From: a virus
Length of the DNA stretch: 38,286 nucleotides
Virus record (IMG/VR): IMGVR_UViG_3300031227_004775
Span: 1 to 38,286 of that record
Reading direction: 5' to 3' (one strand)
A program made the translations under genes and the position numbers. The notes beneath the pieces were generated by a model that saw only the letters and a list, made by a program, of their open reading frames with translations, searched no databases and had not been told where the DNA came from. Numbering within the stretch: position 1 is the first letter of the stretch; each line of letters starts with the position of its first letter. Of the stretch, positions 1-38,286 are shown one piece after another.

Positions 1-1
1 T

Positions 2-271
2 GCAGCCGCTAATACATTGGGAGCATATTTAGTCGAATCTGATATCGAATCTGATGATGTCTCTGCGTTGTTTGCCAGTATCCCGAATATTCCAGGTAAG
101 GAGTGCGATGGGACAGCGACCTCAGTTACTTACAAGACATCCAATCATACCATAACCGGATACATTCTACTCTCAATTCTGAGTGCGGGTGTTCAGGTTG
201 TTGGGAGGGCCGCCGCCGCCGCCGATGCTTCGAGTGCAGATGCTGATATACACATCGAGAGTATTCTCTGA
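2..271 (+). CDS. Capsid-associated structural protein, copy 1 (5' truncated)
   Basis: Only the last 89 residues are inside the window; the frame is open to the left edge, so the TTG at 17 is internal and not a start. The sequence is a clear paralogue of the C-terminal third of the next gene: both contain a CDGT core, then TSNHT, GYILLSILS, GVQVVGRA and end in DIHIESIL. It lies two genes before the major capsid protein, which suggests a head decoration or capsid-associated virion protein. That role is inferred from position; the family itself I do not recognise. Confidence 0.75.
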   Translation, partial: AAANTLGAYLVESDIESDDVSALFASIPNIPGKECDGTATSVTYKTSNHTITGYILLSILSAGVQVVGRAAAAADASSADADIHIESIL

Positions 272-311
272 GGCATTGAAATGACTACAAATTATATTGG
301 AGGTATATGAA

Positions 312-1199
312 ATGGCAGATACAGGATATAGTACGCCAATAGCCGGGATCATCACGAAGGGAAAACCCCCGATCATTACACAACATAATGTCGGGACCGT
401 TGCCGATTGTTATCCCGGAAGATTGGTAGTACTAGAGGACACAGATTACGATGTTAAAATAGGGGACGGGCTTGTGCCGCCCCTGGGATGGCTAGGGTGG
501 GAACAGGCAGATATTTCTTCGAGGCCCGCGAATATCGAAAGCATTTATACAGTAGATAGAGAAGCTCCTATTTGCAGGGGTGGAGGATTCTCAGTTTATG
601 GTAAACTGGTGAAACCTTGCGTGGCTGTAAAGGGCGACCTACTTTGTTCGTGGTCAACCGGAAGAGTGGCCGCGTGCGAAATGATCGATGGACTTCCGGC
701 AATAAAGATTCCATTCAGCAAGAATTCAGCCGCAAAGGACACAGGACTTGATCTCGTAGGCAATATGTTCGTTGCCGGATGTTTGATAAAGGCTGTGACC
801 GTGACGGGCAGTGCCACAATCGATGTCGGAATAATCAGCGCGAGTGAATCCGGTGATGAGGATGGTTTCCTCGATGGGGAATCTTGCGCTACGGATGGAT
901 ATGTGGTCCATAATACAGTCGATGCCACTTCCGCAAATCTCACGATGGGCGATTATCTGATCGAGACTGAAATAAAGTCGGCAGATGGTACCGCATTATA
1001 CTACCAAGTTCCTGTGGTACCGGGTTATGAATGCGATGGAACGAAAGTTTCTGTTGAATACACCACATCCAACCATACGGTAGCGGGTTACATCTTGCTA
1101 TCGATATTAAGCCCTGGAGTTCAGGTGGTTGGTAGAGCAGGGGCAGCGGCTGATGCGTCGAGCGCGGATGTCGATATACACATAGAGAGTATCCTCTAG
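312..1199 (+). CDS. Capsid-associated structural protein, copy 2
   Basis: A 295-residue protein. I place the start at ATG 312, 7 nt after the GGAGGT site at 299-304, rather than at TTG 297, which overlaps that site. It is beta-rich, with Gly, Val and Asp runs and no membrane segment. Residues from about 210 to the end match the truncated upstream copy almost position for position, including the DIHIESIL terminus. It sits 12 nt before the capsid gene, so a decoration or scaffold-associated head protein is likely. This is inference from synteny, not from a recognised domain. Confidence 0.75.
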   Translation: MADTGYSTPIAGIITKGKPPIITQHNVGTVADCYPGRLVVLEDTDYDVKIGDGLVPPLGWLGWEQADISSRPANIESIYTVDREAPICRGGGFSVYGKLVKPCVAVKGDLLCSWSTGRVAACEMIDGLPAIKIPFSKNSAAKDTGLDLVGNMFVAGCLIKAVTVTGSATIDVGIISASESGDEDGFLDGESCATDGYVVHNTVDATSANLTMGDYLIETEIKSADGTALYYQVPVVPGYECDGTKVSVEYTTSNHTVAGYILLSILSPGVQVVGRAGAAADASSADVDIHIESIL

Positions 1200-1211
1200 G
1201 GGGGAATAAGA

Positions 1212-2087
1212 ATGACTACAAGTTACGCAAAAGCGGCTAGGTACTTCGACAAGGAAATGGTCGAACCACTCAGGCAACAGCTCATAGGGAGAAAATTATT
1301 CCCTAAGGTCGTTAATCTAAAGCCTGGTGAGTTTAACGTCGATTATGATACCATAACCGATATGAGCGCGGCACAGATTACGAGGACTTATCCGGATGAT
1401 AATGTTTTCAGAGACATGATTAAGGTGGAAAAGACCAATTTGAGACTATGTGTTCTTTCCAAGGGATACGAGGTTCCAAGAGAAGATTTTGAAGCCTTCA
1501 AAACCAAGGGGAAGGATTTGGATGGTTCGGCCATGCTTTCGGCGGCCCATAGGGTTGGGCAGTTGGAGGATGATCTACTCATCCAGGGTTGGGTTCCAGA
1601 TGGTAGCAATTATACTGTTAGCGGTCTATATCAGAGTGCTGGCAATGATGCTACTGGCTCAGTAACATCGTCTTTCGGTGGGATGTCCACAGGAGTGGCA
1701 GCTGCATTTGCACTTCTAATGGCGGACGATGTTTCGGGTATTAACTATAATCTTGTCCTACACGCTACGCAATATTCCGAGCTAATGGCATCGAGAAGTA
1801 CCAATGGAGTACGGGAATGGCCCGACATAGTGGATATGATTAACCCAACAACTGGTACTAAGGGAGAAATCTATCAGTCCTCGGATATCACGGTGGACAC
1901 TGCGTTGATGAGCCCTGCAGATTCAGCGGGTAAATATATCGACCTAGTGAGGGCACAGGACTTCAAGAACATCATAGGTGAGGATTCCAAGATACCGGAT
2001 ATCTCGCCAATCTATGGTACGACAGTCTTGGTAGAAGTTCCACGGATCAAGCAAGCCAACGCCATTTGCAAGATAAATACCCTGTGA
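1212..2087 (+). CDS. HK97-fold major capsid protein (encapsulin-like)
   Basis: A 291-residue protein that would build the icosahedral shell. The N-terminal segment has YFDKEMVEPLRQQLIGRKLF followed by a GEFNVDYDTI stretch, the pattern of encapsulin/linocin-type HK97-fold shell proteins, in which an N-terminal helix ends in LxGRK before a beta arm. A central Gly/Ala-rich region and a C-terminal strand (TTVLVEVPR) fit the A-domain. It has no N-terminal delta-domain or protease site, so a separate scaffold may be used. The start is ATG 1212 with GGGGGGAATAAG upstream. Its place between decoration-type and connector genes supports the call. The fold is inferred by eye. Confidence 0.75.
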   Translation: MTTSYAKAARYFDKEMVEPLRQQLIGRKLFPKVVNLKPGEFNVDYDTITDMSAAQITRTYPDDNVFRDMIKVEKTNLRLCVLSKGYEVPREDFEAFKTKGKDLDGSAMLSAAHRVGQLEDDLLIQGWVPDGSNYTVSGLYQSAGNDATGSVTSSFGGMSTGVAAAFALLMADDVSGINYNLVLHATQYSELMASRSTNGVREWPDIVDMINPTTGTKGEIYQSSDITVDTALMSPADSAGKYIDLVRAQDFKNIIGEDSKIPDISPIYGTTVLVEVPRIKQANAICKINTL

Positions 2088-2107
2088 GGTTAGGGGGCAA
2101 ACTAACC
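2088..2107 (+). other. Stem-loop directly after the capsid gene stop
   Basis: The arm GGTTAG (2088-2093) and the arm CTAACC (2102-2107) are perfect reverse complements around an 8-nt loop. The hairpin begins on the base after the capsid TGA. It could act as a 3' end stabiliser or processing site that raises capsid mRNA relative to the genes downstream. No T-tract follows, so it is not a typical intrinsic terminator. Confidence 0.4.
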
Positions 2108-2144
2108 ATCCTTCCCCTGCATTAATGGATATGAGGTGAATAAA

Positions 2145-2495
2145 ATGGGAATAGGTACACCACAGGTCTATCCGGTCCCCTCGGTTAAGTCGAATGAGTT
2201 TAAGCAAGCACTCCCCACGGCAGAAGCCGCTCTCACAGATGATATAACCACTGACAATCAGTGGGCCAGTTTCTTGTATATCTACTTCGAGGGAAGTGTT
2301 ACCGGCATTCTGAGGGTATCGAGAAAGGTAGGCTCAACGACCGTGACAGAAGATTTGAATGAGGGCATAGCCCTGACAGCGACATCTGGCTATATGTTCA
2401 CTGTCCCGATAAATATAGACGATACTATAAATCTTGTATATTCGGTGACTACGGGAACGTACAATCTTATAGTCTATGACGTGGGGGCGGAGTAA
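2145..2495 (+). CDS. Small beta-rich virion protein
   Basis: A 116-residue protein. ATG 2145 is preferred over GTG 2136 because the GAGGTG site at 2133-2138 would overlap the latter. The sequence alternates short hydrophobic strands with Thr/Asp/Gly turns (for example GILRVSRKVGS and NLIVYDVG) and has no membrane segment. It lies between the major capsid protein and a fibre-like protein and ends one base before the next ATG, so it should be co-translated as part of the head or surface set. No specific family recognised. Confidence 0.65.
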   Translation: MGIGTPQVYPVPSVKSNEFKQALPTAEAALTDDITTDNQWASFLYIYFEGSVTGILRVSRKVGSTTVTEDLNEGIALTATSGYMFTVPINIDDTINLVYSVTTGTYNLIVYDVGAE

Positions 2496-4226
2496 ATGTT
2501 ACCCACCCCTCCGCAGGGTACTAAGTGGGACGGTGGAAGAAGAACCGATGCCGCCGCCGCCGGTGTACCAACAACGGCGGATACAGCTTATGCTTATCTT
2601 AAGCAGACCGTCAATCTGTTGTTATCTTTAGAAGGCGATGTTCAAGCTCATCCCGATGCAACTAGACAGGTCGAACTACTCAACATATTCGAACCTGGAG
2701 TTACATTCTACGATCCATCTGGTGGATTGATAGGAACGGCTGATATAACCCCTGGAACGCATGATGTATATAGAATAAGGATCGCGACTGAGACAAAGAT
2801 AGTCGATGATGTGGCTTCCTCTGAGGCTGCTGGAAGAGTATATGTCGCTTATACTGTGGACAATACCAATTGGGCCATAGGCGACCTAGGATATGCTCTT
2901 TTTAAAGGTATTGTCATCTGGACCGGTACAAGCTCAGAAACGAGTATGCCCGATATACCTGTATTCTTTAGAGTTGTAAGAACAGGAAGTATTCAGACCA
3001 CGGTTGAAACGATAGACGATAATACAGAACATCTATATGCGCTCATTGATGGTGGAAGCAACGCTTATCCGGATTCAGTAGTACAGGAGAGTGTCATAGC
3101 ATATTTGATGAGTAAATCATCCGATCCTATAAATACATCTTATGATAATACTACTGACTCTCTAGAGGCCATCTCTGATCTGGTAACCGATACTCACGCC
3201 GTGAGAGGAACAGTTTCAGATGTAGGTGCTGCCGCTACTGATTTCGATACTGATTTATCCGAAGGCACTGACAACCACTATAATGGAATGCTCTTAATGT
3301 TCCTTGACGGTGTTTGCGCTGGTCAGGCACATCTGATCGATGATTATGCCACGGCCAACGGGAACTGTACCTTTGTGACATCGGATCAATGGACGGAAGC
3401 ACCTGGAAATGGGGATGCGTTTATCATAATCCCTGATTCCGGAGCGTACTTGAAGAAGATATTTACGATAGCAGACACGGTAAATACGAGTGTAGGAACC
3501 AATGGCGATGCCGCAGGAACGACCACCGTATTCGCAAGATTGAAACAGATAGTAGATACATATTTAGGCAATGGAACGATAGGACTAGCTGTAATAGAGG
3601 GCTATGTCGATGATATTGAATCCAGATTAGGAACACCTGCCACAGGTACAGTAGCCGGAGATGTCGAATCTATCGAGACGAAAGTAGGAACCAACGCAGA
3701 TGGTGTTGGAACCACGACGGTCTTTGCTAGATTGGCTCAGATAGTTACCACATATCTATCAGACGGAACGATAGGATTGGCGGCCATAGAAGCATTGGTG
3801 GATGATCTTGAATCAAGATTAACGGCACAGAGAGCATTAAATCTCGACTGGCTGGATATAAGCGTATTCAGCCAGGAAACCGCAGGGGCGGCGGACTCCA
3901 ATGGCACGTCATGGGTTGACCTGCTCGATAAATCCACCATAACCAAACCTACTAAAATCTGTGGGTTCAAGCTGACCAAGGCCGGAACATGGGCAGGAGA
4001 TTGCAGGGTTAGGATAACCGATGGTTCGGCTACCAAGATATTCCCCTTTGCGGATTATTACACCGAAGGAACCGAATTCAATTCGGGAGTTCAGCACACA
4101 TTGAATTTCACAGTGAATGTTCCGGTAGCTGATGGTTATAAGATACAATTTTGTTCGTCAAACGGCGGGGATGGCGTAGGCGAAACGCTTGCATTGACGA
4201 ATCTTGCCATAATCGAGGTGGGCTGA
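2496..4226 (+). CDS. Large virion surface/fibre-like protein with internal repeat
   Basis: A 576-residue protein. Residues 1-200 start with a Pro-rich PTPPQGTKWDGG segment and a beta-rich domain. Residues about 333-378 and 397-442 are two copies of a 46-residue unit (VGTN...TTVFARLxQIV.TYL..GTIGLA.IE..VDD.ESRL) with helical, coiled-coil-like character. The C-terminal 120 residues form a beta domain with Trp and Asp/Gly turns, typical of receptor-facing or decoration modules. Repeats and composition suggest a fibre or head-surface appendage; the assignment rests on context and architecture. The start is ATG 2496 after GGCGGAG. Confidence 0.65.
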   Translation: MLPTPPQGTKWDGGRRTDAAAAGVPTTADTAYAYLKQTVNLLLSLEGDVQAHPDATRQVELLNIFEPGVTFYDPSGGLIGTADITPGTHDVYRIRIATETKIVDDVASSEAAGRVYVAYTVDNTNWAIGDLGYALFKGIVIWTGTSSETSMPDIPVFFRVVRTGSIQTTVETIDDNTEHLYALIDGGSNAYPDSVVQESVIAYLMSKSSDPINTSYDNTTDSLEAISDLVTDTHAVRGTVSDVGAAATDFDTDLSEGTDNHYNGMLLMFLDGVCAGQAHLIDDYATANGNCTFVTSDQWTEAPGNGDAFIIIPDSGAYLKKIFTIADTVNTSVGTNGDAAGTTTVFARLKQIVDTYLGNGTIGLAVIEGYVDDIESRLGTPATGTVAGDVESIETKVGTNADGVGTTTVFARLAQIVTTYLSDGTIGLAAIEALVDDLESRLTAQRALNLDWLDISVFSQETAGAADSNGTSWVDLLDKSTITKPTKICGFKLTKAGTWAGDCRVRITDGSATKIFPFADYYTEGTEFNSGVQHTLNFTVNVPVADGYKIQFCSSNGGDGVGETLALTNLAIIEVG

Positions 4227-4227
4227 A

Positions 4228-4479
4228 ATGCCCGATTCGGGCCTCAAGCATGGGGACTTCAAAGAGGGAATTGCTACTATAACCGCAGGAAATACCTTTG
4301 TCGATGTCACCCATGGTTTCTATACTACGCCTCGTTCCGTGATGGTTGAGCCAGATAGTGCGGAAGGGGTGGATCACTATGTCCCGGATGCAAACATAGG
4401 AGCTGTCACTTTCCGAATATCTATCTCGGCTGCCCAGTCGGTGAATGTTCTATTCAAATGGATTGCGGCGGTGAGTTGA
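4228..4479 (+). CDS. Small beta-sandwich-like virion protein
   Basis: An 83-residue protein starting one base after the previous stop, with GGTGGG as ribosome site. The pattern of aromatic and hydrophobic strands (GNTFVDVTHGFYTTP, then VTFRISISAAQSVNVLFKW) resembles small single-domain modules that phages place on fibres, such as H-type lectin-like domains. I cannot confirm that family. Its position between a fibre-like gene and a further surface gene supports a structural role. Confidence 0.6.
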   Translation: MPDSGLKHGDFKEGIATITAGNTFVDVTHGFYTTPRSVMVEPDSAEGVDHYVPDANIGAVTFRISISAAQSVNVLFKWIAAVS

Positions 4480-4480
4480 G

Positions 4481-5080
4481 ATGGCCATTCATGTTCACGC
4501 AGGCTTCAAGGCCGGTGGCGAAGTAGACATGAATTCAGAGAAGCTGAAGAATCATTCCTTCCTGGACATTTTCATGGATGTATTGGCCGAGGATACGAAT
4601 CATGTCGTTGCTGCTGAAGATCTAACTGCGGGCACGCCGATTGACTGTGTGATTGCCGCTCAACCGGATGTCCCCAGGAACGTAACGATAACGATAACCG
4701 ATGCGGATACGTCGATAACTGCGTTCTCAATTACCGTGGCAGGAGTGGATGCGAAGAATGTTGCGATAACCGAGAACTTCGTGTTCGGTGGGGGACTCGT
4801 TCAGACGGGCGACAAGGCATTTGCCGTCATCTCTTCGGTAACGGTTGATTCGATTACGGGAGACGATGCTGGTGACGTGCTCGACGCAGGACTTGGCAGT
4901 AAATGTGGTTTAAAGAATCCACTTACTGCTGCTGGTGACGTGTACAAGGTCAAGGACAACAACGCACACATGGATAGTGGTGATTACACAGTCAACACTA
5001 CGAATGACACAGTTGACCTTTCGACGGGCGGGGCCATCGGAGCAGGCGACGATTATGAGGTCTGGTATATCTGTTCATGA
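4481..5080 (+). CDS. Virion surface protein; stand-alone copy of a shared C-terminal module
   Basis: A 199-residue protein. It begins HVHAGFK, continues with LKNHSFLDIFMDVLAED, then a PDVPRNVTITITD strand region, then CGLKNPL, and ends in GAGDDYEVWY. The same order of motifs (HVHAAMK, DLLRDVLA, PDTPRNISL, VGLKNPI, GGGDDYTIWY) forms the C-terminus of the 987-residue protein downstream. The module is therefore used twice in this operon. It is probably a beta-structured attachment or decoration domain. The start is ATG 4481 after a GGTGA site. Confidence 0.7.
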   Translation: MAIHVHAGFKAGGEVDMNSEKLKNHSFLDIFMDVLAEDTNHVVAAEDLTAGTPIDCVIAAQPDVPRNVTITITDADTSITAFSITVAGVDAKNVAITENFVFGGGLVQTGDKAFAVISSVTVDSITGDDAGDVLDAGLGSKCGLKNPLTAAGDVYKVKDNNAHMDSGDYTVNTTNDTVDLSTGGAIGAGDDYEVWYICS

Positions 5081-5090
5081 GGTGAGCTAG

Positions 5091-5462
5091 ATGAAGATGG
5101 AAGAACAGGACAAGATGGAAGCGGAGATGCTAGAGCTGCAGGACAAGCTCGTAGCGTTGAGAGAGCAGTTCGAGGCGGACATTGCACCGAAGAAGGAAGC
5201 GATGGACACGGATTTGGCTATCCTGAGAGTGAAATTCGAGGACGATGCCGAGCTGCTGAAGTCGCAGTATGGGGTGCATGCGGACAAGGCGATAACGGAT
5301 GTTGACGAGTCGTGGAAGTACACCGTGATGAGCGAGCAGAGAGTGAGGATTCTGGCTCAGGTCGATGAACTTCTTCAGGAAGTGAAACACTATCTAGCTT
5401 GGGTCATTCCGAGACCGTTCAACTACGAGAAGAAGGCGGATGGGAAGATTGAGGTGAAGTAA
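5091..5462 (+). CDS. Coiled-coil virion or assembly protein
   Basis: A 123-residue protein. Residues 1-85 are nearly all Glu, Lys, Met, Leu and Asp in heptad-like order (EMLELQDKLVALREQFE), indicating a long coiled coil. The C-terminal 25 residues are basic and aromatic (WVIPRPFNYEKKADGKIEVK). ATG 5091 follows GAGGTGA at good spacing. It sits inside the head/surface operon, so a trimerising or chaperone role for the neighbouring large surface protein is possible. Its stop TAA (5460-5462) is directly followed, in the same frame, by the next gene. Confidence 0.7.
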   Translation: MKMEEQDKMEAEMLELQDKLVALREQFEADIAPKKEAMDTDLAILRVKFEDDAELLKSQYGVHADKAITDVDESWKYTVMSEQRVRILAQVDELLQEVKHYLAWVIPRPFNYEKKADGKIEVK

Positions 5463-8426
5463 ACGGCACTAAAGAATTGGTCGGCTGGTGCTGCCGGATT
5501 AGCTTCGGTAGGTGCGAATTGGATTGGTGGAGTCGCACCTGTCGCTGGAGATGATGTTCTCTTTGATAATACCAGTATCAACAACTGCACCTGGGATTTG
5601 GCTATCGCTCTTCTTACTTACAGTCAGAACGTTGGTTATGATGGACTTGTGACTGTTCTCAACGTCGATGTCGGCACGACAGGAAACACGACAATCAGCT
5701 CAGGGACATATAAGCCTGATGTTGGACAATGGTGGACTTGTGGAGGAAATTGGACAAAAGATGGTGGAACAGTTCAGTCTTACGCATATAACTTAGAGAT
5801 GACGGGGGATGGGACCGTCCTCAAGAGTACTGCTAATGCGTTTATCTCAGTGAAAATGTCCGGGAATGTAAGTACGGATTATACTGGAAGCTTAGCATTT
5901 AAAAATCTTGAAGTTGTGGCTGGAAAGACCTTCAGCGCATCGGCTGGTGACGAGATTTATATGAATTGGGGGGTTGGTGGATACACCCTAACAAATAATG
6001 GAACGATAGCAGGAGATGGCTCATTTCGTATCTTATTCGAGAGCGCAGATTATTCTACTGATTTGGGGGTCATCAATTGTCCAGTTGAACTATCTTTATA
6101 TCCCACATCTGGGGCCAGCCATAGTCTAACATTAACAGCAAACGCAGTTCTTGGTTCTACTCTTAATGTCAATTCGGGTAGTGCAACCTACACAATGACC
6201 CTCGACACCGCTGGTTACAACGTATCATGCACTGACTTAACTCTAGGGGACAGAGGGATCGTTAACCAGTCTAGTGGTGGAGTAGTCGCTTGCACTAGTT
6301 ACACACAGTCTGGGACCGACTCGTTGTTTACTCAGGGTGCTGAGGTTACTTGCAATGGTGATTGTGACCAGAGTGATGGGGGTCTGGCGGGGGATAGTGC
6401 GAGTGATTTTATCGTGAGTGGGGACTTCACTCGTACGGGTGGTACTGTATCTAATCTCATTCTCAAGATGACTGGGGATGGAAAAACCATAACTTCTCTA
6501 GGTGCTGATAATTACAAGGGCTTAAAGATTTTTAACAATGTTTCAACCGTTGCGGGAGTCATTCAATTCACAGCGAATCTTGAAGTTGATACCGGGAAAA
6601 TCTTTGCCATTAATGCCACAGGTACAGTTCGGGTCTATTATTACGCTGGGAATACATATCTAAACAATGGTATAATCAATGGTGGTGTTCTTCAGATATA
6701 CCTATACGATGCAAACCAGACGATAACCTTTGGAACTGTTAATGCTAACATACAAATTTATGCTCATTCTGCTGCTACTGCAGACCGAGTCTTAACCCCC
6801 GGAGCAAATACCACTTTGGGTTCAACCCTTACCGTACAATCGCTTCACGCAACGTACACAACGACCCTCGACACCGACGGCTACAACTTATCATGCACAG
6901 GAAAGGTAACATCGGGGGTCAGGGGAATAATCGACTTCGGAGAAGGAGAACATCAATTCGGAGATTCATTTGATTATTCAGCAGGAGCAATCATCGCAGG
7001 CACTTCCTTGCTCATCATGACGGGTGAGGACAAGACGATAACAGGGAACGGCAGCGACAAGCTGTGGGACCTGCTCGTCGCTCACAACGCATACTGCACG
7101 CTAGGTGCTGACCTGACCGTCGAGAACAAGCTGATGCACAACGACCGCTTCTTCATCTCGGACTACATGCCCGCAGGGTCGAGAGTACGTGACGAATCAC
7201 TAGCACTTTCGCTGGACATGGAGACGCTGTCAGCCGGTGACATGAAGGACTTCTCGGCAAACGGGAATGACGGAGCGATAACCGGAACGACCGTTGTTGG
7301 TGGCAGAAGGGGCATGGCGAGACGCTTCAACGGGACGACCGATATCATAGAGATGGGGGGCCCCGTATTAGTACCGGACAATGTCACGATATCCGTGTGG
7401 GTCTATGTGATGGGAGACGGGTCTAGTACGAGGAACGGAATCACTGAGTACATCAACGGCTTCCTTACGAACAAGTTGGAAATAGCGAATGCTGACGACA
7501 AGATTCGTGCCACTTTCCAGTACACTGTTGAAGACCTAGAGTTGGCCTCGAACAACGCAATCACTCGGAATCGGTGGTGTCATGTCGTATTCCGTGTAAG
7601 CGTGAACACGGGGAACATCTTCATAGACAACGTCCTCGACGCAAACACGGACACGAAGACCGGCGTGATGGTTCTCGGGGGCACTCACACGGTCCTCGGA
7701 TGCAGTCAGCCCTGGGCAGGCAACAGGAATTTCAACGGGATTATCGACGAGTTCCAGGTTTGGGCACGTCCTCTCAGCGATGCGGAGATTGAGTATCTGT
7801 ACTTCGACGCACTCGGCGGAATCGACAAAGCAGGCTACGCACTGGAGTATGACGCCAACCAGCATGTACATGCGGCGATGAAGATGGACGACGTAATCGA
7901 CATGGACGTTCATAGTCTCGTCGGAATAGCCGAGCAAGACCTCCTCAGAGATGTCTTGGCCGCCGCCGCCAACGCAGTACACGCCGCAATCGCAGGTACG
8001 GGGGCGAGTCAAGATATCGTGGCAGGAATCATCAACCCCGATACCCCGAGGAACATCTCGCTGACGACAACGAACAACGCCGCTCCGTCTGGCGATGTTG
8101 TGATAGAGGGTGTTGACGCACAGGGAGACGCAACGACAGACACGATAACGATTGTTGCTGGTGGATTGGCGTACGGCGTCGTGGCCTTCTCAACCGTTAC
8201 CAGGATTACTATTCCAGCGGGTGTAGGTGGTGCTGATACTGTGACTGTTGGAACTAGCGACAAGGTGGGGTTGAAGAATCCCATTTACTCTTCATTGGAT
8301 GTATTCAAAATCAAGAAGAACAACGCAGATATGACGATTCCTACGGTAGACCCTGATTATGCGACTGTGGATTTGGACGCGATAGGCGGAGGAGACGATT
8401 ACACCATCTGGTACAGGAGTGTTTGA
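5463..8426 (+). CDS. Large surface protein with LamG-like domain, ACG start
   Basis: A 987-residue protein read from ACG 5463. The frame contains conserved-looking sequence immediately after the upstream TAA (ALKNWSAGAAG, NWIGG, PVAGDDVLFDN), yet the first ATG/GTG/TTG in frame is TTG 5598. GAGGTGA at 5451-5457 is spaced correctly for ACG 5463, so translation very likely begins there. Residues about 45-570 are repetitive beta-strand sequence, probably a beta-helix (TLDTAGYNVSCT and TLDTDGYNLSCT recur). Residues about 577-780 look like a LamG/concanavalin-type jelly roll (DFSANGNDG, RRFNGTTD, ISVWVY, GIIDEFQVWARPLSDAEI). The end repeats the module of the 199-residue protein. Likely a host-binding or surface appendage. 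Confidence 0.75.
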   Translation, partial: TALKNWSAGAAGLASVGANWIGGVAPVAGDDVLFDNTSINNCTWDLAIALLTYSQNVGYDGLVTVLNVDVGTTGNTTISSGTYKPDVGQWWTCGGNWTKDGGTVQSYAYNLEMTGDGTVLKSTANAFISVKMSGNVSTDYTGSLAFKNLEVVAGKTFSASAGDEIYMNWGVGGYTLTNNGTIAGDGSFRILFESADYSTDLGVINCPVELSLYPTSGASHSLTLTANAVLGSTLNVNSGSATYTMTLDTAGYNVSCTDLTLGDRGIVNQSSGGVVACTSYTQSGTDSLFTQGAEVTCNGDCDQSDGGLAGDSASDFIVSGDFTRTGGTVSNLILKMTGDGKTITSLGADNYKGLKIFNNVSTVAGVIQFTANLEVDTGKIFAINATGTVRVYYYAGNTYLNNGIINGGVLQIYLYDANQTITFGTVNANIQIYAHSAATADRVLTPGANTTLGSTLTVQSLHATYTTTLDTDGYNLSCTGKVTSGVRGIIDFGEGEHQFGDSFDYSAGAIIAGTSLLIMTGEDKTITGNGSDKLWDLLVAHNAYCTLGADLTVENKLMHNDRFFISDYMPAGSRVRDESLALSLDMETLSAGDMKDFSANGNDGAITGTTVVGGRRGMARRFNGTTDIIEMGGPVLVPDNVTISVWVYVMGDGSSTRNGITEYINGFLTNKLEIANADDKIRATFQYTVEDLELASNNAITRNRWCHVVFRVSVNTGNIFIDNVLDANTDTKTGVMVLGGTHTVLGCSQPWAGNRNFNGIIDEFQVWARPLSDAEIEYLYFDALGGIDKAGYALEYDANQHVHAAMKMDDVIDMDVHSLVGIAEQDLLRDVLAAAANAVHAAIAGTGASQDIVAGIINPDTPRNISLTTTNNAAPSGDVVIEGVDAQGDATTDTITIVAGGLAYGVVAFSTVTRITIPAGVGGADTVTVGTSDKVGLKNPIYSSLDVFKIKKNNADMTIPTVDPDYATVDLDAIGGGDDYTIWYRSV

Positions 8427-8427
8427 G

Positions 8428-9066
8428 ATGCGTAAGAATCTGAAAACAGATAGGCGAGCATTACAGACCACGAACCCCGTTACATTCGGTTCTAGTTCGA
8501 TTACTGGCCAGGCCGCACTCAGTGGGAGCGGTCTAGGTTCCATAAGGCTCCGCCCCGAATTAGATCAAGCCAAAGTTGCCGGAGCAGGTGCGCCGACACA
8601 CGTAATGGTGGGTGTGTTCCCGGGGTATTCCATACCTACGGCTGGAGCCGCTGAGATGTTGTACTTCCGTAGTTGCGTACCTCGAAGATGGGATGGAGTA
8701 TCGGATATTAACATCCATGTTCATGCCTGCTTAGCTATTGCGGTGGTCGGAGCATCGAAGGATTTCGCTATTACAATCTCATGGGAGCATTACGCAGAGG
8801 ACGCGGTAGTACCAGTGACATCTAACTCGGTGACCTGTGTTGATGTGGCGACGGGAGCGGACGCCGTTCAATACCAATCCTTTGATATAGATTTCACCAT
8901 CAACTATGACATCGACGGGGCCGGAAATGAAGTAAAGGTGGGAGAAATCGTCGGCTTTGAGTTGGACCGGGTGGCTCCTACAAGTACAGATGATTATGCG
9001 GGGGAGATAATCATTCTGGGAGTACATTGCGATTACCAATGTGATAAATTCGTGGGGGCTCCATAA
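8428..9066 (+). CDS. Virion structural protein of unknown role
   Basis: A 212-residue protein starting at ATG 8428 behind AGGAGTG (8415-8421); the GTG at 8419 overlaps that site and is less likely. The N-terminus is basic (MRKNLKTDRR), followed by a beta-rich body with FRSCVPRRWDGVSDINIHVH and ITISWEHYAED, and a C-terminal strand IIILGVHCDYQCD. It closes the surface-protein run, just before the connector genes. No family recognised. Confidence 0.65.
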   Translation: MRKNLKTDRRALQTTNPVTFGSSSITGQAALSGSGLGSIRLRPELDQAKVAGAGAPTHVMVGVFPGYSIPTAGAAEMLYFRSCVPRRWDGVSDINIHVHACLAIAVVGASKDFAITISWEHYAEDAVVPVTSNSVTCVDVATGADAVQYQSFDIDFTINYDIDGAGNEVKVGEIVGFELDRVAPTSTDDYAGEIIILGVHCDYQCDKFVGAP

Positions 9067-9082
9067 GAGGTAAGGTGATTAA

Positions 9083-9202
9083 ATAGCTATAAGAAAAGGC
9101 GTACCGAAAAGAGACGGAAGCGGAAGAGGAGTAAGAGCGAACAGAGGTCGCGGAGGATGTGCCAAGACCAAAACAAAAGGTCAGGGAAGTAACCGAAGAT
9201 GA
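9083..9202 (+). CDS. Small basic Gly/Arg-rich phage protein, ATA start
   Basis: A 39-residue protein too short for routine gene callers. Reading from ATA 9083 gives (M)AIRKGVPKRDGSGRGVRAN followed by RGRGGCAKTK and a basic tail. The VPxRDGSGxG...RGRGGC pattern recurs in tiny proteins of many tailed phages, known to me only as hypothetical proteins. The frame holds no ATG, GTG or TTG at all, and an in-frame TAA lies immediately 5'. AAGGTGA at 9072-9078 is placed correctly for ATA 9083. The stop overlaps the next start as ATGA. High Arg content suggests nucleic acid or capsid-interior contact. Confidence 0.7.
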   Translation: MAIRKGVPKRDGSGRGVRANRGRGGCAKTKTKGQGSNRR

Positions 9203-9606
9203 CCGTGGTATATGACGACATAGCAAAGATGTCCCCCTATACAGTAGATGATTCGGGGAATTTCACTGAGGCGATATTCGATTATCTCAGTGCGGTTGCC
9301 AAACTTCAATTAGATAAGGAGGACCCAGGACTTAGTTCTTCCATGTTTGATTATGCGTGGGCATTACTGATATGTCATCTATATACCATTAAGAGAGGAT
9401 CGGCGGGATTTAAATCAGAGAAAATAGGTGATTATTCCTATGCTCAAGACCCAGGCATGACCAGCTATCTGATGGAATACCAGGATATCCTTAAAACATT
9501 CAAGACCACGGAAACCTACGATGAGGCCGACGTTACGAGGGCAGACGCAGATATGGGTGAATTGAAACTGGATCAGAACGATATGCCGACATACTACGAG
9601 GATTGA
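9199..9606 (+). CDS. Head-tail connector (adaptor-like) protein
   Basis: A 135-residue, largely helical acidic protein (YDDIAKMSPYTVDDSGNFTE, FDYAWALLICHLYTIKRGSAG). Size, helical character and place directly before the head closure and gp10-like genes match the adaptor slot of siphovirus connectors (SPP1 gp15 / HK97 gp6 position). Its ATG overlaps the previous stop. The assignment is mostly positional. Confidence 0.6.
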   Translation: MTVVYDDIAKMSPYTVDDSGNFTEAIFDYLSAVAKLQLDKEDPGLSSSMFDYAWALLICHLYTIKRGSAGFKSEKIGDYSYAQDPGMTSYLMEYQDILKTFKTTETYDEADVTRADADMGELKLDQNDMPTYYED

Positions 9607-9607
9607 A

Positions 9608-9916
9608 ATGCTAGAGCATCTATTGAATCAGAGTATCAGCATAAATGTCCGTACGGGACTTGACGGGTATGGAAGAAATTCATATTCGGAGACCACCACG
9701 GCATATAATGCAAGGGTCCAGCCAAAACTACAGATGGTGTTGGACACATCGGGGCAGGAGAAAATATCATCTGCCGTGATATATGTTGCCGGTTCTGCAG
9801 ATATAGATGTGGAGGATATGATAACTCTCCCAGATTCGACCACGCCGGAGATAATCAAGATTACAAAGGGCATAGATCAATACGGCAACACAGAATATCG
9901 GGCGGTGTATGTATGA
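9608..9916 (+). CDS. Head closure / head-tail joining protein
   Basis: A 102-residue protein rich in beta-strands, with ISINVRTGLDGYGRNSY at the N-terminus, VQPKLQMVLDTSGQ in the middle and a conserved-type ending GIDQYGNTEYRAVYV. The pattern of a central QPK, a DTSGxE turn and strand pairs fits the small beta-barrel head closure proteins (SPP1 gp16-like) that follow the adaptor. It overlaps the next gene by ATGA. Confidence 0.6.
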   Translation: MLEHLLNQSISINVRTGLDGYGRNSYSETTTAYNARVQPKLQMVLDTSGQEKISSAVIYVAGSADIDVEDMITLPDSTTPEIIKITKGIDQYGNTEYRAVYV

Positions 9917-10296
9917 CCCACGTCACCATTACGGGAGATGAGGCGGTCATTAGGAAGTTAACCAAACTATCCGCCAAATTGCCGAAGATAATAGGCAGTT
10001 CTTTATACATGGAAGTCCAGAAGATGATGGCCGTTAGTAAGGGGACTGAGTGCCCTAAGAAAAGCGGGGACTTAAGGCGTAGCGGTCATGTAAATGATCC
10101 TGAGATTAAATCCAATCTTATAACCGTAGAAGCAGGGTATAACATGGTCTATGCCGCCAGACAGCATGAGGAATTGGGATATCGGCATAATATTGGGAAG
10201 GCTAAATATCTGGAAGACCCTGCCAAAAGGTTGGCGGTTAATCTCCCCTCTAAATTGTCTGCAAGAGTAAAAACGAAGATGGGGGCCCTGATATGA
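9913..10296 (+). CDS. HK97 gp10-like tail completion protein
   Basis: A 127-residue protein. The diagnostic part is PKKSGDLRRSGHV, then a strand pair and YNMVYAARQHEELGYRHN, then KAKYLEDPAKR. This is the signature of the HK97-gp10 family (P-x-SG-x-LR-x-S; YA-x-x-QHE; H...GKAKYLE), which joins tail tube and head. It has ATGA overlaps with both neighbours, so it is translationally coupled in the connector cassette. Confidence 0.8.
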   Translation: MTHVTITGDEAVIRKLTKLSAKLPKIIGSSLYMEVQKMMAVSKGTECPKKSGDLRRSGHVNDPEIKSNLITVEAGYNMVYAARQHEELGYRHNIGKAKYLEDPAKRLAVNLPSKLSARVKTKMGALI

Positions 10297-10664
10297 GTTT
10301 GATAGATGATGTGGCCGCTTACCTTGCAACGAAAAGTGTGGGCACCGTGGGGACAGACTTGTTTAAAGGGTTCTTACCCGATACCCCTGCCAACTGTGTC
10401 GCGATATTTGAGTATGCTGGTTTCCCTCCGGAGATACCGAATCAAATATATTATCCTGGGTTACAAGTACGAGTGAGAAATACAAGTTATTCAACAGGAA
10501 GAGCGAAATTAAAATCCATCGAAGATGAGTTGCACGGCCTGGTCAATACCACATTAACCAGCACGATCTATTTGTGGTTCTTTGCCGAAGGGGTGAACTA
10601 TCTAGGGTGGAAAAATGAAATGGTTGAGTTCACAGAAAATTATCAGGTTGCGAAAACATCATGA
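10293..10664 (+). CDS. Tail terminator / minor capsid protein
   Basis: A 123-residue protein with MSLIDDVAAYLATKSVGTVG at the start, a FKGFLPDTPANCVAIFEYAG segment and the strand PGLQVRVRNTSYSTGRAK. These are features of the phage minor capsid/tail terminator family: an N-terminal helix, then LPD-P-x-x-x-x-x-x-Y-x-G, then QVRVR. Such proteins stop tail tube growth and link it to the head. Its position between gp10-like and major tail genes agrees. Confidence 0.75.
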   Translation: MSLIDDVAAYLATKSVGTVGTDLFKGFLPDTPANCVAIFEYAGFPPEIPNQIYYPGLQVRVRNTSYSTGRAKLKSIEDELHGLVNTTLTSTIYLWFFAEGVNYLGWKNEMVEFTENYQVAKTS

Positions 10665-10686
10665 TGGAATACGGAGGTGAAAGATA

Positions 10687-11097
10687 ATGGCAGCATCAGG
10701 AGCAGAAGCGGCACTAGGACTGACCTTCGCCAAAGGTGGGACTGGGATATCGGAGATAACTTCGATCACGGGTCCATCTACAACGGCGGATACGGTAGAG
10801 GTGACGCACTATACGTCAGACGACGGGTATAAAGAATTTGTCCAGACGTTTAGGGACGGCGGGGAGATAGTGATAGAGGGTAATCTGGATGCATCAGACG
10901 ACGGACAGGTGGCATTGATAACCGATCTGAACGACGGTTCGAGTGATGCTTATACGCTTACTCTACCGAATACAGAGGCGAGTACATGGACGTTCAGTGC
11001 GATTGTCACCGCATTCGAGACCCTACAACCTAGAGATGGGGTCATAGGATTCTCCGCGACATTGAAAGTTACCGGAAAGGCATTATTCACGGTGTGA
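10687..11097 (+). CDS. Major tail tube protein, paralogue 1
   Basis: A 136-residue protein. VEVTHYTSDDGYKEFVQTFR followed by DGGEIVIEGNL and a C-terminal IGFSATLKVTGK is the pattern of siphovirus tube proteins of the lambda gpV/TP901 type. The start is ATG 10687 after GGAGGTGA. A second, longer paralogue follows 5 nt downstream, starting with the same MAASGA residues. Confidence 0.8.
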   Translation: MAASGAEAALGLTFAKGGTGISEITSITGPSTTADTVEVTHYTSDDGYKEFVQTFRDGGEIVIEGNLDASDDGQVALITDLNDGSSDAYTLTLPNTEASTWTFSAIVTAFETLQPRDGVIGFSATLKVTGKALFTV

Positions 11098-11101
11098 TCT
11101 A

Positions 11102-11833
11102 ATGGCAGCATCAGGGGCCGATTCAGCAAAGGGAACCGTACTCGTTCGGAACACTTACATAATCGGAGAGGTAAGCAATATAACCGGTGTCGGTCTATCT
11201 ACCGATACGGTGGAAGTCACGCATTACGCATCAGACGACGGATATAAAGAATTCGTTCAGACATTCAGAGATGGAGGAGAAGTTACCCTAGAAGGTAATC
11301 TAGAAGCTGCCGATACCAACGGTCAGATGGCCATCGATACCGATATGAATGCTGGAACGAGACAGTCATGGAGGGTAATATTTCCAGTACTGGCGGTCGC
11401 GGATTGGAATTTCTATGGTATAGTTACGGCTTACGAGAGTACTCAGGGTGCGGATGGCGTGATAGGATTTACCACGACCATCAAGATAACCTCGAAACCC
11501 ACTATGAATACTACAGCGAACGCCGGACTCACGACACCATATTTCAGCATTGACGATAACTCAGATAACACGGTAGCTCCATCTCCGGCGGCGGCAAGTG
11601 GTACGTATGATTATACCGCCACGGCACTAACCGGGGCCACATCAGTTAATGTAACCGTCACCGCAACAGCTGGTACTATCTATGTCGATGGTACGGAAGT
11701 GGCGACCACTGAAGAATCCGGGTCTATAACTTTGGGGGATGCGGGTACGGAGACCGAAGTATATATCTGGATATATGAGGCATCTAAGTGTTCGAAGGTT
11801 TACTGGATAAATATCCTGAGAGCAGCGAGTTAG
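11102..11833 (+). CDS. Major tail tube protein, paralogue 2, with cadherin-like beta-sandwich domain
   Basis: A 243-residue protein. Residues 1-140 align with the previous gene (DTVEVTHYASDDGYKEFVQT, DGGEVTLEGNL, GVIGFTTTIKIT). Residues 145-243 are an added beta-sandwich: TPYFSIDDN, GTYDYTATAL, TSVNVTVTATAGTIYVDG and IWIYEASKCSKVYWINILR. This pattern fits the cadherin-like beta-sandwich family found on archaeal and bacterial surface proteins. The extra domain would decorate the outside of the tube. The two proteins may be mixed in the tube, or the shorter one may replace the other. Confidence 0.75.
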   Translation: MAASGADSAKGTVLVRNTYIIGEVSNITGVGLSTDTVEVTHYASDDGYKEFVQTFRDGGEVTLEGNLEAADTNGQMAIDTDMNAGTRQSWRVIFPVLAVADWNFYGIVTAYESTQGADGVIGFTTTIKITSKPTMNTTANAGLTTPYFSIDDNSDNTVAPSPAAASGTYDYTATALTGATSVNVTVTATAGTIYVDGTEVATTEESGSITLGDAGTETEVYIWIYEASKCSKVYWINILRAAS

Positions 11834-11841
11834 GTGATTGA

Positions 11842-12165
11842 ATGGGTAAACTAGCACCAACAGTGATATTGGATTTGGATAGGGAAAGAAAATTCGTCTT
11901 TAACTTCCTAACAATATGGAAATTCGAGGATGCGAGTGGAAAGAATTTCTCTGAAATGTCGTCCGAATCTCCCGAAATGGCTAAGGACCTGGGCGTGAGG
12001 GATACCTCATATCTTATTTGGGCTGGTCTAGTTCAAGAGGATGAGGAACTAACCGCTGAAGATGTGGCCAAGATGATCCACACTGGTAACATTAAGGAAC
12101 TCACAGAGGACTTAATGAGCCTCATGGGGGTTGTCGAAGGTAAAGGGGGGAACGAAAAAAAGTAA
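11842..12165 (+). CDS. Tail assembly chaperone, short form (gpG-like)
   Basis: A 107-residue acidic helical protein (FNFLTIWKFEDASGKNFSEM, DTSYLIWAGLVQEDEELTAE). It lies between major tail and tape measure genes, the fixed slot of the chaperones that coat the tape measure protein during tail assembly. It ends in KGGNEKK at TAA 12163-12165. The final AAA AAG codons form a -1 slippery heptamer that gives access to the longer form. The start is ATG 11842 after GGTGA. Confidence 0.8.
   Translation: MGKLAPTVILDLDRERKFVFNFLTIWKFEDASGKNFSEMSSESPEMAKDLGVRDTSYLIWAGLVQEDEELTAEDVAKMIHTGNIKELTEDLMSLMGVVEGKGGNEKK
12156..12162 (+). promoter_or_regulatory. -1 ribosomal frameshift slippery heptamer A_AAA_AAG
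   Basis: In the zero frame of the short chaperone the codons are GAA AAA AAG TAA, so A12156 AAA AAG fits X_XXY_YYZ exactly. Slipping back one base leads into a frame with no stop until 12495. Lambda G/GT and many other tailed phages use the same arrangement at this locus. Confidence 0.85.
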
Positions 12166-12497
12166 ATGGGCCCATAGATTGGTATGATCTGTGGGCCTTC
12201 GGGACATTATCCTTGAACCTCACCGAAGAAGAATTCTGGGGATGCTGCCCTAAAGAATTCAATGCCCTGGTAGAACGTCATAATATATTGGAAGAAAAGG
12301 AAGATAGAAAGTTCGCGATCCTCTGCATGATAAACGCCGAGCCATATAGGGATAAGAAGAAGAAACCCAACCCCTATAAAATCGAAGATTTCATGCCGAA
12401 ATACGAACAGAAAAGAGAGAAAAAAGAGCAAACCATTAAAGAGCAAGTAGAAATGGCCAAGGCCTTGAATAAGATGTTCGGTGGTGAAGTAAAGTGA
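12162..12497 (+). CDS. Tail assembly chaperone, frameshift extension (gpT-like part of gpGT)
   Basis: Read in the -1 frame after the heptamer, joined to 11842-12162 to give a fusion of about 218 residues. The extension reads GPIDWYDLWAFGTLSLNLTE then EEFWGCCPKEFNALVERHN, helical and then Lys-rich. WYDLWAFGT precedes the first possible independent start (TTG 12213), so the segment only makes sense as a frameshift product. The FW...P-x-E-x-x-A-L motif is common in T-part chaperones. It ends overlapping the tape measure GTG start (12494-12497). Confidence 0.8.
   Translation, partial: VNGPIDWYDLWAFGTLSLNLTEEEFWGCCPKEFNALVERHNILEEKEDRKFAILCMINAEPYRDKKKKPNPYKIEDFMPKYEQKREKKEQTIKEQVEMAKALNKMFGGEVK
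12168..12198 (+). promoter_or_regulatory. Frameshift-stimulating hairpin
   Basis: GGCCCA (12169-12174) pairs with TGGGCC (12192-12197). The stem continues inward through 12175-12180 with 12186-12191, giving 12 pairs (two G-T wobbles) and a 5-nt loop at 12181-12185. The outer 12168-12198 G-T pair can add one more. The stem begins 5-6 nt after the slippery heptamer, the standard spacing for -1 frameshift stimulators. Confidence 0.8.
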
Positions 12498-15229
12498 ATC
12501 TAGGGGATGTGGTAGTAAGATTCAAGGCCGACACCGCTGATTTTCAGAGAAGTATTTCTACCGTCAAAACCAATCTAAAATCCATAGGTACATCGATGCA
12601 GACCGTCGGGAAGAAGATGACAATGGGCGTAACTCTTCCATTGCTAGCTCTCGGCGCAGGAATCGGTTATGCCTCGATAAAGGCCGCCGGTTTCGATAAG
12701 AAGATGAGGGAGGTTTTCACACTTCTTCCCGGCATCACTGAAGATGCGATGACCGATATGACCGAAAGCGTAAAGAGACTAGCGCGTGAAATGGGAATAT
12801 CGGCAGAAGAAGTTGCGAGTGCTTTGTATCAGGCGGTATCTGCCGGAGTACCACGGGAAGATGTTTTTGAGTTCATGGAAATTGCATCTAAGGCAGCAAT
12901 AGGCGGAGTTACCGATCTAGAAACGGCAGTCGATGGAATTACTTCTGTTGTCAACGCTTATGGAGCAAGCGTCATCGACGCGACCAGAGCATCCGACATT
13001 CTATTCACTGCTGTGAGATTAGGAAAATGCGTGGTGGGTTCGACCAGAGTCTTGCTCAGCGATGGGAGGTATGAACGTATCGATAACCTTCAAGATGGGG
13101 GAGAAATTATATCTTTTGATGGTCGTGCCTTTGTTCCCATGCACGCGGAATGGGTCGAACAGGGTGTTAAACGAACCGTCAAATTGAAGACCCGGTTGGG
13201 GAAAGAGATTGTCACCACTTGGAATCACCCATATCTAACCGACAATGCTCCGGATATGGATTCGCGGTCCACCCGCGATCCGGTTTGGAAAAAGGTTTCT
13301 GAATTGGAAGTGGGGGATAGAATAGCGATACCTACGTCGTTGCCTTTCTTTGGAGAGAAAGAAGTTCCGGAAGAAGTGGCATCATTATTGGGGCTATGGT
13401 TGGCTGAAGGTGCATCCAGTTCTTCTTCACCCAGAATATCCACAACGAAATATGGAGATGAGGTCAGACAATGGAGTGCTTATTTAGGGTGCGAGACCCA
13501 CAATGTAGAAAAACGGAAGGGATTCTGTCCGTCTTATCTGATAACCACGGGTCGAAACGGGAACCGCGAAAACCCCGTTCAGGAAATGCTAAAGAGATAT
13601 GGCCTTGCTAATACATCGTCTGGTGAAAAACATATTCCCGAAGAGGTATTTACTTGGAACAGGAAAAGCATTTCGATATTGTTGAGATGGCTTTTCAATG
13701 GTGATGGATGGTTGTGCAATCTTCATCGTTGGGGCAAATCCGGGTTTCAATTGGGATTCGTCTCGAAATCAGAACGATTGGTTAGAGACGTATCACATCT
13801 ATTATTGAGATTTGGGATCGTTGGTAAGGTACGTGACAGGTACAACTGTTTTGTGTGGGAGATCAATCGCCATTTCGAAGTTGCTAGATTCGTTCGATTT
13901 ATAGGGATAGACCGCCCCGCTGCCAGTTTGGTTCTCGATCACACACCAGAAAAACAAAGATCAAAGTGGGGAGTGATTGAGTATGATCCTATCGTATCCA
14001 TCAAAGAAGAGGAAGAAGAACGGGTCTATGATTTGATAGTGGAAGAATTGCATAACTTTGTGGCAGAGGACATTATTGCGCACAACACGAATTTTGAGGA
14101 ATTATCAAGATATATATTCCAAGTCACTCCCGTTGCCGCGGCCCTAGGGATCAAGTTCGAGGAAGTGGCCGCGGGTCTATCTGCAATGACCGCCCAGGGT
14201 GTTCCGACACGTGTGGCGGCCACCCAATTCAGACAGTTGTTTATTGAATTATCTAAAGCGGGAGGAGTAGCGGCAACGATTTTCAGCGAACTCACCGGTA
14301 TGACTTTTAAGGCCTTTATTGCCTCTGGAAAATCTGTTGCCGATGCTTTAAAGCTCATGGAAGACCATTCTACATCTCTTAACCTCGGCATCAATGATAT
14401 GTTCAGTTCCGTCGAGGCCGGCAACGCGGCATTGATGCTCTCGGGAACGGGGATGGTTAAATTCACAAGCGATCTGGCGGACATGGCCGATACGGCAGGG
14501 GCGGTCGCCGACGCATTTTCTGTGATGGACGAAGGCCCCGCCCAATCATTCGCAAGATTAAAGACAGAGATAGAATTGATGATGGTGGAAGTGGGAACAG
14601 AGTTCATTCCGGTGATCCAACAGCTCATACCCGTGATCAAAGATGTGATATCTGTCGTAGGTGATCTGGCCAGATGGTTCGGGAATCTGTCGCAACCCAC
14701 TCAGTTAATCATTATTGGAATATTAGGGATCGCGGCGGCATTGGGACCGGTCCTGTGGATAACCGGAGGAATCATAGCGGCACTACCGGCAGTAATGGGG
14801 TTATTCGGTGGTCTGACCGGGAGCGTGTTCGGCCTTTCGGGTGCTTTCGCGGCACTGAATATATCGATGGGTCCGGTCATGTGGTTGCTCATGGCGATCG
14901 CCGGAATAATAATGCTTTTGATGGCGAATTGGGAAGATGTCGTCAAAATGTTCAGTGGGATATCCGAAGCATTGTTTGGTTCATTCGGTGGTATAGTCAC
15001 ACCCAATATAGAGGGTATGGAGACCGGGGGAATCGTACCAACTCCAAGAATCGTTAGTGTGGCCGAGAGAGGGCCCGAAGCTATTATACCATTATCCGAG
15101 TTGGGGGAAACCGTAGGTGCTGGCGGTGGAACGTATTACGATAATCGAGAAATAAACATCTATGACGCTTCAAGGGATGATGTGGAGATACAACTGATGA
15201 GATACAACTGGTCATCGAGGAGGCGTTAG
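12494..15229 (+). CDS. Tape measure protein interrupted by an intein
   Basis: A 911-residue precursor starting at GTG 12494 and overlapping the chaperone stop. Residues 1-178 and 532-911 are the tape measure: an N-terminal coiled coil, then a conserved phage TMP core (ISAEEVASALYQAVSAGV, ASDILFTAVRLGK / TNFEELSRYIFQVTPVAAAL, TAQGVPTRVAATQFRQL). Hydrophobic membrane-like helices follow at about 730-820, then the C-terminal motif TGGIVP...VAERGPEAIIPLSELG seen in many TMPs. Residues 179-531 are an intein, leaving a mature protein of 558 residues, which would imply a fairly short tail. TMP sets tail length and takes part in DNA delivery. Confidence 0.9.
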   Translation: MNLGDVVVRFKADTADFQRSISTVKTNLKSIGTSMQTVGKKMTMGVTLPLLALGAGIGYASIKAAGFDKKMREVFTLLPGITEDAMTDMTESVKRLAREMGISAEEVASALYQAVSAGVPREDVFEFMEIASKAAIGGVTDLETAVDGITSVVNAYGASVIDATRASDILFTAVRLGKCVVGSTRVLLSDGRYERIDNLQDGGEIISFDGRAFVPMHAEWVEQGVKRTVKLKTRLGKEIVTTWNHPYLTDNAPDMDSRSTRDPVWKKVSELEVGDRIAIPTSLPFFGEKEVPEEVASLLGLWLAEGASSSSSPRISTTKYGDEVRQWSAYLGCETHNVEKRKGFCPSYLITTGRNGNRENPVQEMLKRYGLANTSSGEKHIPEEVFTWNRKSISILLRWLFNGDGWLCNLHRWGKSGFQLGFVSKSERLVRDVSHLLLRFGIVGKVRDRYNCFVWEINRHFEVARFVRFIGIDRPAASLVLDHTPEKQRSKWGVIEYDPIVSIKEEEEERVYDLIVEELHNFVAEDIIAHNTNFEELSRYIFQVTPVAAALGIKFEEVAAGLSAMTAQGVPTRVAATQFRQLFIELSKAGGVAATIFSELTGMTFKAFIASGKSVADALKLMEDHSTSLNLGINDMFSSVEAGNAALMLSGTGMVKFTSDLADMADTAGAVADAFSVMDEGPAQSFARLKTEIELMMVEVGTEFIPVIQQLIPVIKDVISVVGDLARWFGNLSQPTQLIIIGILGIAAALGPVLWITGGIIAALPAVMGLFGGLTGSVFGLSGAFAALNISMGPVMWLLMAIAGIIMLLMANWEDVVKMFSGISEALFGSFGGIVTPNIEGMETGGIVPTPRIVSVAERGPEAIIPLSELGETVGAGGGTYYDNREINIYDASRDDVEIQLMRYNWSSRRR
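13028..14086 (+). mobile_element. LAGLIDADG-type intein inside the tape measure gene
   Basis: A 353-residue in-frame insert, Cys179 to Asn531 of the precursor. Splicing features: first residue Cys in CVVGSTRVLLSDGRYERIDN (block A), TTWNHPYL with Thr and His245 (block B), RVYDLIVEELHNF (block F), terminal His530-Asn531 (block G) and Thr532 as the +1 nucleophile. Two endonuclease motifs lie between: LLGLWLAEG (Glu305) and LLRWLFNGDGW (Asp404). Both acidic residues are present, so the homing enzyme may be active. Removal rejoins ...AVRLGK-TNFEEL..., an uninterrupted TMP motif. Confidence 0.92.
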
Positions 15230-16285
15230 ATGTTTTTTACTACTGCAAAGGGCTCTAACAGGGGAATAATCAGTCAATGCTCGGCATCTGATAATTTTCT
15301 CAGGAGAGATAAATTCAGGACACTTAAAGATGGTGCCGGTGTCGCTCTAGATGGTTCTGATTGGAATTCTCTGCTTGGCACGTGGACGGTCACCGATGCA
15401 TCATTCTATAAATATGGATACGTTTATCAATCCTCTAACCTTGCGGGGAGGTACTTGCTATCCACATCTGGCGCATCATGGAGTAATTTCACCCTGTCTT
15501 GTGATGTTTTAACCGTTACGCCGCAGGGTAGCAATAATTATCAGGTGGCCGGACTGATATTCAACTATACTGATGCCACTCATTACTGGAAACTATATCT
15601 AAAACAGAATACATATCTAGAGGTCATGAAGAACATTGGCGCAGGGGAGGTGAGTGTGGAATCTGTCGATACGCCCTATGATGAATCAGTATGGAATAAC
15701 CTGGCCATCTATACTGCCGGTAGTGCTATCAAAGCCTATGTCAACGGGACCAAATATATAGATACGACAGATGCCAATCTATCTGCGTCAAACGGATATG
15801 TCGGTCTGGCCTGTAATGAATCAACCGGAGCATTCACCAATTTCGGCCTATATACAACAAGTGGTGCGGATGAAGGAAAGAAATGGTTCGATTTCTCCAT
15901 TGAGAATTATAACGTATCGGAAGATGTCCCGGCCAACAAGATAAAGATACCGGGAAGAGTCGGCGGAACGGTTCAAACGGGAACGCCGCAAGGAAGAACT
16001 TGGCACATAGAGGGGAATGTGACGCAGGATATGACCGCCTATGCGGACGGCAATCAGGACATTACACCAAGATATGGCGAATTAGCAACGCTCCAATCGA
16101 TAGAATATGCTATGCGGTGGATGACGACGAATCATATTCCCTTATGGTTCGACTCCCCCTTCATGCGTGTAAGTGGAGTAATGACCAACCCGAAATATCC
16201 CGTTTACATACCTGGCTCGGAAGGACGCGGTGCGAAAATCTCCTTTGATCTGGTTGAATTCTGGGAAAACGGACTTGATGATTGA
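15230..16285 (+). CDS. Distal tail-like protein with carbohydrate-binding-type domain
   Basis: A 351-residue protein at ATG 15230 after GGAGGCG. Residues about 20-215 look like a concanavalin-type/DUF1080-like sandwich: LLGTWTVTDASFYKYGYVYQ, AGLIFNYTDATHYWKLYL, IKAYVNGTKYIDTTD and NGYVGLACNESTGAFTNFGL. The C-terminal 130 residues (FSIENYNVSEDVPANKIKIP, GRTWHIEGNVTQDMT, ISFDLVEFWENG) resemble distal tail (Dit) proteins. Position directly after the tape measure supports a tail-tip ring carrying a glycan-binding domain, inferred to help host contact. Confidence 0.65.
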   Translation: MFFTTAKGSNRGIISQCSASDNFLRRDKFRTLKDGAGVALDGSDWNSLLGTWTVTDASFYKYGYVYQSSNLAGRYLLSTSGASWSNFTLSCDVLTVTPQGSNNYQVAGLIFNYTDATHYWKLYLKQNTYLEVMKNIGAGEVSVESVDTPYDESVWNNLAIYTAGSAIKAYVNGTKYIDTTDANLSASNGYVGLACNESTGAFTNFGLYTTSGADEGKKWFDFSIENYNVSEDVPANKIKIPGRVGGTVQTGTPQGRTWHIEGNVTQDMTAYADGNQDITPRYGELATLQSIEYAMRWMTTNHIPLWFDSPFMRVSGVMTNPKYPVYIPGSEGRGAKISFDLVEFWENGLDD

Positions 16286-19038
16286 TGCAGCAATTGACGT
16301 ATAAGATAACACTAGGCGGTACGGAATACCAGAACCACCTTACTCAAGCTAGTGTCAGCATAGACCCGTCATCCCTGCCCACCGGTACAATTACTTTAGA
16401 TAATAAAGACGGGCGTTACAGTGCCACGTTCTCGGCAGGTAATGCGGCCAAAATAGAGGGGAGCATAGACGGGGGAACATCTTACACTACTCTACTTGAT
16501 GGAGAGATAATGGTAACTCGGCAGATACTTACGGCCAATCATGAAGATACTATAGTAATCGAATGTCGTGGAGGAAAGTCATTGGTCTCCCTCATGATAT
16601 CGCCCAATCAGAACGTCTTGAAGGCCTGCAATATCGGAGAGGTCTTTACAGGTACGGCCACCGATCTGAATGGTACGGCGTGGGCCGCCGATACCGATAG
16701 TAATTACCCGAACGGATTGCTCTACAAATCTGGATACGAGATGGATGCGAATTCTGTTACAGATTTATTCGCAGGTGTGAACGATATTTACCTAGCTACC
16801 ACCCTTACGGAGAAGTACATTCTAGCCGCGATGAAATATATTGCCGAAACATTTGGATTGATTTTTTGGATAGATGATGTCAATAGTAAGTTTTTGATAC
16901 TAGAGGATTCGAATATAGCAGATTTCCCCGCCTATAGTTTTACACTTGAATACGGGGATAATATAAACTATGAAGAGATATTCGTTGACGGCACTAGGAC
17001 ATACGATAAGGTAACTCTAACAGGAAAAGACAATGCATATTTTTATACTGTCGGCACGGGTGCCAAGGAGATTCATATAGGTGACGACAGGATAATAGAC
17101 CTTCAGACGATCATAAATAAATGTGGTCAATTATATACGTTGTGGAACAGCGACACGGCCGGGGCGGTGGTAACATCCCCCCCGATAACCGATGGAATAA
17201 TAGGCAAAAAGATCACGACCACCGATGCGGATAGAGGATTGGCCACCTATCGAAATGTCGTTTCCATGGCCCATGATATAACCTCAGACAGATGGACGAC
17301 AAGAGTTTCATTAGAAAGCGGAAGGAGGACGCTCAGTAAAATACTAGATGAGATAAAGGAGGCGCAGGACGAAGAGGCGGGGCGTAGGGACATCGGGCAG
17401 GTTTATTTGAGTGGTAATCTAAAACCGAATGCAACGTACGGAGCAAACAGCAATGTCTGCGCGATGGGGATCGGCGATGATGATGCTGCCTCAGCCGCTA
17501 CCCCCAAGAGTCTAAAGGCGATAAAAGCGATTGGACCATTTCTTTACGATGCGGGGAACAGTAAAATATACGCCAATGCCAAATTCACATCCGCCGATTT
17601 CACCGGAAGGATTAAGGAAATATGTGTATTCGCCAACGACGGGACGGATAATGACGCCAATGCTTTGGCTGACGGGGAATTAGATTACAGGGAGCAGACG
17701 ACCACGTTCACCCGCGGTGCACCAGATGGGGATTACCAAAAATTAGTAGATATAACGGATTCATATCCGGTTAAAGTCCAAACGATCTCTGCGGAAAATG
17801 CTTCGAACGAAAGGTATTATACGACCGTGCCGATACAATGCACAAGGGCCATAACGTATGATTCGGCCAATGTCACATATATACCCCCAAATGAAAGTAG
17901 CGGGTTTTGGGACAAGGCAAATAATACTATAACATCTCCGGAATTACAAAGAATGGCCAGGGATGATGCCTACTTCTTCTCTGACGGGCGTGCCGTACTC
18001 GGTCAATTCTGTACGTTGTTTGAATGGGATTTCGGTGTTCCAGAGAATTGTGCGGCGGGTCTTGAGAAGATCATCATAAATTGTGTTGGATCGGGGCTTA
18101 CGGCTGGACCGGCCTTTGCCAATATGAATATATACATCTGGGATTATACCGGCTCAGCATGGGTCTATTGTACCGCCATGAACGGAGCTTTAGATTACGA
18201 GAAATTCGAGATTGTCGCGAACCTCACTAAATATTTGAACAGCGATGGGAAAATGTGCCTGGCTTTAACCGCATCCGATGCCGCCAATGAGAGCTATATA
18301 AACATATATTATTTATCGACAGCACTAAAGTTCGATATGAACAAATTGAATCTTCTTAAAGAAGAGACAAAAACCGATTTAATACCCTATGATACTAAGA
18401 TAAACGCCTTTGTATTTCCACCGGCTGAGATCGTTACCAGCATTATCGGCCTATATGGTTCTGCCTCTAGAAATGCCAGCGGGGATTGGGTCCCAACGGG
18501 TGAGAACCTACTCAAGCGGTCGGACATAATAACCGATTTGAAACAGAATACCTTATATTTTTCACAAGAAATACAATATGATTCTTTGGGGAATCCAATT
18601 AACGTGGCCGTCTCACCCGCAACGAGTATGTTCGATGTCCCGATAATACATTATCCTATATGGGATTATCTCAAAGAAGGTGGTAATTTTTACATCGAAT
18701 ATAAATCTGTTGTGAAAAGATCGGTCATGATGCCAGATGTTCCCACGCTCTCGGAGAACCAATACACCATTGGATTAGATGCTGGCTCTGGAGTGGCAGG
18801 AGATATAATGATTTTGATGAACGAATCAATGCCAGCATACGGGGTGGAGCTAACCTCAAAAATAACATCGGTGAATGGTGTAATGGTAATTAGGTTAACC
18901 CCCGCAGCCGCATCAAGGATTGAAAAGGGGATATGCATAGATCATCACAAAGTAATAAATATAAGCATAACAATAGATACGTCGGGCACTTCCACCGGAT
19001 TAGATGATATAGACGGCAGAGGAGTAAGTGCACCATAA
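16285..19038 (+). CDS. Tail hub / tail-associated protein
   Basis: A 917-residue protein. ATG 16285 overlaps the previous TGA by one base; the TTG at 16282 is less likely. Residues 1-370 have the order seen in baseplate-hub (gp27/Tal-type) proteins: ITLGGTEYQNHLTQASVSID, TITLDNKDGRYS, LLDGEIMVTRQILTAN, then a long hub domain with YDKVTLTGKD and LATYRNVVSMAHD. A helical linker with ILDEIKEAQDEEAGRRD follows. The C-terminal 500 residues are beta-rich modules. No peptidase or lysozyme motif is seen. It would form the tail tip through which DNA leaves. Confidence 0.7.
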   Translation: MQQLTYKITLGGTEYQNHLTQASVSIDPSSLPTGTITLDNKDGRYSATFSAGNAAKIEGSIDGGTSYTTLLDGEIMVTRQILTANHEDTIVIECRGGKSLVSLMISPNQNVLKACNIGEVFTGTATDLNGTAWAADTDSNYPNGLLYKSGYEMDANSVTDLFAGVNDIYLATTLTEKYILAAMKYIAETFGLIFWIDDVNSKFLILEDSNIADFPAYSFTLEYGDNINYEEIFVDGTRTYDKVTLTGKDNAYFYTVGTGAKEIHIGDDRIIDLQTIINKCGQLYTLWNSDTAGAVVTSPPITDGIIGKKITTTDADRGLATYRNVVSMAHDITSDRWTTRVSLESGRRTLSKILDEIKEAQDEEAGRRDIGQVYLSGNLKPNATYGANSNVCAMGIGDDDAASAATPKSLKAIKAIGPFLYDAGNSKIYANAKFTSADFTGRIKEICVFANDGTDNDANALADGELDYREQTTTFTRGAPDGDYQKLVDITDSYPVKVQTISAENASNERYYTTVPIQCTRAITYDSANVTYIPPNESSGFWDKANNTITSPELQRMARDDAYFFSDGRAVLGQFCTLFEWDFGVPENCAAGLEKIIINCVGSGLTAGPAFANMNIYIWDYTGSAWVYCTAMNGALDYEKFEIVANLTKYLNSDGKMCLALTASDAANESYINIYYLSTALKFDMNKLNLLKEETKTDLIPYDTKINAFVFPPAEIVTSIIGLYGSASRNASGDWVPTGENLLKRSDIITDLKQNTLYFSQEIQYDSLGNPINVAVSPATSMFDVPIIHYPIWDYLKEGGNFYIEYKSVVKRSVMMPDVPTLSENQYTIGLDAGSGVAGDIMILMNESMPAYGVELTSKITSVNGVMVIRLTPAAASRIEKGICIDHHKVINISITIDTSGTSTGLDDIDGRGVSAP

Positions 19039-19050
19039 GGAGATGATAGA

Positions 19051-19347
19051 ATGGATGAGGAATACGTAGAGGTCAAGAAAGACTTAAAAGATACATTCGG
19101 GTGGGCTGAAGATGTGTATATGGATGCGCATCACAAGACCCAGGATAAGATCGATGAGGTAAAGGCCGATCTGGAAGGTAAGCCCGCCTGGAAATCCAAG
19201 ACTCTATGGTTGAATGTCTTGGCAATGATAGCAATAGGAATGACGGCCTTTGGCTATGGTGAGCTAGAGATCGCGGGCATAGAAGGATTCGGCCTTGCAC
19301 TTCTGAATATGCTCAACAGATTCGGCACCACGAAACCGCTAAAGTGA
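19051..19347 (+). CDS. Holin-like small membrane protein
   Basis: A 98-residue protein at ATG 19051 after AAGGAGATG. Residues 1-45 are charged and helical. A hydrophobic helix follows at about 50-70 (LWLNVLAMIAIGMTAFGYG), then a second weaker one and the tail NMLNRFGTTKPLK. The pattern SKTLWLNVLA...N-x-L-x-RF-x-TTKP is common to small phage proteins placed after tail genes and often annotated as holin-like. Role in lysis or release is inferred. Confidence 0.6.
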   Translation: MDEEYVEVKKDLKDTFGWAEDVYMDAHHKTQDKIDEVKADLEGKPAWKSKTLWLNVLAMIAIGMTAFGYGELEIAGIEGFGLALLNMLNRFGTTKPLK

Positions 19348-19358
19348 GGGTGATGGGG

Positions 19359-19547
19359 ATGGATAATCTTAAAACGAAAAAAGTTAGTTCGCCCCAATCT
19401 CACGGGGCGGGGGTTATCCGCCTCGAACCCACCACTAGAGAATTGCTCATAGAAATCCTCTCTTTATATCAACAGGGTATAGACTATGGGAAGGACGGTG
19501 GGAAGATTGGAGACAGATCACGACCTGATCCTGGAAATACGGAATAA
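19359..19547 (+). CDS. Small protein of unknown function
   Basis: A 62-residue protein. ATG 19359 is preferred, with GAGGGTGA at 19345-19352; GTG/ATG codons just upstream in frame are possible starts. It has a short basic N-terminus, then EPTTRELLIEILSLYQQG, likely one helix, and a polar tail. It overlaps the next gene by 62 nt, so one of the two starts may be wrong. No family recognised. Confidence 0.45.
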   Translation: MDNLKTKKVSSPQSHGAGVIRLEPTTRELLIEILSLYQQGIDYGKDGGKIGDRSRPDPGNTE

Positions 19548-19881
19548 GCAGGCGAATTTTCAGATAGAAACACAACGAACACTCAAAGAGAAAAGTCAGC
19601 TTATAGCAACCCTTGATGAACGGGTTGATGAAATAGAGAAGAACGATATACGGATAGAGGGTCTCTTACGTGGTTGTCTTAAAGACTTGGAGGAATCCGA
19701 GGACTGTCTGGCCGGGTTAAAGAAAAAAGAATTGGCCCCGAAAAGCTATGTAAATGCGGCAATGAAGGAAGTAGGGGAAAATAATAGACGATCTTTTAGA
19801 TTATGGTTGACCGTAACCGCATTGGTTTTTACCGCAATGGGTACGGTCGTTGGTGTGATCTTGGCCGTCCTTTCACCTTGA
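19486..19881 (+). CDS. Coiled-coil protein with C-terminal membrane anchor
   Basis: A 131-residue protein. Residues 10-85 are a Glu/Lys/Leu coiled coil (IETQRTLKEKSQLIATLDER, KNDIRIEGLLRGCLKDLEES). Residues about 104-128 form one membrane helix (LWLTVTALVFTAMGTVVGVI). The layout resembles small phage lysis-cassette proteins (haemolysin XhlA-like). The start may be ATG 19486 or TTG 19507, which would shorten the overlap with the previous gene. It is the last gene of the structural/lysis block. Confidence 0.6.
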   Translation: MGRTVGRLETDHDLILEIRNKQANFQIETQRTLKEKSQLIATLDERVDEIEKNDIRIEGLLRGCLKDLEESEDCLAGLKKKELAPKSYVNAAMKEVGENNRRSFRLWLTVTALVFTAMGTVVGVILAVLSP

Positions 19882-19892
19882 ATAGTTACTTT

Positions 19893-19914
19893 TATATACT
19901 CCCATACCTATTAG
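19893..19914 (+). promoter_or_regulatory. Archaeal-type promoter P1 (TATATA + CTATTA)
   Basis: TATATAC at 19893-19899 and CTATTA at 19908-19913, 15 nt start to start. This is the same phasing as four other promoters in the window. The expected transcript start, about 27 nt from the TATA start, falls on ATG 19920. Confidence 0.6.
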
Positions 19915-19919
19915 GGTAT

Positions 19920-20030
19920 ATGGACGGGAAAGGCGGATGGGGTGTGAGGTCCCCTCCGTCTCCGTCATTAAACCCATTACAACGAGACGGGAAAGGCGGA
20001 GGCTCAAACCGGTTGGAGGAAGGATATTAG
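19920..20030 (+). CDS. Possible leaderless small Gly/Lys-rich peptide
   Basis: A 36-residue reading frame whose ATG coincides with the transcript start predicted from promoter P1. It reads MDGKGGWGVRSPPSPSLNPL, and the DGKGG motif returns in RDGKGGGSNRLEEGY. There is no ribosome binding site, as in leaderless archaeal mRNAs. The same stretch could instead be a structured RNA: part of it folds as a GC-rich hairpin (about 19932-19966). Coding is therefore uncertain. Confidence 0.35.
   Translation: MDGKGGWGVRSPPSPSLNPLQRDGKGGGSNRLEEGY
19923..20000 (+). repeat. Two direct copies of GACGGGAAAGGCGGA
   Basis: A perfect 15-nt direct repeat at 19923-19937 and 19986-20000, 63 nt apart. It lies in the gap between the lysis-like block and the tRNA-like sequence. 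In frame it gives the repeated DGKGG peptide motif. It might also be a protein-binding or RNA structural repeat. Confidence 0.6.
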
Positions 20031-20056
20031 ATGGCCTTACCCCCGACATCTCAAGA

Positions 20057-20126
20057 GTGCCCATAGTACAATGGTAGTACGCCCCAAAAGGCCGGGGAGA
20101 AGAAGGTTCAATTCCTTCTGGGTGCA
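20057..20126 (+). tRNA. tRNA-like sequence with abnormal anticodon arm
   Basis: Seventy nt fold as a tRNA. The acceptor GTGCCCA pairs with TGGGTGC (two wobbles). The D-arm is GTAC-AATGGTA-GTAC, with an A-box match TAGTACAATGG. The T-arm is GAAGG-TTCAATT-CCTTC, with a perfect B-box GGTTCAATTCC. The discriminator is A and CCA is not encoded. The outline resembles tRNA-Gly. The anticodon arm is wrong: CCCC/GGGG gives only 4 pairs around an 8-nt loop AAAAGGCC with no U33. It may be a decayed tRNA, an attachment-site remnant or a tRNA mimic. An amino acid identity cannot be given. Confidence 0.55.
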
Positions 20127-20158
20127 TTTCGAAACCGTTTATAAAGGGGATCAGAAGA

Positions 20159-20266
20159 ATGAATGAAACAGAAGCATGGTATATGGGCGCAACAGCGTGG
20201 ATGATGTTCTGGACAATAGTAATTTCCACGGCGTTCGTCCTGATATGGTTGGTGTATTTCTCTTGA
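20159..20266 (+). CDS. Single-pass membrane peptide
   Basis: A 35-residue protein, MNETEAWYMGATAWMM followed by a hydrophobic helix FWTIVISTAFVLIWLVYFS that runs to the C-terminus. The start is ATG 20159, with AAGGGG about 10 nt upstream. Its stop overlaps the following TTG start (TTGA), which supports real translation. It could be a holin or membrane-associated regulator; nothing more can be said. Confidence 0.55.
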   Translation: MNETEAWYMGATAWMMFWTIVISTAFVLIWLVYFS

Positions 20267-20568
20267 ATGATCCACTTCAGTTTATATATGATAGGGTTAT
20301 GGAGTATCCCTCTGACAGTTTTTCTACAGAGGATTTTATTGCCTGGTTAGATGTTAATTTTGATAACGGAAATAAGATGAGTGCCAATAAGATAGTGGAT
20401 ATTTTCTGTCGAATAAACATCATCAAACAACGAGGGGTGATAAGTCACAAAAAGGATCGTTATATGAATAAAATACAGTGGGAACGTAACCGGAAGGGAT
20501 GGGATTCCAACGAACGGGGAGGAATAGATATATTTGCCAATGCGCAGGCAAGGGTGGCATTAAAATGA
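20263..20568 (+). CDS. Winged-helix-like DNA-binding protein
   Basis: A 101-residue protein starting at TTG 20263 in a TTGA overlap; ATG 20301 is an alternative. SFSTEDFIAWLDVNF, then MSANKIVDIFCRINIIKQRG and a strand turn VISHKKDRYMNKIQW, follow helix-turn-helix-wing order and resemble the small wHTH-like proteins encoded nearby. The basic C-terminus fits nucleic acid binding. Likely a viral transcription regulator. Confidence 0.5.
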   Translation: MNDPLQFIYDRVMEYPSDSFSTEDFIAWLDVNFDNGNKMSANKIVDIFCRINIIKQRGVISHKKDRYMNKIQWERNRKGWDSNERGGIDIFANAQARVALK

Positions 20569-20804
20569 GGGGGAAATCTAAAAGTGCCCGTAAAGAGTAT
20601 TGGGCGCGTTTGAGAATAGTAATACACTCCTTCGAGAAGCCTTTTACCGCCATTGAGGTCCAGGGTAAATACAATCATTTATATCCACGGTGGGACCTGA
20701 CTCATACAGAAATAACTCATCGATTACGGATAATGGGCGCGATGAAAGAAATAGAACGGATAAACGGATTAAAGAGTCCCGCAGAATATCGGGTGATCGA
20801 GTGA
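20565..20804 (+). CDS. Small winged-helix-like protein (PFTA family in this virus)
   Basis: A 79-residue protein at ATG 20565 (ATGA overlap, AGGGTGG upstream). A basic N-terminus MRGKSKSARKEYWARLR is followed by FEKPFTAIEVQGKYNHLYPR, then LTHTEITHRLRIMGAMKEIE and a wing-like RINGLKSPAEYRVIE. The KPFTAxEV motif recurs as RPFTARDI and RPFTAKEL in the proteins at 26129 and 26410. Probably a DNA-binding regulator. Confidence 0.6.
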   Translation: MRGKSKSARKEYWARLRIVIHSFEKPFTAIEVQGKYNHLYPRWDLTHTEITHRLRIMGAMKEIERINGLKSPAEYRVIE

Positions 20805-21178
20805 CTATTTATCATGAAATCCACGGTGAATCGTTACATGATTTGTGTATATATCTGGCCGAGAGGTTATGTATGAAAAAGGGCTATAAGATTTTGAATG
20901 GTAAGAGTTATGCAGATAAGGCCGTCTATCCTGGGTTGCCTGATATTTATATTGAGGTAACGGACAGCTCGACAGGGCCCAAAGGACGGCGGGTCAATCA
21001 TAAAATGAGGTATGTGATTGAGATCGAGACCCACAGTACTAAAGAAGCGACCGATAAGAAGAAGAAACAGTTTCAATCGGACGGGGTGACGGATTTACTT
21101 ATTATCCCAATAAATAAAATATCGGAGCAGTCCGATTGGCACATCTTGGAAAAGTTCATTGAGGGGCGTCTGCCATGA
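20801..21178 (+). CDS. Possible PD-(D/E)XK-type nuclease-like protein
   Basis: A 125-residue protein from GTG 20801 (GTGA overlap). YPGLPDIYIEV followed by YVIEIETHST and a Lys-rich helix (EATDKKKKQF) resembles the PD...ExE/K core of small archaeal/phage nucleases. The second strand has E-x-E-T, not the usual E-x-K, so the active site is not certain. A TDLLIIPINK strand follows. Also possible is a non-catalytic relative or an unrelated fold. Confidence 0.4.
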   Translation: MTIYHEIHGESLHDLCIYLAERLCMKKGYKILNGKSYADKAVYPGLPDIYIEVTDSSTGPKGRRVNHKMRYVIEIETHSTKEATDKKKKQFQSDGVTDLLIIPINKISEQSDWHILEKFIEGRLP

Positions 21179-21315
21179 AAGAATACACTTGTCCAGATTG
21201 TTTCTTTTTCGAATCTGGTTGTTCCTGGCCAACGGAATCGGGGAAGATTTGCATATTCTTCATACCGCTCCCAGAACTGAGAGACGAATGGAATAAACAG
21301 AGGGAGAAAACATGA
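21175..21315 (+). CDS. Cys-rich mini-protein
   Basis: A 46-residue protein at ATG 21175, with GAGGGGCG upstream and ATGA overlaps at both ends. It reads YTCPDCFFFESGCSWPTESG then KICIFFIPLPELR. Four or five Cys residues in a CPDC...C...C arrangement suggest one metal site. It belongs to the set of very short Cys-rich genes in this half of the window. Confidence 0.6.
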   Translation: MKEYTCPDCFFFESGCSWPTESGKICIFFIPLPELRDEWNKQREKT

Positions 21316-21677
21316 CTAAACATTGCCGACTATGCGGGAGATTCATAGAAAATTCTAGGCTGTTTATTTGCCGAGAATGCACGGGGAAGATCAGGATTCC
21401 TCCGGTGATCTTAGAGGAACTGATTAAGGCCGATCACATCAAACTAATAAAACACAAAGATATGACAGAAGAAGAGGTCGATTTGCTCTACATGGAACAA
21501 CTAAGACAGTTCGATGGCCCGTGTCTCAAGGATTTCTACGATGTGGAATATGTGAGTGAGATAAACGCTCAACTGGGTGGCAGGGAAAAGTATGTCGATT
21601 ATCTTGTGGGGAATCGCAGGAAGGAAAGCGATGCCAACCTGGAAAGAGATTGGGATATAGATCATGGGGATAGATAG
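21312..21677 (+). CDS. Zinc-ribbon protein
   Basis: A 121-residue protein. The N-terminal CRLCGRFIENSRLFICRECT gives a CxxC...CxxC zinc ribbon. The rest is charged and helical (MTEEEVDLLYMEQLRQFDGP), ending in a polar tail. Its start overlaps the previous gene, and it is the last gene before a promoter. A regulatory or protein-protein role is possible; no family recognised. Confidence 0.6.
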   Translation: MTKHCRLCGRFIENSRLFICRECTGKIRIPPVILEELIKADHIKLIKHKDMTEEEVDLLYMEQLRQFDGPCLKDFYDVEYVSEINAQLGGREKYVDYLVGNRRKESDANLERDWDIDHGDR

Positions 21678-21714
21678 ATGAAAATAGAGTCCCATAACAT
21701 CCAATAGTAAACTA

Positions 21715-21737
21715 TATATACCCTCAAAGCTATATAG
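21715..21737 (+). promoter_or_regulatory. Archaeal-type promoter P2 (TATATA + CTATATA)
   Basis: TATATAC at 21715-21721 and CTATATAGG at 21730-21738, 15 nt start to start. The expected transcript start near 21742 leaves a 15-nt leader that holds AAGGAGG before ATG 21757. It drives the gene at 21757. Confidence 0.65.
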
Positions 21738-21756
21738 GTATAAGGAGGAATAAGAA

Positions 21757-22116
21757 ATGGAAACAGAAAAAGAACCAAAAATCGGTGACTTCATATATGA
21801 TTCGTGGGGTTACGACCAGACCAACATCGATTACGCCATGATAATCAAAGTAAGCAAGACGGGCAAGACCGTGGTCGCCAAGAGATGCAGGGTAAAGGTC
21901 GTTGAGGACTGGGGCCAGAGCGAGGGGTTAATACCCATATCTGAGACATTCGGCGATGAGTTCAGGCTACAAGTAAGGGTTGGGGGCCGATATGTAGGAT
22001 CATATCCTTATTGCTTTGATGGACTCAAGAACGACGGACAGGGTGTTAGGAGCGGGTACTTCTCAGAGTGGAAGGGGCAGACCCTACATCAAACATTAAC
22101 CCAATTTGGGCACTGA
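21757..22116 (+). CDS. Conserved-type phage protein of unknown function
   Basis: A 119-residue protein behind promoter P2 and AAGGAGG. Segments KIGDFIYDSWGYDQTNIDYA, VSKTGKTVVAKRCRVKV and a C-terminal YFSEWKGQTLHQTLTQFGH are strongly patterned. The YDQTN.D..MI.KVSKTGKTV order is one I associate with small hypothetical proteins of phages and plasmids. It is likely an early gene, since it has its own promoter. No biochemical role can be given. Confidence 0.65.
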   Translation: METEKEPKIGDFIYDSWGYDQTNIDYAMIIKVSKTGKTVVAKRCRVKVVEDWGQSEGLIPISETFGDEFRLQVRVGGRYVGSYPYCFDGLKNDGQGVRSGYFSEWKGQTLHQTLTQFGH

Positions 22117-22121
22117 GGGGG

Positions 22122-22130
22122 TATATAAAA
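22122..22130 (+). promoter_or_regulatory. Extra TATA-like element
   Basis: TATATAAAA lies 28 nt upstream of promoter P3. It could be a second TATA box for the same operon or simply AT-rich sequence. It lacks the CTATATA element. Confidence 0.25.
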
Positions 22131-22149
22131 GTAAAAGAGTAAAAAACCT

Positions 22150-22171
22150 TATATACTCTCTAACCTATATC
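22150..22171 (+). promoter_or_regulatory. Archaeal-type promoter P3 (TATATA + CTATAT)
   Basis: TATATACTC at 22150 and CCTATAT at 22164-22170; the CTATAT starts exactly 15 nt after TATATA. The expected transcript start near 22177 leaves a 13-nt leader with AGAGG before ATG 22190. It opens the long operon that follows. Confidence 0.65.
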
Positions 22172-22189
22172 CAATAAGAGGAACCAAAA

Positions 22190-22297
22190 ATGAACCCGAA
22201 AGTCTTGGCGTATGTATCTGTTCCTATCTCATCTCTCTTCACGAGATTCGTTCCTCCTTTCATATACCAAGGCCGGGAAATCAATAAAATGAGGTAA
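22190..22297 (+). CDS. Short leader-position peptide
   Basis: A 35-residue frame directly behind promoter P3: MNPKVLAYVSVPISSLFTRF then VPPFIYQGREINKMR. It has a mildly hydrophobic centre with no clear membrane helix. Its stop lies 2 nt before AATGAGG..., close to the next ATG 22302. Promoter and spacing support translation; the sequence is otherwise uninformative. Confidence 0.45.
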   Translation: MNPKVLAYVSVPISSLFTRFVPPFIYQGREINKMR

Positions 22298-22301
22298 TAA
22301 A

Positions 22302-22676
22302 ATGGGAATAATAAAAGAAATATCCGTGAGCAAGAAGGTCGATCCTTACTTTCTCTCCGTCAAGATGGAATTATGCCACTATGACAATCTGGACGACGAG
22401 TTGGCGGGACTAAAGAAAATCGTAGATGAGAAGATTCACGAGTGGATAGTGGGCCCCAGAGAAAGCGAACCCGCCCCCCAAGAACGCAAGGAGGGGGATT
22501 TTAATCTTGAACTTCGGACGTGGATCAGGTGCCCGATTTGCGGGAATAAGGAGATTGATTTTACCAACTTCGAGGGGAAGTCATATCAAGCGTGTACGAT
22601 ATGCAAGATATTCCTCAACGACAATGGTACGACCGCTCCGAAGGGGACGAGAGGGAGAGGAGTGCTAGATGAATGA
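22302..22676 (+). CDS. Protein with C-terminal zinc ribbon
   Basis: A 124-residue protein at ATG 22302 after GAGGTAAT. Residues 1-55 form a mixed helix/strand segment (SKKVDPYFLSVKMELCHYDN). Residues about 70-105 hold WIRCPICGNKEIDFTNFEGK and ACTICKIFL, a CxxC...CxxC ribbon. The zinc ribbon suggests nucleic acid or RNA polymerase contact. The stop overlaps the next start by 8 nt. Confidence 0.65.
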   Translation: MGIIKEISVSKKVDPYFLSVKMELCHYDNLDDELAGLKKIVDEKIHEWIVGPRESEPAPQERKEGDFNLELRTWIRCPICGNKEIDFTNFEGKSYQACTICKIFLNDNGTTAPKGTRGRGVLDE

Positions 22677-22908
22677 TCTATCCACTAGAGTACATAATAA
22701 TATGCGAGTTAGGGCATTGGCTTATCTCGGTGTGTCTAGCCTCGGTGGTATTCTCCCTGATGTGGATCATCTCACAGTGTTGGAAGCCGTTGTTGGGCCG
22801 AGAGGTCTTCACCATGCGTTTCTCTGCGTTGGTATCGTTTGCCTTGGGATTGCTGTCGCATTACTATTTGGATTACTACACCAGCACCGTCTAGGGGGAT
22901 ATGTATGA
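22669..22908 (+). CDS. DUF457/YdjM-like membrane protein, possibly frameshifted
   Basis: A 79-residue frame at ATG 22669. LGGILPDVDHL followed by GPRGLHHAF is the start of the DUF457/YdjM-type integral membrane metal-dependent hydrolase pattern (PD.DH...RG.HH). The expected second half, a helix ending in SH..LD..T, is found in the +1 frame of the same stretch (LVSFALGLLSHYYLDYYTS, frame ending at 22894). A one-base change near 22819-22823 would join them. As written, the frame ends in a hydrophobic stretch and an ATGA overlap with the next gene. Either a natural frameshift, a sequence error or genuine dual coding is possible. Confidence 0.55.
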   Translation: MNDLSTRVHNNMRVRALAYLGVSSLGGILPDVDHLTVLEAVVGPRGLHHAFLCVGIVCLGIAVALLFGLLHQHRLGGYV

Positions 22909-23693
22909 AATTGAAACAATGTAATTTATGTGGATCAGGAAACGGAGAATACGTCAATGGGCGGAGTATATCAATAGGAGATTGTGATGTATGCGATGCT
23001 TGTGTTGATGGCCTCCCCGCATTAAAGACGAAGCTTGGAGCCGACTTAGAATTCCGGTCAGGCAAGAAGGTCTTGGATGTGATTCCATACCCTCTGTTTG
23101 ATCGCAATCATTTCACATTTCCACCTTACTCTGAGGTGTATTCGGCAAACAGTTACATGGCCAATTGTCAGATGTCCACACCATTTGCGGTGGGGATATG
23201 CGAAGATTGCTTGGTTGCGGGGCGACGTTCGTGGCTGTCTATCCGTCATGAGGTTGCAGAAGAAAAACAGGAGTTAGAAAACCGACTTAACAATTCTCTC
23301 GACCTTGAAGTGAGAAAACTGGTAGAGGAGAAATTGAGACAGGTGAACTTCAGACTTCAGAAGATAGACACATACGGGCGTATCCCAGAGAGGACTGAGT
23401 TTATTCCTTGGGATCAATTGAAAACAGAGAACGAATACAGAGAGTTTGTTATTGGTAAACTATTCTACATCCCGTATTGTTACGCAGACAAACCACGGAT
23501 CGAGGTGGATCGTGGGATATTCAAAACTCTGTTCGGTAAGAGCAAGGAATGGCTCAATGTTCATATTCCCTATGGCAATCAGACATCGACATTTTCGGGG
23601 AAAAGAGAATACAGAGCGAACATGGCGTATTGGAGGATTTCAACTCTCGCACGCCCTCAATTAGACCTGATAGATGAATTGATAAGCGGTTGA
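22905..23693 (+). CDS. Zinc-ribbon/coiled-coil protein of unknown function
   Basis: A 262-residue protein. ATG 22905 follows AGGGGG. The N-terminal CNLCGSGNGEY...CDVCDACVDG is a CxxC...CxxCxxC site. ICEDCLVAGRR is a further Cys pair at about 105-115. Residues about 120-165 form a helix rich in Glu/Leu (EKQELENRLNNSLDLEVRKL). The C-terminal 90 residues are mixed. It may bind metal and nucleic acid; I do not recognise the family. Confidence 0.6.
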   Translation: MKLKQCNLCGSGNGEYVNGRSISIGDCDVCDACVDGLPALKTKLGADLEFRSGKKVLDVIPYPLFDRNHFTFPPYSEVYSANSYMANCQMSTPFAVGICEDCLVAGRRSWLSIRHEVAEEKQELENRLNNSLDLEVRKLVEEKLRQVNFRLQKIDTYGRIPERTEFIPWDQLKTENEYREFVIGKLFYIPYCYADKPRIEVDRGIFKTLFGKSKEWLNVHIPYGNQTSTFSGKREYRANMAYWRISTLARPQLDLIDELISG

Positions 23694-23706
23694 TGGAGGG
23701 ATTAAG

Positions 23707-24057
23707 ATGAAACAACGATGGGAATACCGATATGACCTCAGAGAATGTTCGTATGAAGTCAAGGCCCTAAGGGGGTATGATTTCAGCGGAGAAAGGAGAG
23801 AGATGACCTTCTTACGGATATGGGATGAAGAGGAGAAACTTGTCAATGCCTTCGACATCGCAGAGTGGAATTACAGGATCATAGATGATGAGGAAGAGAA
23901 GTTCATCGTAATAGGCCCCAAAGAGGGCATAGAATACGAGAAGGGAGACCCCGACGCTTACAAGCGATGGCTGGAGAACGATAAGGAAAGAGATAAAGAC
24001 GCAATCACAGAACGGAAGATCAACGACCCATACGAAGCATGGGGCGGGAGGAATTGA
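23707..24057 (+). CDS. Acidic hypothetical protein
   Basis: A 116-residue protein at ATG 23707 after GGAGGGAT. It begins with Tyr/Arg-rich strands (RWEYRYDLRECSYEVKALRG) and ends in very charged helices (KRWLENDKERDKDAITERKI). No Cys clusters or membrane segments. No family recognised. Confidence 0.55.
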   Translation: MKQRWEYRYDLRECSYEVKALRGYDFSGERREMTFLRIWDEEEKLVNAFDIAEWNYRIIDDEEEKFIVIGPKEGIEYEKGDPDAYKRWLENDKERDKDAITERKINDPYEAWGGRN

Positions 24058-24069
24058 GGGGGTGCTTTC

Positions 24070-24387
24070 ATGAATGAAGATGAGATGAAAACAAGGTTGA
24101 CTAAAGGAGAAGACCCATTGGAGATTTCTATCCTTAAGTGGTGGGATATCGTTTATCATGCTGGACCAGATCGCGGACCCTATAACTGCGCTCTTTGCTA
24201 TGTATATCATAAGGAGTTTAATTGCAACGGATGTCCCGTTCAAGAACGTACGGGCGAGTCCGAGTGTGACGGTACCCCATACGATGATTGGAGTCGTGAA
24301 AACTGCCGATATACATGGAACCCCCCCGACCAAAGAAATCGCCATGCGGGAATTAGAATTTCTAAAATCATTGAGGGAAGACGATGA
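24070..24387 (+). CDS. Cys-rich phage protein
   Basis: A 105-residue protein at ATG 24070 after GGGGGTG. NCALCYVYH, NCNGCPVQERTG and SECDGTPYDDW give the order CxxC...CxxCP...C..TPY..W, a pattern I know from small phage hypotheticals that probably bind zinc. It overlaps the following Cys-rich gene by ATGA. Confidence 0.65.
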   Translation: MNEDEMKTRLTKGEDPLEISILKWWDIVYHAGPDRGPYNCALCYVYHKEFNCNGCPVQERTGESECDGTPYDDWSRENCRYTWNPPDQRNRHAGIRISKIIEGRR

Positions 24388-24581
24388 ACACTGTCTGTAA
24401 GGGATGTTGGTGTTTCAACGAATGTGATTGGTATCGTAGATATCTGAAGTCAGAACATTTCGATCCAATTGATATGATGCCCGTCCGATGCTATATTTTC
24501 ATTGACGGTGAGGATGATATTGTTAGGTCACGACATGGGGAAGTAAGGGCATGGTATGACACGAAAGACGGGATAAGGTGA
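24384..24581 (+). CDS. Cys-rich small protein
   Basis: A 65-residue protein, MNTVCKGCWCFNECDWYRRY then VRCYIFIDGEDD. Five Cys in the first 36 residues (CxxCxC...C...C) suggest metal binding. The start overlaps the previous stop. Unknown function. Confidence 0.6.
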   Translation: MNTVCKGCWCFNECDWYRRYLKSEHFDPIDMMPVRCYIFIDGEDDIVRSRHGEVRAWYDTKDGIR

Positions 24582-24606
24582 CACAATCTAAGGAGAATGA
24601 TGACAG

Positions 24607-24774
24607 ATGACTGAAATTTGCCCCAGAACAGGAATATGTTGCCAGAACATCGATGATAACTTAGAGGTCATTGACCAAGATTTCTGTAATGAGTGCTACT
24701 GGCTAGTCGTTCCTGGTGTTACTGAGGAAGATTTGGAGACTGAAACAGAACTAGAAGGTGTGAACGATGGATGA
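24607..24774 (+). CDS. Cys-rich acidic mini-protein
   Basis: A 55-residue protein at ATG 24607, with AAGGAGAATG upstream. It reads ICPRTGICCQN, then DFCNECYWLVVPG, and a strongly acidic tail (TEEDLETETELEG). CxxxxxCC...CxxC can form a zinc site. It overlaps the next gene by 8 nt. Confidence 0.55.
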   Translation: MTEICPRTGICCQNIDDNLEVIDQDFCNECYWLVVPGVTEEDLETETELEGVNDG

Positions 24775-25072
24775 TGGAATAATTGAATTGGATTCCGAGT
24801 TTGGGAAGGAAATTGGATTCACTTCTGATAATTTTAACGGTTATCTATGGAAAGAAGGAAACAATATCACAATCTCATTCATAATAAGCAAACATGAGGG
24901 GGAGGGCAATTTTTCCAATTTGATCACGGGGTTAAAGAATAAAGGTTATGATATTGCAATACCAACCCCAATGGGAAAAATGACAATGATTCTGTCCAAG
25001 TGGGGCTTTAAAAGAAAATCTTATTTGGACGACCAACTTGGAGGAGGAATGGAGATTTGGAGAATGAACTAG
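24767..25072 (+). CDS. Hypothetical alpha/beta protein
   Basis: A 101-residue protein at ATG 24767 with GAAGGTG upstream. FNGYLWKEGNNITISFIISK, HEGEGNFSNLITGLKNKGYD and MGKMTMILSKWGFKRKSYLD alternate strands and helices. The HEGEGNFSNLI segment and the C-terminal GGGMEIWRMN vaguely recall a GNAT acetyltransferase acceptor loop and ending, but the protein is too short for that family. Left as unknown. Confidence 0.5.
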   Translation: MDDGIIELDSEFGKEIGFTSDNFNGYLWKEGNNITISFIISKHEGEGNFSNLITGLKNKGYDIAIPTPMGKMTMILSKWGFKRKSYLDDQLGGGMEIWRMN

Positions 25073-25098
25073 AACATTGACGACATGGAGTGATGGAT

Positions 25099-25344
25099 AT
25101 GTTAACAGATAGATGGAAGGCGATTGTCATAGGAAGCTGTCGAGAATGCAAGTTCTGTTATAATCGATTGGGGAGGCTCGCTTGTATGATAGTATCTGAC
25201 CTAGACAACCATTCTGAAATGAAGGACCGGTTAGGGGGCCGATATCTTGATAACCCAGAGGGATGGGGGTTCCCCTCATGGTGTCCTTTGAAAGATTACG
25301 ATATGTTGTCACATTCTCCGATGGAAGGCGACTCTAATGACTGA
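25099..25344 (+). CDS. Cys-containing small protein
   Basis: An 81-residue protein. ATG 25099 is favoured over ATG 25093 because GGAG (25087-25090) is better spaced. SCRECKFCYNRLGRLACMIV gives CxxCxxC...C, and PSWCPLKD a fifth Cys. The pattern C..C..C...C...WCPL is common in small viral and bacterial proteins listing a probable metal site. It overlaps the next gene by 8 nt. Confidence 0.6.
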   Translation: MLTDRWKAIVIGSCRECKFCYNRLGRLACMIVSDLDNHSEMKDRLGGRYLDNPEGWGFPSWCPLKDYDMLSHSPMEGDSND

Positions 25345-25684
25345 AAGATATTTTGAGATTTTTAGCATAGAACTACGCACCCTAGAATACATCAGAGATT
25401 ACCTGTGGTATGCCGAAGGCACGAATTCCCCAGAGGAATTTGAAGAACTCTGGAAGGAAATACACTCACAGGGGGGTTGCAACCCCGCAGATAGAAAGTA
25501 TGTCCACTGGTTCAGGCCGACCTTTTCATTTTATACACCATACAAAATCTATGTGAATTTGCCATTCAGAGATGATATGAGGACCCAAGTCCTCAATGGA
25601 AGAAAATTCTGCACATCGAGAAGCAAGAGACACGGATCGGTTGGCTCTGTTTTCTCCCTGACACAATCTGAGCAGGAGGATTGA
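25337..25684 (+). CDS. Hypothetical protein
   Basis: A 115-residue protein at ATG 25337, in an 8-nt overlap with the previous gene. It has a helical acidic N-terminus (LRTLEYIRDYLWYAEGTNSP), aromatic strands (YVHWFRPTFSFYTPYKIYVN) and a basic C-terminus (RKFCTSRSKRHG). Nothing diagnostic. Confidence 0.5.
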   Translation: MTERYFEIFSIELRTLEYIRDYLWYAEGTNSPEEFEELWKEIHSQGGCNPADRKYVHWFRPTFSFYTPYKIYVNLPFRDDMRTQVLNGRKFCTSRSKRHGSVGSVFSLTQSEQED

Positions 25685-25687
25685 TTA

Positions 25688-25837
25688 ATGGCAAGTGAGG
25701 AAGTCTCGCAAAGGAGATGGCTTTGCGTTCAAGAGAACTGTGGCCCCTATTGTGACTGTCGTTCTTATTGGGAGCCAATGTTCTGCATGGTGAATGGTAA
25801 ACCGGCAAAGTGGCGAGAAATAGAGAGGGATGATTGA
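25688..25837 (+). CDS. Cys-rich mini-protein
   Basis: A 49-residue protein at ATG 25688, with GGAGGATTGATT upstream. WLCVQENCGPYCDCRSYW and MFCMVNGKPAKW place five Cys in a C...C...CxC...C order. The TGATG junction (25835-25839) couples it to the next mini-gene. Probably a small metal-binding protein. Confidence 0.55.
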   Translation: MASEEVSQRRWLCVQENCGPYCDCRSYWEPMFCMVNGKPAKWREIERDD

Positions 25838-25944
25838 TGAAAATGAAGTGTTCACGATGTGGATATGAATGGGAGGGGAAACCGACACTCTGCCCCAAAT
25901 GTGATGAAGAATTGATTTATGTGATGGAGGGTGACGAGGAATGA
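25837..25944 (+). CDS. Mini zinc ribbon
   Basis: A 35-residue protein: MKMKCSRCGYEWEGKPTLCP followed by KCDEELIYVMEG. CxxC-12-CxxC with aromatic residues between is a minimal rubredoxin/zinc-ribbon knuckle set. GGGATG is upstream and ATGA couples it to the next gene. Confidence 0.6.
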   Translation: MKMKCSRCGYEWEGKPTLCPKCDEELIYVMEGDEE

Positions 25945-26129
25945 TAATTGAAGAATATATTAGAAGAAAACATGACCCCCCCATCTACCAAGAGTTTCAT
26001 AGTAGACACATACTGAGAAGTGTGGTCGTTGATGTCGAGAACAATACCGTTATTATAAATGCTGATGACCCAGGAAAATCAAAGTCACATTCTGAGCAGA
26101 TGGAAGGCGACTCAGGGAGGGATGATTAA
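25941..26129 (+). CDS. Small hypothetical protein
   Basis: A 62-residue protein at ATG 25941 after GTGACGAGGA. It has charged helix EEYIRRKHDPPIYQEFHSRH, a strand VVVDVENNTVIINAD and a polar tail SKSHSEQMEGDSG. The tail EQMEGDSG resembles SPMEGDSN at the end of the 25099 gene. This shared ending may reflect duplication of the 3' segments. Confidence 0.5.
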   Translation: MIIEEYIRRKHDPPIYQEFHSRHILRSVVVDVENNTVIINADDPGKSKSHSEQMEGDSGRDD

Positions 26130-26410
26130 TGGCAAGAGGGCGATCTAATCCCCGGAAACGACATGATAAATTGATTTTTAGGTTAAAGGATATTTTACCG
26201 AGACCATTCACAGCCAGGGATATTCACAATAAGATGTTTGATATAGTACCCAAATATGGTTCGGGGGTCTCCAGAGTCCACACCACTCTATGGAAAAACC
26301 TTCCGACCCGGAGTGAGATACCCAGATTGCTAAGATATAAGGATTATTTGGTAAATGTTTCAGAGGAAGATGAGCCAAGAGCATATATGTTCAAGGATTG
26401 GTTGGAATAA
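26129..26410 (+). CDS. Small winged-helix-like protein (PFTA family)
   Basis: A 93-residue protein with a TAATG junction. A basic N-terminus MARGRSNPRKRHDK is followed by ILPRPFTARDIHNKMFDIVP, then VSRVHTTLWKNLPTRSEIPR and a wing-like YKDYLVNVSEEDEPRAYMFK. The RPFTARDI segment matches KPFTAIEV (20565) and RPFTAKEL (26410). Likely a DNA-binding regulator; it directly precedes its paralogue. Confidence 0.6.
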   Translation: MARGRSNPRKRHDKLIFRLKDILPRPFTARDIHNKMFDIVPKYGSGVSRVHTTLWKNLPTRSEIPRLLRYKDYLVNVSEEDEPRAYMFKDWLE

Positions 26411-26637
26411 TGGATCAGACGACAGAGTTGCGTGATTTGGCAAAACGATTCAAACGCCCCTTTACGGCTAAAGAGTTAACAGAGGAATATAATTTATTAA
26501 ATAAATATAAGACCACTCCCCAAATAGTGGGTGCACGTTTATCAAGAATGTCGGAATATATCAAAGATAGCACCAAATATAATAAATATGATGACAGAAT
26601 GATTACATACTGGAGAGGGAGATACAAGAATGACTAA
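26410..26637 (+). CDS. Small winged-helix-like protein (PFTA family)
   Basis: A 75-residue protein at ATG 26410 (TAATG overlap). FKRPFTAKELTEEYNLLNKY then TPQIVGARLSRMSEYIKDS and a basic tail YDDRMITYWRGRY give the helix-turn-helix-wing order. It is the third PFTA paralogue and adjoins the second. It overlaps the phosphoesterase gene by 8 nt. Confidence 0.6.
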   Translation: MDQTTELRDLAKRFKRPFTAKELTEEYNLLNKYKTTPQIVGARLSRMSEYIKDSTKYNKYDDRMITYWRGRYKND

Positions 26638-27475
26638 CCGGGAACTGAACCCACTGAATAGGAACATGATAACCTATATCTGGAAGGACTTACCAAGTGA
26701 TTTAGATAAGTGTTATATCATACCATTGGCCGACACGCACGTTGGAGAACCTCTTTTTGATGAAAGGAAGTTTCGAGGATATCTCAAATGGATCGCCGAT
26801 ACTCCGGAGGCATATTGTATTTTCAATGGCGATCTATGCAATTGTGGATTGCCTAATTCAGTAGGCTCAGATTGGTGGGGCCAGAGACCCCTGACACCCC
26901 ATGAGCAAACTGAGGAGGTCGTAAGTATAGTTAAGGAGTACAACATCAAAGATAAAATCATCGGTATCGTAGGGGGTTCGAATCATCCATCTAGAGCTAG
27001 GAAACTCACCGGCCATGATTACGATCTCCAATTCGCTGAGGCGATGGGGCTAAAACACCTTTATGCCATGAATGGTTTGGGGGTAATGGTTCGGTTGGGG
27101 AGCCTTGAGTGGAGCAAAGGACGAAAATTGAACAACGGGGGGAAGGTCAAATATATTATATATACGACACATGGTTGGGCCGGAGGCCGTCATGCTGGTT
27201 CATCTATAAACGCCGCCAGAGAGCTAGGAGCCTTTATTCTGGCAGATATATATATCGTATCACATAGACATTTAGATTCAGTCACTAAGGATGAATATTA
27301 TACGTTCGATCATCGGAGGCCTGTAGTAAATTCCCACAAGCGAATGTTTATTACTTCTGGATCGTTCCTCAAATGGGGAGGATATGCTCAGACCAAGGGA
27401 TTAAGGCCCACTGGTACAGGGACTCCGAGGATAAGGTTAGATGGGCGGGTGAAAGACGTTCATGCGTCGGTGTAG
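26630..27475 (+). CDS. Calcineurin-like metallophosphoesterase
   Basis: A 281-residue protein. It has the metal ligands of the family in order: ADTHVGE (Asp35, His37), FNGDLCN (Asp68), GSNHPSR (Asn118, His119), YTTHGWAGG (His181) and VSHRHLD (His212, His214). The usual GNH is present as SNH. Such enzymes hydrolyse phosphodi- or monoesters with two metal ions; phage members include nucleases and cyclic-nucleotide or cap-phosphate phosphatases. The virus also encodes an RNA ligase, so an end-healing role is conceivable but unproven. Confidence 0.8.
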   Translation: MTNRELNPLNRNMITYIWKDLPSDLDKCYIIPLADTHVGEPLFDERKFRGYLKWIADTPEAYCIFNGDLCNCGLPNSVGSDWWGQRPLTPHEQTEEVVSIVKEYNIKDKIIGIVGGSNHPSRARKLTGHDYDLQFAEAMGLKHLYAMNGLGVMVRLGSLEWSKGRKLNNGGKVKYIIYTTHGWAGGRHAGSSINAARELGAFILADIYIVSHRHLDSVTKDEYYTFDHRRPVVNSHKRMFITSGSFLKWGGYAQTKGLRPTGTGTPRIRLDGRVKDVHASV

Positions 27476-27486
27476 ATATAAACTAT

Positions 27487-27509
27487 TAAATAGGTGTGAA
27501 ACTATATAG
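27487..27509 (+). promoter_or_regulatory. Archaeal-type promoter P4 (TAAATA + CTATATA)
   Basis: A weaker TATA, TAAATA at 27487-27492, is followed by CTATATAG at 27502-27509, again 15 nt start to start. The expected transcript start near 27514 leaves a 15-nt leader with AGGAGAG before ATG 27529. Confidence 0.55.
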
Positions 27510-27528
27510 ATTCAACAGGAGAGATAAG

Positions 27529-27672
27529 ATGAGTTACCGTGAATGTTCCGTGGTCGGTTGCCTATGCGAAGCAAGATATAAACATCCTAACCATCCATCC
27601 TCAATGTATTGCTTTGCCCACATCGCCAAAGTACGAGAAGATAAGAGGGGGCATAGAGCTGATAAAAGATAA
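27529..27672 (+). CDS. Cys/His mini-protein
   Basis: A 47-residue protein at ATG 27529, with AGGAGAG upstream and promoter P4 before it. RECSVVGCLCEARYKHPNHP then MYCFAHIAKVRED gives C...C.C...H..H...C..H, a plausible two-metal site. After its TAA the same frame stays open for 15 codons with another Cys and His (RFCGREHTKL), so a longer ancestral protein is possible. The rest of the gap (27673-27813) shows no convincing gene. Confidence 0.5.
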   Translation: MSYRECSVVGCLCEARYKHPNHPSSMYCFAHIAKVREDKRGHRADKR

Positions 27673-27813
27673 TATCCCGATGAAGGCCGTTTCTGTGGCC
27701 GTGAACACACGAAGTTATAATAGCTTACTTATTCATCATCTAGATAAGGAAGTTAACTGTGTCCTTTCTCTACCCCCTAGACGGAGAATTTATGGGGGTA
27801 CATCGAGTTGAAG

Positions 27814-27966
27814 ATGAGATGTAAGGAATGCGGAACGGTATTAATGAAAGAAACCGATCCGAATCATGCCAACAAAGAATGGCCCGGAGCCATACAGAAA
27901 AGATGGTTCTGTCCTGAGTGCGGTGAATATAAAAACAAACACCAACGTTACAAATCGAGGGACTAG
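27814..27966 (+). CDS. Zinc ribbon mini-protein
   Basis: A 50-residue protein at ATG 27814. MRCKECGTVLMKETD and RWFCPECGEYKNKHQRYKSR form a classic CxxC...CPxCG zinc ribbon with a basic tail, which suggests nucleic acid contact. A TTG two codons upstream is a possible alternative start; no strong ribosome site is visible. Confidence 0.6.
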   Translation: MRCKECGTVLMKETDPNHANKEWPGAIQKRWFCPECGEYKNKHQRYKSRD

Positions 27967-27974
27967 GGGTAAAC

Positions 27975-28382
27975 ATGGACGAAAAACTACCAGAAACGGA
28001 TGCTAAACCACTCACAGAATTGACCGATGAAGAACTCAGAATCGATATAGAGGTCACGGTAATTGATGGATTGCCTGATATCTTTCAGTTATCCGGCATC
28101 TTGTTATCAACTTATTTTGCCGGTATTTCAGAGGACGATAAGGATAAAATGCTGGATGAGATGGTGGTTATAGAAAAGAAATTGATAGCACATATAGAGG
28201 AAGACCTTATAGATACTAAATATTTATTGACTCCTTACGCGGTTATGTGTCATCTTGTATGCGCTTATCAGACCATGTTATCGTATCAAGAGGGTTGGAA
28301 GGACATTATAGATTACAGTTACAATTTACGAAGTAAAATAGAAAAAAGAAAGCAAGACGATATAGATAAGAGCTACGGGTAA
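27975..28382 (+). CDS. Helical hypothetical protein
   Basis: A 135-residue, acidic, almost all-helical protein (ELTDEELRIDIEVTVIDGLP, MLDEMVVIEKKLIAHIEEDL, MLSYQEGWKDIIDYSYNLRS). ATG 27975 has only a weak ribosome site, GGGGTAAAC. No motif recognised. It sits 8 nt after a zinc ribbon gene and 5 nt before another. Confidence 0.55.
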   Translation: MDEKLPETDAKPLTELTDEELRIDIEVTVIDGLPDIFQLSGILLSTYFAGISEDDKDKMLDEMVVIEKKLIAHIEEDLIDTKYLLTPYAVMCHLVCAYQTMLSYQEGWKDIIDYSYNLRSKIEKRKQDDIDKSYG

Positions 28383-28387
28383 TATTC

Positions 28388-28606
28388 ATGGAAGATACTC
28401 CTTGTGTAGATTGCGAATATAGATATATATGCCTTTCTCCTCTCTATTATACCCCTGAAGGATGCTCAGATTTCATGCCCCCCAATCCGCGCACGGTCAG
28501 ATGTAGTATCTGCGGGGAATTTCATAGGGTCCGAGATGAGACTGAACCACCTTATATATGCCCCAGATGTAAATCGGTTATGGGGAAAGGGAGGATGAGT
28601 GAATGA
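28388..28606 (+). CDS. Double Cys-cluster protein
   Basis: A 72-residue protein. CVDCEYRYICLSP...EGCSDF at the N-terminus is a C..C...C...C cluster, and CSICGEFHRVRDE...ICPRCKS is a zinc ribbon. Both sites probably bind metal. The stop overlaps the next start (ATGA). Confidence 0.6.
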   Translation: MEDTPCVDCEYRYICLSPLYYTPEGCSDFMPPNPRTVRCSICGEFHRVRDETEPPYICPRCKSVMGKGRMSE

Positions 28607-28794
28607 AAGACGAACAGAATGAGATAATAGAACTTGTTGCAGACCTATGGGCTAAACACCCCCATCAACGTTTCGGACAACTCTTAGAGAACTATGTTTT
28701 CGGTCATCACAATAATCATAAGAGTGGCTGTATATTCCATATTGTGGATAGGGATATTTTGGCCACATTGAGAGAATATAGGGGGAATGAATGA
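28603..28794 (+). CDS. Small helical phage protein
   Basis: A 63-residue protein, ATGA-coupled on both sides. LVADLWAKHPHQRFGQLLEN followed by CIFHIVDRDILATLREY is a pattern I know from small phage hypotheticals (W..HP.QR.GQ.L.N...D..I...L). Function unknown. Confidence 0.6.
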   Translation: MKDEQNEIIELVADLWAKHPHQRFGQLLENYVFGHHNNHKSGCIFHIVDRDILATLREYRGNE

Positions 28795-29048
28795 AATACC
28801 GTGAGGACCCAGAGGAAAGGCTAACCGATGAGGAGAAAGTAGTGGTATATGATACTGCTAAATATATCGTTGACTTGATGCGGGAATATATGGTGACGGC
28901 AAAGACGAAAAAATGGAAGAAGAACACATCTATTTTTGAATGGATTCATGCATGGGATCGAGAACAAAAGGCCATCATTCATCGTAGGCTAGAGAAAATA
29001 ATAGAACGTGGCGATCAAGTTCCTTTAGAAGAATACACGGAGGACTAG
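28791..29048 (+). CDS. Helical hypothetical protein
   Basis: An 85-residue protein, charged and helical: ERLTDEEKVVVYDTAKYIVD and FEWIHAWDREQKAIIHRRLE. It is coupled to the previous gene by ATGA and followed 1 nt later by the next ATG. No family recognised. Confidence 0.55.
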   Translation: MKYREDPEERLTDEEKVVVYDTAKYIVDLMREYMVTAKTKKWKKNTSIFEWIHAWDREQKAIIHRRLEKIIERGDQVPLEEYTED

Positions 29049-29049
29049 G

Positions 29050-29298
29050 ATGAAACCTGGAAGAATATGCATACCGACTGATGATTTTGAATTTCTCATG
29101 GACCGTATAATATACATTGGTCAGTTAGCATGGAAAGAAATTCAAGCTAATGAAAGCGCAGAGTGGTGGGACGTAAGAAATTGTGCCTCTGAAGGAATAA
29201 TAACAGTGGAAGAATTCACCGACCTTCTTGGAGAAGATTTCAAGAATAAAATGGTGGAAAGATCAGAGGAACTGAAAACCAAGGTGAAAAATGAATGA
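29050..29298 (+). CDS. Hypothetical protein upstream of methyltransferase
   Basis: An 82-residue protein at ATG 29050 after GGAGGACTAGG. ICIPTDDFEFLMDRIIYIGQ, LAWKEIQANESAEWWDVRNC and a Lys/Glu tail. It overlaps the methyltransferase start by ATGA, so the two are translationally coupled. It could be a control or partner protein, but there is no direct evidence. Confidence 0.55.
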   Translation: MKPGRICIPTDDFEFLMDRIIYIGQLAWKEIQANESAEWWDVRNCASEGIITVEEFTDLLGEDFKNKMVERSEELKTKVKNE

Positions 29299-30086
29299 CT
29301 CTGACAGTTGGCTCGTTATTTTCTGGCATAGGTGGTTTAGAACTTGGATTAGAACGGGCCGGAATGGAAATCAAATGGCAGGTGGAAATAGATGGGTATG
29401 CAACAAAAGTCCTTGAAAAACAATGGCCAAAAGTCAAAAAATATAAAGATATCTGTAAACTCACCGGAGAAGAGCTTGAACCAGTCGATCTTATTTGTGG
29501 AGGATTCCCATGCCAAGATGTTAGTACCGCGGGAACACGAAAGGGTATTGATGAAGGAACACGAACCGGCCTATGGTGGGAAATGCTTAGAATCATTAGG
29601 GCGGTTAAACCAAGATGGCTCATTGTAGAGAATGTCCCCGGACTCTTATCAATCGACTCTGGGAGGGCTTTTGGCCGAATACTCTATTCAATTTGGGAAG
29701 TGGGGTATGATGCGGAATGGTTTCATTTATCCGCTTCTTCAATTTGTGCACCACACAAACGAGAAAGAGTATTCATTATTGCCTACCCCCGCGGCTATGT
29801 TGGGAAGACCGAGTTGTTTTCAACAGATACGATCAACGGAAATTTGGGAAACGACGACGAATCTTGTACCCCGTTTGATAAGTCTAGAATTTGGTTTGAT
29901 TGGTCGAGAAAATCGCCATTTGAAAGTTGGAAAGAATCGTTTCTGGGTGAATCCACGCTTCTTGGAGTGGATGATGGGATTCCCGATTTCTTGGACCGTA
30001 ACAGATGCCTTGGAAATGCAGTCGTCCCCCAAGTTGCCGAATTCATTGGAAAAAGAATAATAAAATACGAGGTGAATCGAAAATGA
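29295..30086 (+). CDS. DNA (cytosine-5) methyltransferase
   Basis: A 263-residue enzyme that would transfer a methyl group from AdoMet to C5 of cytosine in a short DNA target. Motif I is FSGIGGLELGLE (9-20), motif IV GGFPCQDVS with catalytic Cys73, motif VI ENVPGLL (112-118), motif VIII APHKRERVFIIAY (152-164) and motifs IX-X RNRCLGNAVVPQVAEFIGKR. The target recognition region is short (about 165-225). No restriction endonuclease is adjacent, so it likely protects viral DNA against host restriction. The 3' half overlaps a second coding-like frame. Confidence 0.9.
   Translation: MTLTVGSLFSGIGGLELGLERAGMEIKWQVEIDGYATKVLEKQWPKVKKYKDICKLTGEELEPVDLICGGFPCQDVSTAGTRKGIDEGTRTGLWWEMLRIIRAVKPRWLIVENVPGLLSIDSGRAFGRILYSIWEVGYDAEWFHLSASSICAPHKRERVFIIAYPRGYVGKTELFSTDTINGNLGNDDESCTPFDKSRIWFDWSRKSPFESWKESFLGESTLLGVDDGIPDFLDRNRCLGNAVVPQVAEFIGKRIIKYEVNRK
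29632..30060 (+). CDS. Overlapping +1 frame inside the methyltransferase gene
   Basis: An open frame of up to 142 residues. Its second half carries motifs that I associate with the C-terminal part of phage cytosine methyltransferases: SLLPTPAAMLG (about 29767) and VNPRFLEWMMGFPISWT (29947-29997), followed by SSPKLPNSLEKE. These do not come from the main frame, which encodes its own motif VIII-X over the same bases. No good start or ribosome site is visible, so it may be a frameshift product, a relic or overprinting. Alternatively chance; see the findings. Confidence 0.35.
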   Translation: MSPDSYQSTLGGLLAEYSIQFGKWGMMRNGFIYPLLQFVHHTNEKEYSLLPTPAAMLGRPSCFQQIRSTEIWETTTNLVPRLISLEFGLIGRENRHLKVGKNRFWVNPRFLEWMMGFPISWTVTDALEMQSSPKLPNSLEKE

Positions 30087-30400
30087 GTTATGATTTAGTA
30101 AAATTGGCAAGTCATCCTTTATTTGATAGGAAAATAGATTATACAGACTATGATGGGGATTACAAGAGGGTCTTATTTGAACGATATAAATTGAGAATGG
30201 ATAGATGGAAGTTGTTGGGTGATTTGGGCATCGACGAATACCCCGACACAGGCTCATACAAACAACACCAATGCACATATATTGGCAGTCAATGGAAAAT
30301 AATCAAACAGGCCTTTGATTTAAATTCGATCAACCAAGTTTATAACTGGCTTGAGGATGAGATAAAGAAAGAGAAGGACGGGATACCGTGGTATAGATGA
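30083..30400 (+). CDS. Hypothetical protein
   Basis: A 105-residue protein. ATG 30083 is ATGA-coupled to the methyltransferase, with GAGGTGA upstream. SHPLFDRKIDYTDYDGDYKR and YIGSQWKIIKQAFDLNSINQ are helical and charged. No family recognised. It is the link between the methyltransferase and a coiled-coil DNA-binding-like gene. Confidence 0.55.
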   Translation: MSYDLVKLASHPLFDRKIDYTDYDGDYKRVLFERYKLRMDRWKLLGDLGIDEYPDTGSYKQHQCTYIGSQWKIIKQAFDLNSINQVYNWLEDEIKKEKDGIPWYR

Positions 30401-30891
30401 GGGGAAGACCAAAGAAAACAGATTCGCGGAGACACTCTCATTCCTTCGCTCTTAATGATATGGAAGAACGAATATTTATACAATTAAAGAGCGATAGGAG
30501 CGTAACCGATCTGATTGTTTGGTTAATGCGGTGGGGTCATCAATCTAGTCAAATGGAACTCATGAAGGAAAGAGATGCACTTCAAGAACGAGAGGAATAT
30601 CATAAAACAGTGGTATTAGAAACTGAGAAAGAGAGAATTGGGGTGGAAAAACAGTTAGAGGAGGTACGACTAGGAGAAGGATTGATGAGGGATCGGAGGT
30701 TGAGTCTGTTGGAAGATTATAAGAAATTCGAAAAGGAGACCCTACTTGATATATTCACCAATGAAGAACATGAGAATTTCAAGCAAAACTTCATCAAAAG
30801 AACGCTTGAAATACCCATAGATATGGGATTTGAATCATGGGATGAGGCACTGGTATGGTTGAAAGAACAGAAGGAAAACCAAATAAAGTAA
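30397..30891 (+). CDS. Coiled-coil protein with basic N-terminal domain
   Basis: A 164-residue protein. MRGRPKKTDSRRHSHSFALN is a basic AT-hook-like RGRPKK start. EERIFIQLKSDRSVTDLIVW has the strand-helix look of a ribbon-helix-helix domain. A long coiled coil follows (about 65-115, rich in Glu/Lys/Leu) and a helical end. Such proteins often act as repressors or nucleoid proteins. An AT-rich palindrome lies 20 nt downstream and is a candidate binding site. Confidence 0.55.
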   Translation: MRGRPKKTDSRRHSHSFALNDMEERIFIQLKSDRSVTDLIVWLMRWGHQSSQMELMKERDALQEREEYHKTVVLETEKERIGVEKQLEEVRLGEGLMRDRRLSLLEDYKKFEKETLLDIFTNEEHENFKQNFIKRTLEIPIDMGFESWDEALVWLKEQKENQIK

Positions 30892-30912
30892 GAGAGGGAA
30901 ATATGAATTAAT

Positions 30913-30948
30913 CCAATTAATTAAATTGATTAATAATTAATTAATTGG
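30913..30948. repeat. Perfect AT-rich inverted repeat
   Basis: CCAATTAATTAA (30913-30924) and TTAATTAATTGG (30937-30948) are exact reverse complements separated by 12 nt. The element sits upstream of a TATA box (30963) in an otherwise empty gap. It may be an operator, a terminator-like hairpin for the upstream operon, or part of a replication site. Confidence 0.65.
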
Positions 30949-30962
30949 TTTTAATCAAACTC

Positions 30963-30969
30963 TATATAC
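30963..30969 (+). promoter_or_regulatory. TATA-type promoter without the CTATATA element
   Basis: TATATAC at 30963-30969 is followed by TTACTTACTTAC, not by the phased CTATATA element. It lies 65 nt before ATG 31028 and 15 nt after the AT palindrome, so it may be controlled differently from P1-P4. Confidence 0.45.
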
Positions 30970-31027
30970 TTACTTACTTACAAGTTCCATAAGAAATAAA
31001 GGTTCTCTTTAAAAGGATATGATTCGA

Positions 31028-31180
31028 ATGTTAACGAAAGGGGATATTAGAATACCCAAGAACTGCGACAACTGTGCCCTAGAATGTGATTGCGAAAGAC
31101 CAGAATGGATTAAGAATCGAGGATGTGAAGATTGGACACCGAAATCTGCATTCGTCACCTATTCAATAAAGAAGAGATGA
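31028..31180 (+). CDS. Cys-rich mini-protein
   Basis: A 50-residue protein at ATG 31028, with AAAAGGAT upstream. DIRIPKNCDNCALECDCERP then GCEDWTPKSAF has CxxCxxxCxC...C, a likely metal site. The order C..C...C.C...GC.DW.P is common in viral Cys-rich mini-proteins. Single-gene unit with its own promoter. Confidence 0.55.
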   Translation: MLTKGDIRIPKNCDNCALECDCERPEWIKNRGCEDWTPKSAFVTYSIKKR

Positions 31181-31225
31181 AAGATTTAAAACCGCTTTAA
31201 CCCCCCATTTCTTAGTAAAAACCAT

Positions 31226-31248
31226 TATATACTCTTAAACCTATATAG
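31226..31248 (+). promoter_or_regulatory. Archaeal-type promoter P6 (TATATA + CTATATA)
   Basis: TATATACTC at 31226 and CCTATATAG at 31240-31248, the CTATATA again 15 nt after the TATA start. The expected transcript start near 31253 gives a leader of about 43 nt with AAGGAGGA before ACG 31296. Confidence 0.65.
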
Positions 31249-31295
31249 ATGTGGGATAAGTAAAACCCCGAATCTAAAAAACAAGGAGGAATACA

Positions 31296-31514
31296 ACGAG
31301 TCCAATCGTTCATATAATAGGAGAGAAGGGCATCGAAACAAAAGACGAAGCATTGGAGCGGTTCTTCTCCTACATGGAGGAGCATAATGGCAACCGAAGG
31401 AGTTCGCCCCGAAGTTTCGTTCAGGTAACATCGACAAGGAAAGATAAAATATACGGTGTCTGGAGGATATGCTACAGTGTCCCGAAGAGATACAGGATCA
31501 CAAAGGAGGAATGA
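31296..31514 (+). CDS. Small protein with ACG start
   Basis: A 72-residue protein from ACG 31296: (M)SPIVHIIGEKGIETKDEALE, then a helix FFSYMEEHNGN and strand pairs (SFVQVTSTRKDKIYGVWRIC, YSVPKRYRITKEE). AAGGAGGA (31283-31290) lies 5 nt before ACG. The frame is closed by TAA at 31275 and has no ATG/GTG/TTG until TTG 31353, which would discard the N-terminal strand. The stop overlaps the next ATG (ATGA 31511-31514), as in translated neighbours. Function unknown. Confidence 0.6.
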   Translation, partial: TSPIVHIIGEKGIETKDEALERFFSYMEEHNGNRRSSPRSFVQVTSTRKDKIYGVWRICYSVPKRYRITKEE

Positions 31515-31969
31515 AAACGGTAACTAAAAAACAAAAGGACTTTTGGATTGGGGCAATCGTATTGCTCTATTCCCAATATAACCGCATCTATTTCGATAAT
31601 GAATTAGAGGATGGTGTTAAAATCAACTTCCGCAAATTCAGGAGGTTACTTGGTCAATATCATCCTACCGGTGGGGGTATAACAATGGATGCCCGCTATA
31701 TTGAATGGATGGATACCCCCTTCATCAAGCGCAGGGCCAGGGTGATGGATGCGATGGCCGCCACCTTGCTCCATGAGATGCTCCACAAGTACGAAACCGA
31801 GGTCTTGAAGATCAACACGGTCCACACAAAGCGATTCTGGGCATCGATAGATAAGATGAACGGCCTTAAATTTAATGGGTTTGAAGTACGGAAGGCGGAC
31901 GCTAGAAAGGAGAATGACCGGAAGGAAAAGGAGTGGGACACGTGGGACGACCCACGTATAAAAATATAA
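31511..31969 (+). CDS. SprT-like zinc metalloprotease
   Basis: A 152-residue protein at ATG 31511 (AAGGAGGA, ATGA overlap). YSQYNRIYFDNELEDGVKIN is the N-terminal SprT-type segment (YN..YF...L). LLHEMLHKYE holds HExxH (His88, Glu89, His92). HTKRFWASIDKM gives the third ligand His105 in the H...FW context of the SprT/Spartan family. Cellular Spartan cuts DNA-protein crosslinks; phage relatives are mostly uncharacterised. The Lys/Glu-rich tail could bind nucleic acid. Confidence 0.8.
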   Translation: MKTVTKKQKDFWIGAIVLLYSQYNRIYFDNELEDGVKINFRKFRRLLGQYHPTGGGITMDARYIEWMDTPFIKRRARVMDAMAATLLHEMLHKYETEVLKINTVHTKRFWASIDKMNGLKFNGFEVRKADARKENDRKEKEWDTWDDPRIKI

Positions 31970-31973
31970 ATAC
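31957..31973 (+). promoter_or_regulatory. TATA-rich promoter before the exported protease
   Basis: TATAAAAATATAAATAC spans the stop of the metalloprotease gene, about 50-60 nt before ATG 32019. It lacks the phased CTATATA element. It could start a separate transcript for the protease gene. Confidence 0.4.
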
Positions 31974-32018
31974 TAATACAACTATGTATAAACCAATGAC
32001 AAAGGGGGATCGAGGATT

Positions 32019-33170
32019 ATGATTAAACCAATAATCCTCTTAATAATTTTTATTCTTCTATTTTCAGCGTTCACGCTCACTGCGAGCGAAGACGATCAAG
32101 AGACTTATGGAACTGGCCTGATAATTTATGATGAGACATACCCCGAAAACAGTATTGCACCAATACAAAATATCCGCAATCTATCATTTCAAAATTCAAT
32201 AGACCTATCTCAGACTCCCTATTTCCCACAGGTGAGAAGCCAGAGCTATTCTTCTTCCTGTGTATCATGGGCCACGACTTACTATGCTTACGGGTATCTT
32301 CAGAAAGAAGAGATGAGTCCAAGCTTCACTTACAACATGGCGAATGGCGGATCTGATACGGGCTCTAGTTTCTCGACGACACTGAAAGTTTTAGAAGATT
32401 GGGGTTCCTGTTCATATTCCCTGATGCCTTTCGATCCTGCCGATTATGTTCATTGGGGCGACGAACTAGCCTTCAGGGACACAATTAACCAAATCCCTAT
32501 AAAACCCATTTCCGTGGCCTTCAGCGGACAACAGGTCATAGATGATATAAAGTACCTCTTATCTGATGAGACGCTCGTTTGCATATCCTTTGATGCCTCT
32601 GCGTACACAGAGGGCTTTAGTGATGGAAACTACATTATATCCTCAGAAGAATACGACACCAACACCGTCAACCACGCGCAGACGATAGTGGGATACGACG
32701 ACACCATAACAGATGACGGGGACATTGGTGCTTTTAGGGTTGTTAACTCATGGGGTTCGAGCTGGGGGGACGCGGGATTCTATTGGCTGACATACGACGC
32801 ATTTAATGAGATAATCCTAAAGGTCTATCATTACCTGATTCCGCAGACTAATTACGATACTCAAACCTACCTAGAGATACGCTTTTCAGTAACACCCTCA
32901 AGAGAACGATTCGAAATCAATGGAGATATCAAATGGTATGCAATAGATACCGATCATCAGCTCCCTAATTACCTCTGCATAAGGACGGGCGATCACGTGA
33001 CGTTGAGCATAGGGGAGACTGAGATAATCGGTATGCTGTCATCATGCGTAATCCACAAGAACGGCCTACGAAGTGGTGAGGCTGATAACCTACCTATCCA
33101 AACGCCTTTCACGGTTGGCAATGAATTTAACTTTAGTGGTATCGAAATGCAAGGATGTGTGGTTGGATGA
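32019..33170 (+). CDS. Exported papain-like (C1 family) cysteine protease
   Basis: A 383-residue protein at ATG 32019 after GGGGGATCGAGG. Residues 1-23 are a signal peptide or anchor (IILLIIFILLFSAFTLTA). The catalytic set is visible: Gln75 in VRSQSYSSSC, Cys81 in CVSWATTYYAYG, His219 in NHAQTIVGYDD and Asn243 in VVNSWGSSWGDAGFYW. A C-terminal domain of about 115 residues follows. No long propeptide is seen. A virus-encoded secreted C1 protease could open the host surface layer at exit or entry, or be a moron gene that alters the host surface. Confidence 0.85.
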   Translation: MIKPIILLIIFILLFSAFTLTASEDDQETYGTGLIIYDETYPENSIAPIQNIRNLSFQNSIDLSQTPYFPQVRSQSYSSSCVSWATTYYAYGYLQKEEMSPSFTYNMANGGSDTGSSFSTTLKVLEDWGSCSYSLMPFDPADYVHWGDELAFRDTINQIPIKPISVAFSGQQVIDDIKYLLSDETLVCISFDASAYTEGFSDGNYIISSEEYDTNTVNHAQTIVGYDDTITDDGDIGAFRVVNSWGSSWGDAGFYWLTYDAFNEIILKVYHYLIPQTNYDTQTYLEIRFSVTPSRERFEINGDIKWYAIDTDHQLPNYLCIRTGDHVTLSIGETEIIGMLSSCVIHKNGLRSGEADNLPIQTPFTVGNEFNFSGIEMQGCVVG

Positions 33171-33439
33171 GTTTAACTGAAAACTTGGCTAAGTGTGCAA
33201 GGCTCAGAGGGGTGGGGGCACTACCCCATAGGACTGTCAGAGAATTTGCATGGTTTGTTGATGCAATCATTTATAATCATCCAGGTTACGAGAAATATGA
33301 GACTCGTATGGATGATGAATTTGATTTAACTGCGGAAGGAATTATAGGGGCGTGGGGCAAGGCGTTTCTGGATTATTGTAGAGAACACTACAAAGAGGTT
33401 TCATATCAAGACCAAGAGGTGAAAAAGAATGAGATATAG
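33167..33439 (+). CDS. Small hypothetical protein
   Basis: A 90-residue protein. ATG 33167 is ATGA-coupled to the protease gene; ATG 33155 upstream is less likely. NLAKCARLRGVGALPHRTVR and FDLTAEGIIGAWGKAFLDYC are helical. The pattern has some likeness to small helical phage proteins but no named family. Confidence 0.55.
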   Translation: MSLTENLAKCARLRGVGALPHRTVREFAWFVDAIIYNHPGYEKYETRMDDEFDLTAEGIIGAWGKAFLDYCREHYKEVSYQDQEVKKNEI

Positions 33440-33599
33440 GTTCCGACACTATTGTGATTATTGTGGTTTGGAGATTGAAAAGCGCAAAGACATTTGTCGG
33501 AAAGTAATACATGGTCCGGGCGATCCAGTAATAGCCGAATATCACCCATGGTGTCTTAGAGAGGCGAGACTCAAAAGTGAAGGAGAAGAAACTGAATGA
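33429..33599 (+). CDS. Zinc-finger mini-protein
   Basis: A 56-residue protein at ATG 33429, GAGGTGA upstream. HYCDYCGLEIEKRKDICRKV and EYHPWCLREARLKSE give CxxC...C...H..C, a treble-clef or LIM-like single site. It overlaps both neighbours (11 nt upstream, ATGA downstream). Confidence 0.6.
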   Translation: MRYRFRHYCDYCGLEIEKRKDICRKVIHGPGDPVIAEYHPWCLREARLKSEGEETE

Positions 33600-33748
33600 G
33601 TTACAATAACACCAGACGAGATGCCCCATCACCCCTCAAGAATGAGAATTGTAGATGGGGACAAATAACCCTCAAATGTCCTTGGTGTGGTACTGAACGG
33701 AAGATTAGAGTTGGAATAAGAGACATAACAGAGAGGAGTGCGGATTAA
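33596..33748 (+). CDS. Mini-protein with CxxC
   Basis: A 50-residue protein, ATGA-coupled. CRWGQITLKCPWCGTERKIR holds C...CPWCG, then a basic strand and helix end. Three Cys only, so it may dimerise or use a His-free site. It ends directly before the next ATG 33749. Confidence 0.5.
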   Translation: MSYNNTRRDAPSPLKNENCRWGQITLKCPWCGTERKIRVGIRDITERSAD

Positions 33749-34075
33749 ATGGATGAACTACTGATAGAAATCAAAAAAGAGATTTTAAACATCTTCCCAC
33801 AGGGCATTCCTGAACATTCAGGGAGGCGGAGGATAAATGAATTACCAATAGAAAGGAAAAAGGAGTTTTTACACGTCTTTCCAAGTGGCACTCCTGAACA
33901 ATATCCCCTAGACATTCTGAAAGCATATTTACATAACACTGAGGCGGGAAGGTGGTTTTCCAATGCGTGGGGCGACTCGGATGAAGGGTATGCGTTAGTC
34001 AGGGAGATGAACAATAGGCTCGACAGGGAAGAAGAGGCACTTCATCAGGCCATAAAGAAATTGGAGGAACCATGA
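33749..34075 (+). CDS. Protein with internally duplicated segment
   Basis: A 108-residue protein starting on the base after the previous stop. Residues 1-24 (MDELLIEIKKEILNIFPQGI...) and 29-52 (INELPIERKKEFLHVFPSGT...) are two copies of one unit: xELxIExKKEx-L-x-x-FPxGxPE. The C-terminal half is helical and acidic. It is ATGA-coupled to the membrane protein that follows. Unknown function. Confidence 0.55.
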   Translation: MDELLIEIKKEILNIFPQGIPEHSGRRRINELPIERKKEFLHVFPSGTPEQYPLDILKAYLHNTEAGRWFSNAWGDSDEGYALVREMNNRLDREEEALHQAIKKLEEP

Positions 34076-34566
34076 ACAAAACCCCCCCAATACTAGCAGG
34101 ATTAATCATAATCATACTCATTGCATCTGTCGTCGTAGCAGGGATCATATTTTCCAATAGTTTAACTCAGGAAACAGACGTAGGCGACACCCCCATAAGC
34201 ATATCATTCGGCGAAGTTGATTTAACAGGATACCCTCACCCACTAGGCGGGACGATAGTTGAGGACTTCAGAAATTTCCTGAGTTACATAATAACAGGTG
34301 AACTGGTAGATGAGAAACTAATCATCTCCACAGTAGCAACAATCAATGCCACTCTATATCTGAGTATAACGGCGACCCCAAGTGAATCGAGAGTTTGGAT
34401 GTGGGATGGAAATTGGAACGAGCTAACATTCATATTAGACGGAACAACGAAAACGGCAGAGGTATTTGCCGGACAATTCACGGAAGGCTCGGCGAACGAA
34501 ATACCCGTCGTGATCCAGTTCAATGAAGGTGGCCATAAAGTATTAACATGGTGGTGTGAAGGGTGA
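34072..34566 (+). CDS. Membrane-anchored extracellular beta-rich protein
   Basis: A 164-residue protein. Residues 6-30 form one N-terminal membrane helix (ILAGLIIIILIASVVVAGII), followed by a beta-rich domain (TINATLYLSITATPSESRVW, VVIQFNEGGHKVLTWWCEG). The design resembles archaeal pilin-like or surface proteins. An outside-facing role is inferred, for example superinfection exclusion. Confidence 0.55.
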   Translation: MNKTPPILAGLIIIILIASVVVAGIIFSNSLTQETDVGDTPISISFGEVDLTGYPHPLGGTIVEDFRNFLSYIITGELVDEKLIISTVATINATLYLSITATPSESRVWMWDGNWNELTFILDGTTKTAEVFAGQFTEGSANEIPVVIQFNEGGHKVLTWWCEG

Positions 34567-34724
34567 AGGAAATCATTGGGTACTTGAGCATTGATTCGGT
34601 AGATGAGCAAATTCAGATATATGGATCATGGGGGATAAGAAGTAGGTATGACCTGCTTTGGGTATTAGTGAAAGAGTTTGATAAAAAGAAGGTCAGAATC
34701 ACAATAGAAGAGGTGGAAGAATGA
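34563..34724 (+). CDS. Tandem small protein 1 with VRITIEE terminus
   Basis: A 53-residue protein at GTG 34563 in a GTGA overlap. EIIGYLSIDSVDEQIQIYGS then a helix WVLVKEFDKK, ending KKVRITIEEVEE. The terminal motif is shared with the next two genes. Small alpha/beta fold; unknown function. Confidence 0.55.
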   Translation: MKEIIGYLSIDSVDEQIQIYGSWGIRSRYDLLWVLVKEFDKKKVRITIEEVEE

Positions 34725-34915
34725 AGAAAGCAGAATTCATAGGTGAAATGGACGACGTTGAGATTGATTTCTTCTCCGGGTATATCGCCGTAAAAACCAA
34801 CCTTTTTGTAACGGATATCACAGCAACAGATATCCAAACACTTCAGCACATGACGGTGATTGGCCCAGGAAGAGAAGGTAAGAAAAATGTTCGTATAACA
34901 ATAGAAGAGGTGTGA
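34721..34915 (+). CDS. Tandem small protein 2 with VRITIEE terminus
   Basis: A 64-residue protein, ATGA-coupled. EFIGEMDDVEIDFFSGYIAV, then KTNLFVTDITATDIQTLQHM, ending KNVRITIEEV. The last strand matches the preceding gene at protein level, and the underlying DNA (ACAATAGAAGAGGTG) is also alike. Unknown function. Confidence 0.55.
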   Translation: MKKAEFIGEMDDVEIDFFSGYIAVKTNLFVTDITATDIQTLQHMTVIGPGREGKKNVRITIEEV

Positions 34916-34917
34916 TA

Positions 34918-35112
34918 ATGAAGGATGAAGGAACAGCGGGAGGGGGCCCATGGGACTACAAACGCCCCCCAACAACAGCCGGTGATAAATATCCATACAA
35001 TCTCCCTCATGAACCCCCAAGCATAGAACACAAGACCTCGAAGAAGACGGTGTTTATCATCATGCTTTTTGGGAGGCCCGTCAGAGTAACAATAGAGGAA
35101 CTGGAGGAATAA
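34918..35112 (+). CDS. Tandem small protein 3 with VRVTIEE terminus
   Basis: A 64-residue protein. ATG 34918 with GAAGAGG (34904-34910) upstream is preferred over GTG 34912. A polar Pro/Gly-rich N-terminal half (AGGGPWDYKRPPTTAGDKYP) precedes a strand KKTVFIIMLFGRPVRVTIEE. Third member of the set that shares the C-terminal strand. Confidence 0.5.
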   Translation: MKDEGTAGGGPWDYKRPPTTAGDKYPYNLPHEPPSIEHKTSKKTVFIIMLFGRPVRVTIEELEE

Positions 35113-35117
35113 TGTAG

Positions 35118-35321
35118 ATGAATGAAGAAAAGATTAAGAGATTCTCGGAGATATATGGGCGTAGATGGGATGATTTATCTTTAGAGAATGTCCGAAAGTG
35201 GTGGCTAGATAAAATCCCTGAGATGTTGAAAAACATGGGAGAAGATTCGAAAGAACATGACCTAGACCTCTTATGTTTTATCGCCGCCGCAGGATACGAA
35301 GAGGGATATTGGAATGGCTGA
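35118..35321 (+). CDS. Small helical protein
   Basis: A 67-residue protein at ATG 35118, GGAGGAAT upstream. EEKIKRFSEIYGRRWDDLSL, then WWLDKIPEMLKNMGEDSKEH and CFIAAAGYEEGYW. All-helical, acidic. No family recognised. Confidence 0.55.
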   Translation: MNEEKIKRFSEIYGRRWDDLSLENVRKWWLDKIPEMLKNMGEDSKEHDLDLLCFIAAAGYEEGYWNG

Positions 35322-35336
35322 AGTGGAGGCCGAGGA

Positions 35337-35528
35337 ATGAGCAAGGCGACCGGAACAGATTCGAGAAAAATAACTCTAACGTTTGATATATATATCGAGA
35401 GCGCAGAGGGTACACACGCAGTACATCATCAGTATAGAGGTGGGTCAGACAACACTGTATTTTCAGATTATCCGCTTCTTCTCGATCCCGAAACACTATT
35501 ATACTTGAAATACAATATGCCATTGTAG
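35337..35528 (+). CDS. Small beta-rich protein
   Basis: A 63-residue protein at ATG 35337, GGAGG upstream. ITLTFDIYIESAEGTHAVHH then SDYPLLLDPETLLYLKYN. A strand-rich start and one helix. Unknown. It is the gene immediately before the RNA ligase. Confidence 0.5.
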   Translation: MSKATGTDSRKITLTFDIYIESAEGTHAVHHQYRGGSDNTVFSDYPLLLDPETLLYLKYNMPL

Positions 35529-35539
35529 GGGGAGAAAGA

Positions 35540-36688
35540 TTGATAAATCAACCACTACCAACAAATCTCAAGAATATGAAGAAATTCTCGATAGAAGATG
35601 CCTGGAACGATAATACACTGGAAGGATATCTCAAGATGACGGGTGGCATGAGTTACGGTTCTCTTTATATCACTAGGGTAAATGAGAAAGAAACGGGAGA
35701 GCTGATATATTGTGCCCCGAAAATACCATATCCTTACGATAAGGACGGGTATGATTTCGGACGAGACATAAATGATATTCTCGTTTATGACAAGATCGAC
35801 GGTACCAACGTCTTTCAATTCCAATACCATGACGCAGAGGAAAATGTGTATGTCTCATATAAGACCCGTAGGATGCCGAATCTATCTGATGAGTTCTTAG
35901 AAATGTGGAAAGAGATATTAGATATATATCCTGAGATACGGGACCTCCCAGATAATAATCCTAATCTATCTTTCGAGTTATACGGGGCGAAGAATAAGCA
36001 CAGTGTGAGGTACGACGTAAGGCTAGATACCGCTATTCTGTTTGGTATAGAAAAAGATGGAACGGTCTTGGCCCCTGAGAATTTGAATTGTGGTTCCGTG
36101 CCCTACCCCGCCCTCATGACCACAATCAATTCTGATTCTGATCTGGCTTTAGAATATCAAAAACTAAGGCAATCCCTACAAGACAATCTAGTCGTATTGA
36201 ATGAGGATATAAATGAATTTGAGATAGAGGGGATAGAGGGGGTTGTGTGGTATATGCGACACGATTATGGAGCATCAATGTTCAAATGCAAGCCCGAGGC
36301 GGTCCAGAACTTTGCGTTCAAAGTAGCAGAGGGAATACCCAAACACGCCATATACGCCACGATCCAGAATGCTTTTGAGGAAACGGAACAAGTCAATTTC
36401 GAATTGGTATTTAATCTTCTTAAAGAGGAATATGAGGAAGGGGCTATCTATAAGAAGGAGAGACATATCCGCCGGTTAATCGGTGGGATGATATTTGAGC
36501 ATGGTTTGGAAAAGAGGATATCCGACAGGTATATGGAACTGAATAACAAAAATGAAATGTTCAATATAAATAAAGATAAGGGCCTAGTCATGAGACAGTT
36601 CGCCGAAGACCTAGTGGAATGGGGATATGATAAGAAGAGTATGGGAAAATGCTTTCAAACTATATGGCGCGATTTTGGTGATGAATGA
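35540..36688 (+). CDS. RNA ligase (nucleotidyltransferase superfamily)
   Basis: A 382-residue protein at TTG 35540 after AGGGGGA. It shows the ordered ligase motifs: I, VYDKIDGTN with nucleophile Lys85; III, LSFELYG (143-149); IV, IEGVVWY (232-238); V, MFKCKPE with Lys249 and Lys251. Such enzymes join RNA 3'-OH and 5'-P ends with ATP via an enzyme-AMP intermediate. The C-terminal 120 residues are helical and look like an archaeal Rnl3-type extension. In phages these ligases repair tRNA cut by host defences; that role is inference here. An RNA ligase fits better than a DNA ligase because no OB-fold or motif VI is evident. Confidence 0.8.
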   Translation: MINQPLPTNLKNMKKFSIEDAWNDNTLEGYLKMTGGMSYGSLYITRVNEKETGELIYCAPKIPYPYDKDGYDFGRDINDILVYDKIDGTNVFQFQYHDAEENVYVSYKTRRMPNLSDEFLEMWKEILDIYPEIRDLPDNNPNLSFELYGAKNKHSVRYDVRLDTAILFGIEKDGTVLAPENLNCGSVPYPALMTTINSDSDLALEYQKLRQSLQDNLVVLNEDINEFEIEGIEGVVWYMRHDYGASMFKCKPEAVQNFAFKVAEGIPKHAIYATIQNAFEETEQVNFELVFNLLKEEYEEGAIYKKERHIRRLIGGMIFEHGLEKRISDRYMELNNKNEMFNINKDKGLVMRQFAEDLVEWGYDKKSMGKCFQTIWRDFGDE

Positions 36689-37059
36689 TGCGACCTCCCG
36701 GCTGTCCCATAGACAGGCATGGTGCAGATGAGGATTTCCTAGAAAAACTCGATTGTTTTAACTGCCCCATCAATCCCTATTTCTGCGATCACAAGATGGT
36801 GGTTATAGCGAACGAAGAATTGCCCACCCAGATCCTTGAATATGACGGCATCGATGAGATAGAGGCGATGATGCCCCCGATCAATTATCGATGTTACAAA
36901 TGCGGGAAGGCGTACACACGAAATCAGGTGTTGATGGTCGATGGGGCGACGGGTGAACCATTTAATCCCGGCGAGTCGCCGAACGGGAAAACGGCCAGAT
37001 TTATTTGCAGGAAGTGTCTGAGTGGTAAAGGCGGAGAAAATACAGCAGGGTATCAATAG
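36688..37059 (+). CDS. Protein with two Cys-rich sites
   Basis: A 123-residue protein. ATG 36688 is preferred because GGTGA (36677-36681) is well spaced; ATG 36685 adds one residue. The N-terminal DCFNCPINPYFCDH resembles a small Cys/His site. The middle YRCYKCGKAYTRNQVLMVDG and the end RFICRKCLSGKG form a CxxC...CxxC zinc ribbon. Unknown role. Confidence 0.6.
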   Translation: MRPPGCPIDRHGADEDFLEKLDCFNCPINPYFCDHKMVVIANEELPTQILEYDGIDEIEAMMPPINYRCYKCGKAYTRNQVLMVDGATGEPFNPGESPNGKTARFICRKCLSGKGGENTAGYQ

Positions 37060-37073
37060 AAGAGGGATAAACT

Positions 37074-37805
37074 ATGGCTAAACCGAAAGTAATGCTAGCG
37101 ATGTCGAGCAAGAGTGGACCGAGTATAAGGTGCTTTAATAGTATCCCATTCAAAGAATTTGAAACATGCAAGGCGGATAATTCTACATTCTTAGACGCAT
37201 CGAGGAACCATCTAGTTGATTTTTTCCTGAAAGAGACCGATTGCGATTATCTTCTCTGGGTCGATGACGATGCTATTCTACCCCCGAATATAATGAGTCT
37301 TTTCGATTTGGATGATTTGGTCAAAGCTCCTTTATGTTGGCAATATAGGGAATTACCTGGGCCTGGCGTGGGTATGGTAGAATACGGGGTGTATAGGGAA
37401 AGCGAGGAGATCGGGAACGATACTATGGTCAACTATCATCTTGAGGTTGAACGAGATAAGATTATCAATAAAAATGAGAAGAAGAGGATAATAATATCTG
37501 ATATCGATGCTATGGGGGGCGGTGTCTTAGCCATTCATCGTGATGTTTTTGAAGCAACGAGAGATGAACAAGGTGAGTGGTTCAGAACGAATTGGATAGA
37601 TGAGAAAGGAAAAATAAGAAGGGCGGAGGATTTCTATTTCTATAGGTTGCTCCGCGATGCCGGTTATAAGATTGCCATAGATACTACAATAGAGTGTGGC
37701 CACTCCAAAACGATAGATATGAAGGCTGTAGGCAATTTGACATACAAGAATGTGAGATATATGTTAAGGAAAGATTATGATGAAAAACATACAGAAAGAT
37801 TATGA
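37074..37805 (+). CDS. GT-A fold glycosyltransferase
   Basis: A 243-residue protein at ATG 37074. ASRNHLVDFFLKETDCDYLL leads to the metal-binding WVDDDAILPPNI (DxD type). DAMGGGVLAIHRDVF is the acceptor loop and AEDFYFYRLLRDAGYKIAID the catalytic-acid region (ED). This is the compact family-2-like transferase often encoded by viruses to modify virion proteins, DNA or host glycans. Donor and acceptor cannot be read from the sequence. The next gene overlaps its 3' end by 26 nt. Confidence 0.75.
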   Translation: MAKPKVMLAMSSKSGPSIRCFNSIPFKEFETCKADNSTFLDASRNHLVDFFLKETDCDYLLWVDDDAILPPNIMSLFDLDDLVKAPLCWQYRELPGPGVGMVEYGVYRESEEIGNDTMVNYHLEVERDKIINKNEKKRIIISDIDAMGGGVLAIHRDVFEATRDEQGEWFRTNWIDEKGKIRRAEDFYFYRLLRDAGYKIAIDTTIECGHSKTIDMKAVGNLTYKNVRYMLRKDYDEKHTERL

Positions 37806-38286
37806 TAGTTACCGTGGGGTTGGTGATTATGGTATTTATCCGCCTCATACCTCCACGTTGATGCACAGTACGGTTAAATATGGCCGTAATCTTCGTATCG
37901 GGCCCAATACCGTAATAGGTGGCATTGCGTTCTTATATCCCCGTGATGAGGACTACAGGCCCCTTAATTTTGAAACACTAGGTGGTGTGGAGATAGGAGA
38001 TAACGTTTCAATAGGCTCTAATGTGTGTATTGAACGTGGCATAGATGAGGGATCAGATACAATAATAGGCGACGACGTTAAGATAGATAATAACGTCTTG
38101 ATCGGTCACGATACGGAAATAGGTGAGGGCACAAAGGTGATTGCCGGAACCAACATAGCCGGTCATGTATTTATTGGGATGTATGGTTACATAGCATTAG
38201 GAGTTTCAATAATACCCCATGTAAGGGTCGGTTCTTATTCTCTTATCGGAGCCGGTTCCACGGTGTTGCGCGATATACCGCCTTTC
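37780..38286 (+). CDS. Hexapeptide-repeat acyltransferase (3' truncated)
   Basis: The frame is open at the right edge: 169 residues from ATG 37780, with AAGGAAAG upstream. After a YDSYRGVGDYGIYPPHTS start come many left-handed beta-helix hexapeptides: VEIGDNVSIGSNVCIERG, TIIGDDVKIDNNVLIGHDTE, IGEGTKVIAGTNIAGHVFIG and VRVGSYSLIGAGSTVLRDIP. The arrangement resembles LpxD/sugar O- or N-acyltransferases (NVLIGHDTEIG with a His). Beside a glycosyltransferase, it suggests a small glycan-modification module. Confidence 0.8.
   Translation, partial: MKNIQKDYDSYRGVGDYGIYPPHTSTLMHSTVKYGRNLRIGPNTVIGGIAFLYPRDEDYRPLNFETLGGVEIGDNVSIGSNVCIERGIDEGSDTIIGDDVKIDNNVLIGHDTEIGEGTKVIAGTNIAGHVFIGMYGYIALGVSIIPHVRVGSYSLIGAGSTVLRDIPPF

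What the first reader, a model, noticed from the sequence alone, without database searches (positions are those of the whole stretch)
13028..14086. Intein in the tape measure protein at a conserved GK|T site
All splicing residues (Cys1, TxxH, His-Asn, +1 Thr) and both LAGLIDADG motifs are present. Inteins are usually in replication enzymes or terminases; one in a tail tape measure protein is unusual. Splicing must finish before tail assembly, which could make it a timing switch.
Basis: partly seen in the sequence, partly recalled or inferred. Interest (0 to 1): 0.65.

Follow-up and report, generated by a model that had tools for sequence, protein, structure and literature searches.

The report
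Homing intein in phage tail ruler
A self-splicing mobile protein element (an intein with a DNA-cutting homing enzyme) sits in the gene for the tail-length ruler of an uncultivated phage, and the same element occupies the same spot in very different phages, so it spreads by itself through tail genes and needs no role as a timing switch.

Summary
ORF 12494-15229 encodes a 911-aa tail tape measure protein (TMP). Residues 179-531 (nt 13028-14086, 353 aa) form a canonical class-1 intein with a LAGLIDADG homing endonuclease, leaving a 558-aa TMP after splicing. Profile searches and an AlphaFold model (pLDDT 89, closest to TliVMA and PI-SceI) agree. Splicing and nuclease residues are invariant in 11 full-length alleles. 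The insertion point GK|T is kept in 77 of 81 intein-free TMPs. One sister phage pair from the same metagenome differs by exactly the intein (84% identical exteins, alignment broken only at the insert). Between TMP classes exteins share about 28% identity but inteins about 55%; within classes both are 54-61%. This indicates lateral spread at an orthologous site. dN/dS of 0.06 in one allele pair shows purifying selection. A MAG contig carries a splicing-dead, nuclease-intact freestanding derivative beside an intein-free TMP. No TMP intein turned up by homology in 50,697 GenBank phages or in the held literature, where phage inteins sit in nucleic-acid proteins and a few portal or head proteins. 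The timing-switch idea has no support. Verdict: a new allele family of a known kind of element in an unusual host protein.

The parts
12494..15229 (+). tail tape measure protein gene with intein (911-aa precursor, GTG start)
12494..13027 (+). N-extein (178 aa), ends ...FTAVRLGK
13028..14086 (+). intein with LAGLIDADG homing endonuclease (353 aa)
13028..13030 (+). Cys1, N-terminal splicing nucleophile
   Evidence: TIGR01445 starts here
13214..13231 (+). block B TTWNHP (T-x-x-H)
13385..13411 (+). first LAGLIDADG motif LLGLWLAEG (acidic Glu127)
13628..13639 (+). block D KHIP (Lys201)
13679..13708 (+). second LAGLIDADG motif LLRWLFNGDG (acidic Asp226)
14024..14086 (+). blocks F and G: VYDLIVEELHNFVAEDIIAHN
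   Evidence: TIGR01443 match
14087..15229 (+). C-extein (380 aa), starts with +1 Thr (TNFEEL)

Best explanation
This is a class-1 (Cys1/Thr+1) LAGLIDADG homing intein, a selfish mobile element. It is translated inside the TMP and removes itself post-translationally by the standard four steps: Cys1 acyl shift, transesterification to Thr+1, Asn353 cyclisation and a final acyl shift. This leaves an intact 558-aa ruler. The freed endonuclease most likely cuts intein-less TMP alleles at the conserved RLGK|T codons during co-infection, and repair copies the intein in. It persists because the site lies in a conserved part of an essential virion gene, where imprecise loss would break the gene. Shown here: anatomy, conservation, an exact empty site, identity pattern of lateral spread, and purifying selection. 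Inferred: splicing activity, DNA cutting and homing.
For: Profiles and exact boundaries. AlphaFold model pLDDT 89, pTM 0.89, with TliVMA, PI-PfuI and PI-SceI inteins as best PDB folds (E down to 3e-22). Catalytic residues invariant in 11 alleles. GK|T kept in 77 of 81 intein-free TMPs. L005 versus L085, same metagenome: blastn colinear at 78% and 70% nt on the two sides, broken only at the 1026-nt intein. Across TMP classes extein mean 28%, intein 55% (31 pairs); within classes 54% and 61% (24 pairs). TMP inteins with the L027 derivative form one clade at 100/100 support apart from the cellular inteins tested. dN/dS 0.059 in the intein of L002/L003, equal to the exteins. Intein GC tracks that of its own flanks, r about 0.96.
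Against: No splicing or cleavage experiment exists. The intein tree is weakly resolved, and its broad split agrees with one extein class (77/97 support), so the number and direction of transfers are not fixed. No near-identical empty allele of the window phage itself was found; the nearest intein-free TMP among those fetched is 57% identical.
Confidence: 0.91

Rival explanations
1. Regulatory intein: splicing is conditional and times tail assembly, so the phage benefits from it.
For: The insert lies in the conserved N-terminal helical domain of the TMP, between two helices in the model, so splicing probably has to come first. Conditional inteins are known elsewhere (cited in PMC7156551).
Against: 81 intein-free relatives exist, 77 with the same GK|T site. 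Related phages in one sample differ by presence or absence at this site. The nuclease residues are intact in every allele, and mobility suffices as explanation.
Confidence: 0.05
2. Decayed intein: splicing is lost and the TMP is non-functional or cleaved into parts.
For: A splicing-dead descendant exists in L027, so decay does occur in this family.
Against: In the window every splicing residue is kept, and the one alignable close allele pair shows strong purifying selection, dN/dS 0.059.
Confidence: 0.03
3. The interruption is an RNA intron, as in phage ICP1's TMP.
For: ICP1's TMP transcript carries three introns with HNH nucleases (PMC10448857).
Against: The insert is fully in frame, encodes a Hint fold, and no intron family matches in Rfam.
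Confidence: 0.01

Closest known systems
Mycobacteriophage TerL1-a intein (classic P-loop insertion, PMC5050341)
   Same: Phage intein inserted between Lys and Thr of a GK|T motif in an essential late gene.
   Different: TerL is an ATPase and the site is its Walker A motif; the TMP is not an ATPase, and its GK|T lies in a loop between helices. Relationship of the inteins not tested by tree.
Portal-protein inteins of Bixzunavirus mycobacteriophages (Gizmo, ET08)
   Same: Intein in a phage structural protein; about 26% identity to the class-B TMP intein.
   Different: Different gene and site; annotated with an HNH nuclease.
ICP1 tape measure introns with HNH homing endonucleases (PMC10448857)
   Same: The TMP gene is the target of homing mobile elements.
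   Different: Removed at RNA level as introns with HNH nucleases; here removed at protein level, with LAGLIDADG.
Cellular LAGLIDADG inteins of Chloroflexota (DnaE, dCTP deaminase, DnaB)
   Same: Similar Hint plus LAGLIDADG architecture; HMM hits up to 146 bits.
   Different: Replication or nucleotide enzymes; outside the 100/100-supported TMP intein clade.

Membership tests
Class-1 LAGLIDADG intein | In-frame insert with Hint splicing domain at both ends | tested here: met
Class-1 LAGLIDADG intein | Cys or Ser at position 1, block B TxxH, penultimate His, terminal Asn, +1 Cys/Ser/Thr | tested here: met
Class-1 LAGLIDADG intein | Two LAGLIDADG motifs with acidic residues and block D Lys | tested here: met
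   E127, D226, K201 invariant in 11 alleles
Class-1 LAGLIDADG intein | Intein-free alleles with a precise empty site | tested here: met
Class-1 LAGLIDADG intein | Lateral mobility at an orthologous site | tested here: met
   identity decoupling; tree topology itself only weakly informative
Class-1 LAGLIDADG intein | Autocatalytic splicing and site-specific DNA cleavage | not testable with these tools
   needs expression and cleavage assays
Regulatory (conditional) intein | Splicing depends on a physiological cue | not testable with these tools
   no data; intein-free relatives argue against need
Group I intron in TMP (ICP1 type) | Intron RNA structure, frame interrupted | tested here: not met
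   no Rfam intron match; insert in frame
Phage tail tape measure protein (TP901/PhageMin_Tail) | Conserved N-terminal domain, in the tail gene cluster | tested here: met
   downstream of head-tail connector and major tail protein genes

The most novel reading that the evidence does not exclude
Splicing of the TMP intein is conditional in the infected cell and gates the onset of tail assembly, so that a selfish element has been co-opted as a morphogenesis clock.
Probability: 0.05. Interest if true: 0.75.

Novelty: new member of a known kind. Interest (0 to 1): 0.45.

Why it matters
It adds a virion assembly ruler, not an enzyme and not known as a nucleic-acid-processing protein, to the known intein hosts. 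It shows that TMP genes are homing targets for inteins as well as for introns. It also gives a well-populated system for studying homing, because there is one site, several divergent TMP classes, empty and filled alleles in one metagenome, a helix-turn-helix-bearing variant, and a freestanding nuclease-like protein of the same family. For annotators, TMP length and predicted tail length must be read after removing the intein (558, not 911, residues).

Tried and rejected
Timing switch: no support, and homing suffices. RNA intron: no Rfam intron match, insert in frame. Decayed intein: residues intact. Homologous inteins in GenBank phage TMPs: the intein itself matches only terminases, helicases and other non-tail proteins. 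With a class-B relative as query, the intein-type hits I inspected were a terminase, a portal and a helicase-like protein. Origin from Walker-A GK|T inteins: the best GenBank phage match, the KLEB27-3 terminase, sits at GK|T, but the best cellular matches are mostly DnaE-type inteins at K|S, so the origin is unresolved. Intein/extein tree incongruence: weak topological signal (AU p 0.02-0.05 on extein data for groups first seen in the intein tree), so I rely on identity decoupling instead. A search of 298 genomes of the class of the Anaerolinea MAG found no further member of this intein family besides L027: the next best match was 146 bits against its 426. A first regex search for the site failed and was replaced by alignment.

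Full report
Observation. The ORF at 12494-15229 (+) encodes 911 residues. Its ends match tape measure proteins (TIGR01760 6.6e-31; PhageMin_Tail 9.2e-25; PHROG 991 1.3e-66) and residues 179-531 match intein models whose ends fall on the proposed junctions (TIGR01445 179-249, TIGR01443 511-532; Intein_splicing 2.7e-14; LAGLIDADG_3 3.7e-9). The intein is nt 13028-14086, 353 aa, and the joined extein is 558 aa. The gene lies in a tail cluster after head-tail connector and major tail protein genes. The record is a 38,286-base virus contig.

Anatomy. The residues are Cys1, T64-W-N-H67, LLGLWLAEG (E127), K201HIP, LLRWLFNGDG (D226), VYD335, N343F, H352 N353 and +1 Thr. All are identical in the 11 full-length alleles at the same site except N66, which is Thr in L008. 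AlphaFold2 with eight natural alleles gives pLDDT 89.1 and pTM 0.89. Foldseek's best PDB matches are full homing-endonuclease inteins: TliVMA (3e-22), PhoVMA, PI-PfuI and PI-SceI. A model of part of the precursor places the junction between two helices of the conserved N-terminal TMP domain (moderate confidence, pTM 0.62). No intron family was found in Rfam.

Relatives with the intein. IMG/VR scans returned 15 contigs with the family, all in TMPs: GK|T in all but L006, which reads GQ|T. L024 and L025 end inside the intein, so only their N-junction was seen. L003/L004/L009 and L008/L010 are near-copies. By extein identity they fall into at least three TMP classes (my labels): class A (window, L001-L005, L009, L013, L021, L024), class B (L007, L008, L010, L019, L025) and class C (L006). 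The scans seed on short conserved peptides, so diverged members may have been missed.

Empty sites. A search with the joined extein gave 80 intein-free TMPs. With the L027 TMP that makes 81, of which 77 read GK|T at the aligned position. Among 72 distinct sequences K and T are each kept in 70 and G in all, although the 8-residue window around the junction is not the most conserved part of the domain (rank 111 of 313). The best empty/filled pair is L085 and L005, both from metagenome 3300045410. Their exteins are 84% identical, and blastn runs colinearly at 78% and 70% identity on the two sides, breaking only at the 1026-nt intein.

Mobility. Within TMP classes, exteins average 54% and inteins 61% identity (24 pairs). 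Across classes, exteins fall to 28% while inteins stay at 55% (31 pairs). Since the two parts diverge at similar rates within classes, the intein most likely crossed between TMP classes after they diverged. Trees alone are weaker: the intein tree is poorly resolved and keeps class B together at 77/97. All TMP inteins plus the L027 protein form one clade at 100/100 against Chloroflexota inteins. Intein GC tracks that of its own flanks across alleles (0.37-0.65; r about 0.96), which suggests long residence. For L002/L003, dN/dS is 0.059 in the intein and 0.058 and 0.052 in the exteins, so the intein is under purifying selection in that pair.

Freestanding descendant. In an Anaerolinea MAG contig (L027) an ORF at 4310-5413 is a member of the intein clade with Cys1, block-B Thr, penultimate His and terminal Asn all lost, but both LAGLIDADG acids and the block-D Lys kept. 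It begins in a 4-base overlap with an HNH endonuclease gene and lies just upstream of an intein-free TMP whose site reads GK|L instead of GK|T. This looks like an intein that became a freestanding endonuclease beside an altered former target. The reverse direction is not excluded, and the contig was not checked for assembly errors.

Comparison with the known. Tblastn of the intein against 50,697 GenBank phages finds only distant inteins (at most 34% identity over partial matches; 26.6% in the best-scoring hit) in terminases, helicases and similar proteins, none in a TMP. GenBank TMPs match only through the exteins, and the 40 listed have spans consistent with no insert. TMPs carrying unrelated inteins would escape these searches. 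In mycobacteriophages, 13 intein-bearing protein groups were catalogued, all nucleic-acid binding, with portal the nearest to a structural role (PMC5050341). An intein in a minor head protein is reported from cryoconite phages (PMC7468147), and TMP genes are known targets of intron-borne HNH nucleases (PMC10448857). I found no described TMP intein in the held open-access library; UniProt, InBase and subscription papers were not searchable.

Timing switch. Nothing tests it here. Many TMPs do without the intein, the endonuclease residues are intact in every allele, and lateral spread explains the distribution. A folded insert of about 40 kDa in the N-terminal domain could hardly enter a tail tube, so splicing before or during assembly is a reasonable requirement (inference), but that does not make it a regulator. 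At the 0.15 nm per residue implied for phiCbK (PMC3556154), a 558-aa ruler predicts a tail of about 84 nm, against about 137 nm for an unspliced 911-aa protein.

Verdict. The feature is a genuine, probably active, laterally mobile intein allele family in an unusual host protein. It is a new member of a known kind.

Noticed in passing
L027:4310-5413 and 3951-4313: Intein-derived freestanding LAGLIDADG protein (splicing residues lost, nuclease residues kept), overlapping an HNH endonuclease gene by 4 bases and next to an intein-free TMP with GK|L at the site.
   Followed up: partly
L008:6403-7638: 412-aa allele of the TMP intein with an extra insert containing a helix-turn-helix (HTH_3-like) between the nuclease and the C-terminal splicing blocks.
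   Followed up: partly
window 1212-2087: Major capsid protein candidate scores above the Pfam cut-off for Linocin_M18, the encapsulin family (E 5e-15); weaker PHROG major head protein match.
   Followed up: no
window 2-271 and 297-1199: The C-terminal ends of these two neighbouring ORFs are nearly identical (..ADASSAD[AV]DIHIESIL), suggesting a tandem duplication.
   Followed up: no
window 4481-5080 and C-terminus of 5598-8426: Two proteins share a similar C-terminal domain (GLKNP..DVYKVKDNNAHM / GLKNP..DVFKIKKNNADM); the larger also has a Laminin_G_3 (concanavalin-like) domain.
   Followed up: no
window 32019-33170: Papain-family (C1) cysteine protease-like protein, an unusual gene for a phage.
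   Followed up: no
window 20057-20126: tRNA-like call with a four-base anticodon (aagg); low confidence.
   Followed up: no
L113 and L114 (same Anaerolinea MAG): Intein in MutS at the Walker A site GK|S (ITGPNMSGK|CVTG...HN|STYLRQ).
   Followed up: no
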